Source: an uncultured Trueperaceae bacterium (lineage in GTDB: Bacteria; Deinococcota; Deinococci; Deinococcales; Trueperaceae). Taken from it: 64,000 bases of DNA. Shown here piece by piece: positions 1 through 64,000 of the stretch. The notes under the pieces were generated by a model, which was not told where the DNA came from, did no database searches, and worked only from the letters and a program-made list of their open reading frames with translations. The stretch is taken from contig CAJXNS010000002.1 in NCBI GenBank assembly GCA_913057165.1, positions 1 to 64,000 of the forward strand, read 5' to 3'. Position 1 is the first letter of the stretch, and every line of letters begins with the position of its first letter. The position numbers and the translations under genes were made by a program.

Positions 1-109
<109 letters not shown>

Positions 110-123
110 GTTATTTTGTGAAG

Positions 124-154
124 AAGGGCACCGGCCCACGGGGTGGGTGCCTTT
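124..154 (+). terminator. hairpin between 5S rRNA and tRNA-Gly
   Basis: GGCACC (127-132) pairs with GGTGCC (146-151), extended by a wobble and two A-T pairs, and is followed by a short T-rich run (TTTCT). It may end the rRNA transcript or serve as a processing hairpin before the tRNA. Confidence 0.4.
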
Positions 155-161
155 CTACTCT

Positions 162-237
<76 letters not shown>

Positions 238-241
238 AATT

Positions 242-267
242 CGAGCCGCTATGCGGCTCGTTTTTTT
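242..267 (+). terminator. Rho-independent terminator after tRNA-Gly
   Basis: A perfect 8-bp stem, CGAGCCGC (242-249) with GCGGCTCG (253-260), has a 3-nt loop and is followed by seven T (261-267). It is one of only two hairpins in the window with a clear U tract. Confidence 0.92.
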
Positions 268-280
268 GTGGTTACAACGC

Positions 281-2074
281 TTACGGTCGGTTGAGATCGG
301 GCCACAAGGCCCGGTAGATGTCGCGGGTGACCCATACGTTCTGCAGGTACTCTCGGGTTTCAAGGGCGTCGATCCAGCGGTACAGCTCACTCTTATCTTG
401 CGCGATGTCGCCGGACTCGAAAAGACGGCCGATATAACCTTGTCCGCGGTTGTAGCTCGCAATGGCGAGCTCCTCATCACCATCAAAGTAGTTGTCGAGG
501 TAGCCCAAGTAGTGGATACCGAACGTGACATTGTTCGCAATGTCGAAGGCATCATCCGCCGTGGTGACGTTTTGGATTTCAGCTAGCCAGTCCCAGGTTG
601 CTGGCATGATTTGCATCAAACCTTGCGCCCCAGAGCGGGAAATGGCCTCTGGGAAAAACGCGGATTCACGCCGCATGATGCTCCACGCCAAGGCTGGTTC
701 CACACCTTCCGTGGCCGCTGCCGTTTGCACCAAGGTAGGCCACGCGGCTGGGTACGCCAAGCGCCAGGTACGGCGTTCCCGCGATCCGTTTTCGATGAAG
801 CGCGCCGCTGCACGCTGAGGTTGACGGTACTCACCGTAGGCATTGAGTGCCTCGCCGATAGCGACCGTTTCCGCCTCGCTCGTCGCATCGCGCAGCGCGA
901 ACAGGAGGATGGTACGAGCCGCTTCTAGGTCGCCAAACGACGCGAGCCAGTGCGCCGTTTGCACCGCGGTGGGCGTGACCTGCGGAAGTTGATCGTCGAA
1001 ACTTAGGCTCGCAGCGCCATGGTCTTTGACGTAAAAGAACGAATCTTTCGGAATCAGGTTCCTCGCGCGTGCTTCAAGATCCTCGTCGCCTAGCGTTCGG
1101 GCCAACACAGCAGCCCGGTATGCGGCATCGTCGGCGTAAGCCGATCCGCCGGTTGCGAGGCGTAGGTAGACGTCCAGGGCGCGGCGTGGCAGGTTGTTGC
1201 GCTCAAGGATCGAGGTGAGCAGCCACCAGTGTGACGCCGAGTTGGAATTAAGCAGGTGGCGCTCGGTGGCGGCAATATCCCCGCGACGGTTGGCGATGAG
1301 ACCCAGGCCGTAGGCACCCCGGTTGTCCGGCAATGCTGCAAATGCTTGTTGCGCGGCGTCTAGGTCACCAAGAAACCAGAAGGACCACGCCAGGCCTTCC
1401 TGGGCGGTGACGTTCCCTGGGGACATATCAAGCCATCGTTGGTAGGCCTGCCGGGCGTCGTCGTGGCGTCCGAGGCGCCGTAATGCCGGCCCTTCTATCG
1501 ATGGAGCGCTGGCGCCGGCTGTCGACAGGGTGTCAATCGTGCGCTGGTACATCCGGGCGTCAAGGAACGTGCGGGCTCGTTCGTAAGGATCGGCGACCAG
1601 ACGGTCCAGGGCGTCGGCAGCCTCCCCTTCGGGCAGCGCCCTCGTGTAGGCGGTGGTGGCGACATCCAACCGGCCAACCCGCTCGGCGGTGCGTCCGAGC
1701 TCCAAGTGAAACCGTCGCTGGGAGGCGCGTGCCAAAGGCTCCTCAATTTGGAGGGCTTGGATGCGCAGTAACGCATCCAGGCGTGCGTCATCGTTCGTGG
1801 TGAGCGTCAGGACGTCGCGTGCAGCCAAGTAGGCAGCGGCATCGTCGCCTTGGGCCAGCTGTAGTAGGCGCCCGACGTCGTTGGCTTGCCGGCTTGCAAA
1901 TCGGGTGGTGACACGCTCCGTTAAGTTGCCTGCAGGGGGCGCCACGTTGGCTTCAACCGTCGCTTGCGACCGATGTACACCGTTCATGGTGGGGACTGGG
2001 GCATCTTGGTTGGCGATGGACCAGGACGTGACGGTGAGCATGGCCAGCGACAGGGCTGAGGCGCGTGTTCGCAT
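281..2074 (-). CDS. slt: soluble lytic murein transglycosylase (Slt family)
   Basis: This 597-residue exported enzyme would cleave the MurNAc-GlcNAc bond of peptidoglycan, leaving 1,6-anhydro ends. A signal peptide covers about the first 25 residues, followed by a long alpha-helical TPR-like region (about 60-420) as in Slt70. The C-terminal SLT domain shows MRRESAF with the likely catalytic Glu470, then GAQGLMQIMPATW and a SYNRGQG motif. The start chosen is ATG 2074, which opens directly into the signal peptide; a GTG at 2083 is possible, and a start at 2176 would put about 34 residues before the signal peptide. It is divergent from the osmoprotectant operon, with an 18-bp palindrome upstream. 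Confidence 0.9.
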   Translation of the reverse strand: MRTRASALSLAMLTVTSWSIANQDAPVPTMNGVHRSQATVEANVAPPAGNLTERVTTRFASRQANDVGRLLQLAQGDDAAAYLAARDVLTLTTNDDARLDALLRIQALQIEEPLARASQRRFHLELGRTAERVGRLDVATTAYTRALPEGEAADALDRLVADPYERARTFLDARMYQRTIDTLSTAGASAPSIEGPALRRLGRHDDARQAYQRWLDMSPGNVTAQEGLAWSFWFLGDLDAAQQAFAALPDNRGAYGLGLIANRRGDIAATERHLLNSNSASHWWLLTSILERNNLPRRALDVYLRLATGGSAYADDAAYRAAVLARTLGDEDLEARARNLIPKDSFFYVKDHGAASLSFDDQLPQVTPTAVQTAHWLASFGDLEAARTILLFALRDATSEAETVAIGEALNAYGEYRQPQRAAARFIENGSRERRTWRLAYPAAWPTLVQTAAATEGVEPALAWSIMRRESAFFPEAISRSGAQGLMQIMPATWDWLAEIQNVTTADDAFDIANNVTFGIHYLGYLDNYFDGDEELAIASYNRGQGYIGRLFESGDIAQDKSELYRWIDALETREYLQNVWVTRDIYRALWPDLNRP

Positions 2075-2153
2075 AGCGTTCACTTTACGACGGTCGGGAG
2101 GTGCCTGCATGGCGTGAGGCCACGTGGCCAGACACATTAAAATATGCACTGTA

Positions 2154-2171
2154 GTATGCAAGTTTGCATAC
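2154..2171. promoter_or_regulatory. 18-bp perfect palindrome, likely operator
   Basis: GTATGCAA and TTGCATAC (8 bp each) are separated by GT. The site lies between the divergent slt and osmoprotectant operons. On the slt strand TTGCAT could act as a -35 element upstream of the AT-rich TATTTTAAT stretch, so a bound repressor would block slt. A related partial half-site (TATGCAC) sits at about 2144-2150. The binding protein is unknown. Confidence 0.55.
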
Positions 2172-2231
2172 ATCAACCGTCTCTTGTTAGGGTTCGTAGG
2201 TCGGTCGCAAACGGCGGCCGGTCCAAACCCC

Positions 2232-2256
2232 GAAACGTGAAAAGCGTTTCTATAAG
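2232..2256 (+). promoter_or_regulatory. candidate promoter/operator of the osmoprotectant operon
   Basis: GAAACG (2232-2237) and CGTTTC (2245-2250) form a 6-bp inverted repeat directly before TATAAG (2251-2256), a plausible -10 box. No good -35 element is visible, which would suit an activated or stress-dependent promoter. Confidence 0.3.
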
Positions 2257-2279
2257 CCTTGCTTCACAAAGGAGGACCT

Positions 2280-3236
2280 GTGAAGAAGTACATCATTGCC
2301 CTGTCCGTTGCCCTAGCGGCCCTGTTTGGCGCGACCGCTGTCGCCCAAGACGCCCCGAACGCTGGCGACCCAATCGTCGTCGGTTCCAAGCAGTTCACTG
2401 AGCAAATTGTTCTCGGCCACGTGATCCTTGAAGCCCTCAAGGACGCTGGTTACGAAGTCGAAGACCGCACCAACCTCGGCGGCACCGCGGTGAACCGTGA
2501 CGCCCTCGAAGCGGGCGAAATCGACGTGTACCCGAACTACAACGGCACCGCCATCAGCAACTGGTACCGCGACATTCCGTGGGCTCAAGAAGCGATCGGC
2601 GAAGGCACCTCTGGTGACGCATACGCGAGCTTTGCGACCGTGGCCAGCTACGACGCCGCCCTCTTTGACCTCATCTGGCTGCGCCCCGCCCCGGCGAACA
2701 ACACGTACGCCCTTGCGGTCACGCGTCAGTGGAGCGAAGAAAACGGCATCACCACGCTGCCTGAGTTCGCCGAGTACGTGAACAATGGCGGTGAAGTTGT
2801 CCTTTCGACCGGTGACGAGTTCGCCCAGCGCCCCGACGGCCTCCCAGCCTTTGAGCGCACCTACGGCTTTGATCTCACCGAAGATCAACTCATCATCATT
2901 GCCGGCGCCACGCCCGCGCAAACCGAACAGGCCCTCTTTGAAGGCGCCAACGGCGTGAACGTCGCGATGGCGTACGGTACCGACGGTGCCCTGCTGGCGT
3001 ACGACTTCGTGGTTCTTGAAGACCCAGACGGCGCTCAGCCTGTGTTCCAGCCGACCCCGGTGTTCCGCGGTGAAACGATCCGTGCGTACCCCGAGATCGC
3101 GGGCATCTTGAACCCGATCTTTGCCACCTTCGACAACCCCACCCTGCAAGGCCTCAACGCCTCGGTGGAAGTCGACGGTCTCAGCCCTCAGCTGGCCGCC
3201 CAGACCTACCTGATCGACAACGGCTTCATCGAGTAA
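2280..3236 (+). CDS. osmF: osmoprotectant (glycine betaine/choline-type) ABC transporter, substrate-binding protein
   Basis: This 318-residue periplasmic binding protein belongs to the OpuAC/YehZ family. It has a signal peptide ending near AVA (20-22). The family pattern is clear: VVGSKQFTEQ near the N-terminus, then LGGTAVNR and the pair DVYPNYNGT, typical of quaternary-amine binders. The start is GTG 2280, preceded by a strong AAAGGAGG at 2268-2275; an in-frame TTG at 2259 lies upstream of that site. It is the first gene of an operon with the same order as E. coli yehZYXW. The exact ligand (betaine, choline or another compatible solute) cannot be read from sequence. Confidence 0.9.
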   Translation: MKKYIIALSVALAALFGATAVAQDAPNAGDPIVVGSKQFTEQIVLGHVILEALKDAGYEVEDRTNLGGTAVNRDALEAGEIDVYPNYNGTAISNWYRDIPWAQEAIGEGTSGDAYASFATVASYDAALFDLIWLRPAPANNTYALAVTRQWSEENGITTLPEFAEYVNNGGEVVLSTGDEFAQRPDGLPAFERTYGFDLTEDQLIIIAGATPAQTEQALFEGANGVNVAMAYGTDGALLAYDFVVLEDPDGAQPVFQPTPVFRGETIRAYPEIAGILNPIFATFDNPTLQGLNASVEVDGLSPQLAAQTYLIDNGFIE

Positions 3237-3356
3237 GAGTTGCCGTGAAGGAAGTGCGGCCCGGGGAGTCTTCCCTGGGCCGCATCTCCACATAACGTCA
3301 CATTGCGCGCGCCGCCCTCTCTGCGACGCGTCGCCTCATGAAAGGAGGCCGGATTT

Positions 3357-4991
3357 GTGAACCGAATTGCCGCCCTCGGTGGCCTGATTGCCACCCTCGG
3401 GTTCTTCTTCGTACCCGTGATCAACCTCAAACCGAACCGGCTTGCCAGCGGCACGGGCTTCGGCCTACTCGAACTTACCGGCGACGGTCGTTATTTTGTT
3501 TTGTTTGCCCTGGCCCTCGTCCCCCTCGTGCTCGCGTTTCGCGATGATCTCGAGAGCCGCGGCTGGCTACTATCCGTTTCAGGGTCCGCCCTATTTCTGT
3601 TGACCCTCATCCTGCCTGCTCAAGCTGGCGTGATGCTGCTTGAAAATCCCGAGCCGTTCTTAGGCGAGGGCGCCTTTATTCGCAGTCCTCGAATCCTTCC
3701 CTCGGGCGGCCTCGCCCTGGGCTTGCTCGGCGCGTACGTCACCCTGTTCGCCGGCGGACGAGATCTCGCCCGGGCCGGAGTTCAGAGTTGGGTGCGAGGC
3801 GTGACGGCCTGGGCGGCACCAGCCATTGCCGCCTTACTGCTCGTCGGCGGTCAATTTGACGTGTACTCGATTCTGGTGGAGTTCTACGCCAACGGCGCAG
3901 CCCTTCAGCAAAAATTTGTCGAGCACCTGCTGTTTGTCTTTATTTCACTCGCGGTTGGTTTCGTTGTCGGCGTCAGCCTGGGGCTGTGGGCCTCACGCGA
4001 TGAACGCGTGTCACCGGTCATCCTCTACGCCGTCGGCATCATCCAGACGATCCCATCGCTTGCCCTCTTCGGCGTCCTTCTCGTCCCCCTTGCGCGCCTG
4101 GGCGACCGTTTGTTCCTTGAGACGCTCGCGTTTTTTGGCATTGCTGTCGTCGTGGCTGTGGTCATCGGTGGGACGTACTACTTCCTGGCCGATCGCGAAC
4201 CGGCACGGCTGCGGTTTGTGCACCTACTTGCCACCGCCGTCAGTGCGGCGGTGCCACTCGTTTTGTTCGTGGGCATTTTCGTGAGCTTCGTTTTCCGTCT
4301 CGCCAATGTCGGCTTCACCAGCGGAAACTACGGGGCGGCATCGAACACCGTGGGCGTGTTTTTCGTGCTTACCCTCGTGGTGTGGCTGGGTGGCCGCTGG
4401 CTTCTTAAACCCGACACGCGCGCACGGCTCATCTCGACCTGGGCGTCCTTGGCGCTGCTTGCCGGCACCCTCGTCAGCACGGTGGTGTTGTTCGTGCAAG
4501 CCTCGGGCTCGTCGCGCATCCTAGGGCGTGTGGACTCTCTCGAGACCTTGACGATCCGCGATCTTGGGGTGTCCGGCATCGGGGTGGCGCCCGCGCTGAT
4601 TGCGCTTACGCTGTACTCGCTGCTACCACTCGTGCGGAACACGTACGCCGGCTTAAACAATGTTGACAACGCCATCATTGATTCGGGCCGTGGCATGGGT
4701 ATGACACCAACGCAGCGGTTCTTCCAGATTGAGTTGCCTCTCGCGTTCCCCGTCATCATGGCCGGCGTCCGTAACGCAGGCGTCGCTCTCGTTGGTATCG
4801 GTACGGTCGCGACCGTCATCGGTGCAGGCGGTTTGGGGGATTTCGTCATCCAAGGGATCGTGAATACGTCCATCGACCAAATCCTTCTTGGAGCCATCCC
4901 AGCCATTGCGCTTGCGCTGGTCCTGGATGCTGCCTTGCGCGGCATCGAAGGCCTCCTGACCTCGCCCGGTATCAAACAGGTTCAAAACTAG
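3357..4991 (+). CDS. yehY: osmoprotectant ABC transporter permease (YehY-like, extended)
   Basis: This 544-residue integral membrane protein has a C-terminal ABC permease domain containing an EAA-like cytoplasmic loop (GRGMGMTPTQRFFQIELP, about residues 442-459) that docks on the ATPase. The N-terminal 180 or so residues add several hydrophobic segments beyond the common OpuBB core, and there is a further hydrophobic insertion inside the domain, making it well over 100 residues longer than E. coli YehY. The start is GTG 3357 after AAAGGAGG (3341-3348). It lies 120 nt after the binding protein and 25 nt before the ATPase. Confidence 0.88.
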   Translation: MNRIAALGGLIATLGFFFVPVINLKPNRLASGTGFGLLELTGDGRYFVLFALALVPLVLAFRDDLESRGWLLSVSGSALFLLTLILPAQAGVMLLENPEPFLGEGAFIRSPRILPSGGLALGLLGAYVTLFAGGRDLARAGVQSWVRGVTAWAAPAIAALLLVGGQFDVYSILVEFYANGAALQQKFVEHLLFVFISLAVGFVVGVSLGLWASRDERVSPVILYAVGIIQTIPSLALFGVLLVPLARLGDRLFLETLAFFGIAVVVAVVIGGTYYFLADREPARLRFVHLLATAVSAAVPLVLFVGIFVSFVFRLANVGFTSGNYGAASNTVGVFFVLTLVVWLGGRWLLKPDTRARLISTWASLALLAGTLVSTVVLFVQASGSSRILGRVDSLETLTIRDLGVSGIGVAPALIALTLYSLLPLVRNTYAGLNNVDNAIIDSGRGMGMTPTQRFFQIELPLAFPVIMAGVRNAGVALVGIGTVATVIGAGGLGDFVIQGIVNTSIDQILLGAIPAIALALVLDAALRGIEGLLTSPGIKQVQN

Positions 4992-5016
4992 ACGGAACGG
5001 ACCAAAGGAGCCCCTT

Positions 5017-6159
5017 ATGATTGAATTTCAAAACGTTGTTAAACGCTTCCCAGATGGGTTCACGGCCGTCAAAGGCCTGGACCTGAAAGTACGCGACGGT
5101 GAAATCACCGTATTCATCGGCCCGTCGGGTTGCGGTAAGACCACCTCGATGCGCATGGTCAACCGCTTGCTGTCGATCAGCGAAGGCAAAATTCTTGTCG
5201 AAGGCCGCGATAACCGTGACTTTCCGGCGGAAGAACTCCGCCGCAAAATCGGTTACGCGATTCAGCAAATCGGCCTGTTTCCGCATTTCACGGTGCTCGA
5301 CAACATCGCTGTGGTCCCGCGCATGCTCGGCTGGGACGAAACGCGCATCCGTAAGCGCGTCGATGAACTGTTGGACCTCGTCGGGCTCGACCCGGACATC
5401 AACCGTGACAAGTACCCTCGACAGTTGTCCGGCGGTCAGCAACAGCGCGTCGGTGTGGCCCGCGCTCTCGGGGCGGATCCGCCCATCATGCTCATGGACG
5501 AGCCGTTTGGTGCGATCGACCCAATCACCCGTGAGGTCTTGCAGGAGGAGTTTCTGCAGATCCAAGAGGAGATCAGCAAAACGATTATCTTCGTCACGCA
5601 CGATATCGATGAGGCGATCAAGATGGGTGACCGAATTGCCATCCTAAAGGATGGTGCGCTGGTGCAGTACGACACGCCAGACACGATTTTGGCCCATCCG
5701 AAGGACCGCTTCGTGCGTGACTTTGTCGGTGCCGACCGTGCGCTCAAGCGCCTCGGCCTCATCCGCGTTCAAGACCTCATGGACGAAGAGGTCATTCCCA
5801 AGGTTCAGATTCGCGACGACGTGGATAAGGCCCGCCGCGTGATTGACGAGCACGGTGTCAAGAGCGCGTTCGTGGTCGACGATGAAAACATCCTTAAAGG
5901 CTGGGTCGACGTCGACGGGATTCGCCACAGCCCCCGCAGCCTGACCGAGGCCATGATGGAGGCCGACTTCAACGAAATCGGTGTCCGCAAAGGCAACACC
6001 GCCCGTGAAGCGCTCTCGGCCATGGTGGCCCGCGGCTTCAGGATTACCCCGGTCGTTGACCGGCGCGGCAAGCTCGTGGGCAGCATCACCCTGCGCGCCT
6101 TGCAAGATTTGGTGGAGCAAGACTGGGGTGAGGACGAGCCGCAACCGGAGGCATCGTGA
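5017..6159 (+). CDS. yehX: osmoprotectant ABC transporter ATP-binding protein with tandem CBS domains
   Basis: This 380-residue ATPase energises uptake. It shows Walker A GPSGCGKTT (35-43), a Q-loop near residue 84, the signature LSGGQ (137-141), Walker B IMLMDE (157-162), and an H-loop in FVTHDIDEA. After about residue 250 come two CBS domains, as in OpuA-type ATPases, where CBS modules gate transport in response to ionic strength or nucleotides. The Shine-Dalgarno is AAAGGAG. Its stop overlaps the GTG start of the next permease (GTGA), so the two are translationally coupled. Confidence 0.92.
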   Translation: MIEFQNVVKRFPDGFTAVKGLDLKVRDGEITVFIGPSGCGKTTSMRMVNRLLSISEGKILVEGRDNRDFPAEELRRKIGYAIQQIGLFPHFTVLDNIAVVPRMLGWDETRIRKRVDELLDLVGLDPDINRDKYPRQLSGGQQQRVGVARALGADPPIMLMDEPFGAIDPITREVLQEEFLQIQEEISKTIIFVTHDIDEAIKMGDRIAILKDGALVQYDTPDTILAHPKDRFVRDFVGADRALKRLGLIRVQDLMDEEVIPKVQIRDDVDKARRVIDEHGVKSAFVVDDENILKGWVDVDGIRHSPRSLTEAMMEADFNEIGVRKGNTAREALSAMVARGFRITPVVDRRGKLVGSITLRALQDLVEQDWGEDEPQPEAS

Positions 6160-7265
6160 ACTGGGCACGCGTTCCAGGTGTCGCGTCGCTGCTCTGGGCG
6201 GGTCTCGCGGTCGCCCTGCTCTCGCTGAGTACCCTCCAGGTCAATGTGACCGACGACGAGTTGCGCGAAGCCGTGGGCGACACGGCGTCGTTCACGCCAG
6301 ATATTTGGCTGCCCCTGCTGAGCTTTAGTGGCAGCACGGTCATGGATATCCAGTCCAGCAACGACTTGCGTGTGCTGACGTTCGGCTTGCTTGAGGCCAA
6401 CAGCAACGCGTCCGATGCACTGGCGGACCCGACCGGCGCCGCGTCACTCTTCTGGTTCGCAGCGTTCATGGCTGTCCTTGAGGGGCTACTGGCGTTCGGT
6501 TTCCGCAACCGTGAAGAAAAACTTGTGCGCCCCTTGGTGCGTGCCGCCGGTATCTTTGTGGTCATTTGGTCCTTCTACGGCCACGAGCCCTTCTGGGACT
6601 GGATGCTGCGCGGTTTGTTCCCCACCAGCCCGGACCTGCTTTACAACACCAACACCCTTGTCAGCCTTGCGGGTCAGCACATGGAGTTGGTGGTGGTGTC
6701 GTCGATTCTGACCATCACAATCGGCTTGACGCTTGGGATTTCCGTCACCCGCTCGGCGTTCCGCGAGTTCTTGCCGCTGCTTAGTGACGTGGTGAACTCC
6801 GGTCAGACGGTGCCCACCTTGGCGATCATCGCGATTATGGCGCCCATCATCGGCTTCGGCTTCTGGCCAGCCATTGTCGCTCTCATCCTCTACGGCTTGC
6901 TGCCGATCGTCCGCAACACCATTGTCGGTCTTGAAAGCGTGGATCCGTCCATGATTGACGCCGCCAAAGGCATGGGCTTCACGCCCTCCCAGGTGCTGTG
7001 GCAGATCGAGATTCCCAACGCCGCAAGCATCATCTTGGCCGGCGTGAGGACCTCGGTGGTGATTAACGTCGGCACCGCCGCCTTGGGGGCCTATGTGGGT
7101 TCCGGTGGCCTTGGTAACCCGATCGCGTCTGGGCTGAACCAGTCGATCAACCCTTGGGTGCTCCTTGGGGCATTGGCGGCCGCGCTGTTGGCCATTCTGC
7201 TTGATTACGTGCTTGGGAGGGTGGAGTACGTCATGACCCCGCGAGGTTTGCAGATCGAGCGTTAA
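6156..7265 (+). CDS. yehW: osmoprotectant ABC transporter permease (YehW-like, extended)
   Basis: This 369-residue membrane protein has a C-terminal ABC permease domain with the coupling loop AKGMGFTPSQVLWQIEIP. The N-terminal 160 or so residues are extra: one transmembrane segment, a region that may face outside, and further helices. It starts at GTG 6156, overlapping the ATPase stop by four bases, and is the last gene of the transporter operon. A long perfect hairpin lies 67 nt downstream. It presumably pairs with the permease at 3357 as a heterodimer. Confidence 0.88.
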   Translation: MNWARVPGVASLLWAGLAVALLSLSTLQVNVTDDELREAVGDTASFTPDIWLPLLSFSGSTVMDIQSSNDLRVLTFGLLEANSNASDALADPTGAASLFWFAAFMAVLEGLLAFGFRNREEKLVRPLVRAAGIFVVIWSFYGHEPFWDWMLRGLFPTSPDLLYNTNTLVSLAGQHMELVVVSSILTITIGLTLGISVTRSAFREFLPLLSDVVNSGQTVPTLAIIAIMAPIIGFGFWPAIVALILYGLLPIVRNTIVGLESVDPSMIDAAKGMGFTPSQVLWQIEIPNAASIILAGVRTSVVINVGTAALGAYVGSGGLGNPIASGLNQSINPWVLLGALAAALLAILLDYVLGRVEYVMTPRGLQIER

Positions 7266-7332
7266 GCTGCCCGTTTCTGAGCGGACGCCGGGCCGGGCGC
7301 CTTGTGGTACGCTTACTTAAATTCGACAAGTT

Positions 7333-7358
7333 GATTGCTCCCCTCCTGGGGAGCAATC
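7333..7358 (+). terminator. perfect 11-bp hairpin without U tract, end of transporter operon
   Basis: GATTGCTCCCC (7333-7343) pairs with GGGGAGCAATC (7348-7358) around a TCCT loop. The downstream bases GTTCAATTACTTTT are A/T-rich but not a U tract. It could terminate the yeh operon or form part of the greA leader. Confidence 0.5.
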
Positions 7359-7401
7359 GTTCAATTACTTTTGCCGCACGCTGAGAGGAGGCGCCGCAGC
7401 C

Positions 7402-7869
7402 ATGGCGCGCGAGATTCAGGTCACCAAAGAAGGTTACGCCCGCTTGCAGGAACGCATTGAGCATGAACGTGAACGGCTTGAAGAGGCCACGCGGATTTTG
7501 CAGGATGTCTCTTCAGCCGGTGACGATTACGACGATACGGGCCTTGAAGAGGCCAAGCGCGAGAAGGTCATGATCGAAGATCGCTTGGACGACCTTGAGG
7601 ACCAACTTGCCCGTGCCGTGATCATCAAAGGCCGGAAACGAACCAAAGTCGCGCTCGGATCGCGCGTGAAGGTTAAACCCAGCAAAGGCTCCGCCATCGA
7701 GGTGCAGGTCGTGGCGTCGATTGAAGCGGGCGTGCTCGACGGCGATATCCCCCACGTGAGCGACGCATCGCCTCTAGGTCAGGCGTTGTTGGGACGCGAG
7801 GTGGGCGACAAGGTCGAGGTGACCGCTGGCGCGGGCAAGGTGCGGTACGAGATTAAGGCCATCGCATAG
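7402..7869 (+). CDS. greA: transcription elongation factor GreA
   Basis: This 155-residue factor rescues backtracked RNA polymerase by stimulating transcript cleavage. The N-terminal coiled coil (about 1-75) carries acidic residues at its tip (DDYDDTGLEEAKRE), and the C-terminal FKBP-like domain begins near residue 80. The length matches the family. The start is ATG 7402 with GAGGAGG 10 nt upstream. Because Deinococcota can also carry Gfh anti-Gre paralogues, the acidic tip favours true GreA activity, but this is inference. Confidence 0.88.
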   Translation: MAREIQVTKEGYARLQERIEHERERLEEATRILQDVSSAGDDYDDTGLEEAKREKVMIEDRLDDLEDQLARAVIIKGRKRTKVALGSRVKVKPSKGSAIEVQVVASIEAGVLDGDIPHVSDASPLGQALLGREVGDKVEVTAGAGKVRYEIKAIA

Positions 7870-7893
7870 GCAAGCGGGTGGCCTTGAAACCGC

Positions 7894-7899
7894 TATCCT
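7894..7899 (+). promoter_or_regulatory. -10 box of lysS, leaderless type
   Basis: TATCCT lies 7 nt before the lysS ATG. No Shine-Dalgarno sequence is present. Confidence 0.6.
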
Positions 7900-7906
7900 G
7901 TAGCCC

Positions 7907-9403
7907 ATGCCGAACTCTTCGCTAGACGAGCAGCGCAACCAACGCCTCAAAAACCTGACGAGCCTAGAAGAGCGAGGCTTCGAGGCATACCCGTACGCCT
8001 ACAAGGTCACCCATACCTTGCAAGCGGTCCAGGACGCCTATGGTCACGCCCAGGCAGGCGATCGGATGGATGACGTGACCGTGCGGGTCGCTGGCAGGGC
8101 CATGACGGTTCGCAACATGGGCAAGGTCGCCTTTGCGACGATGCAAGACCAAAGCGGGCAACTTCAGGCGTTTTTCCAAAAGGATCAACTCGACGGTTAC
8201 AACGCCATCAAGAAGATCGACCTTGGCGACTGGATCGAGGTTGAGGGACCGTTGTTTGTCACCAAAACGGGTGAGCTGACGGTTGACGTGCAGGCGTTCC
8301 GGCCGCTCGTCAAAAGTCTCAGGCCGCTCCCTGATAAGGTCCACGGCCTGACCGACAAAGAGCAGCGCTACCGCCAGCGGCATGTCGACTTAATCGTGAA
8401 TCCCGAAGTCCGTGAGGCGTTCGCGCTGCGCAGCCGCATGATCACCATGATTCGTGAGGCGTTTAACGCCGCAGGCTTCCTTGAGGTCGAAACACCGGTG
8501 CTCCAAGCCGTTCCAGGCGGAGCAGAGGCACGACCGTTCCTCACGCACCACAATGCGCTTGATCACGAGTTCCACTTAAGGATCAGCTTGGAGCTTTACC
8601 TCAAGCGGTTGATTGTCGGGGGTTTTGAAGCCGTGTACGAGATCGGCCGGAACTTCCGCAACGAAGGCATCAGCCTCAAGCACAACCCTGAGTACACGAT
8701 GCTCGAGGCCTACTGGGCGGGTCGTGATTACATCGACATGCTGGAATTCACCGAGCAGACGTACGCATCGATCGTCCGTGAGCTCAAAGGCGGCACAGTC
8801 ATCGAGTGGCAGGGCCAGACGCTGGACTTTACGCCCCCATGGCCGCGGGTGGATTGGACCGGCGCTCTGAAAGAAGCGTCCGGTATGGACGTCGATCCGC
8901 TCGATGAGGACGCGCTTCGCGCTTGGGTCGCTAGCGCCCACGCGCAAGCGGACGAGGATGGCGTGCCGTGGTCGCAACTGCCCCTTAATCAGCTCTACGA
9001 CAAGCTGTACGACCGGTACGTGGAACCGAACATTGTCGGGCCGGTCTTCGTCATGGACCACCCGCTGGCGATCAGCCCACTGGCCAAGGTGCACCGCAGC
9101 CGACCAGGTTTGGTTGAACGGTTTGAGCCGGTCGCGGTGGGGATGGAACTGGGTAACGCCTTTTCTGAATTGAATGACCCGATCGAGCAACGACGTCGCT
9201 TTGAGGCGCAAGCGGCCTTGCGTGAGGCGGGCGACGATGAGGCGCACCGGGTGGACGAAGGGTTCCTAGACGCTCTGGAGTACGGCATGCCGCCGACCGC
9301 CGGTCTGGGCCTAGGGATCGACCGGTTTGCCATGCTGCTGGCTGACGTGCCGAGCATTCGCGATGTCATTTTGTTCCCACTGCTGAAACCTGACGTCGAT
9401 TAG
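7907..9403 (+). CDS. lysS: lysyl-tRNA synthetase, class II
   Basis: This 498-residue enzyme charges tRNA-Lys. The N-terminal OB-fold anticodon-binding domain (about 55-150; RVAGRAMTVRNMGKVAF) precedes a class II catalytic core with motif 2 around RNFRNEG and motif 3 in GLGLGIDRFAML near the C-terminus. Length is normal for bacterial LysS. The start ATG 7907 is preceded by TATCCT at the spacing of a leaderless promoter. Its stop TAG shares four bases (TTAG) with the stop of the small convergent gene. Confidence 0.96.
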   Translation: MPNSSLDEQRNQRLKNLTSLEERGFEAYPYAYKVTHTLQAVQDAYGHAQAGDRMDDVTVRVAGRAMTVRNMGKVAFATMQDQSGQLQAFFQKDQLDGYNAIKKIDLGDWIEVEGPLFVTKTGELTVDVQAFRPLVKSLRPLPDKVHGLTDKEQRYRQRHVDLIVNPEVREAFALRSRMITMIREAFNAAGFLEVETPVLQAVPGGAEARPFLTHHNALDHEFHLRISLELYLKRLIVGGFEAVYEIGRNFRNEGISLKHNPEYTMLEAYWAGRDYIDMLEFTEQTYASIVRELKGGTVIEWQGQTLDFTPPWPRVDWTGALKEASGMDVDPLDEDALRAWVASAHAQADEDGVPWSQLPLNQLYDKLYDRYVEPNIVGPVFVMDHPLAISPLAKVHRSRPGLVERFEPVAVGMELGNAFSELNDPIEQRRRFEAQAALREAGDDEAHRVDEGFLDALEYGMPPTAGLGLGIDRFAMLLADVPSIRDVILFPLLKPDVD

Positions 9404-9600
9404 TGCGACGTCAGTTCGGGAGTCAGCGACGCTTTTGCGCGCTCCCACAGCCGTTCAAACATGCGGTGTTGCAGCGTGGCGCGTTCGTGGCCGCTCAACT
9501 CCGGGTCGGCATCGATTTCGTGCAGTAGGTCGCCAAGATCGTTGAAGCTCCAAGCGTCTGAGCGTTCAACAACGGTGGCGTATTCGCTGTAGGTGGCCAT
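9400..9600 (-). CDS. small conserved-looking hypothetical protein
   Basis: A 66-residue soluble acidic protein beginning MATYSEYATVV and rich in charged helices, including RMFERLWERAKAS near the C-terminus. I do not recognise a family. The start ATG 9600 is preceded by AAGGGG, a weak Shine-Dalgarno; a longer frame to 9702 exists but its extra 34 residues cross a strong hairpin and look non-coding. It ends on the same TTAG tetranucleotide as convergent lysS and lies downstream of glnB on the same strand. Confidence 0.6.
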   Translation of the reverse strand: MATYSEYATVVERSDAWSFNDLGDLLHEIDADPELSGHERATLQHRMFERLWERAKASLTPELTSH

Positions 9601-9697
9601 GTGCGTGCCGCCCCTTCTGGCCTTGGCTGAATGCGCCCAAGGACTGCAGCGTAAGCAGCCGTGACGGTTGCTGTCAGGTTCATTCGTCCCACAAGCG

Positions 9698-9727
9698 TGC
9701 ACCCACCGGGTTGAGCCGGTGGGTGCA
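9698..9727 (-). terminator. perfect 12-bp hairpin downstream of glnB
   Basis: TGCACCCACCGG (9698-9709) pairs with CCGGTGGGTGCA (9716-9727) around a 6-nt loop, with no U tract on either strand. It probably marks the 3' end of the amtB-glnB transcript. Confidence 0.55.
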
Positions 9728-9756
9728 AAGGCTGTGTGTTGCGGCCTGCCCGAGGG

Positions 9757-10110
9757 TTAACTCTGGACGGGCGTCAAGGCGCTGTCGTCGGACTCTCCGG
9801 TGCGGATGCGGACGACACGTTCAAGGGGCTGCACGAAGATCTTGCCGTCACCGACATTGCCTGTGCGCGCAGCTTGCGTGATGGCATCGATGGCCGGCTC
9901 AAGGAACGGTTCGGTGACCGCAATCTCGAGTTTGACCTTCTCGCGGAATTCAACGACGAACTGGCTACCGCGGTAGGTCTCCGTTTGCCCGGCTTGACCG
10001 CCGTGACCACTCACTTTGGAGATGGTGATGCCGCGGACGCCGGCGTCGAACAGGGCCTCCTTGACGGCAGGCAAGCGTTCTGGGCGAATGAGGGCCGTAA
10101 TGAGTTTCAT
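9757..10110 (-). CDS. glnB: nitrogen regulatory protein P-II
   Basis: This 117-residue trimeric signalling protein senses ATP/ADP and 2-oxoglutarate and, when paired with AmtB, blocks ammonium uptake through its T-loop. The B-loop TGNVGDGKIFV and C-terminal RIRTGE are typical. In the T-loop Tyr46 (TYRG) is present, but the position matching E. coli Tyr51, the uridylylation site, is Phe51, so control is probably by metabolite binding only. It is 12 nt after amtB, with AAGGAG as ribosome site, so the pair is an operon of the usual amtB-glnK kind. Confidence 0.94.
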   Translation of the reverse strand: MKLITALIRPERLPAVKEALFDAGVRGITISKVSGHGGQAGQTETYRGSQFVVEFREKVKLEIAVTEPFLEPAIDAITQAARTGNVGDGKIFVQPLERVVRIRTGESDDSALTPVQS

Positions 10111-10122
10111 GGTTGCGTCTCC

Positions 10123-11394
10123 TTAGTCGCCGGAACCGACGAAGACCGGTGCGCCGATACCGTCGTCGTTCGTGTAGGCAGGAATCCCGTGTTCGGCCAC
10201 ATCGAGGCCCATGGCTTCTTCTTCGGCCGACACGCGCAGTCCGACGGTGTACTTGAGGATGGTGAAGATCACGAAGCCGGCCACGAGGGCGGCGGCAGAG
10301 TAGCTGAGGGTGCCCAGCAGCTGGATGCCAAGGTTCGCGCCACCAAAGATCCCCACAGCGGCGGTGCCCCAGATGCCAGCCACGCCGTGCACGCTAATGG
10401 CGCCCACGGGGTCGTCGACGCGCAGGCGGTCGAACATCAGGACGGAGAACACGACGATCGCGCCGCCAATGGCGCCCGCTAGAACGGCGCTCAAGCCGAC
10501 GACCACATCCGGCCCGGCGGTGATGGACACGAGACCACCGAGAACGCCGTTAATCGTCATGGAAATGTCGGGTTTTTTGAACAACGCCCAGCTCACCAGC
10601 AGGGCAGAGATCCCGCCGGCTGCTGCGGCGAGGTTGGTGTTCAAGAAGATGTCCGCCACGGCGGCCGCGTCAGCGGCCGTTGAGAACGCCAGCTGTGACC
10701 CGCCGTTGAAACCGAACCAGCCGATCCACAGCAGGAACACACCCAGGCCGGCGTACGCCAGGTTGTGGCCAGGCATGGCGCGGGCTTTGCCGCCGCTGTA
10801 GCGTCCCATGCGAGGTCCAATCGCAAGGACCGCGCCGAGGGCAGCGAAGCCACCCACTGCGTGCACGACCGAGGAGCCGGCAAAGTCAGCGAAGCCGAGT
10901 TGCGACAGCCAGCCGCCGCCCCACTGCCAGGCGCCCAAGAAGGGGTAGATGAGGCCTGTCATGATGACGCTGAAGATCAGGTAGGCCGCGAACTTCATGC
11001 GGCCACCGATGGCACCCGAGACGATCGTGGCTGCCGTGGCGGCGAAGACCATCTGGAAGAAGAAGTCAGCCGACGGGGCGTAACCGTCAATTTCGAGGGT
11101 GCTTAAGAACAGGCCGGCTCCGGCGTACATGATGGTGTACCCGATCGCCCAGTAGGCGAGACCTGCGACCGCGAAGTCGGCGATGTTCTTCATGAAGATG
11201 TTCACGACGTTGCGGCTGCTGTGCAAGCCAGCTTCAAGCAGCGCGAATCCTGGCTGCATGAAGGCGACCAGCAGGGCCGCAATCAGGAACATCATGGTGT
11301 CGAGCGCGTACGCCACTTCGGCTACCGGTTCTTGGGCGAGGCCGAAGGACGAGGCGGTCAACACGGCAAGGGTGAGGGCGTGCCTCCGAAACAT
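10123..11394 (-). CDS. amtB: ammonium transporter
   Basis: A 423-residue ammonium channel with a cleavable signal peptide (about 1-20) and some eleven transmembrane helices. The periplasmic entrance and pore are recognisable in FALLEAGLHSSRNVVNI and in the histidine-bearing segments SSVVHAVGG and SVHGVAGIWG, where the twin pore histidines lie. The short cytoplasmic tail would receive the P-II T-loop. The start ATG has AAGGAGG upstream, and a strong sigma-70-like promoter lies 49-78 nt before it. Length is normal. Confidence 0.95.
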   Translation of the reverse strand: MFRRHALTLAVLTASSFGLAQEPVAEVAYALDTMMFLIAALLVAFMQPGFALLEAGLHSSRNVVNIFMKNIADFAVAGLAYWAIGYTIMYAGAGLFLSTLEIDGYAPSADFFFQMVFAATAATIVSGAIGGRMKFAAYLIFSVIMTGLIYPFLGAWQWGGGWLSQLGFADFAGSSVVHAVGGFAALGAVLAIGPRMGRYSGGKARAMPGHNLAYAGLGVFLLWIGWFGFNGGSQLAFSTAADAAAVADIFLNTNLAAAAGGISALLVSWALFKKPDISMTINGVLGGLVSITAGPDVVVGLSAVLAGAIGGAIVVFSVLMFDRLRVDDPVGAISVHGVAGIWGTAAVGIFGGANLGIQLLGTLSYSAAALVAGFVIFTILKYTVGLRVSAEEEAMGLDVAEHGIPAYTNDDGIGAPVFVGSGD

Positions 11395-11442
11395 GGTGTA
11401 CCTCCTTGGTGCGGTCGGGCACGTCTGCGCGACCTAAGGCAC

Positions 11443-11472
11443 ACCATAGTCAAAGAATTTGCACGTTGTCAA
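11443..11472 (-). promoter_or_regulatory. amtB promoter
   Basis: On the minus strand TTGACA (11467-11472) and TATGGT (11443-11448) are 18 bp apart, a near-consensus housekeeping promoter. A second TTGACA occurs 23 bp further upstream (11490-11495), each preceded by a run of T. This is one of the few promoters in the window with a clear -35 box, and it produces an mRNA with a leader. Confidence 0.65.
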
Positions 11473-11600
11473 TAAAAAAGATGCAATCTTGTCAAAAAAC
11501 GCTGTGCAAAATGCAATAAATTGCCCATCTTGTAAATTCATGTTCATTCATATTTCGCAACAAGACAAGATTTTTTGTGCGCAGATGCACTGGTGGGTAT
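11473..11600. other. AT-rich stretch upstream of amtB with inverted repeats
   Basis: This stretch is far more AT-rich than its surroundings and holds no gene. It contains AATCTTGTC near 11486-11494 and its complement GACAAGATT at 11564-11572, plus repeated TGCAA/TTGCA words. It could be a nitrogen-control region that bends or binds regulators upstream of the amtB promoter. Confidence 0.4.
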
Positions 11601-11603
11601 CCA

Positions 11604-11638
11604 AAAAAGCCCTTCAGGGGTATCCCAAAGGGCTTTTT
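11604..11638. terminator. bidirectional terminator downstream of the nucleotidyltransferase gene
   Basis: AAAAAGCCCTT (11604-11614) pairs with AAGGGCTTTTT (11628-11638), and the loop contains a small GGG/CCC stack. Read on the minus strand, the run of T from 11608 to 11603 gives a U tract after the gene ending at 11661. Confidence 0.85.
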
Positions 11639-11660
11639 CGACCCAAAAATGATCAACCGG

Positions 11661-12716
11661 CTACTTCAAGTGCACCTGCGCATGATCGCCTAGCACCAAG
11701 CCGTGCCCGCGATCACCCCCACCCTCGACCCGGACATCGTTACCAACCAAGCACCCCACCAAAGGCGCATCCAACCCAGCCACCACACAGCGTTCACCGA
11801 TCACCGAATCCTGCACCGTCACTCCACGCACGGTTGAACCGGCCCCCAAGCTCACATCCGGACCGAGCGTCGCCCCTTCCACAACGGCGCCCTCACCCAC
11901 CACCACAGGACCCACCAACGTCGCGTTGCGCACCTCAGCACCTTCACCGATGACAACCGCACCCGAAACGGTCACCTCATTGCCCACCGTCCCCTGCAGA
12001 CCCTCCGGTAGACGCTCAAGGACCAACCGGTTGGCCGACAGAATCTCAGGTGGACGGCCCGTATCCCGCCACCAACCCTCAAGGCGTACGCCGAGCACCG
12101 TATCGCCACGTTGCACCAACCGCTGCACCGCATCGGTGATCTGATACTCACCCTTCGCCCCTGGCTGAAGCCCATCGATCGCTTCATGGATTTCCGGACC
12201 GAACACGTACACGCCCGCAACAGCCAGGTTGCTTTTCGGATGCTCAGGCTTTTCAACCAACGCCGTCACCCGGTCGCCAGCCACCTCGGCAACCCCAAAA
12301 GAACGTGGGTCGTCCACCTCAATCAAACCCATCACGGCACTCACCCCTGGCCGGTACTGCGCCACAAACGACCGCAAATCTCGCTCGAATAAGTTGTCCG
12401 CCAAGTACATCACGAACGGATCCTGGCCCAGAAACGGCTGCGCCGTCTCCACGGCATGCGCCAAGCCAAGCGGCGCATCCTGCGTCACGAACGTGACCGG
12501 GACGGAGACATCGAGACCGTCGACGGTCTCTTGCAGCCCTCCGATCGTTTCTGGGGACACGATGATGCCTACTTCTTCCACGCCGGCATCCACCAAAGCC
12601 TCAATCGCATAGGCCAGCAAAGGCCGGTTCGCGACCGGAATACTCGACTTCGGACGTAAGCTGGTCAGCGGGCGCAGCCGAGTGCCCAAGCCCGCCGCAA
12701 GAATCAAACCTTTCAT
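11661..12716 (-). CDS. glucose-1-phosphate thymidylyltransferase-like sugar nucleotidyltransferase
   Basis: This 351-residue enzyme has an N-terminal nucleotidyltransferase domain (1 to about 235) opening with LAAGLGTRLRPLTSLRPKS, the phosphate-binding signature. A C-terminal left-handed beta-helix (about 245-350) shows repeating GEGAEV/GNEVTV hexapeptides. It resembles the long RmlA/GlmU-like type that makes dTDP- or UDP-sugars; the exact sugar cannot be told. AAGGAG precedes ATG 12716. It is divergent from the GldC-like gene, and no other deoxysugar genes are close. Confidence 0.83.
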   Translation of the reverse strand: MKGLILAAGLGTRLRPLTSLRPKSSIPVANRPLLAYAIEALVDAGVEEVGIIVSPETIGGLQETVDGLDVSVPVTFVTQDAPLGLAHAVETAQPFLGQDPFVMYLADNLFERDLRSFVAQYRPGVSAVMGLIEVDDPRSFGVAEVAGDRVTALVEKPEHPKSNLAVAGVYVFGPEIHEAIDGLQPGAKGEYQITDAVQRLVQRGDTVLGVRLEGWWRDTGRPPEILSANRLVLERLPEGLQGTVGNEVTVSGAVVIGEGAEVRNATLVGPVVVGEGAVVEGATLGPDVSLGAGSTVRGVTVQDSVIGERCVVAGLDAPLVGCLVGNDVRVEGGGDRGHGLVLGDHAQVHLK

Positions 12717-12786
12717 GGGTCACACTCCTTAGTTACGCGACGATACCGTAGTCAACCAGGCCGCCCGGCTGCCGGTTTGGCACGGG

Positions 12787-12792
12787 TAGCAT
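12787..12792 (+). promoter_or_regulatory. -10 box of the GldC-like gene, leaderless type
   Basis: TAGCAT is 6 nt upstream of ATG 12799. Confidence 0.55.
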
Positions 12793-12798
12793 GACCCC

Positions 12799-13158
12799 AT
12801 GGCCACCAAACACAGCGACATCCGACTGTCCGTCGCCATGGACGATAGTGGCGTGACCGGCATCACCTGGGAGGCCGATGAAGCCCCCGAGCCAGGTCCC
12901 CAAAACGCCGACGCCATGCTGCTCGCACTATGGGACCCAGAAGCGCGCAATGCTCTGCGTATCGACCTTTGGACGCAACAGATGACGGTAGAAGACATGA
13001 ACGATTTCATGTTTCAAACCCTGTTGACGTTGGCTGACACGTACCAAAGCGCCACGCAAAACAAAGACCTCATGGCAGAAATCAAAACCTTTGCTCGCGA
13101 GTTTGCCGACAAGGCATCCGCTGCCGAACGCAAGGCACAAGGCCGGCCATCCGCTTAA
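12799..13158 (+). CDS. gldC: GldC-family protein
   Basis: A 119-residue soluble protein matching the pattern of the gliding-motility-associated GldC family: a short N-terminal beta strand, then DAMLLALWD, the diagnostic LRIDLWTQQM (about 53-62), a FQTLLTLADTYQSAT helix, and a charged C-terminal helix. GldC was named in Bacteroidota but homologues without gliding genes are widespread, so motility should not be inferred. A leaderless-type -10 box precedes it. Its TAA stop overlaps the reading frame of the next gene, which lacks an ordinary start. Confidence 0.75.
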   Translation: MATKHSDIRLSVAMDDSGVTGITWEADEAPEPGPQNADAMLLALWDPEARNALRIDLWTQQMTVEDMNDFMFQTLLTLADTYQSATQNKDLMAEIKTFAREFADKASAAERKAQGRPSA

Positions 13159-13913
13159 ACATCCTCATCATCGGCGCCGGCTGGCTCGGACGCCATCTCG
13201 CAGAACACCTCAGCGGCAGGGGCCATCACGTCGTCACCACGAGCCGTCGCGGCAGGCCGTATAGCGACATCAAACTCGACCTGAACCAGGTGGAAGTGGA
13301 CGACCTTGAGCACCTGACCGCCGGCGTGGACCGCGTCGTGGCCACCGTGCCGCCCACCCCACTTGGAGACACCATCGGCGACGCGTATCAGCGCCTCGCG
13401 GACGGTGCACGCAGCGTGCCACACCTCGTGCATACCAGCAGCACCGGCGTGTACGCCAAGACGACCAGCCATCCCATTGTCACTGAAGCCAGTGGCCCGT
13501 TCGCCAGCACCCCGCGAGCAGGGCGCCTCCTCGCAGCCGAACGCGCCGTGCGTCACCACCCGCACGCCACCGTCTTTAGGCTGGCTGGCCTCATCGGTCC
13601 AGACCGCCATCCCATCGAGCGGATGGCCGGCCAACCCCGCCCCGGAGGCGGAGCGCCCGTCAACCTCATCCACCGTGACGACGTGACGGCGGCCATCACC
13701 CTGACCCTCACGCAAGGCGGCCCACCGGGCATCTTCAACCTTGCTGCAGACGAGCACCCCACCCGCGAGGCGTACTACACCCATGAGGCCGCCCAGCGTT
13801 CGGTTGAAGCCCCACGCTTTGACGGGACACCCGACCCCGGGGCGGTTGTGACCTCAGATGCGTTCAAGCGCGCGACCGGCTGGACCCCCAAGCACCCACT
13901 TTCAACCCCATAA
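13149..13913 (+). CDS. SDR-type NAD(P)-binding epimerase/dehydratase, YeeZ-like, non-canonical start
   Basis: The frame encodes a Rossmann fold of about 254 residues. The dinucleotide motif LIIGAGWLG is at 13164-13190, followed by a HTSSTGVYA active-site strand and RLAGLIGP, as in the SDR_a4/YeeZ group. The problem is the start: in this frame there is no ATG, GTG or TTG between 13101 and 13290, and starting at GTG 13290 would delete the nucleotide-binding motif. The best candidate is ATC 13149, giving a protein that begins (M)RLNILIIG, with AAGG six bases upstream; a -1 frameshift out of gldC near 13155 is the alternative. A sequencing error is also possible. Confidence 0.7.
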   Translation: MRLNILIIGAGWLGRHLAEHLSGRGHHVVTTSRRGRPYSDIKLDLNQVEVDDLEHLTAGVDRVVATVPPTPLGDTIGDAYQRLADGARSVPHLVHTSSTGVYAKTTSHPIVTEASGPFASTPRAGRLLAAERAVRHHPHATVFRLAGLIGPDRHPIERMAGQPRPGGGAPVNLIHRDDVTAAITLTLTQGGPPGIFNLAADEHPTREAYYTHEAAQRSVEAPRFDGTPDPGAVVTSDAFKRATGWTPKHPLSTP

Positions 13914-13951
13914 AGGTAGGCCACCCACCGGAACGAACCCCGCCTGTCCAT

Positions 13952-13957
13952 TAGTCT
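13952..13957 (+). promoter_or_regulatory. -10 box of the beta-propeller gene, leaderless type
   Basis: TAGTCT ends 6 nt before ATG 13964. Confidence 0.5.
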
Positions 13958-13963
13958 AGTGGC

Positions 13964-15280
13964 ATGCTTACCCGCGTCGTCTTGTTCCCCCGCCGCCTGA
14001 GGCTCGCGTTCGCTGTCACACTCGCGGCCCTCACGGGCCTGGCCGTGACGCAAGACGCCCCAGCCATCCCCATTCCAACCAACCTCGCGTACGTCGCACC
14101 CAGCGGTGCGTTGGTGACCCAAACCCCGGGCGGTGAAACCCAAACACACGGCCGCGACGGGGCACGCTACGCCTTTCCCGCCTGGTCACCCGACGGCCAA
14201 CAACTGGCCACCATCGAACGCGAAGGCACCCGCGCTCGCGCCGTCGTGTTCACCCTGAATCAAGCCAGCAGCACACGTGAGGTGCTCCTCGACGACCCTC
14301 AGCGGGCGGTCATCTACCTCGATTGGCGCGACGACGGCCAAGCGGTCTACCTCCTCACCAACCACCCAAGCGGCCGGTACGCCCTGATCGAAGCCACCCG
14401 CGATGGCACCCGAGAGCTCACCACCGGCGCGCCCTTGTTCTGGCACGAGGCACCCGACGGCACCCTCGCGGTACACCTGCAAAACGCCGATGGGGATCAA
14501 AGCTTCCTGCTCAACCCGACCACCGGAGCGGTCACACCGCTCGACCCAGCCGGCCCGTACCGCAGTCCCGCCGTCTCCCGTAGCGGACGCTGGCTTGCCG
14601 GCACCGTGCAACCGTTCGGCAGCGCCCGCATCGACGTCAGGCGTCTACCGGTAGGCACGGCCGAGAGCGCCCGACGTCAGCTTGACTATGCCGGCCTGAC
14701 CGCCTTCGCGTGGAGCCCGCAAGGCCCCGACCGACTGGCGGTCATCCGGCCACTCGTCAACGCCCCGCACGCGTTCGGCCCGCTCGGCATCCTTGACGCA
14801 GAAGACGGCCTTTATGAGCCCGTCACCGATGCGAGCGTCCTCGCGTTCTGGTGGTCGCCCGCGGGTGACCAAATCATGTTTGTGGCCAGCGACCCGCCCG
14901 GTCAGGACAACGTCGCTGAAGGCGGTCCTCGCGGACCGGTCCTGGCAAGCGCAATGCCCACCGCAGCACCCACGCCCGCACCCAAGCGCGTCCAACAAAA
15001 CACCCCCGGCTTTCGTGTCGGTGTTGCAGGCCCAGGGGACGGTGACGCCACGTGGCTCGGCGGGGTGCGACCCAGCGGGCGCTTTCTGGCTGAACAACTG
15101 CCCTTCTTCGATCAGTACGCACGCAGCCACCGGGCGTGGTCACACGACGGCGCCATGTTCGTTCTTCCTGCCTTGGACGCAAGCGGTGCAGCGCGGCTCC
15201 TGCTGATCAACCCAAGCGAAGGCCGCATGATGGAAGGGCCGTACGGCAGTATGCCGTCTTGGTCGCCCGTCGCCCCCTAA
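13964..15280 (+). CDS. secreted TolB-like beta-propeller protein
   Basis: A 438-residue protein with a signal peptide (about 1-30, ending near GLAVTQ). Repeated motifs such as FPAWSPDGQQLATI, YLDWRDDGQAVYLL, FAWSPQGPDRLAVI and FWWSPAGDQIMFV are characteristic WD40-like/TolB blades, giving a propeller of about six or seven blades. A Pro/Ala-rich linker (about 325-345) splits the last blades. No catalytic domain is visible. The role is unknown; scaffold or ligand-binding functions in the envelope are typical. Its stop shares CTAA with convergent aguB. Confidence 0.7.
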   Translation: MLTRVVLFPRRLRLAFAVTLAALTGLAVTQDAPAIPIPTNLAYVAPSGALVTQTPGGETQTHGRDGARYAFPAWSPDGQQLATIEREGTRARAVVFTLNQASSTREVLLDDPQRAVIYLDWRDDGQAVYLLTNHPSGRYALIEATRDGTRELTTGAPLFWHEAPDGTLAVHLQNADGDQSFLLNPTTGAVTPLDPAGPYRSPAVSRSGRWLAGTVQPFGSARIDVRRLPVGTAESARRQLDYAGLTAFAWSPQGPDRLAVIRPLVNAPHAFGPLGILDAEDGLYEPVTDASVLAFWWSPAGDQIMFVASDPPGQDNVAEGGPRGPVLASAMPTAAPTPAPKRVQQNTPGFRVGVAGPGDGDATWLGGVRPSGRFLAEQLPFFDQYARSHRAWSHDGAMFVLPALDASGAARLLLINPSEGRMMEGPYGSMPSWSPVAP

Positions 15281-16125
15281 GGGGTCTCGGTCAGGCCGCC
15301 GTAAAGCTCGGGACGACGGTCACGAAACCAACCAAAGCCAGCCCGGTTCCGGCGCGCCCAGGCCAAATCAAGCTCGGCCTGCCAAACGCCAGGCGAAGCG
15401 TCCGCCACGACCGCCAACTCGCCGTACGGATCGGCCACAAACGAACCGCCGTAATACGACGCGTCCGCTTCCACACCCACCCGGTTTGACGCCACGACAT
15501 ACACGCTGTTCACCACCGCATGCCCCACCATCGCGCGGGTCCACAGCGGCTGCGTGTCGATCGCACCCACCTCCTCAGGTTCACTACCGATCGTCGATGG
15601 GTAAAAGATCGCGTCTGCGCCTGACAGCGTCAACAGCCGAGCCACCTCAGGAAACCACTGCTCCCAACACACCGCAAAACCAAGCCGGCCCAGCGACGTA
15701 CTGACCGCCTTGATGGGCGTGGCCCCGGGCCGAAAGTAGTACTTCTCCTGGTACCCAGGACCGTCTGGAATGTGCGCTTTACGGTGCACATGCACGAGCG
15801 ACCCGTCGCGCTCAACGACCGCCAACGTGTCGAAGTAGTGCGGACCGTCCCGCTCGAACACCGTCACAGGCAGCAGCACGTCATGCGCTGCGGCTAGGCG
15901 CTGCATGCGCTTCAAAACCGGATGGCGGTCAAGGGGGGCAGCCAGCTCAAACGCCTCCTCACGCTGCTGGTTGGGGAAGTAAAGCGACGCGAAAAACTCC
16001 GGTAGAACGGCCAGCTTCGCGCCGCCTTCCGCAGCATCCACCACCAGCGCTTCCGCCTGGTCAAGGTTGGTGTTCACGTCAGCCGTGGAAGCCATCTGGA
16101 TGACGGCAGCAGAAAACCTATCCAT
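15277..16125 (-). CDS. aguB: N-carbamoylputrescine amidase
   Basis: This 282-residue member of the nitrilase superfamily hydrolyses N-carbamoylputrescine to putrescine, CO2 and ammonia. The Glu-Lys-Cys triad is seen as Glu43 (VLPEFFASLYF), Lys116 (VHRKAHIPDGPGY) and Cys153 (VCWEQWFPE). The EKYYFRPG segment is characteristic of the AguB branch. It overlaps the upstream aguA by 8 bases, so both are co-translated. The next step back, agmatine, comes from speA at 17160. Confidence 0.93.
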   Translation of the reverse strand: MDRFSAAVIQMASTADVNTNLDQAEALVVDAAEGGAKLAVLPEFFASLYFPNQQREEAFELAAPLDRHPVLKRMQRLAAAHDVLLPVTVFERDGPHYFDTLAVVERDGSLVHVHRKAHIPDGPGYQEKYYFRPGATPIKAVSTSLGRLGFAVCWEQWFPEVARLLTLSGADAIFYPSTIGSEPEEVGAIDTQPLWTRAMVGHAVVNSVYVVASNRVGVEADASYYGGSFVADPYGELAVVADASPGVWQAELDLAWARRNRAGFGWFRDRRPELYGGLTETP

Positions 16126-17119
16126 GCGCGAAGTTCACTCCCTCCGGCAGGGTCACACTGCAGCAGTGCAGCGCCCCACCACCCGCCACGAGCCCGGTCG
16201 CGTCCACGCCCACCACCTCACGGCCTGGAAACGATGCCGCTAGCGTCGCCAGGGCTTCATCATCGCGCGGATCGTTGTACGTCGGCACCAGCAGGCCGCC
16301 CGGCACCACCACGAAGTTCGCGTACGACCGCGGCGGTCGAACGCCGCCGACCGGCGTGCGGTCCTTTGGAAGCGGCAAGGCGGTCACGCCGCCGACCAGA
16401 CCGTCCGCGGCGGCTTGCAGGAGCTGCTCGAAATTCTGCTTCAGGCGCTCATGCTGCGGCACGTCGTCTTCATCGGCCACGCAGGCAACGACGTCACCGC
16501 CGTCCGTGAAGCGGGCGACGAGATCCACGTGCCCGTCGGTGTGGTCGTCCACCAACCCGTAATCGAGCACCACCCAAGCGTCGGCACCGAAGACGGTAAG
16601 TCCGGCCGGCGTTAGGCCGCGGGCATCCAACCACTCGCGGGTGGTCAAGCCGACACCTCCGCCTGAAACCTGCAGACCGCCACCTTCAAGCACCCCATCA
16701 AACCGCCTGGCGGTCAGCCCAAGCTCGTCAACAAGCCGGCTTGCGAGCCGTGCATCCTCGGCATGCGCAAACTTTTCGCCCCAGCCGTCGAACAGCCCCA
16801 CGACCGGCTGTCCGGCTGGGGACCGTGGCATCCATATCGGACCGGTATCGCGCACCCAAATGTCGTCGTAAGGCACGGTGTGCCGGTCAACAGCGGAGAC
16901 GCCCTCAAGGTCACGCGCGGCAGAACGGTCGGTCTCCGCGTCCGCGGTCAGGACGGTCACCGGCAGAAAACGGGCGGCTGTCATAGCGAACTGCCTTACC
17001 GACTGCCTGGCTGCCGCTAGGGCCGTCTCACCCTCCCATAATGCCGCCGATCGCGGCCACGCCAACAACAGCCGTTCGGTCGCCATAGGCGAGGTCGGCA
17101 AGCGTGCTGGCGGCGTCAT
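16118..17119 (-). CDS. aguA: agmatine deiminase
   Basis: This 333-residue enzyme converts agmatine to N-carbamoylputrescine plus ammonia. The guanidine-modifying fold is recognised from YDDIWVRDTGPIW, GLFDGWGEKF, the DGHVDLVARF strand with its catalytic His, and the C-terminal GGGALHCC, where Cys319 is the expected nucleophile. ATG 17119 is favoured because TAATGT lies 7 nt upstream, the leaderless spacing used by neighbours; longer frames to 17239 have no support. It is divergent from speA and overlaps aguB. Confidence 0.92.
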   Translation of the reverse strand: MTPPARLPTSPMATERLLLAWPRSAALWEGETALAAARQSVRQFAMTAARFLPVTVLTADAETDRSAARDLEGVSAVDRHTVPYDDIWVRDTGPIWMPRSPAGQPVVGLFDGWGEKFAHAEDARLASRLVDELGLTARRFDGVLEGGGLQVSGGGVGLTTREWLDARGLTPAGLTVFGADAWVVLDYGLVDDHTDGHVDLVARFTDGGDVVACVADEDDVPQHERLKQNFEQLLQAAADGLVGGVTALPLPKDRTPVGGVRPPRSYANFVVVPGGLLVPTYNDPRDDEALATLAASFPGREVVGVDATGLVAGGGALHCCSVTLPEGVNFAHG

Positions 17120-17126
17120 GACGACG

Positions 17127-17132
17127 ACATTA
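17127..17132 (-). promoter_or_regulatory. -10 box of aguA, leaderless type
   Basis: On the minus strand TAATGT is 7 nt before the aguA ATG. Confidence 0.5.
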
Positions 17133-17147
17133 GCACCTACCCAGCCG

Positions 17148-17153
17148 TAAATT
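17148..17153 (+). promoter_or_regulatory. -10 box of speA, leaderless type
   Basis: TAAATT is 6 nt before GTG 17160. The divergent aguA and speA boxes are only 15 bp apart, so one protein bound here could control both directions. Confidence 0.5.
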
Positions 17154-17159
17154 GCTAGT

Positions 17160-18764
17160 GTGCGCCAGCGGCCATTAAGGCCCGACACAACCATGACCAC
17201 AACCCATCCGATTGCACTCCCTTCAGGCCCGCTGGCCACCCCTGATCCGTACGGCGTTCACGCTTGGGCGGACGGCCACTTCGTGGTCGATTCGCACGGG
17301 CGTTTCTGCCTTCAGCCCGGCCCGCTGGGCACGCCGCCTGTACCCCTACAGGACGTGCTCGATGCGGCAACCAAGCAGGGTGCATCGCTCCCGTGTGTGA
17401 TTCGGGTACCGGGTGTGCTCACCGAACGGGCCGGTCGGCTGCAACGCGCCTTTGATCGTGCGCTTGAGGACCACGCGCCCACAGCGGACTACATCCCGCT
17501 CTACCCGGTGAAGGTCAACCCTTCCCGCCGGGTGGTGGAAACCCTCCTGCAGACGCAAGACCGGTTTGGCCTTGAGGTCGGCACCAAAGCCGAAATGGCC
17601 CTCGCGCTGCTCCAAGCCAGCGACCACCCCATCCATATTTCGGTCAACGGCACCAAGGACGCCAGTTACCTTGCCATGGCTGCAGAGGCGCAAGCACTCG
17701 GGTGCCACCCCACGGTCATCCTGGAAAGCCAGCAAGACATCAGCCTCGTCCGAGATACTGCCGACAGCCAAACCCTGCCGCTGGGTGTGCGCCTTAAGCC
17801 GCACACGCAAGCATCCGGCCGGTGGGCCGACTCAGGTGGCCCCGCCGCACACTTCGGTTTCGACCTGGCGTCGCTCCTGCGCACCACACCCACGCTGGCG
17901 GAAAGCGCCCTGCTGTCGCGCGTGCAAGTCCTCCACATGCATGCCGGCAGCCAAATTACGTCGTTGCAGTCCCTGAAGGCGCTCGCTCAGGAGGCAGCCG
18001 AGGCGTACGTCGCCCTCAGGCAGGCCGGCTGGCCGCTCACCACCGTCAATTTTGGTGGGGGACTGGCGGTGGATTACGACGCGCAAGCTGGTGCCAGCGA
18101 CACCTCGTGCGACTACGACGTCACCGCGTACGCCCGAACCCTCGTCGGCACCCTGGCGGACGTGTGCGCCGTCTCCGGTCAGCCCGTCCCCGATGTGCAA
18201 ACCGAATCCGGCCGCTACCTGACGGCCCATCACGCCCTCGTCGTGGCAGACGCCACACGCAACCCAGACGACCGGCCCGCGAACGGGGATACGCAAGCCC
18301 CCGAGGGCTGGACGGTGCACCTCAGCCTGTTTCAGTCCATGCCGGACGCATGGGCGCTCGGCATGCTGTTTCCCGTGCTTCCGCTCGACGGCATTCACGA
18401 CCCCATGGACCACAGGCCGGCATTACTGACCGACACAACCTGCGATTCAGACGGACGCATCAAACGTTACGTGACCGGTTACGGTCCCATGGCCGGCATG
18501 CCGATGCCCGTCACGCCAGACGGACGTCGCCGTCTCGCGTTCTGCTTGACGGGCGCATACCAAGAGGTGTTGGCCAACGCGCACAACCTATTTGGCCGCC
18601 CGACCGAAGTCAGCGTTCAGACGGACGACGGCCGCGTGAACGTCACGATCGACCGGCCGGTTCAATCGGTGGCGTCCATCTTGAACAACTTTGGTTACGA
18701 CGTAAAAGAAGCGCACGACGACCCGGTCACACCGTACGCCCAGCCGACCGCACGCAAGCCTTAA
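17160..18764 (+). CDS. speA: biosynthetic arginine decarboxylase, compact form
   Basis: This PLP enzyme converts arginine to agmatine. The alanine-racemase-type barrel carries the likely PLP lysine at 118 (YPVKVNPSRRVVE), the FGGGLAVDY strand, ESGR (349-352) and the C-terminal CDSDG (428-432), all typical of SpeA. It is only 534 residues, against about 630-660 in usual SpeA. Most of the difference lies between TAHHALVV and SLFQSMPDAW, where about 25 residues replace the long insertion, and the C-terminal tail is also short. GTG 17160 is chosen because of the leaderless box; ATG 17193 is an alternative. It shares TTAA with its convergent neighbour. Confidence 0.9.
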   Translation: MRQRPLRPDTTMTTTHPIALPSGPLATPDPYGVHAWADGHFVVDSHGRFCLQPGPLGTPPVPLQDVLDAATKQGASLPCVIRVPGVLTERAGRLQRAFDRALEDHAPTADYIPLYPVKVNPSRRVVETLLQTQDRFGLEVGTKAEMALALLQASDHPIHISVNGTKDASYLAMAAEAQALGCHPTVILESQQDISLVRDTADSQTLPLGVRLKPHTQASGRWADSGGPAAHFGFDLASLLRTTPTLAESALLSRVQVLHMHAGSQITSLQSLKALAQEAAEAYVALRQAGWPLTTVNFGGGLAVDYDAQAGASDTSCDYDVTAYARTLVGTLADVCAVSGQPVPDVQTESGRYLTAHHALVVADATRNPDDRPANGDTQAPEGWTVHLSLFQSMPDAWALGMLFPVLPLDGIHDPMDHRPALLTDTTCDSDGRIKRYVTGYGPMAGMPMPVTPDGRRRLAFCLTGAYQEVLANAHNLFGRPTEVSVQTDDGRVNVTIDRPVQSVASILNNFGYDVKEAHDDPVTPYAQPTARKP

Positions 18765-19504
18765 ACGTCGTACGTCGTACGTTCAGACCCCACCTCGGTC
18801 GGGCCGAACCGCTGCTGGGCGGCGCGAACGTCGTCCGCGCGGACGTGCTCAGGCGGCACGTGCACCAAGATAAGCCGTTCGGCACCGGCGGCCACGGCGA
18901 TGTCGGCAGCCTCGCTGGCGCTTGAGTGCGCAGGACCGTGCCCGGTCGCTTCGTGTACCAGCACGTGCGCACCGTCCGCCAACCGGGTGATCGCGTCCGA
19001 TGGCCGCGTGTCACAACTGTAGGTCAGCACCCGCCCGCCACCGCTTTCAAAACGCAACCCCACCGTCGGTACGGCATGCACACCCGGTGCGGCGGTCACG
19101 TGCAACGCCTCATCGCTCCACACCACCGCACCCTCCTCAAGGGCAATCTCCTGGGTTGTAAAGCCCGGGTAGCCCTCCCATGAGGACGTGTCAAACGCAT
19201 CGTGCACCCGCCGTACTTGCGCGATGGCGGGGGCGATCCCCAACACCGGCAGGGGGGCTGTGCGTCCCATCAACCACAGCCGCTCCATCAGCAGCGGAAA
19301 GCCGGAGACGTGATCGGCGTGTTCATGCGTCACAATCAGGGCATCGAGCTTCACCGGGTCGAGCCCCATCGCCACCATCCGCGGAATGACATCCCCACCG
19401 CAATCGACCAGCAGCAGCCGATCATCCTGCTCGACGGCAAGCATGGTCGTCGTCCGATGCGGGTCGGACACGGCCGCACCGGTGCCCAAAAGGTGCAGTT
19501 TCAT
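18761..19504 (-). CDS. metallo-beta-lactamase-fold hydrolase (RNase Z/phosphodiesterase-like)
   Basis: This 247-residue protein begins MKLHLLGTGAA, as in RNase Z-like MBL enzymes, and has the metal motif THEHADH followed by SGFPLLMERLWLMGR. Further metal ligands are likely in TYSCDTRP and in the C-terminal LILVHVPPEH. There is no exosite arm typical of tRNase Z, so tRNA 3' processing should not be assumed; arylsulfatase- or cyclic-nucleotide phosphodiesterase-like activities are alternatives. AAGGAGG lies before ATG 19504. It is downstream of csaA on the same strand. Confidence 0.8.
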   Translation of the reverse strand: MKLHLLGTGAAVSDPHRTTTMLAVEQDDRLLLVDCGGDVIPRMVAMGLDPVKLDALIVTHEHADHVSGFPLLMERLWLMGRTAPLPVLGIAPAIAQVRRVHDAFDTSSWEGYPGFTTQEIALEEGAVVWSDEALHVTAAPGVHAVPTVGLRFESGGGRVLTYSCDTRPSDAITRLADGAHVLVHEATGHGPAHSSASEAADIAVAAGAERLILVHVPPEHVRADDVRAAQQRFGPTEVGSERTTYDV

Positions 19505-19520
19505 GAAGCCTCCTTCGCGG

Positions 19521-19865
19521 TCAGTAAAGCCGCTCACCGTTCGCGACGGGGCGGTCTGGGGCTGCCAACGCCACACCATCGCCCGTGTTGAAGCCCATCA
19601 CCAGGCATTCGCTCACGAACGGACCGATACGCCGCGGCGGTAGGTTGGTCGCCCCGAGCACCTGACGCCCCACCAACCCCTCTGGATCGTAAAGGTCGGT
19701 AATGCGAGCGCTTGAGGTCAGCACCCCCACCTGCGGCCCGAAATCAACCCACAGTTTGTAGGCCGGCCGGTGCGCCTCGGGAAACGCTTCGGCCCGTATG
19801 ACGGTGCCAGCACGAATCTCTAAACGCTCCAGGGCCTCCAGGGCATCCGTCGCGGTGTCGTTCAT
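19521..19865 (-). CDS. csaA: CsaA-type tRNA-binding/chaperone protein
   Basis: A 114-residue OB-fold protein of the CsaA/Trbp111 group. ALERLEIRAGTVIRAEAFPEA opens the fold, YKLWVDFG follows, and QVLGATNLPPRRIGPFVSECLVMG is the family signature. Homologues form homodimers that bind tRNA and have chaperone-like activity. The start ATG 19865 has a leaderless -10 box 6 nt upstream. It is followed 16 nt downstream by the MBL hydrolase. Confidence 0.9.
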   Translation of the reverse strand: MNDTATDALEALERLEIRAGTVIRAEAFPEAHRPAYKLWVDFGPQVGVLTSSARITDLYDPEGLVGRQVLGATNLPPRRIGPFVSECLVMGFNTGDGVALAAPDRPVANGERLY

Positions 19866-19871
19866 ATCGTC

Positions 19872-19877
19872 ATGCTA
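19872..19877 (-). promoter_or_regulatory. -10 box of csaA, leaderless type
   Basis: TAGCAT on the minus strand, 6 nt before the csaA ATG. Confidence 0.5.
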
Positions 19878-19959
19878 ACGCCGGAGTGTGGCCCGAATGC
19901 CGTGACCTCACCGCATCCTCGGTACCATGCAGCGGCCTACGCGGCCGGACGGAGGCATG

Positions 19960-20415
19960 ATGGTCACAGCCGATGCGTTTAAAGATGCGATGGGGCGTTT
20001 CGCGACAGGGGTCACGGTCGTCACCGTCGACACCCCCAGCGGGCCTCGGGGTCTGACCGTCAACGCCTTCATGTCGCTTTCCCTTGATCCACCGCTGGTG
20101 GGCGTCGCGATCGCCCATCGCGCCCGGACGTACGACCGGCTGCGTGAGTCGGATGCCTTCGGTATTTCCATCCTCAAAGACGATCAAGCGCCGTACTCCA
20201 ACCTTTTTGCGGGGGCGCCCAGTGAGGTGGAACCGAACTTCGAAACGGTGGCCGGCGTACCCGTGCTGAGCGGCGCCGTGGCCCAAGTGGCATGCCGTAT
20301 TGACGCACGTCACGCCGTGGGAGACCACGACCTGTTCGTCGGGCTCGTCACGGATTTGGTGGTTTATGGCGGTACGCCGCTGCTCTACCACCGCGGCCGT
20401 TACGGCCTGGATTAA
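19960..20415 (+). CDS. flavin reductase-like domain protein
   Basis: This protein of about 151 residues has the FMN-binding split-barrel of flavin reductases (HpaC/RutF type). FKDAMGRFATGVTVVTVDTP is the classic N-terminal signature; GLTVNAFMSLSLDPPLVGVAI and AFGISILKDDQ follow. Such enzymes supply reduced flavin to a partner monooxygenase, but none is adjacent. ATG 19960 is chosen because GGAGG sits at 19951-19955; ATG 19927 with CATCCT 7 nt upstream would fit the leaderless pattern and add 11 residues. Its stop shares TTAA with the convergent oxidoreductase. Confidence 0.82.
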   Translation: MVTADAFKDAMGRFATGVTVVTVDTPSGPRGLTVNAFMSLSLDPPLVGVAIAHRARTYDRLRESDAFGISILKDDQAPYSNLFAGAPSEVEPNFETVAGVPVLSGAVAQVACRIDARHAVGDHDLFVGLVTDLVVYGGTPLLYHRGRYGLD

Positions 20416-21662
20416 CTGGGTAGGCGCGTGGGTGCTACTGGAGTGCCCCCAGCATGCCGTGACGCTTCGGCAGCGAACGCCATCAGGTGGCTGTCTGCAG
20501 CCTCACGTAAACCGGTGCGCAGCGATCCTGAATGGCCCGACCAGGCCTCCAACGTCTTATGCAACAAAGCAGCATCTTCGTTGCTGTGACCCACGCTGGC
20601 AGGCACCGGTAGCCGTTCGGTTTGGCCGTCAGTGAACATCGTGCGCTCAATAAAACCGTCCTCTAAGCAAACCTTCAGCGTCCCCAAACTGCCCCGCACG
20701 GTCGTCTCCCTGGTGTTCCGAGCGTCGAACGCGGTCACGGTGACCGACGCGACCATGCCAGACGCAAACCGCATGCTCACCGTTTGGTGGTCAACCACGT
20801 CGTTATCTGAGCGGTACACGCAGCGGCCGTACGGTCCACGCCCAAGGGCGGCCGTCACGGACGCGTCATCTCCAGGCCACGCAACGACCGTCCGCGGCCA
20901 CGCTGCCTCTCGGTACTGCTGGAGGTAGATTCGGCCCGCATGAAACGGACAGGTGTCCTCAGCAGGGCAGCCGTCCAAACAGAATTCAGGCGCACCAGCG
21001 GGCGCGTTCTCAAAAGTAAACCAGCGGGCGGAAGCCAGCGAGGACAGCGTGTCCGGCATGGTGCCTGCCAGCATGCGAACCACATCCAGGTCGTGGCAAG
21101 CCTTGGCAAGCAGCATCGGTGCGGCGGACGCAGTCGAACGCCACGGCCCCCGCACGTACGAATGCGCGAAGTGTGCGTGCCCCACGTTCTCAACATGCTC
21201 AATCGCGCGAACGGTGCCGATCGCGCCTTCGGCGAGCAGGGCGTTCAGCCGCTCATATGCGGGTGCGTACCGCAGCACGTGCGCGACCGCCACTCGGCCG
21301 CGTGACGCGGCTTCAGCCTGAATGAGTGCCCGCACGCCAGCCGCGGTCAGTGCCACCGGTTTCTCAAGAAGGACGTCTAGGTCGGCTGCAAGCGCAACCT
21401 GCGTCGGCTCAATGTGCGCGTCGTCAGGTGTCGCGATGATCACCGCGTCCAGCTTGATTCCCGACGCCAACGCATCCTCAAGGGACACGAAGGCGGGAAG
21501 CTCTGGGTTGTGGACGCTTGCTCGAAAACGCTCGACGTGCTCCTGGTTGGGGTCGCAGACGGCAACCACCTCAGCCAAGTCGGGCCGGATCATCAGCGCG
21601 GAAGACCACGCGTCCCGCCCCCGCTGCCCCGCGCCAACGATGCCGACCCGTAACGGTCGCAT
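20412..21662 (-). CDS. Gfo/Idh/MocA-family oxidoreductase
   Basis: A 416-residue NAD(P)-dependent oxidoreductase. The N-terminal Rossmann domain opens RVGIVGAGQRGRDAW, and the family's catalytic-lysine motif is LLEKPVAL (about 96-103). The C-terminal domain contains a cysteine-rich insertion (CLDGCPAEDTCPFHAG) that may bind metal, as seen in some family members annotated as sugar or inositol dehydrogenases. The substrate is unknown, and no sugar transporter lies beside it. The nfo gene is just upstream on the same strand (5 nt gap), so the two are co-transcribed. Confidence 0.85.
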   Translation of the reverse strand: MRPLRVGIVGAGQRGRDAWSSALMIRPDLAEVVAVCDPNQEHVERFRASVHNPELPAFVSLEDALASGIKLDAVIIATPDDAHIEPTQVALAADLDVLLEKPVALTAAGVRALIQAEAASRGRVAVAHVLRYAPAYERLNALLAEGAIGTVRAIEHVENVGHAHFAHSYVRGPWRSTASAAPMLLAKACHDLDVVRMLAGTMPDTLSSLASARWFTFENAPAGAPEFCLDGCPAEDTCPFHAGRIYLQQYREAAWPRTVVAWPGDDASVTAALGRGPYGRCVYRSDNDVVDHQTVSMRFASGMVASVTVTAFDARNTRETTVRGSLGTLKVCLEDGFIERTMFTDGQTERLPVPASVGHSNEDAALLHKTLEAWSGHSGSLRTGLREAADSHLMAFAAEASRHAGGTPVAPTRLPS

Positions 21663-21667
21663 GCGCC

Positions 21668-22510
21668 CTAGCGCAACCCTTTCAAGGTCGCAAGGTCGCG
21701 GGCATGCCCCTGGTCGTCATCACCAAGCGGCGTCTCGAGCGCCATGGGGGTGTCCTTAAAACGCGTGTCGTTGACAATCCGTTCGAACGCCCCCAAGCCG
21801 ATTTCACCCTCACCGATATTTTCGTGTCGGTCGCGACGCTTACCAGCAGGGAACTTGGAGTCGTTCAAGTGCCACGCGTGGAGACGGTTAAGTCCGATGC
21901 CGCCGTCAAGCTCACCAAGCAGCCGCTCGTACTCGCTTTCGTCGCGCAGGTCGTAACCGGCCGCAAATGCGTGGCACGTATCGAGGCACACGCCGATCCG
22001 TTCGCTGTGGTCGGCCAGCCCATCGATCGCGGTGAGCTCCTCCATCGTGACGCCCAGCGTCGAGCCTTGCCCCGCTGTGTTCTCAAGCAGCACCTTGACC
22101 GCCATTCCGGCGGTGGCTTCCAGTGCGGCGTCCAACCCGCGGGCGACGCGTTCAATGCCGACCTCACGGCCGTCATCTTTTGGGGCGCCAGGGTGCAGTA
22201 CCAGTCCGGGAACGCCAAGTGCCTCGCAGCGACGCAGTTCGTCTTCCAGCGAGGCAGCGGAACGTTCGCGGGTGGTCTCGTCGGGGCTGGCCAAATTGAT
22301 CAGGTAGCCCGCGTGGGCCACCACCGGTAGGCCGGCCGCGTGGCGTGCGCTTTGAAACCGAGCGACTTCCTCGTCGCTGCGCGTTTTGCTTTGCCAACGG
22401 TTGGGGCTCTTCACAAAAATCTGAAACGCTTCACAGCCCAGACCCTCGGCCCGCTCAACCGCTTGATCAACGCCTCCTGAAACCGATACGTGCGCACCAA
22501 GTTGACCCAT
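21668..22510 (-). CDS. nfo: endonuclease IV (AP endonuclease)
   Basis: This 280-residue TIM-barrel metalloenzyme cleaves 5' to abasic sites in base excision repair. Family motifs include GAHVSVSGGV at the N-terminus, EAFQIFVKSPNRW, VLLENTAGQGSTLG, GVCLDTCHAFAAGYD, RLHAWHLNDSK and HENIGEGEIG, covering the zinc ligands. The length is normal. A leaderless box lies upstream, and it is divergent from nucS with the two start codons 63 bp apart. Confidence 0.95.
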   Translation of the reverse strand: MGQLGAHVSVSGGVDQAVERAEGLGCEAFQIFVKSPNRWQSKTRSDEEVARFQSARHAAGLPVVAHAGYLINLASPDETTRERSAASLEDELRRCEALGVPGLVLHPGAPKDDGREVGIERVARGLDAALEATAGMAVKVLLENTAGQGSTLGVTMEELTAIDGLADHSERIGVCLDTCHAFAAGYDLRDESEYERLLGELDGGIGLNRLHAWHLNDSKFPAGKRRDRHENIGEGEIGLGAFERIVNDTRFKDTPMALETPLGDDDQGHARDLATLKGLR

Positions 22511-22516
22511 GCTGCA

Positions 22517-22522
22517 AGCGTA
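22517..22522 (-). promoter_or_regulatory. -10 box of nfo, leaderless type
   Basis: TACGCT on the minus strand ends 6 nt before the nfo start. Confidence 0.55.
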
Positions 22523-22560
22523 ACGCGGTGGCGACGTGCGCCGGCCCGAAGTTCGGGTGG

Positions 22561-22566
22561 TAGCCT
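22561..22566 (+). promoter_or_regulatory. -10 box of nucS, leaderless type
   Basis: TAGCCT ends 7 nt before GTG 22574. Confidence 0.5.
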
Positions 22567-22573
22567 CCTGGAC

Positions 22574-23359
22574 GTGCTCCTGAGCTGGCTTGAAGACCCA
22601 AACGCCGACGACCTGGTGGCGTTCTTAAACGACGAACTGCGTCAACCCGGACGGTGGTTACAGGTGGCCGGCGAGATGGAGGTCGAGTACCACGGCCGGG
22701 CAGCCAGCATGGCGGATGCAGGCGATTACCTGTTGATTTTGAAGCCTGACGCCAGCCTTCAAATTCATGCCGCCCGCGGGATTAAACCGCTCAACTGGCA
22801 GCCGCAGGTCGATGATGTGCACGTCATGCAAGACGGCGGGCGCGCGGTACTGCACGCTGAGCGGCGCTCACCAGCCGAGTGGGTTCGCGTGGCGTTTCTG
22901 GACGCTGCCTATGCGGTCGCCATGGAACCTCGCGATCATGGCACCCGCGTGCTGCAAGGCAGCGAAGCCGACATGCAGCGGGCCCTGGCAGCCAATCCTG
23001 ACGTGATTGAGGAAGGCCTGGAAGTCGTCGATGTCGAACTGCCGGTCGAGGTGGGCGGCATTGACCTGATGGGGCGTGACCGGGATGGTCGCTGGGTCGT
23101 CGTTGAACTCAAGCGTGGACGAGCGACACACGAGGCGGTCCACCAACTTGAGCGGTACGTAAGGCACGTCCGGACGCTGGTCGATGGAGCCGTTCGCGGC
23201 ATTCTGGCAGCACCCGCTGTGACCGAACCCGCGCGTAATCAGTTGCACGGCCTTGACCTTGAGTACGTCGAGGTTGACGCCCTGCCGGCGCCTCCAGCGG
23301 AGGTTGAACAGACGGGGTTGTTTGAGCCTGCAGGACTTACGCAGGATGTGGAATCTTAA
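22574..23359 (+). CDS. nucS: mismatch-specific endonuclease NucS/EndoMS
   Basis: This 261-residue nuclease cuts both strands at certain mismatches, a MutS/MutL-independent repair route known in archaea and some bacteria. The N-terminal DNA-binding and dimerisation half is followed by a RecB-like nuclease with Asp164 (GGIDLMGRD), Glu178 and Lys180 (VVVELKRGRA), and a QxxxY helix (Gln191, Tyr195). The C-terminus has a TGLFEPAG stretch that might be a sliding-clamp peptide. The GTG start is supported by the leaderless box; a start at 22490 would cross the promoter. It is divergent from nfo. Confidence 0.9.
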   Translation: MLLSWLEDPNADDLVAFLNDELRQPGRWLQVAGEMEVEYHGRAASMADAGDYLLILKPDASLQIHAARGIKPLNWQPQVDDVHVMQDGGRAVLHAERRSPAEWVRVAFLDAAYAVAMEPRDHGTRVLQGSEADMQRALAANPDVIEEGLEVVDVELPVEVGGIDLMGRDRDGRWVVVELKRGRATHEAVHQLERYVRHVRTLVDGAVRGILAAPAVTEPARNQLHGLDLEYVEVDALPAPPAEVEQTGLFEPAGLTQDVES

Positions 23360-23384
23360 ACCTCGGCGCGCCACACGCCGTTGC

Positions 23385-23390
23385 TAGACT
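23385..23390 (+). promoter_or_regulatory. -10 box of the DivIC-like gene, leaderless type
   Basis: TAGACT ends 6 nt before GTG 23397. Confidence 0.5.
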
Positions 23391-23396
23391 CGGTGC

Positions 23397-23735
23397 GTGA
23401 CACGACCTGAGGGTGCAGAAGCGTCGCAACCGTTTGCCGGTCCCAACCGGCGGGCGTTTCGTTTTCTTGCGGTTGTGATGCTTGTCGGGGTGGCGCACCT
23501 GACGTTCCTGGTGGCTGTTGAAGCCAACCGCTACCTGCGGCTTGGTGCGACCGTTGAGGCGCTTGAAGCGGATGTGCAGGCCAACCGGTCTGAGGCGGCC
23601 GAACTTCGGGCGGTTGCCGAACGCGCAAACGATGCGATGTTTCGCGAGCAGTTGGCGCGCATGCAAGGGTTTATGTTCCCGGACGAAACCCGGATTATCG
23701 TCTTGGACGACGCCCGTCCGACCAACACGCCCTAA
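23397..23735 (+). CDS. septum formation initiator-like (FtsL/DivIC-type) membrane protein
   Basis: A 112-residue bitopic protein: a short cytoplasmic N-terminus, one transmembrane helix (about 23-43), then a coiled coil (about 48-80) and a small C-terminal motif ARMQGFMFPDETRII that resembles the DivIC/FtsB ending. Such proteins link the divisome complex FtsB-FtsL-FtsQ. It is not next to other division genes but lies between nucS and ssb on the same strand. The assignment rests on topology and the motif, so the paralogue type is uncertain. Confidence 0.7.
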   Translation: MTRPEGAEASQPFAGPNRRAFRFLAVVMLVGVAHLTFLVAVEANRYLRLGATVEALEADVQANRSEAAELRAVAERANDAMFREQLARMQGFMFPDETRIIVLDDARPTNTP

Positions 23736-23869
23736 CCGGGCTGCCCAACACACACCGGTTTCTGCCGAGGGTGTCTGGCGATTCGGCCATACGGCCGCTG
23801 CGAGGCGCGGCGGTGTTGCGTACCTTCGTCTTGCCACGCCGACGCGCGGCAGGAAGAGGAGGCCACACC

Positions 23870-24676
23870 ATGGCTATTGGATGGACCGACATCACCATGC
23901 TCGGCACGACCGTGCGCGAACCCGAAGTGCGCTACACCGCAGAGGCGCTCGCGGTCATGCAGGTCGACCTGGCGGGCAACGACCGTCAGGTGGATGAGGA
24001 TGGTGTCCTACGCGAGAGGCCTTGGTACCACCGCATCACGGCGTACGGCCGTCAGGCAGAACGGATTATGGACCGCTTGCCGGTCGGCGCCCGGCTGTTC
24101 GTGCACGGTCACCTTCAGCAACGCAGTGTTCAGCAGCCGGATGGCCGTTTGCGCCACACCCTTGATGTGGTGGCCGACCGGCTGGAGCTGTTTGATTGGG
24201 GTCAGCTGGATCCCAGCTCTGAGGTGGTGCTGGACGCAAAGCAGCAGCCGCGCCTAAAAAACGCTAAGAATCAAGTGCGCCTGATCGGCAATGTGGTCCG
24301 TGACGCGGACGTGCGTGACGTGCCCAACGGTGGGGCGCTCGGACGTGTCAGCCTGGCGGTCAATACGGCCCGCAAGCCCGACGGTGAGGCACGCACGCAC
24401 TTCGTGGATGTGACCGCCTGGCGGGAGCATGCCGAAGCCTGCCGAGGCCTCCAGAAGGGCGTGCCTGCGTACGTGGAAGGCCGGCTCGTGACGGAAACTT
24501 GGGCGGGTAATGACGGCGTTCGGCGGTGGGCGACTCGCGTGGAAGCAAGACGGATTGAGCGTATTCAGAGGTTTGAACCGAGAGCGTCCTTGGAGGCGCC
24601 CGATGTGCCGGCGCCGGCCGAAGCCAACCCGCAAGTCGCGTCAGTTAGCCCCCAGCAAGGACTGAAGAGCGCCTGA
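23870..24676 (+). CDS. ssb: single-stranded DNA-binding protein with two OB folds
   Basis: This 268-residue SSB carries two OB folds in one chain (about 1-110 and 122-232), the form typical of Deinococcus-Thermus, where dimers give four OB folds. Each half has an SSB pattern: MLGTTVREPEVRYT with WYHRITAYGRQAERI, and VRLIGNVVRDADVRDV with HFVDVTAWREHAEAC. The tail is short and lacks the acidic DDDIPF-type end. ATG 23870 is preceded by AGAGGAGG; an upstream in-frame start at 23771 would add residues before the fold. Its 3' end overlaps the convergent helicase gene by 36 bases. Confidence 0.95.
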   Translation: MAIGWTDITMLGTTVREPEVRYTAEALAVMQVDLAGNDRQVDEDGVLRERPWYHRITAYGRQAERIMDRLPVGARLFVHGHLQQRSVQQPDGRLRHTLDVVADRLELFDWGQLDPSSEVVLDAKQQPRLKNAKNQVRLIGNVVRDADVRDVPNGGALGRVSLAVNTARKPDGEARTHFVDVTAWREHAEACRGLQKGVPAYVEGRLVTETWAGNDGVRRWATRVEARRIERIQRFEPRASLEAPDVPAPAEANPQVASVSPQQGLKSA

Positions 24677-26125
24677 CAGGCGGCCGACATACAGCGTGCG
24701 CTGGGCGCGCGTGAGCGTGACGTAGAGCAGGTTGAGTTCTGCGACGTCACGCTCTATGTTGGGCCGTTTGAGCAGCGCCTTGTGGTCGGTGGGTGGGTCT
24801 GGAAAGTCGTCCCATGCTTCAACGTGATCCCATTCGCGCCCTTTGGCTTTGTGCGCTGTGGTGATCACCACCGACGCTTCAGATTCGCTGTCGCTGGCGC
24901 TGCTTGTGATGGCACGCAAAGCACTGGGAAGTTGCGCGCCGTACCGGTCGGCAAGGCGCTTGAGGCGCTTGAGTGACCCGCCGTTGCGGTCGGCGGCCTC
25001 TTCCAGGGCAGACCACGTTCGCAAGCCTGCAAGCCGCTGCGGAATGGGTCCTTTCCAGCGAACCGGTTGCGGCCGGTTGTTGCGCAAGGCGGCCACGTAC
25101 TGGGCTTCCTGTACGGCTTCGCTGAGCCCTCCGACAATATGAAGTGAGGCAGTGGCGTGCGCCAGGGCAGCCTCGAGGACACCGGCGTTGCTCCTGCAAA
25201 CGATCGTGCGCGCCTGGTCGGTTGGGGCTGGGTTGAACATGACGTGGCCGGACTCGCCGCGCCCGGTGAGCTCGGCGGTCGGTTCAAGGACGTTAAGGAT
25301 GCGCTTGGAGGCCGCTGCAATCGCAGGCCCGAAACGAAACGACGCGGTCAGCGTCGCCGAGCGACCACGCAGCGAACGCATGGCGTTGACTGCACCCCGC
25401 CACGCGTAAATCTGCTGGGCAGGGTCGCCCACAAACGTGGTCGCGGCCGATTGTTGGGCCACCAGGTCGCGCATGACAGGCGCTAAATCTTGTGCCTCAT
25501 CCACCAACAGCCGGTCGTAAGCAAGGCGCGGCGACGTCAAGGCGAACCACTTTAAGTATCCGTCGTGATCGATAGGGTACGGGGTGTCGTCAGCGGTTAA
25601 GTGCTGCCATGCCTGTTGCACCTTAAGTGCATACCAAGCGCAGCGTTCCTGCGGGTCGGCGCCTAAGTCCCGGAACAGAGGGTCGCCTTCTTCCACGTGG
25701 AGGTGTGAGGCGTCTGGTTGCGGGTCGGCGCTTTGGGTGAAGCGCGTGTAAAGCCGCCTGAGGGCCGTGATGTGCACGGCAAGATCGGGATCGTCCTCGT
25801 CCAAGCCGGCAAGCGCCACCCACGCGTCGTGTGGGATGCGTACCTGCACGCGTTCGGGCAGGTTTGGGTGCTCACGCCTGAGGTGGCCGAACGCCAAGGC
25901 GTGCAGTGTTTTGACGTCCACGTTCGTGGGGAATTTTTGTCGCGCTTCTTGGGCGATCGCACGGTTGAACGCCACAAATAAGCTGCGCTCGCTTGCGGTG
26001 CGGTGGGCGATGGCACGTAGCGTGTGGGTCTTACCGGTCCCTGCGCGGGCCACGATGCCGGTCGTGTCGGCCGCGGCAGACAGGTCTACGGCATGCTGCT
26101 GCTCTTCGCTTAAGCGCAGGTCCAT
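24641..26125 (-). CDS. UvrD/Rep-superfamily DNA helicase, compact
   Basis: This 494-residue SF1 helicase has Walker A ARAGTGKTHTL, the motif II strand LLVDEAQDLAP, motif III GDPAQQIYAWRGA, and the C-terminal motifs VVITTAHKAKGREWDHV and NLLYVTLTRAQ. It is much shorter than UvrD (about 720), and resembles the compact FBH1-like group that dismantles recombinase filaments. ATG 26125 is favoured because TAATTT lies 7 nt upstream; ATG 26131 is an alternative. Convergent with ssb, with which it may functionally associate. Confidence 0.87.
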   Translation of the reverse strand: MDLRLSEEQQHAVDLSAAADTTGIVARAGTGKTHTLRAIAHRTASERSLFVAFNRAIAQEARQKFPTNVDVKTLHALAFGHLRREHPNLPERVQVRIPHDAWVALAGLDEDDPDLAVHITALRRLYTRFTQSADPQPDASHLHVEEGDPLFRDLGADPQERCAWYALKVQQAWQHLTADDTPYPIDHDGYLKWFALTSPRLAYDRLLVDEAQDLAPVMRDLVAQQSAATTFVGDPAQQIYAWRGAVNAMRSLRGRSATLTASFRFGPAIAAASKRILNVLEPTAELTGRGESGHVMFNPAPTDQARTIVCRSNAGVLEAALAHATASLHIVGGLSEAVQEAQYVAALRNNRPQPVRWKGPIPQRLAGLRTWSALEEAADRNGGSLKRLKRLADRYGAQLPSALRAITSSASDSESEASVVITTAHKAKGREWDHVEAWDDFPDPPTDHKALLKRPNIERDVAELNLLYVTLTRAQRTLYVGRLSGALQSLLGAN

Positions 26126-26132
26126 GGGCATT

Positions 26133-26138
26133 AAATTA
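26133..26138 (-). promoter_or_regulatory. -10 box of the helicase gene, leaderless type
   Basis: TAATTT on the minus strand ends 7 nt before ATG 26125. Confidence 0.5.
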
Positions 26139-26167
26139 CGCTGCGCAAGCCGTCATGCCGCACGGCA

Positions 26168-26536
26168 CTAGGCATCCGTCCCGTAAAAATCCTGAACGGC
26201 ACGCAAGTCATCTAAAATCTGCCAACCCACCTCCGCCGGGGTTGACTCAAGCTTCTCCTCAAGCACCTCAGCAGCCCATGGCAAAAGCGGCTCCACGCTG
26301 GCTTCATCCTCACCCATGGTGACAACCGTCAGTTGGTGAATGTGCTGCGTGGCGGCAGGAGTGCCGTCATCAAAAAACGAAAAGGGTGCCGCGGGCAGAC
26401 GGTCGATCAGCACGTGCACACCATCGTCTAGGCGTTCTGGCAGGTACGTCCGCAAATCGAGTTCAGACGTTTTGGGAAACCAGACGTACCCTTGCAGCAG
26501 TTTGATGGGTCGTTCAGCCGGACGGCTTTCGCTCAT
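26168..26536 (-). CDS. hypothetical protein, co-translated with HAD phosphatase
   Basis: A 122-residue soluble acidic protein that I do not recognise. It opens with a basic segment (RPIKLLQGYVWFPKTSELDLRTY read in two parts) and continues with mixed alpha/beta sequence ending in an acidic helix. There is no signal peptide, membrane segment or metal motif. Its ATG overlaps the stop of the HAD gene by four bases (ATGA), so it is the last gene of the ctaC-ctaG-HAD transcription unit. Confidence 0.65.
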   Translation of the reverse strand: MSESRPAERPIKLLQGYVWFPKTSELDLRTYLPERLDDGVHVLIDRLPAAPFSFFDDGTPAATQHIHQLTVVTMGEDEASVEPLLPWAAEVLEEKLESTPAEVGWQILDDLRAVQDFYGTDA

Positions 26537-27153
26537 GCTTGGCCGGGCAGGGGCACGTCCGGTAGGAGTTCACGCCACTGACGGTAGAAGGCCGGCATGT
26601 CGGTTAGATGGATGGTCTTAAAACCGAACTCGGCAGCCGCCTGAATGTTGTGCGCGGCATCGTCAATGAAGATCGCGTGGGCAGCCGGCACAGCCAAGGC
26701 GTCTTCAAGGTGGGCGTACGCTTCCGGGTCGGGCTTGCGCACCTTGATCTCGTTACTAAACACGAAACGTCCGTCCATGCGGTCTAAGCGAGGGTCGGTC
26801 CGCACGCGGTCGCATAACTCAGGCACATTGTTCGACAGCATGCCCACCACAAATCGGTCTGGAATCGCTTGCACCACGTCGTACATGACGGCGCGTTCGT
26901 TGACGGCTCCTAAAAATGCCTCCCGAAAGACGTCGAGACTTACCTCACCAGCATTGAGGCGTGCCTCTAACGCCCCCTTGAAGCCCGGCAGGTCGTAAGC
27001 ACCTTCTTCAAACGCTTTCATTAACTCGAGGTAGTCAGGCTCAACGACGCTTGGCTCAAGGCCATAGAGCCCTGCAAGGTCCACGTGCGCTTGTGAGTCG
27101 AAGGTACCTTCCGTGAAAATTCCGCCCCAGTCAAAGGCGATGGCGTCAATCAT
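26533..27153 (-). CDS. HAD-superfamily phosphatase (HAD-IA type)
   Basis: This 206-residue hydrolase has motif I as AFDWGGIFTEGT: the nucleophile Asp8 is present, but the usual second Asp of DxD is Gly, as in many FDxGGV family members. Motif II is the Ser/Asn pair in MLSNN, and motif III/IV is seen in KVRKPDPEAY and IFIDDAAHN. Such enzymes act on small phosphorylated metabolites. GGAGG precedes ATG 27153, 18 nt after ctaG, so it is in the oxidase transcription unit. Confidence 0.82.
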   Translation of the reverse strand: MIDAIAFDWGGIFTEGTFDSQAHVDLAGLYGLEPSVVEPDYLELMKAFEEGAYDLPGFKGALEARLNAGEVSLDVFREAFLGAVNERAVMYDVVQAIPDRFVVGMLSNNVPELCDRVRTDPRLDRMDGRFVFSNEIKVRKPDPEAYAHLEDALAVPAAHAIFIDDAAHNIQAAAEFGFKTIHLTDMPAFYRQWRELLPDVPLPGQA

Positions 27154-27171
27154 GCGGTGTCCTCCGGTGGT

Positions 27172-28026
27172 TTAAGGGGTCGCACCCTGTTTTGAGGGGT
27201 TCTGCGCTTCTTGGAACGCAGCGACCGCCGCGCCTTGGCGCGTCTCCTCTTTGTACCAGCGGAAGAAAATGTAGGCGAACGGTATGCCGAAAGCGAAGAG
27301 CCCACCGACCTTCATGACGGCGCCTGCAAGGGCTTGCTCATGCAGTGCCGGCATGCCGAGCGTCCAAATGGCGTTGGCGTAAGTGGGGTAGAGGACTTTG
27401 TCCGCGAAGGTGACGGTACCGAACACGGGGAGTTGGAAGACCGGCAGCAAGAACAGGTAAATGAGTTGCGCGATGTACGGCAGCGGAGGCCGTTCGGGAA
27501 CCTTGCTCATCAGTGGGAACCACACCATCAGGCTGCTGATGAGAAACAGGACGTGCTGGGAGTGGTGCAAGGTGGAGTTTTTTAACGCCGAATCGTAAAT
27601 GATTGGGACATGCCAAAAGCTGAAGAACAGGGTGAACGTCCCAAACGCCACGAGTGGATTGGTGAGGAGCTTAAACACCGGGCCTAGCTGGGCGTGCCGG
27701 AACAGCGGCCGAAGCATCCACACCGGGGTGGCCCACACCATCAGTGGAGCAGCCACGTAGGAGATGCCGAGGTGCTGCACCATGTGCGCCGTGAGGCTGT
27801 AGCGTTCGGCAAGGTCGTGCAGCGGTGAGCCTTCGACCAAGTACAGCAGGGCGATCGCCCCGTAGAAGTACGCCGCCTTGGTGACTGGGAACGCTTCACC
27901 CGGCGCGATGCGGGACCGTAGCGGTCCGGCCGCAAGCCCGTACAGGGTGGCGAGCGTCACGAGGCTGCCAATGAGGACAGGATCCAATTGCCACGACAAG
28001 TAAAGCTCCGGCATGGGGTTCATCAT
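27172..28026 (-). CDS. ctaG: cytochrome c oxidase assembly factor CtaG (caa3 type)
   Basis: A 284-residue polytopic protein with about seven transmembrane helices, matching the Caa3_CtaG family that supports assembly of caa3 oxidase, probably copper delivery to CuB. Conserved marks are ELYLSWQLDP, HMVQHLGISYVAAPLMV and LHHSQHVLFLISSLMVWFP, rich in His. ATG 28026 is chosen; an in-frame start at 28065 would translate across a strong hairpin at 28029-28060. It follows the oxidase genes on the same strand. Confidence 0.9.
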   Translation of the reverse strand: MMNPMPELYLSWQLDPVLIGSLVTLATLYGLAAGPLRSRIAPGEAFPVTKAAYFYGAIALLYLVEGSPLHDLAERYSLTAHMVQHLGISYVAAPLMVWATPVWMLRPLFRHAQLGPVFKLLTNPLVAFGTFTLFFSFWHVPIIYDSALKNSTLHHSQHVLFLISSLMVWFPLMSKVPERPPLPYIAQLIYLFLLPVFQLPVFGTVTFADKVLYPTYANAIWTLGMPALHEQALAGAVMKVGGLFAFGIPFAYIFFRWYKEETRQGAAVAAFQEAQNPSKQGATP

Positions 28027-28028
28027 AA

Positions 28029-28060
28029 GCGTTGGGCCGAGCAAAAGCCCGGCCCAACGC
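28029..28060 (-). terminator. strong hairpin between oxidase operon and ctaG
   Basis: GCGTTGGGCC (28029-28038) pairs with GGCCCAACGC (28051-28060), extended by one more pair and an inner GC stack around AAAA. There is no U tract. It could partly terminate the oxidase transcript or set the ctaG mRNA level. Confidence 0.45.
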
Positions 28061-28085
28061 AACACATCAAGGTTTGGTTGAAGGC

Positions 28086-29120
28086 TTATTCAAGACCAAG
28101 CGCTTGGCGTGCCTCATGCACATCAGCGCCCGTGAGGCCAAGCCCACGCTCGGCGGCAACTTCCTCAGCGGTAATCGGCGTGAAACCGTCCGGCAGTTCG
28201 GCGTCGTTGCCCCATTCGTTGAGGATGTGATTCAACACGGCGGCGGTTTGTTCATCGTCAACCGCTTGCGCCGTCATGACGCTGTTGTACGTCATCCCGC
28301 CGGCCACGATCGGGCCTTGCAGTCCGTAAAGCACCGTGTGAATGAGGTGCGTTCGACCTCCGTCGACTTGCACGAGCGTTGGGGCGTGCCCTGCGAGGGG
28401 TGGGAAGGCACCTGGAACGCCCATGCCGGTGGCTTGATGGCACGCTGAGCAGACCTGGGTGTAGGTTGTGGCCCCAAGCTCGCGGTCCCATTCAGCTGAA
28501 GGGGCCTGCGCTTGTACGTCATCCGCTGCTGGCGTTTCTGCCGTCGGTTCTGCAGGGGCTGCCTCTGGTGTTGCGGCGACCGCCGTTTCAGGCTCAGCAA
28601 GCGTCCAACCGCTGGTGGCGGCGGCCGGTGGGGTGAACAGCACTTGCTGATTTTTCGGGCGCGTATGGTCGAACACGCTCGAAAGGTTCCGGCTGTAACC
28701 GTCCGATTCAATCGACGCCATGGTCGCTTCGTCGATGCCTTTATGTCCGTAGTCGCTCTGGGCGTGCTGTCCGTGCACGAATTGCCCATCGGGTGCGAGC
28801 TGTGTGCGCACGAAACTAAGGCTGGCCGGCGCGGTCATCAGGAAACTAAATGCGATGAACGTGCCAAACCCGATCACCATGCCACTCCAGAAAAATCCGG
28901 AGTAGGCGGCGTCATCGTCCTTGAGGTGCATGAAGTAGTAGATGACGAACACGAACTTGGCGATCGACATGAGGATCAACCACCACATGGTGGCGGTTTG
29001 ACCAAGGAATGGGATTTCGTACTCGATGATGGCGAATTCGAGGTACGTGATGATCGCCAGGACGATCGCGACAATCACGTACGGTCGAATGCTGTGGTTT
29101 TTGTGGTTGCCTTCAGCCAT
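28086..29120 (-). CDS. cytochrome c oxidase subunit IV fused to a cytochrome c domain
   Basis: A 344-residue fusion. Residues 11-97 form three transmembrane helices of the prokaryotic subunit IV type (CtaF/CyoD-like; WWLILMSIAKFVFVIYYFMH). A Pro/Ala-rich linker (about 165-208) leads to a C-terminal cytochrome c with heme motif CSACH (224-228) and a likely Met ligand in GGMTYNSVM. The heme domain should face the periplasm and may relay electrons to CuA. This would give the oxidase a second cytochrome c domain besides the one on subunit II. AAGGA precedes the ATG, 9 nt after ctaE. Confidence 0.85.
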   Translation of the reverse strand: MAEGNHKNHSIRPYVIVAIVLAIITYLEFAIIEYEIPFLGQTATMWWLILMSIAKFVFVIYYFMHLKDDDAAYSGFFWSGMVIGFGTFIAFSFLMTAPASLSFVRTQLAPDGQFVHGQHAQSDYGHKGIDEATMASIESDGYSRNLSSVFDHTRPKNQQVLFTPPAAATSGWTLAEPETAVAATPEAAPAEPTAETPAADDVQAQAPSAEWDRELGATTYTQVCSACHQATGMGVPGAFPPLAGHAPTLVQVDGGRTHLIHTVLYGLQGPIVAGGMTYNSVMTAQAVDDEQTAAVLNHILNEWGNDAELPDGFTPITAEEVAAERGLGLTGADVHEARQALGLE

Positions 29121-29129
29121 GATGCGTCC

Positions 29130-29744
29130 TTAAACGAAGTCGACCAGGTAGACGAGCGTGAAAATGACGATCCAGACAAGATCCACGAAGTGCCAGTACA
29201 GCCCGGCGACTTCGAGGTACACCTCATCTTTTGCCGTCCAAGGGCGGATGTAGCTACTAACGAGGATCGATCCAAGCCACAAGATGCCGATCGCGACGTG
29301 CACCCCGTGCGTTCCGGTGAGCACATAGAAGGTGCTACCGAAGAGGTTTCCGCCGAGGGTCAGCCCGAGATCCACGAAGTGGTTGAACTCGTAAATCTGA
29401 AAGCCAAGGAAGATCGCTCCGAAAAAGACCACGCCAAAAGTCCACAGGCGGAACTGCTGAATCTTGTTCTTCCTGAGGGCGTCCAGCGCGATCACCATGA
29501 GGAATGAACTCATGAGCAGCACGAACGTGCTGACCGTGGTGAGCGGGATATCGAGCACGTCGAGCGGGTACGGCCCGGTCAGGCTGCGCCCTTTGTAGAT
29601 GAGGTAGGTGCCGATGAGCGTGCCGAAGAACATGATGTCGGACGCAAGGAAGATCCACATCAATAGTTTGATGTCCGGCAGCTTGCTGCTTCGCCAGCCG
29701 TGGGCAGGCGCAGCGGACGGTGCGGCAGGTGCTTGGCTGGCCAT
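29130..29744 (-). CDS. ctaE: cytochrome c oxidase subunit III
   Basis: This 204-residue subunit III has five or so transmembrane helices and signatures of the family: FLASDIMFFGTLIGTYLIYKGRS, and GTHGVHVAIGILWLG, followed by EVAGLYWHFVDLVWI near the end. It is the short bacterial form. Its ATG overlaps the ctaD stop by one base (TAATG), so the two are translationally coupled. Confidence 0.94.
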   Translation of the reverse strand: MASQAPAAPSAAPAHGWRSSKLPDIKLLMWIFLASDIMFFGTLIGTYLIYKGRSLTGPYPLDVLDIPLTTVSTFVLLMSSFLMVIALDALRKNKIQQFRLWTFGVVFFGAIFLGFQIYEFNHFVDLGLTLGGNLFGSTFYVLTGTHGVHVAIGILWLGSILVSSYIRPWTAKDEVYLEVAGLYWHFVDLVWIVIFTLVYLVDFV

Positions 29745-31648
29745 TAGTCGTGCGCCCCTTCCGTTGCTGTCTTGTTGGGATGGACATGATGCCCACCCAC
29801 GCCTTCAAACGCCCAGCCGTAGGTGGTGACGACGACGAACACACCCATGATGGCGGCAAGCACGAAGTTGTGGAACAGGATGCCGTACGACGCGACGAGA
29901 ATGCCGACGGCCATCGCGAACGGGTACCAGGATTGACCGGGCATGTGGATGCCACCTTGGTCGAAGTCCATACCTTCGTAGGCACTCGCATCGTCGGGGT
30001 GGGCATGCTCTGGGTACTTTTCGGCCCACAGGGCATCGCGGTCTAGCGCGATGGGTTGCTCGTCAAAGTTGTGGTGCTGCGGCGGGCTGGTGGTCTTCCA
30101 TTCCAGCGTCCGTGCGTCCCACGGGTCGTTCCCAGCTGTTTTGGGCGCCCGGAAACCTTGGATGACGTTGGCAAGGATGAGCAGGATACCGGCGAGCATG
30201 ACGAACGTACCGGCCGTGGAGATCAGGTTCACAAGCTCAAGTCCGATGCCGGCCTCAAACGTTTGAATACGACGTGGCATGCCCATCAGGCCAGCGAAAT
30301 GCTGCGGCATGAAGATGATGTTGAAGCCGATGAAGAAGAACCAGAACGCGACCTTGCCGAGGCGATCGTTCATCATGCGCCCCGTGAATTTCGGGAACCA
30401 GTAGTACACACCGGCAAAGAACGCGAAGAGGGCGCCGCCACCCATCACGTAATGGAAGTGGGCGACCACGAAGTAGGTGCTGTTCGCCTGCGCATCAAAC
30501 GGTGGCATGGCGAGCATGATGCCGGTAATGCCACCCAACACGAAGTTAAACAGGAACGCCATCGCGTAGTACATGGATGTGGTGAAGCGAATGGCGCCTC
30601 CCCACATGGTGCCAAGCCAGTTGAAGACCTTCACGCCGGTTGGAATCCCGATCACAAAACTCGTGATGCTGAAGGCGGTGTTGGCAACCGGACCGAGGCC
30701 GGTCGTGAACATGTGGTGACTCCAGACCGCAAAGCCCATGAAGCCGATGAAGATGCCCGAAAGAATCATGACGGGGTAACCGAAGAGCGGTTTGCGGCTG
30801 AACGTCGGGATGACTTCAGAGATCACACCGAAGGCAGGGAGGATGATGATGTACACCTCCGGGTGACCGAAAATCCAGAACAGGTGCTGCCACAGGATCG
30901 GCAGGCCGCCGGCTTCCGGCACGTAGAAGAGCGTGCCGAAGGTGCGGTCCATGATGATTTGCAGCAGGGCGATGGTCAGCGGCGGGAAGGCGAAGACGAT
31001 CAGGAATGACGTCACCAGCATCATCCAGACGAAGACCGGCAGGCGCATCATGGTCATGCCGGGTGCTCGCATGCTGAAGATGGTGACGATCAGGTTCATG
31101 GCGGTCACGAGCGTGCCAATCCCACCGATCAACAAACCGATCATGTAGAAGTCGGTGCCGTTTCCGGGGTTGTTACTCAGCGACGTGAGTGGTGCGTACG
31201 CAAACCAACCGGCGTCAGGGGCGCCCCCAAGCAAGAAGGAGGAGTACAGGAAGAGCCCACCGGCGGCGTAAATCCAGTAGCCGAATGCGTTCAGCCTGGG
31301 GAAGGCAAGATCGCGAGCACCGATCATCAGCGGTACGAAGTAGTTCGCGAAGCCGGTCCCGAGCGGCATGATGGCCAAAAACACCATCGTGACACCGTGC
31401 ATCGTGAACATCTGGTTGTACACGTCGGGACTGAGCAGTGTGTTGCCCGGTGCCGCAAGCTGCAACCGAATTAAGAACGCCTCGATGCTGGCGAAGCCCA
31501 TGAACATGAAGCTTGTCCAGATGTACAGCAGCCCCAAGCGTTTGTGGTCAACGGTCGTGAGCCAGCTGACGAGCCCCTCGGTCCAGGTGGGCCGCTGTAG
31601 CAAGCCAACGTCGGCGGCAGGCCGTAGGGGTTGTCTACCGATCGCCAT
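29744..31648 (-). CDS. ctaD: cytochrome c oxidase subunit I
   Basis: A 634-residue heme-copper oxidase catalytic subunit. Low-spin heme and haem-CuB ligands lie in MHGVTMVFLAIMP, HPEVYIIILPAFG (with the His-Tyr pair and the Glu of A1-type oxidases), HHMFTTG and AHFHYVMGGG. About 100 residues beyond the core include two extra C-terminal transmembrane segments (about 575-620), as in caa3 enzymes. It reduces O2 to water while pumping protons. It overlaps ctaC by 14 bases. Confidence 0.95.
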   Translation of the reverse strand: MAIGRQPLRPAADVGLLQRPTWTEGLVSWLTTVDHKRLGLLYIWTSFMFMGFASIEAFLIRLQLAAPGNTLLSPDVYNQMFTMHGVTMVFLAIMPLGTGFANYFVPLMIGARDLAFPRLNAFGYWIYAAGGLFLYSSFLLGGAPDAGWFAYAPLTSLSNNPGNGTDFYMIGLLIGGIGTLVTAMNLIVTIFSMRAPGMTMMRLPVFVWMMLVTSFLIVFAFPPLTIALLQIIMDRTFGTLFYVPEAGGLPILWQHLFWIFGHPEVYIIILPAFGVISEVIPTFSRKPLFGYPVMILSGIFIGFMGFAVWSHHMFTTGLGPVANTAFSITSFVIGIPTGVKVFNWLGTMWGGAIRFTTSMYYAMAFLFNFVLGGITGIMLAMPPFDAQANSTYFVVAHFHYVMGGGALFAFFAGVYYWFPKFTGRMMNDRLGKVAFWFFFIGFNIIFMPQHFAGLMGMPRRIQTFEAGIGLELVNLISTAGTFVMLAGILLILANVIQGFRAPKTAGNDPWDARTLEWKTTSPPQHHNFDEQPIALDRDALWAEKYPEHAHPDDASAYEGMDFDQGGIHMPGQSWYPFAMAVGILVASYGILFHNFVLAAIMGVFVVVTTYGWAFEGVGGHHVHPNKTATEGAHD

Positions 31649-32738
31649 GGTTCGCTCCTATCGATGCTTGGGTTTGTGTGGCGGGTTCGACACCAAGGCT
31701 CCGTAGGTAGGCCGCCACAGCCGCAATTTCTTCGTCGGCATTGGGGTCGTTGGTGTCCCAAACGGCGGGCATACGGTTGCCAGGCTTGATGGATTGTGGA
31801 TCGCGAAGCCACTGCTCCAGGTTGGCTTGGGTGTTGTCCACGACCGCCGCAGCGATGGTGTTCCGCAAACCGAAGTTGGTCAGGTTTGGAAAGTCGGGCG
31901 TGCCGACGCGGACGTCATCGCGGTAGCCGTCAATCGTGTGGCAGGTGGCGCAACCTTTGGTGGCGAACAGCGCTTCACCTTGCTGAATTTGCGGGTCAGC
32001 TTGCACGGTACGGTCGGCAGCTTCCTGGAACGACGTGGCCCATGCATCAAACTCGGCATCGTCGGTGGCGATGACCCGGAACTTCATGTACGCGTGCGCC
32101 CCAAGGCACAGCTCGGCACACTGGCCGTAATACTCGCCCGGCTCGTCCGCCGTGAAGTGAAGTTGGTTGTTCTGGTTAGGAATCATGTCCCGCTTGCCGG
32201 CGAGGCGTGGCACCCAGAAGGAGTGGAGGACATCGGCCGAATCAAGATTCACGACAACCTGCCGGTCGGTCGGGATGACCAGTTCGTTCGCGGTCACGAT
32301 GCCCAATTCGGGGTACTCGAAGCGCCACCACCACTGGTAGCCGGTGACGTTGACGATCACGGCGTCTTCGTCCGGAACGACGCGCGTTTCGGTGGCAAAA
32401 ATGGTGCGCACGGTCGGGACGGCCACCGCGATGACTATGATGACGGGAATGATCGTGAGCCAAATTTCGAGCGCGGTGTTGCCATGGAACTGTTTGGGGA
32501 TCGCGTCGCTGCCTTTGCGTTGACGGAAACGCCAAATGACGTAGCCCATGACGCCAAAGACGCCGATCACCACGATCCAGCTCAGTTGGTACGACCAGAC
32601 GAACAGGTCCCGTTGCGCTTCAGCGATGGGGCCTGCCGTGTCGAAGATCGATTGCGGGCCCGCGAATTCGCAGCCAGAAAGCCCTAAGGCCAGCAGGCTT
32701 AAGAGTCCGGCAGGTCGCAGCCACCGATGGGTTTGCAC
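31635..32738 (-). CDS. ctaC: cytochrome c oxidase subunit II with cytochrome c domain (caa3 type)
   Basis: A 367-residue lipoprotein: lipobox LSGC with Cys23, two transmembrane helices (about 44-68 and 93-113), then the CuA domain with His172, Cys207, Cys211, His215 and Met218 (CAELCLGAHAYM). The C-terminal cytochrome c has CATCH (263-267). This layout defines caa3 oxidases. The start is GTG 32738 with GAAGGAGGA upstream. It heads the operon ctaC-ctaD-ctaE-subunit IV fusion-ctaG. Confidence 0.95.
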   Translation of the reverse strand: MQTHRWLRPAGLLSLLALGLSGCEFAGPQSIFDTAGPIAEAQRDLFVWSYQLSWIVVIGVFGVMGYVIWRFRQRKGSDAIPKQFHGNTALEIWLTIIPVIIVIAVAVPTVRTIFATETRVVPDEDAVIVNVTGYQWWWRFEYPELGIVTANELVIPTDRQVVVNLDSADVLHSFWVPRLAGKRDMIPNQNNQLHFTADEPGEYYGQCAELCLGAHAYMKFRVIATDDAEFDAWATSFQEAADRTVQADPQIQQGEALFATKGCATCHTIDGYRDDVRVGTPDFPNLTNFGLRNTIAAAVVDNTQANLEQWLRDPQSIKPGNRMPAVWDTNDPNADEEIAAVAAYLRSLGVEPATQTQASIGANHGDR

Positions 32739-32837
32739 GATTGCTTCCTCCTTCAGGCGGTTGGGTGACGTTCAGCAAAACCATGGGTCGAGCCGATCGT
32801 CGCTCTACCCCCCGTGGTTGACCCCGGCAATCTAGCA

Positions 32838-32864
32838 CAAACCACCGCGTTGCGCGGTGGTTTG
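32838..32864 (-). terminator. perfect 12-bp hairpin between degV and ctaC
   Basis: CAAACCACCGCG (32838-32849) pairs with CGCGGTGGTTTG (32853-32864) around a 3-nt loop, without a U tract. It lies 50 nt past the degV stop and about 100 nt before the ctaC start. The rest of 32739-32914 shows no gene. Confidence 0.55.
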
Positions 32865-32914
32865 AGTATCAATAAAAGGCGTTGCAGACGGGGTTTCAGG
32901 ACATTCGTCCCGAA

Positions 32915-33799
32915 TTAGTTGAGGCCGGCCAGCCCCAGCTCAGGGTTCGGGTCCACAAACCCGTACGCACCGTACGTGCCTGGACCCACATGCACACCGA
33001 TCACGGCGCCCATCTCGTACACCCCAGCTGGGCGGTACTTGATTCCCGCCTCGTCAACCGCGGCACGCAAACGATCGGCTGCTTCGGGGTCTTGAATATG
33101 CAGGAACGACAACACCAGCTCACCGTCTGAGTGCGCATCCGCGGTGCTCTGCACCGTCTCAACCAGCGTCTTCAATGCTTTTTTCGCGCCACGGGCACGA
33201 CCCGCCGCTGCGACGACACCATTGTCAAGCGTAAGCAGGGGCTTAACGTTCAGCAGGCTGCCCACCAGTGCGCTCGCACGGCCGATCCGGCCACCCTTCT
33301 GCAGGTACTCAAGCGTCGACACCGTGAAAATCAACTTGCTGCGCTCGCGAATATCCTCAAGCGCTTTCACAATCTCACCCACAGGTTTGCCGGCATCGCG
33401 CATGGCGGCAGCCCGGCGCACCATGAACGCCGCACCAAGGCTGGCATTCTTGCTGTCAAACACTTCCACAGCAGCGTCCACCTCGTTGGCCGCAAGGGTG
33501 GCCGACTGGTAGGTGCCTGACAGGTCTGACGAAATGGTCACCACAAGAATGTCCGTGGAGCCGGCAGCGACCGCCTCGCGGTACACCGACGCAAAATCTT
33601 CAGGGGTCGGCTGGCTGGTGGTCGCGGGTTCCGCCCCTTGCGCCATCCGTTCCATGACCTCCTTTGGCTGAATCTCCAGCCAGTCTTTGCGCGTTTCGCC
33701 TTCAAAGTGCACGTAAAGCGGAACGCGAACGACGTTCAGGGCGTCCAGCTCGGCCTTGGGAAGGTCGCAGGTTGAATCGGTCACAATCGTCAGTGCCAT
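32915..33799 (-). CDS. DegV-family fatty-acid-binding protein
   Basis: A 294-residue soluble protein with the DegV signature TIVTDSTCDLP at the N-terminus, TTSQPTPEDF, and the SSDLSGTYQSA segment that contacts bound fatty acid. In Firmicutes such proteins (FakB) deliver fatty acid to the kinase FakA; no fakA-like gene is visible here, so the partner is open. The start is ATG 33799 after GAGGAG. A 12-bp hairpin follows it. Confidence 0.88.
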   Translation of the reverse strand: MALTIVTDSTCDLPKAELDALNVVRVPLYVHFEGETRKDWLEIQPKEVMERMAQGAEPATTSQPTPEDFASVYREAVAAGSTDILVVTISSDLSGTYQSATLAANEVDAAVEVFDSKNASLGAAFMVRRAAAMRDAGKPVGEIVKALEDIRERSKLIFTVSTLEYLQKGGRIGRASALVGSLLNVKPLLTLDNGVVAAAGRARGAKKALKTLVETVQSTADAHSDGELVLSFLHIQDPEAADRLRAAVDEAGIKYRPAGVYEMGAVIGVHVGPGTYGAYGFVDPNPELGLAGLN

Positions 33800-33912
33800 G
33801 AGTGGCTCCTCTCATCCCTTGAGACGCGGTTGCGCCCCACACAATGAACGTTTAATGCAACGATGACTGCCGTGAGTATACGAGAAACCGCAAGCAAGCG
33901 CGCGAGGCGTCC

Positions 33913-34716
33913 ATGACCGACCTACTCTGGTGGGTGCTGCAACCAAGCAGCCTGCTACTGGTCCTGCTGCTCTTCGGTTGGCTCGCAGCGTTATTCGGCC
34001 GTACCGGCTTGGCACGCAGAAGCATCGCGCTGACGCTCCTGGCATGGCTTGCCGTGATCGCCCTACCCATCGATTATTGGCTGGCTGTCCCGCTTGAGCG
34101 CACCGTCCAAACCCAGGCCGGCTTGCCGGTGCAGGTGGACGGCATCGTCGTGCTCGGGGGTGCAGTGGACTGGCCGTCAAGTCGGGCTGCTGACCAACTC
34201 GTGCTCGGTCGGTCGGCTGAACGCGTCATCGCGGGCGACGCCCTTGCGCGCCGCTACCCAAACGCCCGCCTGATCCTGACGGGCGTGCCGCGCGACGTAT
34301 ACGGCAACGACTTGCGCGCTGAACCCAACGACCGCAGTTTCTTTTTCGGGCCGGCCTATGCAGGCCGGAGTGTCACCTTTCTCGAGGCGTCCAGAAGCAC
34401 CTACGACGATGCCCGGTTGGCCCTCGATGCTGCGCGCCCCACCCCAGGCGAGACGTGGTTGCTTGTGACCAGTGCGTGGCACATGCCTCGCGCCCACGCC
34501 ACGTTCGAGACGCTCGGATGGTCGCCCGTGCCGTACCCGGTTGATCCTTCTGCGGCTGCACCACGCTGGGGATGGCCGAACATTCCAGCTGCCGCTGAAC
34601 GCATGGCACGCGTCGACCTGCTCGTGCGCGAGTGGGGTGCTGTGCTGGTGTACCAGCGGCTTGGGCGGATCGACCGCGAGGCCTGGCAGACCCCACCGGG
34701 AGAGGCCGCGCCTTAG
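33913..34716 (+). CDS. YdcF-family (DUF218) membrane protein
   Basis: A 267-residue protein with two N-terminal transmembrane helices (about 8-25 and 32-50) and a DUF218 domain: DGIVVLGGAVDWPSSRAADQ, ARLILTGV, and LLVTSAWHMPRAHATFE with the conserved histidine. Relatives (ElyC, SanA, YdcF) affect envelope integrity, vancomycin sensitivity or SAM binding; a specific role cannot be assigned. No clear Shine-Dalgarno is present. Its stop shares TTAG with convergent asd. Confidence 0.83.
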   Translation: MTDLLWWVLQPSSLLLVLLLFGWLAALFGRTGLARRSIALTLLAWLAVIALPIDYWLAVPLERTVQTQAGLPVQVDGIVVLGGAVDWPSSRAADQLVLGRSAERVIAGDALARRYPNARLILTGVPRDVYGNDLRAEPNDRSFFFGPAYAGRSVTFLEASRSTYDDARLALDAARPTPGETWLLVTSAWHMPRAHATFETLGWSPVPYPVDPSAAAPRWGWPNIPAAAERMARVDLLVREWGAVLVYQRLGRIDREAWQTPPGEAAP

Positions 34717-35726
34717 CGTCCTCCAGGCCGGCCGCGCTCCAGCCACGCTTCAGCAATCTGCACGGCGTTCAAGGCGGCGCCTTTGCGGATTTGATCGCCC
34801 GCCAAGAAAAGCGCAATCCCGCCAGGCAAACTCGCATCCTCACGAATCCGCCCCACCAGCACATTGTCTTGACCCGAGGCGTCAAGTGGCATTGGGAAGC
34901 GGTTGCCGGCACGGTCGTCCACCAAGGTCACCCCAGGGGCGGACGCCAGCACGGCGCGTGCTTCGTCGTCGCTGACCGGACGCTCAAAGGCAGCGTGAAT
35001 CGCTTCGGCGTGCGCCCGGTAGGTCGGCACCCGCACGCACGTCGCGCTCACCGCCAAGTCGGGAACCCCAAGGATTTTTCGGGATTCGAGCAGCAACTTG
35101 CGCTCTTCGACGTTGTAGCCATCCTCGCCTACGTCACTATCGTGGCTGAACAGGTTGAACGCAACGGAGTGCTCAAACACCTCCGGTTCGGCCGGCGTGC
35201 CGTCCAACGCCGCTCGCGTCATGCGCGTCAGTTCATCGAGCCCTTTCGCGCCTGCACCGGACACCGCTTGGTAGGTCGCGACCGTGGCGCGTGTCAGTCC
35301 AAACGCGCGGTGTAACGGCGCGAGCGCCATGAGCGCCAGGATGGTTGAGCAGTTGGGGTTGGCAATGATGCCGGCATGCGTGTCAATCGCGTCAGCATTG
35401 ACCTCCGGCACCACCAGCGGCGTGTTCGGGTCCATCCGCCACGCACTGGTGTTGTCCACCACCAGCGCACCGTGCTCCGCCCACGCGCGTGCGTGCGCCT
35501 TGGCGACACTGCCACCAGCCGATGAAAACACCAGCTCGGCGCCAAGGTTGCCGTCTTCAGGCAACGCCTCCACCGTGACGCTCGTGCCACCAAAATCGAC
35601 TTGCTTGCCCGCCGACCGCGGGGACGAAAAGAAGCGGACACCGGTCACTGGGAACGACCGTTCGTGAAGCAGTTGACGCAACTCTTGCCCAACGGCGCCG
35701 GTGGATCCAACGATGGCGATGTTCAT
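34713..35726 (-). CDS. asd: aspartate-semialdehyde dehydrogenase
   Basis: This 337-residue enzyme reduces aspartyl phosphate to the semialdehyde on the way to lysine, threonine and methionine. NADP binding is at IAIVGSTGAVGQE (3-15), the nucleophile Cys126 is in NPNCSTI, and the C-terminal His region RVPTYRAHAEAIH is present. AGGAGG precedes ATG 35726. Longer frames to 35849 would run into the proB promoter region. It is divergent from proB. Confidence 0.95.
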   Translation of the reverse strand: MNIAIVGSTGAVGQELRQLLHERSFPVTGVRFFSSPRSAGKQVDFGGTSVTVEALPEDGNLGAELVFSSAGGSVAKAHARAWAEHGALVVDNTSAWRMDPNTPLVVPEVNADAIDTHAGIIANPNCSTILALMALAPLHRAFGLTRATVATYQAVSGAGAKGLDELTRMTRAALDGTPAEPEVFEHSVAFNLFSHDSDVGEDGYNVEERKLLLESRKILGVPDLAVSATCVRVPTYRAHAEAIHAAFERPVSDDEARAVLASAPGVTLVDDRAGNRFPMPLDASGQDNVLVGRIREDASLPGGIALFLAGDQIRKGAALNAVQIAEAWLERGRPGGR

Positions 35727-35804
35727 GCCTGCCTCCTGGTGGGCCCGTAGAAAACCCGTGAAGGCGCGAGCGTAGCATGTTCGTGCCTCGCGGCCTTCCG
35801 GCGG

Positions 35805-35810
35805 TACGAT
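35805..35810 (+). promoter_or_regulatory. -10 box of proB, leaderless type
   Basis: TACGAT ends 8 nt before ATG 35819. Confidence 0.5.
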
Positions 35811-35818
35811 GCGTCGCG

Positions 35819-36946
35819 ATGACACCCCAACCGCATGGCACCACCCCAAGGCGGCCGTGGCGGCGTGTGGTCGTCAAGGTCGGCACGAGCAGCATCACCG
35901 ATCAAGACGGCCGCATCGACCCGCAACGCATGCAAAACCTAGCGAACGCCATCTTGGAGCTTGGACGCACCACAGGACACGCACCGGTGTTGGTGTCGTC
36001 AGGGGCAGGCGCCGCCGGTCGTGAACGGTTGGGCCTCAAACTGCCGCTCACGCTGCCGCGCATGCAAGCTGCCGCCGCCGTCGGCCAAGAACTGCTCATG
36101 CGGCACTGGGAGGCCGCCTTTGCGCCGACGCCGGTCGCCCAAATCCTGCTCAGCGCCGGCGACGTCCACAACCGCCGGACGTACGTCAACGCCAAGAACA
36201 CCTTCGATGCGAGTTTGAAGCTTGGCGCCATGCCGATCGTGAATGAAAACGACAGCGTTGCCACCGACGAACTCAAACTGGGTGACAACGACTCCCTTTC
36301 CGCCTGGGTTGCGCAACTGGTCGGCGCCGACGCACTCATCCTGTTAACCGATGTCGATGGTCTCTACGCGACACCGCCCACCGAACGTTCTGCGGACGCC
36401 CCGCTGCAGGAGATTCACGACCTAGACGCAGCCATGGGCCTGGCGGGCGCAAGCCACGATCCGCGCGGCACAGGCGGCATGCAAACGAAACTCAAGGCCG
36501 CCGCGATCGCTCGGGATGCGGGTATTGAAACGTGGATCGTACGCGCCGATCCGGACGTGCTGAAGTCACTCGCTGGCGGCGAGCCCCGCGGGACCCGGAT
36601 CGTGGCCGCCGGGGCGCCCCTGTCGGCACGGAAGGCATGGATTGTGCAGCAACCACCACGCGGTCAGCTCACCCTTGACGACGGCGCGCTCGCGGCCCTT
36701 GCGGCCGGCAAGAGCCTGCTACCAAGCGGCGTGGTGGATGTGCACGGCTCGTTTGAGTTTGGTGATGTGGTGGATCTCCTTGGTCGCGACGGCATCGTGC
36801 ACGGCCGAGGGCTCACCAACCTATCTGCCGACCAGGCCCGACGTATGGCGGGACGTCACAGCCGTGACATGGCCGAGCAGCTAGGTCGCCACGATTTTGA
36901 TGAGGTGGTCCACCGGGACAACCTCGCCTTGCACGGCGGCGGCTGA
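35819..36946 (+). CDS. proB: glutamate 5-kinase
   Basis: This 375-residue enzyme phosphorylates glutamate in proline synthesis. The amino-acid kinase domain opens VVVKVGTSSIT and shows VSSGAGAAGRERLG, IVNENDSVATDELKLGDND and GTGGMQTKLKAA; a PUA domain follows from about residue 285. Length is normal. The ATG is preceded by the leaderless box, whereas a start at 35777 would include the promoter. No proA gene lies next to it. Confidence 0.95.
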   Translation: MTPQPHGTTPRRPWRRVVVKVGTSSITDQDGRIDPQRMQNLANAILELGRTTGHAPVLVSSGAGAAGRERLGLKLPLTLPRMQAAAAVGQELLMRHWEAAFAPTPVAQILLSAGDVHNRRTYVNAKNTFDASLKLGAMPIVNENDSVATDELKLGDNDSLSAWVAQLVGADALILLTDVDGLYATPPTERSADAPLQEIHDLDAAMGLAGASHDPRGTGGMQTKLKAAAIARDAGIETWIVRADPDVLKSLAGGEPRGTRIVAAGAPLSARKAWIVQQPPRGQLTLDDGALAALAAGKSLLPSGVVDVHGSFEFGDVVDLLGRDGIVHGRGLTNLSADQARRMAGRHSRDMAEQLGRHDFDEVVHRDNLALHGGG

Positions 36947-36970
36947 CCGGCGCGGACGCCTGTTGGGTGG

Positions 36971-36976
36971 TAACGT
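36971..36976 (+). promoter_or_regulatory. -10 box of the 36983 gene, leaderless type
   Basis: TAACGT ends 6 nt before ATG 36983. Confidence 0.45.
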
Positions 36977-36982
36977 TCCGCC

Positions 36983-37468
36983 ATGCTGCAGCGTGTGCGT
37001 ACGTCCCTCACGACATTGGCGTTCGTTTTCTTGGTCGTGATGGCGGTGCTTGCTTGGGTACGCCCCGATTTTGTGTTGGGTGTTTTAGGTCTCGACGCCC
37101 TTGGAGCCCGCGGGGCGGCCACCGTTCGGGCGGTCTACGGATCCGGCATGCTCTACGTCGCCTTCCTGGCCGGCTGGGTGTTGCTCAGACCGAACGCCGC
37201 ACGCGTCGCGCTGCGTGCCGCGGCTGGGTTTGTGCTGGTGGTTGGCATCTCGCGTTTTGTCATGGACGGGGTGCTAGGCACCTGGGATGCGACCGGCGTG
37301 ATGCTTGCGTCCCTGGAAACGTTCATCGGCTTGGTGTTGGTGTTTGTGCTCCCGGGAGCGGAAACGGACGCCACTGGCGTGTCCGGTCCACGGTCGCCGC
37401 GTCGCCGTGACGCCGCCCCTGAAGGTGACGAGTCGGACGAGAACCCGTTGAACGCCTACCGAAGTTAG
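36983..37468 (+). CDS. hypothetical integral membrane protein (DUF4345-like)
   Basis: A 161-residue protein with four hydrophobic helices (about 7-24, 50-66, 75-92 and 104-122) and a hydrophilic, charged C-terminal tail rich in Arg, Asp and Glu. The arrangement and the small Gly/Ala/Val-rich helices resemble DUF4345-type proteins, a loose similarity only. It is between proB and hisZ and probably transcribed on its own. Confidence 0.6.
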   Translation: MLQRVRTSLTTLAFVFLVVMAVLAWVRPDFVLGVLGLDALGARGAATVRAVYGSGMLYVAFLAGWVLLRPNAARVALRAAAGFVLVVGISRFVMDGVLGTWDATGVMLASLETFIGLVLVFVLPGAETDATGVSGPRSPRRRDAAPEGDESDENPLNAYRS

Positions 37469-37483
37469 CAGCGCCCGGCGCGG

Positions 37484-37489
37484 TACGCT
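37484..37489 (+). promoter_or_regulatory. -10 box of hisZ, leaderless type
   Basis: TACGCT ends 7 nt before GTG 37497. Confidence 0.55.
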
Positions 37490-37496
37490 TAAACGC

Positions 37497-38657
37497 GTGA
37501 CGTTCGCCGCACCCAAAGGAACGCAACCCGCCGAACCGCCTCAAGCTGCCAGGCGGCGTGACTTGGTCCGCCGCATGAGCGACCTGTACACACGCTGGGG
37601 ATACCAGCCTGTGGACCTGCCAGCGCTTGAGGTGTACGACGCGACCCACCCCAAAGCCGAGCAGGCCTTCACGCTGACCGACCCAACGGGCGGCCTACTC
37701 AGTTTGAGAAGCGACTTCACGCCGGCGGTCGCGCGTTACGTGGCCGCCCACGAGTTCGCCGCCGGCGCTCCCGTCCGGCTCCAGGTGAGCGGCAGTGTGT
37801 GGCAAGCCATCCATCCTGACGTGGGCCGTACCCGCGAGTTCCACCAGGTGGGTGTGGAACTGGTGGGTGTCAGCCACGAACGCGCCGACGCAGAACTCGT
37901 TTACTTAGCCCGCGAAACCGTCCGTCTGGCGGGCCTCACCCCGCGTGTGGAACTTGGTAGTCCCGGACTGCTGACGGCCTTGATGCATGAAGCGGGCGTG
38001 CCCCACGACCGGCGTGAAGCACTCGCCTTCGCGATCGACCGCAAAGACGTCTCCGATGTGGAACGCCAACTGGCTGCAGCCGGCATCGTCGGCCCGACCG
38101 CCGATGCGCTTTTAGCGATGCCTGACCTGTACGGGCCGGTGGAGCGCATCGACGAGGCGGAACGCTGGGCGGCCGGGGACGCGTCAAGGGCGCAACTGCG
38201 GCACCTTCGGGGCGTGATTGACGCGTTCGATGACCCCAGTGAACTGCTTCTCGACTTGGGTATGGCCCGCCGTCACACGTACTACACCGGTATCACCTTC
38301 CGTGCTTACACCCCAGACTTCGGGCAGCCACTTTTGGGTGGCGGCCGGTACGACGGTGCGCTGCTGCCTTACGCGGCAGGGTTCAGCTTGAGCCTCGAAC
38401 GTTTAGAGCGTGCCCTCGGCGCACCGGTGAGCGAGCCAGCGCTCGACGGCCTAGCGGTTGATGATCAGGTGGCCGACCGGCTACGTCAGGCCGGCTTTCG
38501 GGTGGCGCGCAGCATCGCCACCGACCTAGACGGCGTGCGCCGCGAAGCCGAACGGCTTGGGGCCAAGTGGTTCGCGGTGGGTTCCGAGATTCACGCGATT
38601 GCGTTGGACATCAACGTGAACGCGATCGAAGCTGCCGCTCAGGGACGTGACGCATGA
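37497..38657 (+). CDS. hisZ: ATP phosphoribosyltransferase regulatory subunit
   Basis: A 386-residue HisRS paralogue needed as a partner for the short form of HisG in the first step of histidine synthesis. It keeps class II synthetase motif 2-like text ([17 protein letters not shown]), [27 protein letters not shown] and the [22 protein letters not shown] segment, but lacks the anticodon-binding domain. The start is GTG 37497. Its last codon overlaps the hisG start as ATGA. Confidence 0.93.
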
Positions 38658-39265
38658 ACAAACCGTTGACGGTGGCGCTTCCCAAAGGCCGTGTGCTCGA
38701 GCAGGCGCAACGCGCCCTTGCTGACGCCGGCTTAAACCTTAGGCTTGACGTGGATGACCGCAAGTTGCGGCACGAAGCACCCGAAGGCACCGTCTTGGTG
38801 ATGCGCAACCACGACGTACCGAAGTACGTGGAACTCGGCGTGGCTGAGATCGGCGTGGTGGGTAAGGACGTTCTCGAAGAAGCGGCCGTGAACGTCTACG
38901 AACCGGTCGACCTGCGCTTTGCGGCCTGCCGCATGTCGCTCATCCGGCCCGCCGGTGAGACCGGCCCAATCCGCCGGGTCGCCAGTAAATACCCGCATGT
39001 CGCGGCGCGCTATTTGGCCGGCCAGGGGATCGACGCCGATGTGGTGCACCTGGCTGGCAACGTTGAGCTCGCCTGCATCAGCGGCCTGTCGGACGCCGTT
39101 GTCGACGTCGTCGAGACCGGCTCAACCCTGAAAGCCAACGACCTTGAAGAGGTCGACGTTGTCTTTGAGTCGTCAGCCCGTTTCATTGTGAATCGCGCAG
39201 CGCTCAAACTGCGGCACGCCCGCCTCAAGGACCTCATCGACCGACTGCGGTCCGGCGTCCAGTAA
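38654..39265 (+). CDS. hisG: ATP phosphoribosyltransferase, short catalytic form
   Basis: This 203-residue enzyme joins ATP and PRPP to start histidine synthesis. [14 protein letters not shown] opens the protein; [15 protein letters not shown] and [21 protein letters not shown] (read as [12 protein letters not shown]) bind PRPP. It lacks the C-terminal regulatory domain of the long form, which fits the neighbouring hisZ. The start ATG overlaps hisZ by four bases. Confidence 0.96.
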
Positions 39266-39312
39266 GTCGGGTTACCCATGCCAAGCGAACGTGACCCGCG
39301 AGCGAACGGTGC

Positions 39313-39318
39313 TACCTT
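39313..39318 (+). promoter_or_regulatory. -10 box of the PfkB kinase gene, leaderless type
   Basis: TACCTT ends 7 nt before ATG 39326. Confidence 0.45.
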
Positions 39319-39325
39319 GCCGTCC

Positions 39326-40273
39326 ATGGCGAAGCTTTGGGTCGTGGGCGATTACGCTTGGGACGTCCTCATTAGGACCAACGCCGAACTGCTCGCGGGC
39401 GGTGACACCTTCGGTGAGGTCAACCTCGCTCCGGGCGGCTCAGCGGCGAACTCGGCCGTTTGGGCGCAACGGTGCGGACTGCCCACGGCGTTTGTTGGCA
39501 AGGTAGGTCGCGACCGTCTGGGCGACCTGGCCGCCGAGGAGCTTGAACGCGAAGGCGTGGAGGGCTGGTTGATCACCAGCGAAGCGCACGCCACCGGCTC
39601 GGTGGCGGTGTGGATCGATCACCGCGGGCAACGTTCCATGGTGTCCGGCAAGGGCGCCGATCACTACCTCCTGCCAAGCGAACTGCCACGCGCCGCCCTT
39701 GAAAACGCACCGCACATTCACGTCTCAGGCTGGTCGTTCTTCGCCAACCCCCCACGCTCAGCGGTACGTGAGGCGGTGCAGCTCGTTAAGCGTGCGGGTG
39801 GCACGGCGTCGTTTGACCCGGCCAGCTTCCAGCTCATTGAACAGGTCGGGGTTGACCGGTTCGTGCGCTTCACCGCCGATTTGGGGTTTGACTTGTTGTT
39901 CCCAAACGCCGATGAAGGTCGCGTCCTGTCCGGAGAAACGGACCCTGAAAAGGCGGTCGCAGGCTTATCGGAACGCTATCCGGGCGCCCGGATCGTCCTT
40001 AAGTTGGACGCGCAGGGTGTGCGGGTCCAAACCGAAGGTGCAGCGAGTGCGCACGTTCCGCCGGTCGAAAGCCGGCAAGTGGACGCCACGGGAGCGGGCG
40101 ACGCCTTCGCGGGTGCGTTTCTGTCCCGCTGGCTGAACGGTGTGGATCCGTTGGACGCCAGCCGGTTTGCGGCGGGTGTGTCGGCGTGGGTGATCGAACG
40201 CTCAGGTGCCCGTCCAGAACCCGATGGCCGCCTCCGGCGGCGGATTGAACCTCAGGCGGGAGAGGACCGTTGA
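39326..40273 (+). CDS. PfkB-family carbohydrate kinase
   Basis: A 315-residue ribokinase-like enzyme. The N-terminal GGSAANSAVWAQRCG motif binds substrate and the C-terminal VDATGAGDAFAGAF motif holds the catalytic Asp and anion hole. Substrate could be ribose, adenosine or another sugar; the sequence does not decide. ATG 39326 is favoured by the -10 box, and a start at 39278 would extend into it. The stop overlaps the TTG start of the next gene, so the two are coupled. Confidence 0.85.
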   Translation: MAKLWVVGDYAWDVLIRTNAELLAGGDTFGEVNLAPGGSAANSAVWAQRCGLPTAFVGKVGRDRLGDLAAEELEREGVEGWLITSEAHATGSVAVWIDHRGQRSMVSGKGADHYLLPSELPRAALENAPHIHVSGWSFFANPPRSAVREAVQLVKRAGGTASFDPASFQLIEQVGVDRFVRFTADLGFDLLFPNADEGRVLSGETDPEKAVAGLSERYPGARIVLKLDAQGVRVQTEGAASAHVPPVESRQVDATGAGDAFAGAFLSRWLNGVDPLDASRFAAGVSAWVIERSGARPEPDGRLRRRIEPQAGEDR

Positions 40274-41538
40274 GCCAAGAGCGCCTCAGCGTCTTGGTGA
40301 TCGGTGCCGGCCTTGCTGGCTTGGCGGCAGCACGGGTTTTACATGACGCCGGCACCGAGGTCCGCGTGCTCGAAGCGGGCGATGGTGTCGGCGGCCGGGT
40401 GCGCAGCGATCGGGTGGACGGCTTCCTGATCGATCGTGGGTTTCAGGTGTTGTTTCCGGCCTACCCAAGCTACCGCCGCCTGATCGGACGTGGGGGCCTG
40501 CCGCTCGTGATGCTGCCAAGTGGCGCGGCGGTGCGGCAGGCGGGCGGCACGTCGGTGGTGGGCGACCCTTTTCGCGACCGCGACGCCCGCCGGGACCTCA
40601 TCAACCGCGACGTGTTCTCAGCGGCGGATGTGATGCGGCTTGGGGCGCTCGCAGCTTCGGTGCGGCTCGCACCGCTGGCGTCACTCCTGACAGGGCCGGA
40701 TGAGACGGCCGAGGCGTACCTACGCCGTTTTGGTTTTGGTGAACGCGCCTTCGAACGGTTCTTCCGTCCGTTTTTTGGCGGCATTTTTTTGGACCGTAGC
40801 CTGGGGACGTCTGCGCGGGTGTTTCGGTACTACCTGCGCATGCTGATTGAAGGTGGGGCCGCCCGGCCGGTAGGCGGTATGGGGGCGCTGCCCGCGCGCT
40901 TGGCCCAAGGTTTGGATGTCATGCTTCAGGCGAACGTCCGTTCCATTTCAGCAGACGGTGGCCGGGTGACGGTGAACCTCGACGGTGAGGCCGTCACGGC
41001 CGACCGGGTGGTGGTCGCCACCGATCCCGCCGAGGCACAGCGCCTGCTTGGTGTAGGCGTCCCCAAGGGTTCCAAGGGCGCAACCTACGTCTGGTTTGAC
41101 GCCCCTGAGGGTGTGGACCAAGAGGCACGCATCCTGCTTGGAGATGGCAAGCCGATCAACGACGCGACGTGGATATCCAATGCCGACAAAGGCGTTGCGC
41201 CAGCGGGACGGGCCCTATTATCGGTGACGGTGCTGGGTACCGAACGCGATGAGGGTGAGGTTGAAACCGCCGTCCGGAGCGCGCTTGAGGCCTGGTACGG
41301 CGAGCAGGTCAACGCGTTTAAAACCCTCGCTGTGCGCACCATTCCGCACGCGCAGTTCGCGCAGCCTCCCGGCATTCACGGACTGCTTGCGTCACCGCAG
41401 ACGGGCCTTCCTGGCGTGTGGTTGGCCTCGGAAGCCACACGCGGTTCGTCGATTCAAGGGGCGCTCGCATCCGGTGAGCAGGCCGCAGCGGCGATCCTTC
41501 AAGACGCAAACGTCTTGGGGCGAGCGCGCGGTACCTGA
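40270..41538 (+). CDS. FAD-dependent amine oxidase/phytoene-desaturase-like oxidoreductase
   Basis: A 422-residue flavoprotein. The Rossmann motif VIGAGLAGLAAARVL is followed by VLEAGDGVGGRVRSD, the second dinucleotide signature of the NAD(P)-binding_8/amino-oxidase family; GIHGLLAS and ASEATRGSSIQGALASGEQAA form the C-terminal FAD motif. Relatives include protoporphyrinogen oxidase, carotenoid desaturases and plant-like SUFE-type enzymes; substrate unknown. Start TTG 40270 has GAGAGGA upstream and overlaps the kinase stop. Co-transcribed with the kinase. Confidence 0.8.
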   Translation: MSQERLSVLVIGAGLAGLAAARVLHDAGTEVRVLEAGDGVGGRVRSDRVDGFLIDRGFQVLFPAYPSYRRLIGRGGLPLVMLPSGAAVRQAGGTSVVGDPFRDRDARRDLINRDVFSAADVMRLGALAASVRLAPLASLLTGPDETAEAYLRRFGFGERAFERFFRPFFGGIFLDRSLGTSARVFRYYLRMLIEGGAARPVGGMGALPARLAQGLDVMLQANVRSISADGGRVTVNLDGEAVTADRVVVATDPAEAQRLLGVGVPKGSKGATYVWFDAPEGVDQEARILLGDGKPINDATWISNADKGVAPAGRALLSVTVLGTERDEGEVETAVRSALEAWYGEQVNAFKTLAVRTIPHAQFAQPPGIHGLLASPQTGLPGVWLASEATRGSSIQGALASGEQAAAAILQDANVLGRARGT

Positions 41539-41561
41539 GACTTGACTGGATGCCGTTCAGG

Positions 41562-42779
41562 TCAACGGTCCTTGAGATGCTCCATTTTTTCCTGTTTGGT
41601 GGCCAAGTACCTCGCGTTGTGTTCGGTCTCACCCGCATGGAGCGGCACGCGCTCAGCAACCGTCATGCCAAAGCCTGATAGCGCCCGGATCTTTTTCGGG
41701 TTGTTCGTCATGAGCTTCAGCGTTTGAACACCCAAGTCCACCAGGATCTGCGCGCCGACGCCGTACTCGCGCAGGTCGGCAGGGAAGCCTAAGCGTTCGT
41801 TGGCTTCGACCGTATCTGCCCCTTCGTCTTGGAGGCGGTAGGCACGAATTTTGTTCAACAGTCCGATGCCCCGACCTTCTTGACGCAAGTACACCAGCAC
41901 GCCACACCCTTCGCGCTCGATGGCGGCCAGGGCGGCGTCGCGCTGCGCACCACAGTCGCAACGGAGGCTGTGAAGCGCGTCACCCGTCAGGCACTCTGAA
42001 TGCATGCGGACCAGTACGGGGTCGCCTGTTGATACGTCGCCTTTCACCAGCGCGACATGCTCTTTGCCGTGCAGTACGTCGCGGTAGCCGACCACGCGGA
42101 ACGCACCGAAAGCGGTCGGTAGCTCGGCATCCTCCACCCGCTCTACAAACCCGTCCTGCTTCTCAAGCCGGTAGCGAATCAGATCAGCGATCGTGCCGAC
42201 CTTCAGTCCGTGTTCCTGCGCGAATGCCAGCAGGGCAGGCAGACGCATCATCTGTCCATTGTCGTGCATCAGTTCGCTGATTGCGCCGAGCGGCTTGAAC
42301 CCCGCCAAGCGGCACAGGTCCACGGCCGCCTCGGTGTGCCCAGCACGCCTGAGTACCCCGCCGTCTTTCGCCCGTAGAGGAAACACGTGCCCTGGTCGGG
42401 CAAGATCGTCTGCTGCAATGTCGTCTCTGGCCACGGTCCTGACGGTGGTGGCACGGTCGGCCGCACTGATGCCGGTCGTGATGCCTTCTTTAGCTTCAAC
42501 CGACACGGTGTAGGCCGTGCCTCTGCGGGCGGTGTTCTTGGCCACCATCGGTGGCAGGTCCAAACGGTCGGCGGTCTCGTTGGTCATCGCCAAGCAGATC
42601 ACCCCACCGGTATGACGAATGGTGAACGCCATCTGCTCGTCGGTCACCGTCTCGGCCGGCAGGATCAAGTCCCCTTCGTTCTCCCTGTCTTCGTCGTCGA
42701 CCACGATCACCGGGCGGCCCGCACGCAGTTCCTCAAGCAGCCCTTCGGTGGGCGTCAGTCCCGTGGCTTCGTTGCTCAT
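41562..42779 (-). CDS. ribBA: bifunctional DHBP synthase/GTP cyclohydrolase II
   Basis: This 405-residue enzyme supplies both precursors for riboflavin. The N-terminal RibB domain has [17 protein letters not shown] and the C-terminal RibA domain has the zinc site [33 protein letters not shown] and [14 protein letters not shown] are conserved. It is the last gene of ribD-ribE-ribBA; its start overlaps the ribE stop by four bases. The operon is under the FMN riboswitch at 44592-44718. Confidence 0.96.
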
Positions 42780-43408
42780 TCGGTTTCCGGTCCTTCCAGC
42801 GCGGCCGCCCGAGCGGCGTAGCGCGCCATCACATCCGCTTCAAGGTTGACGAGCGATCCAACCTGGAGATCGCTCAGGGTGGTCACGTTCAACGTGTGGG
42901 GGATAAGCCACAGCGAAAAGCGGTGCGCCGGCCAGTCGGGCTTGGTGCCGTACGGACCGCCGGCGTCCACCACGGTCAAACTCACCCCATCGACGGTGAT
43001 GCTGCCTTTGGGCAGCAACCATGGCGCGAGCGACGCTGGCGCGTCGACCGTCAGCACCGTTGCGCCGTCACGATCATCGCGTTCAAGCACCGTGCCGACA
43101 CCTTCGACATGCCCGGCGACCACATGCCCGCCGAAACGGCCGCTGGCCGGCATGGCGCGCTCTAGGTTCACGGCCACGCCCGGCTCCCAACGTGGCGCGG
43201 TCGCGCGGAGGGTTTCTTCGGTTAGTTCGACGGTAAACCCGTCCGCTTCCACGGCGGTGGCCGTCAGGCAGCAACCGGACACGCTGATGGAGTCCCCTAC
43301 CTGCGCGTCGCCTGTGACGTGGTGCGCGGTGACGGTGATGCGAATGTCGTCGCCGGCCTGCTCGCGTTGTGCGATGCGGCCTACTTCTTCCACGATGCCG
43401 GTGAACAT
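42776..43408 (-). CDS. ribE: riboflavin synthase alpha subunit
   Basis: A 210-residue protein made of two homologous lumazine-binding barrels: [10 protein letters not shown] opens the first with SVSGCCLTA, and the second begins near [11 protein letters not shown] with [13 protein letters not shown]. It converts two lumazine molecules to riboflavin and a pyrimidinedione. Its ATG abuts the ribD stop (1-base overlap), and its stop overlaps ribBA. Confidence 0.95.
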
Positions 43409-44556
43409 TACGGTGCCTCCTGATTGAGATCGGGCGTGCCTTGCAAGAGCAGGTCCTCGCCGAGCGGGGTGACGGTCAGGTCGCGCACGCCCCAGGCGTC
43501 CGCCATGCGCATGGCGCCGGCGCCTTCAAACGGCGTGCTGGCGCTGCCACCGACCAGTTTCGGGGCGAGCACGATACTGATCCGGTCGATCGCACCGGCC
43601 TGCAAAAACGAGCTGGCGAGCCGGCCGCCCGACTCCAGCAGCAGCGACCGCACCTCCAGGCGGTGGAGCACCTCAAGGGCCGCTGGTACGGACGGACGCC
43701 CGTCCACACTCGGCAGGACGTGCACGTGCGCCCCCGCCGCTTGCAGCGTCTTAAGTGCCTCCTGAGGGGCGGCTTCGGTCGTCATGACGTGCACGTCCGC
43801 GGGGGTACCCTCGAACGGTTCGAACAGCCGGGCGTCAGGCCCCAGTTCGCCACGCGTGTCAAAGACCACCTTGGTGGGGGTGCGCCCATTCGGTACGCGG
43901 GCGGTCAATGCCGGGTCGTCCTGCCGTACGGTGCCCATACCGACCGCGATCGTGTCGCTTTCATTGCGCAGCGCGTGCACCCAAGCGCGGGCTGGCTCGC
44001 CGGTTACCCAGCGCGCATCGCCACTGCCACTCGCGATCTTTCCGTCCAGTGTCATGGCGCTCTTGAAGTGCACAAACGGCCGACGTTTGCTGACTGACGT
44101 TAAAAACGCTTCGTTTTGATGTTCCGCTTCGGTCGCGAGTAACCCGAGGTCCACCGTGATGCCTGCCTCTCGCAACCGGCCTGAACCTCCGGTGGCTGCC
44201 GGGTTTGGATCCTCAGTGGCGACCACCACACGGCTGACACCCGCTTCGATGAGCGCTTCGCTGCACGGGGGTGTGCGGCCGTGGTGGTTGCATGGCTCCA
44301 GGGTCACGTACGCGGTTGCACCGCGAGCGGCCGGTCCGGCATCCGCAAGCGCAGCGACTTCGGCGTGCGGACCGCCAGCATGCGCGTGAAAACCTCGACC
44401 CACCACCACACCGTCGCGCACCAAGACGCAACCGACCAGCGGATTCGGTGACGTCCGTCCACGCCCACGGTCGGCGAGGGTCAGCGCCTCGCGCATGTGC
44501 TGTTCATCGTCAGGCGTCCACACCGGACGCCCCACGTGGTGGGGTGCATCGTTCAT
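43408..44556 (-). CDS. ribD: bifunctional riboflavin deaminase/reductase
   Basis: A 382-residue enzyme: the deaminase domain (about 10-145) has PHAEVAALADAG and EPCNHHGRTPPC zinc ligands, and the reductase domain opens with FVHFKSAMTLDGKIASGSGDARWVTG (read in parts) near residue 155. The start is uncertain: ATG 44556 is the first methionine, but TTG 44568 and GTG 44565 lie within a hairpin next to the riboswitch. The Shine-Dalgarno AGGAGG is at 44592-44597, unusually far away unless the hairpin folds. First gene of the rib operon. Confidence 0.93.
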   Translation of the reverse strand: MNDAPHHVGRPVWTPDDEQHMREALTLADRGRGRTSPNPLVGCVLVRDGVVVGRGFHAHAGGPHAEVAALADAGPAARGATAYVTLEPCNHHGRTPPCSEALIEAGVSRVVVATEDPNPAATGGSGRLREAGITVDLGLLATEAEHQNEAFLTSVSKRRPFVHFKSAMTLDGKIASGSGDARWVTGEPARAWVHALRNESDTIAVGMGTVRQDDPALTARVPNGRTPTKVVFDTRGELGPDARLFEPFEGTPADVHVMTTEAAPQEALKTLQAAGAHVHVLPSVDGRPSVPAALEVLHRLEVRSLLLESGGRLASSFLQAGAIDRISIVLAPKLVGGSASTPFEGAGAMRMADAWGVRDLTVTPLGEDLLLQGTPDLNQEAP

Positions 44557-44564
44557 GACGTCCA

Positions 44565-44585
44565 CCAAGCGACCAAGTCGCTTGG
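44565..44585 (-). promoter_or_regulatory. 21-nt hairpin between ribD Shine-Dalgarno and start
   Basis: CCAAGCGAC (44565-44573) pairs with GTCGCTTGG (44577-44585) around a 3-nt loop. It sits between the AGGAGG at 44592-44597 and ATG 44556, and it contains the alternative TTG and GTG starts. Folding would shorten the spacer from 35 to about 14 nt. Confidence 0.6.
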
Positions 44586-44591
44586 TTTCAA

Positions 44592-44718
44592 CCTCCTTCT
44601 CCCATCCGGACTGTCACCGTCGGTACCGGAATTGCACCGGTTCAAGCCTTGCGGCGTCGCGGACTTGCGCACGGGGCGCTCACCGCCGGTCGGGAATTTC
44701 ACCCTGCCCTGAAGGATT
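44592..44718 (-). promoter_or_regulatory. FMN riboswitch (RFN element)
   Basis: On the minus strand the conserved RFN blocks appear in order: AGGGCAGGGTGAAATTCCC, ACCGGCGGT, then CCGGTGCAATTCCGGTACCGACGGT (read in parts) and ACAGTCCGGATGGGAGAAGG. P1 is formed by CTTCC... complementary strands: 44711-44716 pairs with 44594-44599, the latter containing AAGGA of the ribosome site. FMN binding would stabilise P1 and hide the Shine-Dalgarno, reducing translation of ribD. Confidence 0.95.
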
Positions 44719-44820
44719 CATATTGTGCGGCCCACCAGGGCCGGACCCGTAGGATACGCCGAGTGGACCTCACGCCGCGTCGCCTTGCCTGCACGCCCGG
44801 GCGCGAAGCTGCCGCCGTGG

Positions 44821-44826
44821 GACAAT
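44821..44826 (+). promoter_or_regulatory. candidate -10 box of the aminopeptidase gene
   Basis: GACAAT ends 6 nt before ATG 44833. It departs from TANNNT only at the first base. Confidence 0.3.
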
Positions 44827-44832
44827 GGCGCC

Positions 44833-46065
44833 ATGAGCAACCCAGCAACCCTTCAGCGTTACGCCCACGTCATCTTGCATGTCGGCGTCGGCCTCCAGTC
44901 GGGCCAACGGCTGGTCGTCCGCGCCCCCATCGAGGCGGCCGACCTCGTCCGTGAGGTCGTTCGCGCCGCCTACGAGCACGGCAGCCCTTACGTCCATGTC
45001 CTCTGGTCGGACGACGCGGTCACCCTCACGCGCTTTGAATCGGCCCCCGAGGGAAGTTTTTCGGAGGTGCCCTACGGTGCAGCCGAGGCCATGGAAGGCA
45101 TGGCCGCCCGCGGCGATGCGGTCGTGTCAATCTTGGGATCGGACCCGGAACTGCTGGCGGGCGTGGACGCCGGCCGGGTGGCCGAAAGCCGCGCAGCCAA
45201 CCAAAAAGCCATGGCGCCCTTCTACCGCTACATCATGTCCGACGGGGTGGCGTGGACGATCGCGGCCGTCCCAACGCACGCCTGGGCGAAGCGGGTGTTC
45301 CCAGACGCCGCCGAAGGGGACGCCCTGGCGCGCCTGTGGGACGCCGTGACCACCGCCGTCCGGCTTGACCGCGACGACCCCGTCGCCGCCTGGTCGGAGC
45401 ACGTGGACGGCCTCGAGCGACTCGCAAGCCGCCTGAATGACCACCGTTTCGATGCCCTGCACTTCACAGCACCCGGCACCGACCTCACCGTTGGTTTGGC
45501 TGACGGGCACCTCTGGAAAGGCGGAGGGAGTGTCGCCCCCAGCGGTACCCCATTTGTGGCCAACCTGCCGACCGAAGAGGTCTTCACCGCGCCGTACGCT
45601 GCACGCGTCAACGGCACCGTCGCGGCCAGCAAGCCGCTGGCATACAACGGCCGACTGATCGAAGGGTTACGCATCACCTTCGAAGAAGGTGTGGCCGTTC
45701 ATGCCGAAGCCGACCGCGGCCAGGAGGCGCTCGATGGCCTGCTTGCCACCGACGATGGCGCGCGCCGGTTGGGTGAGGTCGCACTTGTTTCGGTCGACAG
45801 TCCCATCCACCAAAGTGGCGTGCTGTTCTTAGAAACCTTGTTCGATGAGAATGCCGCGGTGCACATCGCCCTCGGTCGGGCTTACCGCTTCAACGTGGAG
45901 GGCGGACCCAGCATGAGCGACGGGGAAGCCGCCGCGGCAGGCTTAAACGACAGCCTGACGCACGTCGACTTCATGATCGGCTCAGAAGCCATGGATGTGG
46001 ATGGCATCAAGTCAGACGGCACCGTGACGCCCATCATGCGGGCCGGCCGTTTCGTCCTGGATTAA
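44833..46065 (+). CDS. M29-family aminopeptidase
   Basis: A 410-residue metallo-aminopeptidase of the AmpS/PepS (Thermus aminopeptidase T) family, the usual length. Recognisable parts are VHVLWSDD, NQKAMAPFYRY, LHFTAPGTDLTVGLADGHLW, FVANLPTEEVFTAP with a catalytic Glu, VSVDSPIHQSGVLFLETLFDENAA (read in parts) and the C-terminal HVDFMIGSEAMDVDG metal site. A longer frame from 44725 crosses the riboswitch side and is not supported. Convergent with metG; a TAACGCC/GGCGTTA inverted repeat (46063-46090) spans the boundary. Confidence 0.9.
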   Translation: MSNPATLQRYAHVILHVGVGLQSGQRLVVRAPIEAADLVREVVRAAYEHGSPYVHVLWSDDAVTLTRFESAPEGSFSEVPYGAAEAMEGMAARGDAVVSILGSDPELLAGVDAGRVAESRAANQKAMAPFYRYIMSDGVAWTIAAVPTHAWAKRVFPDAAEGDALARLWDAVTTAVRLDRDDPVAAWSEHVDGLERLASRLNDHRFDALHFTAPGTDLTVGLADGHLWKGGGSVAPSGTPFVANLPTEEVFTAPYAARVNGTVAASKPLAYNGRLIEGLRITFEEGVAVHAEADRGQEALDGLLATDDGARRLGEVALVSVDSPIHQSGVLFLETLFDENAAVHIALGRAYRFNVEGGPSMSDGEAAAAGLNDSLTHVDFMIGSEAMDVDGIKSDGTVTPIMRAGRFVLD

Positions 46066-46087
46066 CGCCCCAAGGTCCCTGCCGGCG

Positions 46088-48007
46088 TTAGCGAACCTCG
46101 CTACCGCTCGGCAGGTCCACATCCAACCCGGCCAGCGATAGCTTGCCGTCCGCATCTTCCGCTGCGAGGATCATGCCTTGCGACTCAATGCCGCGAAGCT
46201 TGGCGGGCGCCAGGTTGGCCACCACGATGACCTTCTTGCCGACCATGGTGTCCGCCGTGTAGTGCGGCTTGATGCCCGATACCACCGTGCGCGTCTCCGG
46301 CCCAACCTGCAGCGTCAGCACCAACAAACGGTCGGCCTTCGGGTGGTCTTCAGCAGCGACGACTTCCGCTACGCGAAACTCAAGCTTCGCGAAGTCGTCG
46401 ATCGTGACCGTGTCCTTATGCTCAAGCGCCTCAGCTGGCGCTTCCGTGTCGCCAGCCAGCGACTCTTTCAGCGCGTCAAGATCCACGCGTGGGAACAGCG
46501 GCTCACCGGGTTGCGCTTGGCTGCCCCCTTGCAAGCCATCAAAACGCCGCGCATCCTCCAGCGTGACGTCTGATGTGACCCCAAGTTGCGTCCGCAACGC
46601 CTGCATCTTCTCAGGCATGACCGGCTCAAGCAGGATCGAGGCCACCCGCAGCGCCTCCAGGCACGCCCGCAGGACGGTGTCGAGTTCGTCCGCTTTGGCA
46701 TCATCCTTGGCGAGTTCCCACGGTTTCTTTTCGCTGACGTAACGGTTGGCTTCACGAACGCCTTCCATCACGCGGTCGAGCGCCCGGTCGAACTGCAGTT
46801 CCTCCACCAGGTCGAGCACCTCATCTGGCAAAGCCGTGAAGCGGTCTGATAACGCTTGGGTGTCCGCGTCAAGCGGTCCAAAGGCGGGCACCACACCCCC
46901 GCGGTACTTGCCAAGCATGCCCAGCGTGCGGTTGAGAAGGTTCCCAAGGTCGTTGGCCAAGTCGGCGTTGATGCGTTCAGCCAAGCCGAGCTCATGGAAC
47001 GACGCATCCAAACCGAACGTCATGTCGCGCATCAGGTAGTACCGGAACGCGTCGTTGCCGTAACGGTCGTGCAGGTCGAGTGGACGAATGACGTTACCCA
47101 GCGACTTACTCATCTTGCGTTCGTCACTGAGCCAGTAACCGTGGACGTTGAGGTGCTTAAACAGCGGCAGACCTGCGGCCTTGAGCATCGTCGGCCAGAA
47201 CACCCCATGGGGCTTGACGATGTCCTTTGCAATGAAGTGTTGCGCATGCCGCCAGTAACGGTCGACGAGCCCTTTGCTTTCCAGTTCCGAATAGTAGTTC
47301 AAAAGCGCGTCAAACCAGACGTACGTCACGTGGTCTGAATCCCACGGGAGGGGAATACCCCACGGAACCCGCGCTCGCGGCCTGCTGATCGACAGGTCGC
47401 CGATCGGTTCGCGAAGCATGGCGAGCACCTCGTTGCGGTACCCCTCCGGGCGTATCAGGTCGGGTTGCGACTCGATCGCATCCTTAAGCCATGGGCGGTA
47501 CTTCTCCATCCGGAAGAAGTAGTTCGCTTCACTGCGGTACTCAGGCTCAATCTCATGCTGCGGGCAAAGACCGCCTTCAAGCTCTTTCTCGGTGTAGTAA
47601 CGCTCGCACTTCACGCAGTACAGGCCGCCGTACTCGCCGTAGATGATGTCGCCCTGGTCGTACACCCGTTGCAGGATGTCTTGCACGACCTGTTGGTGAC
47701 GGGACTCGGTCGTGCGGATAAACGCGTCGTACGAGATGCCCATCTTGTCCCACGTGCTTTTAAACGTTTCCGATACCCGGTCGACGTACGCTTGGGGTGT
47801 CGTGCCCGCCGCATCGGCGGCTTTTTGGATTTTTTCGCCGTGTTCGTCCGTCCCTGTCAGGAAGTACGTGTCGTCACCTGCCAAGCGGTGGTATCGCGCG
47901 GCCACATCCACCAGGATGGTGGTGTAGGCGTGCCCGATATGCGGGTCTGCGTTGACATAAAAGATGGGGGTCGTGGCGTAAAAAACGTCGCGTGGGGTGG
48001 TTGGCAT
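46088..48007 (-). CDS. metG: methionyl-tRNA synthetase
   Basis: A 639-residue class I synthetase. The HIGH-like motif is HIGHAYTT, the zinc knuckle region contains CVKCERYYTE and GLCPQHE, and KMSKS is KMSKSLGNVI. After the anticodon domain there is a C-terminal Trbp111-like OB domain (about 540-639; DFAKLEFRVAEVVAAEDHP), which increases tRNA affinity as a dimer. ATG 48007 has GGAGGAG upstream; the longer frame to 48157 would overlap the neighbouring promoter. Confidence 0.96.
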   Translation of the reverse strand: MPTTPRDVFYATTPIFYVNADPHIGHAYTTILVDVAARYHRLAGDDTYFLTGTDEHGEKIQKAADAAGTTPQAYVDRVSETFKSTWDKMGISYDAFIRTTESRHQQVVQDILQRVYDQGDIIYGEYGGLYCVKCERYYTEKELEGGLCPQHEIEPEYRSEANYFFRMEKYRPWLKDAIESQPDLIRPEGYRNEVLAMLREPIGDLSISRPRARVPWGIPLPWDSDHVTYVWFDALLNYYSELESKGLVDRYWRHAQHFIAKDIVKPHGVFWPTMLKAAGLPLFKHLNVHGYWLSDERKMSKSLGNVIRPLDLHDRYGNDAFRYYLMRDMTFGLDASFHELGLAERINADLANDLGNLLNRTLGMLGKYRGGVVPAFGPLDADTQALSDRFTALPDEVLDLVEELQFDRALDRVMEGVREANRYVSEKKPWELAKDDAKADELDTVLRACLEALRVASILLEPVMPEKMQALRTQLGVTSDVTLEDARRFDGLQGGSQAQPGEPLFPRVDLDALKESLAGDTEAPAEALEHKDTVTIDDFAKLEFRVAEVVAAEDHPKADRLLVLTLQVGPETRTVVSGIKPHYTADTMVGKKVIVVANLAPAKLRGIESQGMILAAEDADGKLSLAGLDVDLPSGSEVR

Positions 48008-48115
48008 GGCTCCTCCGGCCGGCTGACGCCGTGCGTGCGCCTGAGAGCGTAGCAAATCGGCCTGCGGCGCACTGAATCCGGCCTTGGTTACGTACGGTCG
48101 CGCACGTGGGCTGCG

Positions 48116-51287
<3,172 letters not shown>

Positions 51288-51290
51288 GCC

Positions 51291-52214
51291 TTACTGTGCG
51301 GGCGTCAGCCAGTCCGCGAAACGCTCGTCACGACCGTGAACGGCAGCGAGGTAGGCCTCCCGCAACTGCAGGGTGATGGGGCCGGCTTGCCCGCTGCCGA
51401 TCGCGCGGCGATCCACCTCGGAAATGGGCGTCACTTCAGCTGCGGTGCCCACCATGAACAGTTCGTCGGCGGTGTAAAGCTCGTCGCGGGTCATGGCGGA
51501 CTCGCGGACCGTCATCCCGTTGGCTTCAGCGATCTGCATCACCGAGTCGCGTGTGATGCCACGCAGGTTGACCGAGTGCACGACGGGGAAGAGGACGCCG
51601 TCGCGAATCACGAACAGGTTCTCGCCTGAGCCTTCAGCCACAAACCCTTGGTGGTCCAGCAGAATCGCTTCGTCGTACCCTTGGGCACGCGCTTCCATGT
51701 TGGCGAGCACGCTGTTGACGTAGTTGCCGCCCACCTTCGCTTTGGTCGGCAGCACATCGGGTGGGCTGCGACGCCAACTGGACGTGATCACCCGCGCGCC
51801 GCTCTTGACGGCCTCGTCACCCAAATAGGTGCCCCACGACCAGGTGGCGACCATGAAGTGCACCTCGTTGTTTTGCGGGCCCACCCCAAGCGATTCAGGA
51901 CCGAACCACAACAGTGGGCGGATGTAGCAGTCGCTGCGACCGTTGGCCTTAATGGTCTCAACGACCGCGTGTTCAACCTCGGAAGCGGTCGGCATGGTCG
52001 GCATGCCGAGGATGCGAGCGGACTGCAGCAGCCGCTCGGCATGCTCACGTAAGCGGAAGACCGCGGCACCGTCCGCGGTCGGGTACGCGCGAATGCCTTC
52101 AAACACGCTCGTGCCGTAATGCAGCGCGTGCGTCAGCACGGAGACCGTTGCTTCCTCTTGCGGTACGAGCGTTCCGTCCATCCAGATCAAGCCCGCATCG
52201 ATGCCTGAAGCCAT
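51291..52214 (-). CDS. ilvE: branched-chain amino acid aminotransferase
   Basis: A 307-residue fold-type IV PLP enzyme that makes Leu, Ile and Val from their keto acids. Key parts are HYGTSVFEGIRAY, RLREHAERLLQSA, VITSSWRRSPPDVLPTKAKVGGNYVNS (in parts, with the PLP lysine), GYDEAILLD and VAEGSGENLF, then MVGTAAEVTPI. AAGGAGGAGG lies before ATG 52214. Divergent from galE. Confidence 0.95.
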   Translation of the reverse strand: MASGIDAGLIWMDGTLVPQEEATVSVLTHALHYGTSVFEGIRAYPTADGAAVFRLREHAERLLQSARILGMPTMPTASEVEHAVVETIKANGRSDCYIRPLLWFGPESLGVGPQNNEVHFMVATWSWGTYLGDEAVKSGARVITSSWRRSPPDVLPTKAKVGGNYVNSVLANMEARAQGYDEAILLDHQGFVAEGSGENLFVIRDGVLFPVVHSVNLRGITRDSVMQIAEANGMTVRESAMTRDELYTADELFMVGTAAEVTPISEVDRRAIGSGQAGPITLQLREAYLAAVHGRDERFADWLTPAQ

Positions 52215-52300
52215 GCTTCCTCCTCCTTGCGCGTGAGGCGCGATGGCGCATCCTACCGGTCTTGAGGCAACCGTCCGTCAGGTCGGGCGGTGGGGGCAAG

Positions 52301-52306
52301 TAAACT
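52301..52306 (+). promoter_or_regulatory. -10 box of galE, leaderless type
   Basis: TAAACT ends 7 nt before ATG 52314. Confidence 0.5.
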
Positions 52307-52313
52307 GAGCCCC

Positions 52314-53297
52314 ATGCATGTTCTTGTCACCGGCGGTGCCGGATACATCGGAAGCGTCACCGCACGCACCCTCCTCGATCGCGGCCACGATGTGACCGTG
52401 GTGGACGACCTACGCACCGGCCACCGGGCGGCGGTCGACCCACGCGCGGTATTCGTGGAAGCGGACGTGGGTGACACCCAAGCCATGACGCGCGCCGTGG
52501 CTGCCCGCCCCGTCGATGCCGTCGTGCACTTTGCTGCCAGCAGCCTCGTGGGCGAATCGATGGAGCGACCCACGCTCTACTTTTCCAACAACTCCGCTTC
52601 TACTCTCAGGCTGCTCGACGTGATCATCAACGCCGGCGTGAAGCGATTTGTGTTGTCGTCCACGGCCGCCCTTTACGGCACGCCGGAAGCAACCCCCATT
52701 CCCGAATCGGCCCGCATTCAGCCGGAGAGCGTTTACGGCGAATCAAAGTACTTAATCGAACGTGCACTCGCTTGGCTGGCCCGCACGGCAGGCTTGGGTG
52801 CCGTGGCCCTGCGTTACTTCAATGCAGCGGGCGCTAGCGGCGAGCTCGGCGAAGACCATCGGCCTGAAAGCCACCTCATCCCGATCGTGTTGCAGGTCGC
52901 CCTTGGTCAACGGGACCGTGTGGCCGTCTTCGGTGACGACTACCCCACCGATGACGGCTCAGCCGTGCGCGATTACATCCACGTTGACGACCTGGCCGAT
53001 GCGCACGTACGCGCGGTTGAGGCGCTCACGCCCGGCCGGTTTGATGCGTTTAACGTCGGTACCGGCCAGGGTTACAGCGTGCGCGAGGTCATCGAAGCCT
53101 GCCGCACGATCACCGGGCACGCCATCCCAGCCGACGCCGTGGACCGCCGGGCGGGCGACCCGCCAAGCCTGGTCGCTGACGCCAGCAGGCTGCAAGAAAC
53201 CCTCGGTTGGCAGGCCACGCGTAGCGACCTTCAGGAGATCGTCCGGTCGGCTTGGACTTGGCATCAGGCACACCCAAACGGCTACCAGGACGCTTGA
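52314..53297 (+). CDS. galE: UDP-glucose 4-epimerase
   Basis: A 327-residue extended SDR enzyme that interconverts UDP-glucose and UDP-galactose. The NAD motif is VTGGAGYIGS, the active-site pair is Ser-Tyr-Lys with VYGESKYLIE, and the C-terminal region contains GDDYPTDDGSAVRDYIHVDDLADAH (in parts), typical of GalE. ATG 52314 fits the leaderless box; 52290 would extend 8 residues into it. It may feed surface polysaccharide. Confidence 0.93.
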   Translation: MHVLVTGGAGYIGSVTARTLLDRGHDVTVVDDLRTGHRAAVDPRAVFVEADVGDTQAMTRAVAARPVDAVVHFAASSLVGESMERPTLYFSNNSASTLRLLDVIINAGVKRFVLSSTAALYGTPEATPIPESARIQPESVYGESKYLIERALAWLARTAGLGAVALRYFNAAGASGELGEDHRPESHLIPIVLQVALGQRDRVAVFGDDYPTDDGSAVRDYIHVDDLADAHVRAVEALTPGRFDAFNVGTGQGYSVREVIEACRTITGHAIPADAVDRRAGDPPSLVADASRLQETLGWQATRSDLQEIVRSAWTWHQAHPNGYQDA

Positions 53298-53479
53298 GCG
53301 CGTTACACTACGCGTATTGAACCGACAGGCACCAACGGCGCAATGTGGAAAATCCCGCAGGCGAGGCATGCCGTGCGCGTGATATACCCGAGGATGCCGT
53401 GGACGCCTCTTCATGAGAGCGGGCCACGCCACCGCGCCGACCGGACCGGCAAGTCCGACACGACGCGTTTGGAGACGAC
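53298..53479. other. 182-nt intergenic region, structured but unidentified
   Basis: Between galE and the exported protein. CGCGT/ACGCG (53298-53313 region) forms a short hairpin just after the galE stop, and GAGGC/GCCTC with GGCATGCC/GGATGCC words around 53360-53412 suggest RNA structure. I do not recognise a known riboswitch class. Confidence 0.3.
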
Positions 53480-54085
53480 ATGATTCGACTGTTCACCACG
53501 ATGCTGATCACGCTCGCCTTTTCGGCCGCGCTGGCGCAGCAGACTGTCACCATGGCAGGCGTTGTCCTCTCCGAGGAAGCGCTGCCTGAAGGCACCCGCT
53601 TGGGTGTGCAAGTGCTGGATGAGAACAACGCTTGGGCGCTTGAGGTGGCCAGCACCGTACCCGTGGCTGGCACGTTCGCGCTTGAGCCTGAAGCGGTGCC
53701 TGAGGAGTACCTGCGGCCGTTTGAAAGCGGCGCGGTGCTGCTCCCCGGCATCCAAAACGAGTACCTCGTGGAACCGCAAGGGGTCCAGTTCACACAAGCC
53801 TCGCTGGCGATGTACTTCGATCGCGACGGCAACGGTGTGTGGTCACGGCAGCCGCAACGCGACCCGTACTACCTGGCGCTTTCGCAAGTGGATAACCCGA
53901 TCGGGTTTTTCACGCTGCTGTACGTCGACCAAGACACGACCTTGCGTGGCAGCGACGTGACGGTTGAGCTGCCGCACGGCTGGAACGTCTTCACCGTCCG
54001 GTTCCCCGTCAGCGGCCCGGTCTACAGCGCCGCGTCCGACGTCGGTGACGTCACCCTAGAAGTCTTGGACCTCGTCGGCCGCTAA
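53480..54085 (+). CDS. hypothetical exported protein
   Basis: A 201-residue protein with a signal peptide (about 1-20, ending in SAALAQ). The mature part is mainly beta, with tryptophans and an acidic, Val/Gly-rich character. No catalytic or anchoring motif is visible, and I do not recognise a family. GGAG lies upstream of ATG 53480. It is an isolated gene 55 nt before ribH, in the same direction. Confidence 0.7.
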   Translation: MIRLFTTMLITLAFSAALAQQTVTMAGVVLSEEALPEGTRLGVQVLDENNAWALEVASTVPVAGTFALEPEAVPEEYLRPFESGAVLLPGIQNEYLVEPQGVQFTQASLAMYFDRDGNGVWSRQPQRDPYYLALSQVDNPIGFFTLLYVDQDTTLRGSDVTVELPHGWNVFTVRFPVSGPVYSAASDVGDVTLEVLDLVGR

Positions 54086-54128
54086 CAGCACGTCGCCACG
54101 CGACCGGACAAGCATCCCTGCCGCCTGA

Positions 54129-54134
54129 TATAAC
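54129..54134 (+). promoter_or_regulatory. candidate -10 box of ribH
   Basis: TATAAC ends 6 nt before the ribH ATG; it fits the leaderless spacing but has C at the last base. Confidence 0.35.
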
Positions 54135-54140
54135 GCCCCC

Positions 54141-54614
54141 ATGACGATTCGTGAAGGCAACCTCCATGCGCCCAACGCGCGGGTGGCCGTGGTGGTCAGC
54201 CGCTTCAACGAACTTGTGACCGAACGCCTGCTCGCCGGAGCCCTACGCGGCTTCAACCAAACCGGTGTACCTGAAGGCAATGTGGATGTCGCCTGGGTGC
54301 CAGGCGCCGTTGAGCTTCCCGTCGCCGCGCAGGCCCACGCCGCCACCGGCCGTTACGACGCGATCGTGGCGCTCGGGGCCGTCATCCGCGGTTCCACCGA
54401 CCATTACGACCACGTCTGCAGCATGGTCGCGAGCGGCATCAACCGGGTTGCGCTCGATCACAACCTTCCTGTGATGTTCGGTGTCCTCACCACCGACACG
54501 CTCGACCAAGCGCTCGAACGTGCCGGCAGCAAAGCTGGGAACAAAGGCACCGAAGCGGCCCATGCGGCCGTTGAGATGATCAACGTCCTCGCCGCCGTCC
54601 GACACGACCCATGA
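54141..54614 (+). CDS. ribH: 6,7-dimethyl-8-ribityllumazine synthase
   Basis: This 157-residue protein makes lumazine, the substrate of riboflavin synthase, and assembles into pentamers or icosahedral capsids. VAVVVSRFNELVTERLLAGA, VPGAVELPVAAQ, VALGAVIRGSTDHYDHVC and NKGTEAAHAAVEMI are family motifs. It is separated from the other rib genes (41562-44556) and has no riboswitch of its own. Its last codon overlaps the next gene (ATGA). Confidence 0.95.
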   Translation: MTIREGNLHAPNARVAVVVSRFNELVTERLLAGALRGFNQTGVPEGNVDVAWVPGAVELPVAAQAHAATGRYDAIVALGAVIRGSTDHYDHVCSMVASGINRVALDHNLPVMFGVLTTDTLDQALERAGSKAGNKGTEAAHAAVEMINVLAAVRHDP

Positions 54615-55384
54615 CCCCAAGCGAGCGTCTCGGCCACCAAATCCGGGCGTCGCTGGTGCTCATCAGTATCCTGGCCACCATCGCCTTTAACGCCCTGTCG
54701 CAGATCCTGCCGCTCATGGGGCGCACCGCAGGCGACATTAGCGATGCGTACCCTGTACCTTTCACGCCAGCCGGTTACGTCTTCAGTATTTGGAGCGTCA
54801 TTTATGTGGGCCTCATCGCGTACGCCATCTGGCAAGCCCGTCCGGCCCAGTGGACCAACCCGCACCTGCAACAAGCGGCCCCCTGGGTACTGCTTTCAGG
54901 TGCCCTGAATGTCGCCTGGCTGGTCGCCTGGCATGCGCTCGCGTTCGTTCCCTCACTCGTCATTATCGTGTTACTGCTCGCAAGCGTCGCCCGGGTGTAC
55001 GCCCTGGCGCGCCGAGCAGCGCACGGCAGTACCGCCGGCACGGTGTTCGCCCGCCTACCGTTTGCGGTGTACGTCGGCTGGTTGAGCGTCGCGACCATCG
55101 CCAACGCCAGCGTCCTCGGCTGGAGCCTCGGCTGGCAAGGGGCCCCATGGAGTGCTGAAACGTGGACCGTCATCATGATCCTGATCGCCACCGTGCTCGG
55201 TTTGGCGTTCCTTCGTTTTGACCGCAACGTGCCGTACGTGGCCGTGCTCATTTGGGCGTTTATTGGGATTGCCGTCGCGGTTGGGTTCCCCTCACTCGTC
55301 GCGTCGGTTGCCGTCACGGTGGTGGCCCTCCTGCTTGGCGGCGCGATCGGTGTGCTCATGCAGCGCCCCGGACGCACCGCATGA
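54611..55384 (+). CDS. TspO/MBR-related tryptophan-rich membrane protein
   Basis: A 257-residue polytopic protein with about seven hydrophobic helices. The segment PFTPAGYVFSIWSVIYVGLI matches the TspO/MBR core where PxWxF and W..Y motifs bind tetrapyrroles, and tryptophans recur. It is longer than typical TspO (about 160) because of extra helices. It overlaps ribH and the following zinc protein by four bases each, forming a tight operon. A tetrapyrrole- or stress-linked role is possible but not shown. Confidence 0.75.
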   Translation: MTPSERLGHQIRASLVLISILATIAFNALSQILPLMGRTAGDISDAYPVPFTPAGYVFSIWSVIYVGLIAYAIWQARPAQWTNPHLQQAAPWVLLSGALNVAWLVAWHALAFVPSLVIIVLLLASVARVYALARRAAHGSTAGTVFARLPFAVYVGWLSVATIANASVLGWSLGWQGAPWSAETWTVIMILIATVLGLAFLRFDRNVPYVAVLIWAFIGIAVAVGFPSLVASVAVTVVALLLGGAIGVLMQRPGRTA

Positions 55385-55776
55385 GCCACGATTCTGACGC
55401 TCCCAACCCCGTGTGGACCGACCGTGAGATCGTCCTTGAGTACTTCCCAAGTACCCACGAGCACCTGGTCCCAAAACCGCTGCGGTTCCACCTCAACGAT
55501 GTTGGCGATGGACGCACCGACGTGCTGACCCACGACGGTGAACGACTCGGGCAGCTCAGTCCGGTTGAGCCGCACGGCAACCCCACGGGTGAACTGTGCT
55601 GCGACCTGTGCCAGCGCACCGGCACCCGGCGGTTTTTAGGCCTCTTTCGCTTCGCTGCGGACGACGGGGCGCGCCAGCGGGTGCGTTACATCACCGCCTG
55701 CCGTGACCGGACCGCCTGTGAAGACCGCAGGATCAGCGATGTGAGCCTTGACCGCCTCCTGCGCGGCCTCCTGTAA
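55381..55776 (+). CDS. small cysteine-containing protein, possible zinc finger
   Basis: A 131-residue soluble protein whose C-terminal half holds CCDLCQRTG and, 30 residues on, TACRDRTACED, giving Cys pairs at spacing suited to a treble-clef or zinc-ribbon site. It resembles loosely the FusB/FBP-type zinc-finger of elongation factor-G binding proteins, but this is not certain. It overlaps the TspO-like gene (ATGA) and is the last gene of the ribH operon. Confidence 0.6.
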   Translation: MSHDSDAPNPVWTDREIVLEYFPSTHEHLVPKPLRFHLNDVGDGRTDVLTHDGERLGQLSPVEPHGNPTGELCCDLCQRTGTRRFLGLFRFAADDGARQRVRYITACRDRTACEDRRISDVSLDRLLRGLL

Positions 55777-55783
55777 AACGCGG

Positions 55784-55789
55784 TAGCCT
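55784..55789 (+). promoter_or_regulatory. candidate -10 box of the 55799 aminotransferase
   Basis: TAGCCT ends 9 nt before ATG 55799, slightly longer than the usual spacing. Confidence 0.4.
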
Positions 55790-55798
55790 CCAACCATC

Positions 55799-56974
55799 AT
55801 GGCCAGGTCGGTCCGTTCCCTGCGTGCCGAGCGCATGCCCGAAAGCCCGTTCGCAACCATGAACGCCGCCAAGATTGCCGCACGCAACAACGGCCTAAGC
55901 GTCACGGACCTGTCGATCGGCGCGTCGGACATGCCGCCGCCCGAAGCGCCCCTCAAAGCGATCGCTGAAGCCGTCTGGGATCCAGGCACGTACACCTACA
56001 GCCTGTGGGACTCCACCCGCCCCTTGCGGGACGCCGCGACGGCCTGGCACGCCCGCCGTTACGGCAGCAACCTCGACCCAGAACGGCACGCCATCCCGCT
56101 CATAGGCGCGCAAGAAGGTTTCGCCAACCTACTGCTTGCCACCACCGACCCAGGCGACACGGTGCTCGTCACAGAACCGGGCTACCCGAACTGGTTTGGT
56201 GCCATCGCGGTCGCTGGCGTTCACCGTCATCCGCTCCCCCTCACGGCCGCAAACGACTTCCTACCTGACTTGGACGCGGTACCAAGCGATGTTGCCCACG
56301 CCGCACGGCTGCTGGTTCTCAGCTACCCCAACAACCCCACAGCCGGCGTGGCCACCCGCGAGTTTTTCGCCGATGCCCTTGCGTTCTGCGACGCGTACGA
56401 CCTACTCTTGGTCCACGACTTTCCGTACGTCGACATGGTCTTCGGTGAAGGCACAGCGCCGTCCGCGCTGGAACCACCCGGCGCTCTCGACCGCACCGTC
56501 GAGCTCTACTCGATGTCCAAGAGCGTCCACATGTCCGGCTTCCGCGCCGGGTTCGCCCTCGGACAACCAGACGCCCTGGCGGCGCTCAAGACCGTGAAAA
56601 GTGCCATCGACTTCAACCCTTGGTTGGGCATCCAACGCGCAGCCGTGGCGGCCTTGGGGTTGCCACGTGAGCGCATCCAGCAAGACGTCAAACGGTTTGA
56701 ACACCGCCGCGACGCCTTACTGGGCGCCTTACGTGACGGCGGGCTTGACGTGCGCACACCCCAAGCGGGCATGTTCGTTTGGGCGCCGCTCCCGCAAGGA
56801 TGGGGCGACTCCACCGCGTTCGCGCTGGACCTTGTGGCCCGCACCGGGGTCGCGGTTGCACCTGGCGTGGCGTTCGGACCGAGTGGGGAAGGCTGGATGC
56901 GTCTCGCGTTGGTGGCCGAACCCGCCCGCTTGGCGGAGGCCGGCCGCCTGATTGCCCAACACCGGCCGACCTAG
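55799..56974 (+). CDS. class I/II PLP-dependent aminotransferase
   Basis: A 391-residue fold-type I enzyme. The N-terminal YSLWDSTRPLRDA segment, AQEGFANLLLATTDPGD, LVLSYPNNPTAGVA, HDFPYVDMVFG and the PLP lysine in SMSKSVHMSGFRAGF are typical of the alanine/aspartate/LL-diaminopimelate branch. The amino acid is not determinable. Its stop shares CTAG with the convergent CPBP gene. Confidence 0.85.
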   Translation: MARSVRSLRAERMPESPFATMNAAKIAARNNGLSVTDLSIGASDMPPPEAPLKAIAEAVWDPGTYTYSLWDSTRPLRDAATAWHARRYGSNLDPERHAIPLIGAQEGFANLLLATTDPGDTVLVTEPGYPNWFGAIAVAGVHRHPLPLTAANDFLPDLDAVPSDVAHAARLLVLSYPNNPTAGVATREFFADALAFCDAYDLLLVHDFPYVDMVFGEGTAPSALEPPGALDRTVELYSMSKSVHMSGFRAGFALGQPDALAALKTVKSAIDFNPWLGIQRAAVAALGLPRERIQQDVKRFEHRRDALLGALRDGGLDVRTPQAGMFVWAPLPQGWGDSTAFALDLVARTGVAVAPGVAFGPSGEGWMRLALVAEPARLAEAGRLIAQHRPT

Positions 56975-57486
56975 CGGCGGGCCTGCACCACCGCGGCCAG
57001 GTTCACCAACGCATGGGCGGTGGCGGCAGCCCACAGGCCACCCCCTGTCAAACTCAAGGCACCGAAGACCAACCCCATGATGAATGCGATGACGGGATAG
57101 ATGCGCGTTCGCCGGTCAAACGACGGGTGCAGCACCCCGAACAGCAGCGCTTGCGGCACGAGCCCGATCGCCGGCAGCAGCACCCCCCGAAAGAGCACCT
57201 CCTCAGCGACGGCGCCAAGCGACGTCAGTAGAATCAGCTGCCACGTTGTGAGCGGCATGCGACGCAACATCGTGCGGGTTTGGGCCGCAAGCCTACGAAG
57301 ACCCCGTACGTATGCCAGTGCCCAACCTTCCACCGCGATGATGGCCACCCCAACCACCAAACCGGTCAGGACGGCCAGCCCCCACGGCCAGCCTGTCTCC
57401 CACGCGCCAGCAGGCAGAAACCCCCAACCGATCACGCCGGCAAGGAGCGACGGAGCAAACGAGAGGGCCGCTTGCGTCCTCGTCAT
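56971..57486 (-). CDS. CPBP-family intramembrane metalloprotease
   Basis: A 171-residue membrane protein. EEVLFRG (about 110-116) is the signature first motif with the catalytic Glu pair; the second motif appears as FGVLHP and the third as ATAHALVN, giving His ligands. It corresponds to the CAAX prenyl-protease-like/bacteriocin-processing or self-immunity family. ATG 57486 overlaps the stop of the upstream tRNA nucleotidyltransferase (ATGA). Stop shares CTAG with the convergent gene. Confidence 0.82.
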   Translation of the reverse strand: MTRTQAALSFAPSLLAGVIGWGFLPAGAWETGWPWGLAVLTGLVVGVAIIAVEGWALAYVRGLRRLAAQTRTMLRRMPLTTWQLILLTSLGAVAEEVLFRGVLLPAIGLVPQALLFGVLHPSFDRRTRIYPVIAFIMGLVFGALSLTGGGLWAAATAHALVNLAAVVQARR

Positions 57487-58850
57487 GACGGCCACCGGTG
57501 CTGCTGCACATCCCACCACGCGTGAAGGGCCCGTTCGGCCTCCTCGCGGCTTGCCACGTCGCCCACGGCGCGCGACTCAGCCACAAAGCGAAGCGCTTCG
57601 CCAACCCAAGGGCCCGGCGTGACGTTCAGTAGCCGCATGACATCCTCACCACCCAGCAGGGGAGGTGCATCCGGTAAGGCTTCAAGCTCGCTCACCACGC
57701 GCGCAACGGCCTGCCGGTAGCGGTCCCGTCCGGCCTTGCTTGCCGCCCGCCCGCGGGCCGCCTCACGGTCGGCGAGCATCAGGTGAAGCAGTCCAGGGAG
57801 TAGGTGCCTGTAACGGTACGCAAAACGACGCGCGGACCGTGATGAGTCCGGCAGGCGCACCATGTGCCGCCCGACGAGCTCAGACGCGCGCGCCACCACC
57901 GCCGCGCTGTAACGAAGGCGGCGTAACGCCTGGGTGGTTTGTTCAGCGCCGATGGTTGCATGCCCCTCAAACCAGGCCCGCCCACCTTCAAGGGAGCGGC
58001 AAGCCGGCTTGCCGACGTCGTGCATGAGAGTGGCCAGCCGCACCTCAAGGGGCGCATCCGGGAAGGCGGTCACGAGCCGCTGAAGGGCGTCGCACTGATG
58101 CTCAAGCACGTCCAAATGATGCAAGCTGCCTTGCGCGACGCCTTCACCCTCCACCATGACCGGTAGGACATGCTGCAGCCAACCCATCCTGTGCAAATCA
58201 AGGATGGCGTCTCCCGGCGTGGGGCCGAACAGGATCGCGGTTAACTCATCGCGGATGCGTTCCATGGCCGGCATGGCAAGCCGACCTGAGGCGATCTCTG
58301 CAGCCACATCTTGCGCGGCTGCACGCGTTAATGTGTCCCACTCTAATCCCAATAGAGCAGCCAGCCGCACGCCGCGCACGCCGCGTACCGGATCGTCCAG
58401 CAGGGCACCGTCAGACACCTGCCGCAGGACGCCTTGCGTCAGGTCCGCCAAGCCACCATGGGGGTCCACCAGACCTTCAGCCGTGAGCGCCATCGCGTTC
58501 ACCGTAAAGTCGCGCGCTTGCAGGTTGGCCATGAGATCGCCGTCGACCGGCACGAAATCGAACGTCCGGTCCCCCTGCACGACACGCCAGTGACCACGCG
58601 CCTCATCCAGAGCGAAGGCGTCACCCTCCACCTGTGCGGCGAGCGCGCGCGCCTCAGCGGCTGGATCGTCGACCGCCCAATCCCAATCACGTGACGGCCG
58701 ACCCAACAAGGCGTCGCGCACCGCACCCCCCACCAGAGCCCCACCGGTCGGCTGCGGCATGAAGGCCGTGAGCGACAGTCGTTCACGGTTCATCCGCACG
58801 CGACGACGGTGCCGGTTCAACCAGCGGGAAGGAGGCCATAGGGTCCGCAT
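57483..58850 (-). CDS. tRNA nucleotidyltransferase/poly(A) polymerase family protein with HD domain
   Basis: A 455-residue class II nucleotidyltransferase. The head domain has GGAVRDALLGRPSRDWDWAV with the catalytic DxD, ARDFTVNAMAL, and ERIRDELTAILF. A C-terminal HD domain is seen in HLDVLEHQCDAL and LATLMHDVGKP. It may add CCA or only part of it (CC- or A-adding); Deinococcus splits the two activities, so a partner could exist elsewhere. ATG 58850 fits a TAGCCT box 10 nt upstream; ATG 58793 is an alternative. Divergent from coaE. Confidence 0.88.
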   Translation of the reverse strand: MRTLWPPSRWLNRHRRRVRMNRERLSLTAFMPQPTGGALVGGAVRDALLGRPSRDWDWAVDDPAAEARALAAQVEGDAFALDEARGHWRVVQGDRTFDFVPVDGDLMANLQARDFTVNAMALTAEGLVDPHGGLADLTQGVLRQVSDGALLDDPVRGVRGVRLAALLGLEWDTLTRAAAQDVAAEIASGRLAMPAMERIRDELTAILFGPTPGDAILDLHRMGWLQHVLPVMVEGEGVAQGSLHHLDVLEHQCDALQRLVTAFPDAPLEVRLATLMHDVGKPACRSLEGGRAWFEGHATIGAEQTTQALRRLRYSAAVVARASELVGRHMVRLPDSSRSARRFAYRYRHLLPGLLHLMLADREAARGRAASKAGRDRYRQAVARVVSELEALPDAPPLLGGEDVMRLLNVTPGPWVGEALRFVAESRAVGDVASREEAERALHAWWDVQQHRWPS

Positions 58851-58860
58851 TGCGCCCCTC

Positions 58861-58866
58861 AGGCTA
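58861..58866 (-). promoter_or_regulatory. candidate -10 box of the nucleotidyltransferase gene
   Basis: TAGCCT on the minus strand ends 10 nt before the start at 58850. Confidence 0.4.
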
Positions 58867-58889
58867 GCGCAACGTGGTGGAATGCCGGC

Positions 58890-59492
58890 ATGGCATTACA
58901 CGTGGGCCTTACCGGCAGTATCGGAGCCGGCAAAAGCACCGTTGCTCGCCGCCTCGCGTCGTGGGGCGCCCGCGTGGTCGACGCCGACAGCCTCGTCGCA
59001 GACGCCTACCGCAGGCCCGACGTGCTCGACGCTGTCACGGAACGTTTCGGTCCTGACGCCGTCCAGGAAGGTCGCATTAAGCGCGACGTGCTAGCCGCCC
59101 ACGTGTTTGCGGACCCCCAAGAACGCCGCTGGCTTGAAGGGCTCATCCATCCTGTCGTTGCGGAGTTACGGTCCGCGGCTCGCCAAGCCGCCGAACGCGA
59201 CGGCGTGCGTGTCGTGGTGCACGACGTTCCGCTCCTGTTTGAGACCGGTATCGACCAGCAGATGAATTTGAATGTGCTGATCACCGCCCCACCCGACGTG
59301 CGCGCCAAGCGGGCTTGGGAGCGGTCGGGCATGGACCGCGACGCGTTTGACGCCCGCGATCGAGCGCAAATGCCGGATGCCGAAAAGCGTGAAAAGGCCG
59401 ACGTCGTGGTCATCAACGACGCCGGCCTGCAAGAACTTCACGAGGCAGTGGATCAAATTTGGCGCGAACGCATCGCGCCGTACCTGGATTAG
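58890..59492 (+). CDS. coaE: dephospho-CoA kinase
   Basis: A 200-residue P-loop kinase for the last step of coenzyme A synthesis. [16 protein letters not shown] is the Walker A, VVDADSLV and [12 protein letters not shown] are typical, and [11 protein letters not shown] and [15 protein letters not shown] (in parts) follow. Length is normal. Its stop shares TTAG with the convergent transketolase. The upstream region with TGGAAT 6 nt before the ATG could be a weak leaderless box. Confidence 0.94.
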
Positions 59493-61486
59493 CCAGCGAG
59501 TAACCGCTTGGCACGCTCGGCAACGGCTTCAGCGGTGAAGCCGAACGCCTCCATCACCCGGCCGCCTGGAGCCGAAGCGCCGTAATCATCGACGCCAAGA
59601 CTGTCGCCTTTCGAGCCGACGTAGCGGCACCAGCCAAGCGTGGACGCCGCTTCAACGGACAGCCTGGCTTCCACGTTGGGCGGAATGACGGACGCCTGGT
59701 ACGCCGCATCTTGCTGTTCGAAGCGGTCCCAGCTGGGCATGGACACCACCCGCGTGGGAATGCCGTCCGCTTCAAGCAGCGTCTTGGCTTCCAGGCACAG
59801 CGACACCTCTGAGCCGGAGGCGAGCAGGACCAGTTGCGGAGCCGCACCACTCGCGTCGGCATGCACGTACGCTCCGCGTGCCACGCCGTCCTCGGGCACC
59901 GTAAGCTCCGGAACGTTTTGGCGCGTCAGGATCAGTGCGGTTGGACCGTCTGTGCGTTCAAGGGCCGCTTGCCACGCTTGCGCGGTTTCGTGCGCATCGG
60001 CGGGACGAACGACCGATAGGTTGGGGATGGCCCGGAGGGCAGCCACGTGCGCTTCCGGTTGGTGGGTGGGGCCGTCTCCACCTAAACCGATGCTGTCGTG
60101 GGTGAAGACGTACACCACCGGCTGCTTCATCAGGGCTGAGAGCCGCAAGGCGGGCCGCAGGTAGTCGGAAAACACCAGGAAGGTCGCCACGAACGGGCGC
60201 ATGCCGCCATGCAGCGCCATGCCGTTGGCGATCGCCGCCATGCCGTGCTCACGAATGCCGAAATGCACGATGCGGCCGGCCATATCGTCGGGCCGCATTG
60301 AGCGTTCCCCGTCAAGGTCGGTGTTGTTCGAGCCGGCCAGGTCAGCCGACCCGCCGACCAGCTCGGGCATCAACGAGGCGTAGTGGTTCAGCGCCGCACC
60401 GGATGACTTACGGGTGGCAGCTGAGCCGCCCGCGATGTCCGGCAGGGCGCCCGACACGCCGTCTGGCAGCTCGCCGCGCATGCGGCGTGCCAGTTCGCTT
60501 GCTTCTTGTGGGTACGTGGTCTCGTAGTACGTCCACAACTCCTGCCAGGCCGCTTGGGCGGCTTTGCCGGCCGTCATCACAGCCTCACGTTCCGTCTGCA
60601 GTGACTCGGGCACGGTGAACTCTGGCCAGTCGATACCGAGGGCGCGTTTGGTGGCTGCGGCCTCCTCGTCACCCAACACGGAACCATGAACCTTCGAGGT
60701 ACCCGCCAGGTTTGGCGAGCCGTAACCGATGGTGGTTTTCACCGCAATGAACGACGGCCGTTCGGTCTCAAGCCTGGCAGCCTCCAACGCCTCAAGAATC
60801 GCGGCGGTGTCGTCACCGTTCTCGACGCGCTGGACGTGCCAACCGTAGGCTTCGTAGCGTTTCATGGTGTCTTCGGTGAAGGTGATCCCGGTCGGGCCGT
60901 CGATGCTGATGCCGTTGTCGTCGTACAGCACCGTCAGTTTGTCCAAACCGAGGTGACCGGCAAGCGAGGATGCTTCTGAGGTGACGCCCTCCATGAGGTC
61001 CCCGTCGCTGGCGATCACGTAGGTGCGGTGGTCAACCACCGTCGCGTCAGGACGGTTGTACACAGCGGCCAGGTGCGCTTCTGCCATGGCGATCCCCACG
61101 GCGGTGGCGAGGCCCTGACCGAGTGGGCCGGTGGTGGTTTCTACCCCGGGTGTGTGACCCACCTCAGGGTGCCCTGGCGTGCGGCTTTGCCACTGCCGGT
61201 AGGCACGCAGGTCGTCCATGGTGACGTCGTAGCCGCTTAAGTGAAGCAGGCTGTACTGCAACATGGAGCCGTGCCCGGCGGACTGCACGTACCGGTCGCG
61301 GTTCCACCAGCTGGGGTCTTGGGGGTTGTGCCGCATGGTGTGACGGAACAACGCCCAGCCCATCGGGGCGCAACCCATCGGCATGCCGGGGTGACCGTCA
61401 CCGGAGGCTTGCGTCGCATCGATCGTGAGCGCGCGAACCGTGTTGGCAGCCAAGTCGTTGAGGTGGTCGTCGGTGTGAAGCGGCAT
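59489..61486 (-). CDS. tkt: transketolase
   Basis: A 665-residue ThDP enzyme of the pentose phosphate pathway. The N-terminal [23 protein letters not shown] and [19 protein letters not shown] (in parts) segments bind ThDP-metal. The middle Pyr domain has [29 protein letters not shown] and [22 protein letters not shown] (in parts), and the C-terminal domain follows from about 540. GGAGGAATGC precedes ATG 61486. Confidence 0.95.
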
Positions 61487-61644
61487 GCATTCCTCCAAAG
61501 CGGCCGGGACGCAACGCAAACTGAGCCGTCCTCGAAGCCGCAGGTACCATAGCAGCCGGACCGGATTTCGTGCCTCCTGCAAGGAAAAACTGGTACGCTC
61601 CGCGCATCTTCAACATCCCGCAACGGGCCCTTTGGAGGACCGCC

Positions 61645-62229
61645 ATGGCTTTACCTACCCACCGTCAACCCACCCTTCCGTTGATCGTTCAACTCACCCA
61701 AGCCTGGACAGCGCCAACGTGGGTACGACGCGCCACCTTGCTGGTTGGCGGCGTCGTGTTCCTCGCCTTGCTCGCCCAAGTGCGGATCCCCCTTGGCCCC
61801 GTGCCTGTCACCGGCCAAACGTTCGGGGTCCTGTTGATTGGCATGGCGTACGGCGCACGCGGTGGTGCCCTCACCACCTTGGCGTACGTGCTGCTGGGCG
61901 CGGCTGGCGCACCGATCTTTACTGCCTTCTCAGCAGGCCTGGCGGGCGTGACGGCGGGCTACCTGCTGGCGTTCCCTGCGGCGGCTTACTTGGTGGGGCG
62001 TCTGGCGGAGCGCGGTTACGACCGGACGGCCTGGTCCACGGCGCTTGCGATGCTGCTCGGCACGGCCGTCATCTACGCCGGTGGCCTCGCATGGTTACGC
62101 ACCCTCGCACCGGATTGGGGCACGACCGTGGCGTGGGGCCTGACCCCGTTCCTGCTTGGGGATGCGCTGAAGGTCGCCCTGGCAGCATGGGCGCTACCTA
62201 GTCTGACGTCGCGTCTCGGCCGCCGCTGA
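61645..62229 (+). CDS. bioY: biotin transporter BioY (ECF S component)
   Basis: A 194-residue membrane protein with about six hydrophobic helices. AQVRIPLGPVPVTGQTFGVLLIG is the BioY signature, and AYVLLGAAGAPIFTAFSAGL with TAGYLLAFPAAAYLVG follow. It works with ECF energy-coupling components encoded elsewhere, or alone. ATG 61645 has TTTGGAGG upstream; a start at 61570 would add basic residues of no clear role. No BirA operator was recognised. Confidence 0.93.
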   Translation: MALPTHRQPTLPLIVQLTQAWTAPTWVRRATLLVGGVVFLALLAQVRIPLGPVPVTGQTFGVLLIGMAYGARGGALTTLAYVLLGAAGAPIFTAFSAGLAGVTAGYLLAFPAAAYLVGRLAERGYDRTAWSTALAMLLGTAVIYAGGLAWLRTLAPDWGTTVAWGLTPFLLGDALKVALAAWALPSLTSRLGRR

Positions 62230-62244
62230 AGGCCGGACGGCGCC

Positions 62245-63417
62245 ATGGCGTACCCTTCCCTCGCCGGTCGTACCGACCGGATGCAGTCCAGCACCATTCG
62301 TGAGCTGCTTAAGCTCACCGCCCGCGCGGACGTCCTGAATCTGGCAGGTGGGTTGCCTGCAGCAAAACTGTTTCCCATGGAGGAGACCCAAGCGGCGAGT
62401 GAACGCGCCCTCGCACGCCACGGGGTGCGCGCGCTTCAGTACGGGCCTACCGACGGTTTCCCTGAGTTGCGCGCACACGTGGCTGCGATGCTTCCTGGCG
62501 CGCAGCCGGACCAAGTCATTGTGACGAGCGGATCGCAACAAGGCCTCGATTTGGTCGGCAAGGTGGTGCTTGACCCAGGCGACCGGGTGGCCGTCGCGGC
62601 CCCAAGTTACATGGGTGCCTTGCGTGCCTTTGACCCGTACGAACCGGAGTACCTGACGGTGCCGTCGGATGCGGACGGTATCGACTTAGATGCCCTTGAA
62701 GACGTTCTGGCGCAAGGCCCGAAGTTCCTCTACGTGATCCCCGACTTTGATAACCCGCAAGGCAGCTGCATGCCCGCCGCGCGGCGTGAACGCCTGGTGG
62801 AGGCCGCCCGCCGGCATGGGGTGATGCTGGTTGAAGACTCGCCGTACCGCGAACTTCGTTTTGATGGTGACGAGCAACCCACCCTGCATGCGCTTGATCC
62901 CGGAAACGTTGTCCACCTTGGAACCTTGTCGAAGACCCTAGCGCCCGGCCTTCGGGTCGCCTGGGCTGTGGCGCCTGAACCGCTTAAGGACTGGATGGAA
63001 CGCGCCAAGCAGGCGTCCGACTTGCACACCAGCACGTTCACGCAAGCGGTCGCGCTTGAACTTCTCGATGACGGCATTCTAGACGCCCGAAAGCCAGCGT
63101 TGCGGGCGCACTACCGCGAGCAATGCCACCTTCTTGCCGACGCCGTCCGCCAAGAGATGGGCGACGCGTTCCGTTTCGACCTTCCAGCCGGCGGGATGTT
63201 CTTGTGGGGCGAACTGCCGAGCGGGAGCGACGCGCAAGCGTTCTTCCACACGGCGATCGACCACGGTGTCGCGTTCGTGCCCGGTGGACCGTTTTACGCC
63301 AACGGCGGTCCGAGCCACACGCTTAGACTGAGTTTTGCGCAACCCACCGAGCAGGAGTTGCAGGAGGCCGCCCGTCGTCTGGGACGCGCCTGGCAGGCCT
63401 TTCAAAACGGCGCGTAA
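62245..63417 (+). CDS. PLP-dependent aminotransferase, LysN/2-aminoadipate type
   Basis: A 390-residue fold-type I enzyme. NLAGGLPAAKLFP, LQYGPTDGFPELR, VTSGSQQGLDLVGKV and YVIPDFDNPQG match the LysN/AroH-like group that in Thermus transaminates 2-aminoadipate in lysine synthesis. The PLP lysine is in LGTLSKTLAPGLRV, and the C-terminal LRLSFAQPTEQEL is conserved. It follows bioY by 15 nt on the same strand, so they may be co-transcribed. A strong hairpin lies 21 nt beyond its stop. Confidence 0.85.
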   Translation: MAYPSLAGRTDRMQSSTIRELLKLTARADVLNLAGGLPAAKLFPMEETQAASERALARHGVRALQYGPTDGFPELRAHVAAMLPGAQPDQVIVTSGSQQGLDLVGKVVLDPGDRVAVAAPSYMGALRAFDPYEPEYLTVPSDADGIDLDALEDVLAQGPKFLYVIPDFDNPQGSCMPAARRERLVEAARRHGVMLVEDSPYRELRFDGDEQPTLHALDPGNVVHLGTLSKTLAPGLRVAWAVAPEPLKDWMERAKQASDLHTSTFTQAVALELLDDGILDARKPALRAHYREQCHLLADAVRQEMGDAFRFDLPAGGMFLWGELPSGSDAQAFFHTAIDHGVAFVPGGPFYANGGPSHTLRLSFAQPTEQELQEAARRLGRAWQAFQNGA

Positions 63418-63438
63418 GCAACCTCAACCCACACGTGA

Positions 63439-63472
63439 AACGCCCCTGAAGCGCATTGGCTTCAGGGGCGTT
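63439..63472. terminator. perfect 14-bp hairpin downstream of the LysN-like gene
   Basis: AACGCCCCTGAAGC (63439-63452) pairs with GCTTCAGGGGCGTT (63459-63472) around a 6-nt loop. There is no U tract on the plus strand; on the minus strand a short TTT follows, so it could equally end a minus-strand RNA from the unexplained region beyond. Confidence 0.6.
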
Positions 63473-63723
63473 CGGTGCCGCCTTGGACTCAGGGCTTGCG
63501 CCCACGCGTCCGAAGGGGAACGTGAGCCCTACCCTAGGCGGGCACCTCCACTGGTCTTGCGATATTTGTCGTTGATTCAGACCACCTCCTCTCCGTGGTA
63601 CCGACATTTTACAAATTCAAGATTGGCGTGTGATGTGGCGTGTCTCACGTCTTGACGGGCAGCTGACACGGCCCACCCAGCGGGCAAGGACGTTACGGCA
63701 CGCCGCGTAACGGCAAGCGGCGG
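63473..63723. other. intergenic region with possible minus-strand small transcript
   Basis: No gene is convincing here. On the minus strand a strong AGGAGG (63585-63590) lies 8 nt before an ATC that would read a 15-codon frame ending at 63529, and TAAAAT occurs just upstream. A GC-rich self-complementary stretch around 63491-63530 suggests RNA structure. It may be a small RNA or a regulatory leader. Confidence 0.35.
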
Positions 63724-63729
63724 TACGCT
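63724..63729 (+). promoter_or_regulatory. -10 box of the SCO gene, leaderless type
   Basis: TACGCT ends 6 nt before ATG 63736. Confidence 0.5.
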
Positions 63730-63735
63730 TCGCGC

Positions 63736-64000
63736 ATGCGTGCCCTCCGGATCCCCCTCGTTGCGGTACTGATTGCCCTAGCAGGATGGCTTGCCTACCA
63801 AGCCGGGTCGGCGTTACGGCCGCCGCCTGACCGGGTGGCGACCGTGCTTCAAAACCCACAAGAGGTTGGCGATCTCACCCTCGTGGATGCCGCCACCGCA
63901 ACGACAGTCACCTTAGGCGACGCCTTCAGTGCGCACGATTGGACGCTGGTTTTTTTCGGTTTCGTCAACTGTCCCGACGTGTGCCCCATCACCATGGCGG
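63736..64000 (+). CDS. SCO1/SenC-family copper chaperone, 5' part
   Basis: The window ends inside this gene; 88 codons are visible. The N-terminus has one hydrophobic anchor (about 5-25), then QNPQEVGDLTLVDA, and the thioredoxin-like strand FFGFVNCPDVCP, whose CPxxCP cysteines bind copper. Such proteins help metallate the CuA site of cytochrome oxidase, which suits the caa3 operon at 27172-32738. A leaderless box precedes it. Length and C-terminal His ligand cannot be checked. Confidence 0.85.
   Translation, partial: MRALRIPLVAVLIALAGWLAYQAGSALRPPPDRVATVLQNPQEVGDLTLVDAATATTVTLGDAFSAHDWTLVFFGFVNCPDVCPITMA

Follow-up and report, generated by a model that had tools for sequence, protein, structure and literature searches.

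The SDR gene downstream of gldC

The window, i.e. the entire stretch of 64,000 nucleotides analysed here, belongs to a draft genome (G000) of an uncultured member of the Trueperaceae, which comprises 1.78 Mb on 106 contigs, compared with 2.3-2.5 Mb for the genomes of its congeners. On its forward strand, a gldC-like gene is followed by a gene coding for a YeeZ-like extended-SDR/epimerase and by a gene for a WD40/TolB-like secreted protein (Table 1). With respect to the upstream partner, the gldC product also matches NCBIfam TIGR03515 with a score slightly under the cutoff, and gldC homologues with 53-72% identity are found in most genomes of the same family.

Table 1. Features at the junction of gldC and the SDR gene (window coordinates)
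Feature	Position	Strand	Remarks
gldC-like gene, upstream partner	12799-13158	+	119 aa; Pfam GldC-like PF19937, E = 2.5e-31
SDR frame, stop to stop	13038-13913	+	291 codons
AAGG, weak Shine-Dalgarno (SD)-like site	13139-13142	+	6 nt before ATC 13149, 12 nt before TTA 13155
YeeZ-like extended-SDR/epimerase gene	13149-13913	+	254 codons plus stop; Pfam, coding score, conserved columns
ATC, predicted as most likely initiation codon	13149-13151	+	8 codons before first Gly of GAGWLG; one base from ATG
TTA, alternative candidate start aligned with those of the relatives	13155-13157	+	overlaps the stop TAA as TTAA; alignment, junctions
gldC stop codon TAA	13156-13158	+
GTG, first in-frame standard start	13290-13292	+	SD energy +0.4 kcal/mol
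WD40/TolB-like secreted protein gene, next downstream	13964-15280	+	family from sequence pattern only

The SDR protein matches the Pfam family Epimerase (PF01370) over positions 5-199 with 39.5 bits against a curated cutoff of 20.9 (E = 5.6e-10), and together with the GxGxxG Rossmann motif (GAGWLG) this places it among the SDR/NAD-dependent epimerases. It does not belong to TIGR01777 (YfcH), where it reaches 30.1 bits against a curated cutoff of 207 bits.

The position of the SDR gene between gldC and the TolB-like gene was observed only in G000, and directly after gldC it was also observed in two genomes of another genus of the same family (G016 and G024). In the remaining gldC-bearing genomes of the family that were examined (among loci L013-L033) the gene is missing, so that it has undergone several losses or gains. 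All four congeners are devoid of it; it may have been lost there or may never have been present, and in several of them a tblastn search of the locus set finds the TolB-like gene directly after gldC.

An intact reading frame without a standard start codon

The SDR gene lies in the -1 frame relative to gldC, and its N-terminus has no ATG, GTG or TTG codon back to the upstream stop of the frame. The preliminary description of this locus, which had noticed the absence of these codons before the LIIGAGWLG motif, was thus right on this point, and the positions it gave for the ATC codon (13149), the AAGG site (13139-13142) and the gldC stop TAA (13156-13158) are accurate. The first standard start codon, GTG 13290, is located 39 codons downstream of the first glycine of GAGWLG (13173), i.e. 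past the motif. An internal start at this GTG was rejected, as it would delete the Rossmann motif and is not preceded by an SD sequence.

Since 61% of random open stretches of 10 codons in this DNA are likewise devoid of all three start codons, their absence alone is unremarkable; the unusual part is that they are missing at the N-terminus of a gene. That there is a gene is suggested by codon scores obtained after training on the genes of the window: they amount to 0.43 for gldC and likewise for the 47 codons that precede GTG 13290, and to 0.38 for the full SDR frame, in contrast to -0.64 for that part of the SDR frame which lies inside gldC. Coding therefore truly begins near 13149-13161. The gene bears signs of purifying selection: there are no stops or frameshifts over 254 codons, and of the 35 most conserved columns (at least 90% conserved among 35 further members of the family), 34 are retained in the window protein.

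In addition, an in-frame ATG, GTG or TTG was found 6-19 codons before the motif in all 81 homologues with a scorable motif (mode 6-8), so that the lack of one in the window gene is not a matter of chance. Codon scores, conserved columns and the starts of the homologues taken together thus reveal an intact gene without the start codon of its family, and the combination of an intact coding frame, conserved N-terminal residues and no standard start upstream is what would be expected of a gene with a non-canonical start.

No second startless case was found among the Pfam-matched ORFs of the window with at least 27 codons before the first standard start, because their starts fall at or before the conserved region, as in the ORFs coding for GreA, SSB, riboflavin synthase and AP endonuclease. 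The SSB protein (23594-24676, forward strand) has two SSB matches in one polypeptide, and its likely ATG is situated about 93 codons into the frame.

Starts and ancestry of the homologues

The homologues directly after gldC in G016 and G024 are 40% and 36% identical to the window protein, respectively. In G016, the junction reads TAG CG ATG, so that the SDR gene has its own ATG (TAGCGATG) 2 nt past the gldC stop, and in G024 a TTG start overlaps the gldC stop by 4 nt as TTGA. In the alignment, the starts of these same-family homologues correspond exactly to TTA 13155 and not to the ATC. Because homologues from the same family at the same junction have an ATG or TTG of their own, an ordinary start at the gldC stop was probably the ancestral state and would have been lost here by a base change, as far as can be judged from sequence comparison. 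The preliminary description had suggested looking in relatives for an ATC or a frame join at this point, and neither was found in G016 and G024. It had also held that a normal ATG at the same place in related genomes would speak against an unusual start; the ATG and TTG of G016 and G024 do so for the ancestral state but are silent on the organism of the window as it is today.

In a scan of GTDB contigs 80 distant homologues were found, none of them from this family, and in none of these 80 loci does gldC adjoin the SDR homologue. The position after gldC, in turn, is shared by the window, G016 and G024 genes, which argues for their descent from one family ancestor, and the window gene is likely to be orthologous to the other two. 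However, in the protein tree a clade of the window gene and the two family homologues is disfavoured by the AU test (p = 0.012). The tree thus conflicts with the shared position, but the window gene forms a very long branch in it. No independent copy of the SDR gene was found in 111 genomes of the phylum, and the junction pattern, with any third base allowed, has no match in viral contigs.

The origin and use of the candidate start codons

At 8 and 6 codons before the motif, respectively, ATC 13149 and TTA 13155 both have a distance that is normal for the family, and a start at ATC 13161 was rejected because its distance of 4 codons falls below that of any homologue (minimum 6). The SD duplex energies are -4.7 kcal/mol for the ATC and -4.5 kcal/mol for the TTA, with a median of -5.8 kcal/mol for the genes of the window, and a value of -4 kcal/mol is attained by roughly one random site in four; being weak and common at random sites, these energies do not decide between the two codons. 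Rfam gave no match at the junction.

At the first two codon positions, initiation factor IF3 tolerates nothing but Watson-Crick pairs, and it excludes weak pairs at the third (PMC10158994). AUC satisfies the rule of pairing at the first two positions, whereas UUA, whose first and third positions mismatch the initiator tRNA, does not. In a selection in mycobacteria, ATC together with an SD sequence resulted in low but above-background initiation (PMC4633059), and in E. coli AUC serves as a near-cognate start in reporters (PMC8299109). AUC is therefore favoured over UUA, as it complies with the pairing rule and as ATC with an SD sequence initiates in mycobacteria. The candidate ATC start put forward in the preliminary description would accordingly be the best remaining option, with a normal distance to the motif and an AAGG at 6 nt, although the SD sequence is weak.

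The explanation that we prefer, and to which we would give about an even chance, is that of a real SDR gene in a gldC operon which has lost its ordinary start by a base change and is most likely translated from AUC 13149. In an ancestor, an ordinary codon at the gldC stop would have served as the start, and after the base change had removed it in the present genome, initiation may have come to rely on the AUC, a near-cognate codon that retains the A and U pairing with the initiator tRNA. The AAGG would probably assist, as would, by translational coupling, the ribosomes ending gldC translation 7 nt downstream, and the output of SDR protein would be low. A rather unlikely variant assumes that the ribosomes ending gldC re-initiate at the TTA (TTAA) or at the ATC, 7 nt before the stop, with a codon that would be unfit for de novo initiation.

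All this presupposes that the base is correct. A base error in the metagenome-assembled genome, or a consensus drawn from a minority strain, would mean that the true codon is ATG 13149 or TTG 13155 and that there is nothing unusual about the locus. In favour of such an error are the draft state of the genome with its 106 contigs, the fact that both candidate codons are one base away from a standard start, and the standard starts of all relatives. Moreover, a comparison of closely related genomes with 61,358 ancestral AUG starts reported one switch to AUU and none to AUC (PMC5622118), and it is this rarity of documented AUH switches that makes an erroneous base or a strain-level mutation a serious rival. 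However, such errors are rare in assemblies, too, and the locus is otherwise clean, with an intact frame of 254 codons and a gldC gene that ends normally, so that we consider the error improbable, though by a good deal the weightiest of the competing explanations. As to the non-standard codon itself, the gene is missing from the four congeners, the searches yielded no conspecific copy, and the homologues in G016 and G024 start with ATG and TTG, respectively; given the lack of both a conspecific copy and a gene in the congeners, a base error and a fresh loss of the start each retain some probability.

In the latter case the gene would have become a pseudogene only very recently, with its lineage in the process of losing it, and would no longer yield a useful amount of protein. 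Its absence from all four congeners, in several of which the next gene follows gldC directly, would be in line with such a loss, as would the small size of the genome and the long branch of the protein. The lack of stops and frameshifts, a codon score like that of the neighbours and the retention of nearly all conserved columns speak against decay, and we regard this possibility as unlikely.

Slightly more doubtful still is initiation at TTA 13155 by ribosomes that terminate on gldC and re-initiate on the spot, the TTAA having arisen from a TTGA arrangement by a G to A change. The starts of the same-family homologues align exactly there, and the TTG of G024 overlaps its TGA in the same 4-nt manner. 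On the other hand, a first-position mismatch is rejected by IF3 (PMC10158994), and UUA has one there as well as at position 3; the SD spacing would be 12 nt, and the tree lends no support to the orthology on which the exact register depends.

A programmed -1 frameshift that fuses GldC to the SDR domain, the alternative named in the preliminary description, accounts for the SDR frame being -1 to gldC and open back to 13038. However, no slippery X XXY YYZ heptamer occurs in the zero frame of gldC near the junction before the stop, that part of the SDR frame which overlaps gldC scores like non-coding sequence, and the downstream frame is not startless in the relatives at the same junction, which start separately, one of them 2 nt after the gldC stop. 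The missing heptamer and the separate starts of the relatives thus lead us to reject the fusion in practice, and it appears very improbable.

An annotation program restricted to ATG, GTG and TTG as starts would shorten the SDR protein to a form devoid of the nucleotide-binding motif. Should the codon be real, AUH initiation in the Deinococcota would gain an example other than infC, and the locus would provide a natural test of whether translational coupling relaxes the choice of start codon; if the codon is due to a mistake in the assembly or to a recent mutation, its relevance is confined to annotation.

Comparison with known systems

A startless gene such as this one is of an uncommon but known kind. 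Within the SDR family, the window protein shares the GxGWxG Rossmann and STxVY motifs with YeeZ-like/NAD-dependent epimerase proteins (PDB 3gpi, 3ius), but is fast-evolving, with an end branch of 1.81 (median 0.49), and compared to the same-family homologues it has a short deletion after beta-strand 2.

With respect to initiation, the infC gene of G000 itself (contig C5 near 41267; L115/L116) has an apparent ATA start after GGAGGTGAAGTCA, with a GGAGG 8 nt upstream and the codons ATA GCG AAA at the conserved N-terminus. The aligned infC start of relatives (L117-L138) is ATA in most, ATT in G010, ATC in G012 and G014, and GTG in G028 and G032. Judged by these alignments, AUH initiation apparently occurs in this lineage at infC; this is, however, a known peculiarity of infC and does not count as evidence for the SDR gene. 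In Deinococcus deserti, which belongs to the same phylum as the organism of the window, Baudet and colleagues (2010, Mol Cell Proteomics 9:415) reportedly detected genes with non-canonical initiation codons, in that case by proteomics.

Like infC with its AUU, AUC or AUA starts, the SDR gene would employ an AUH codon one base from AUG. In infC, the odd start is combined with a strong SD sequence and has been retained by the relatives as an element of the self-control of IF3, whereas the odd codon of the SDR gene is confined to one genome and accompanied by a weak SD sequence.
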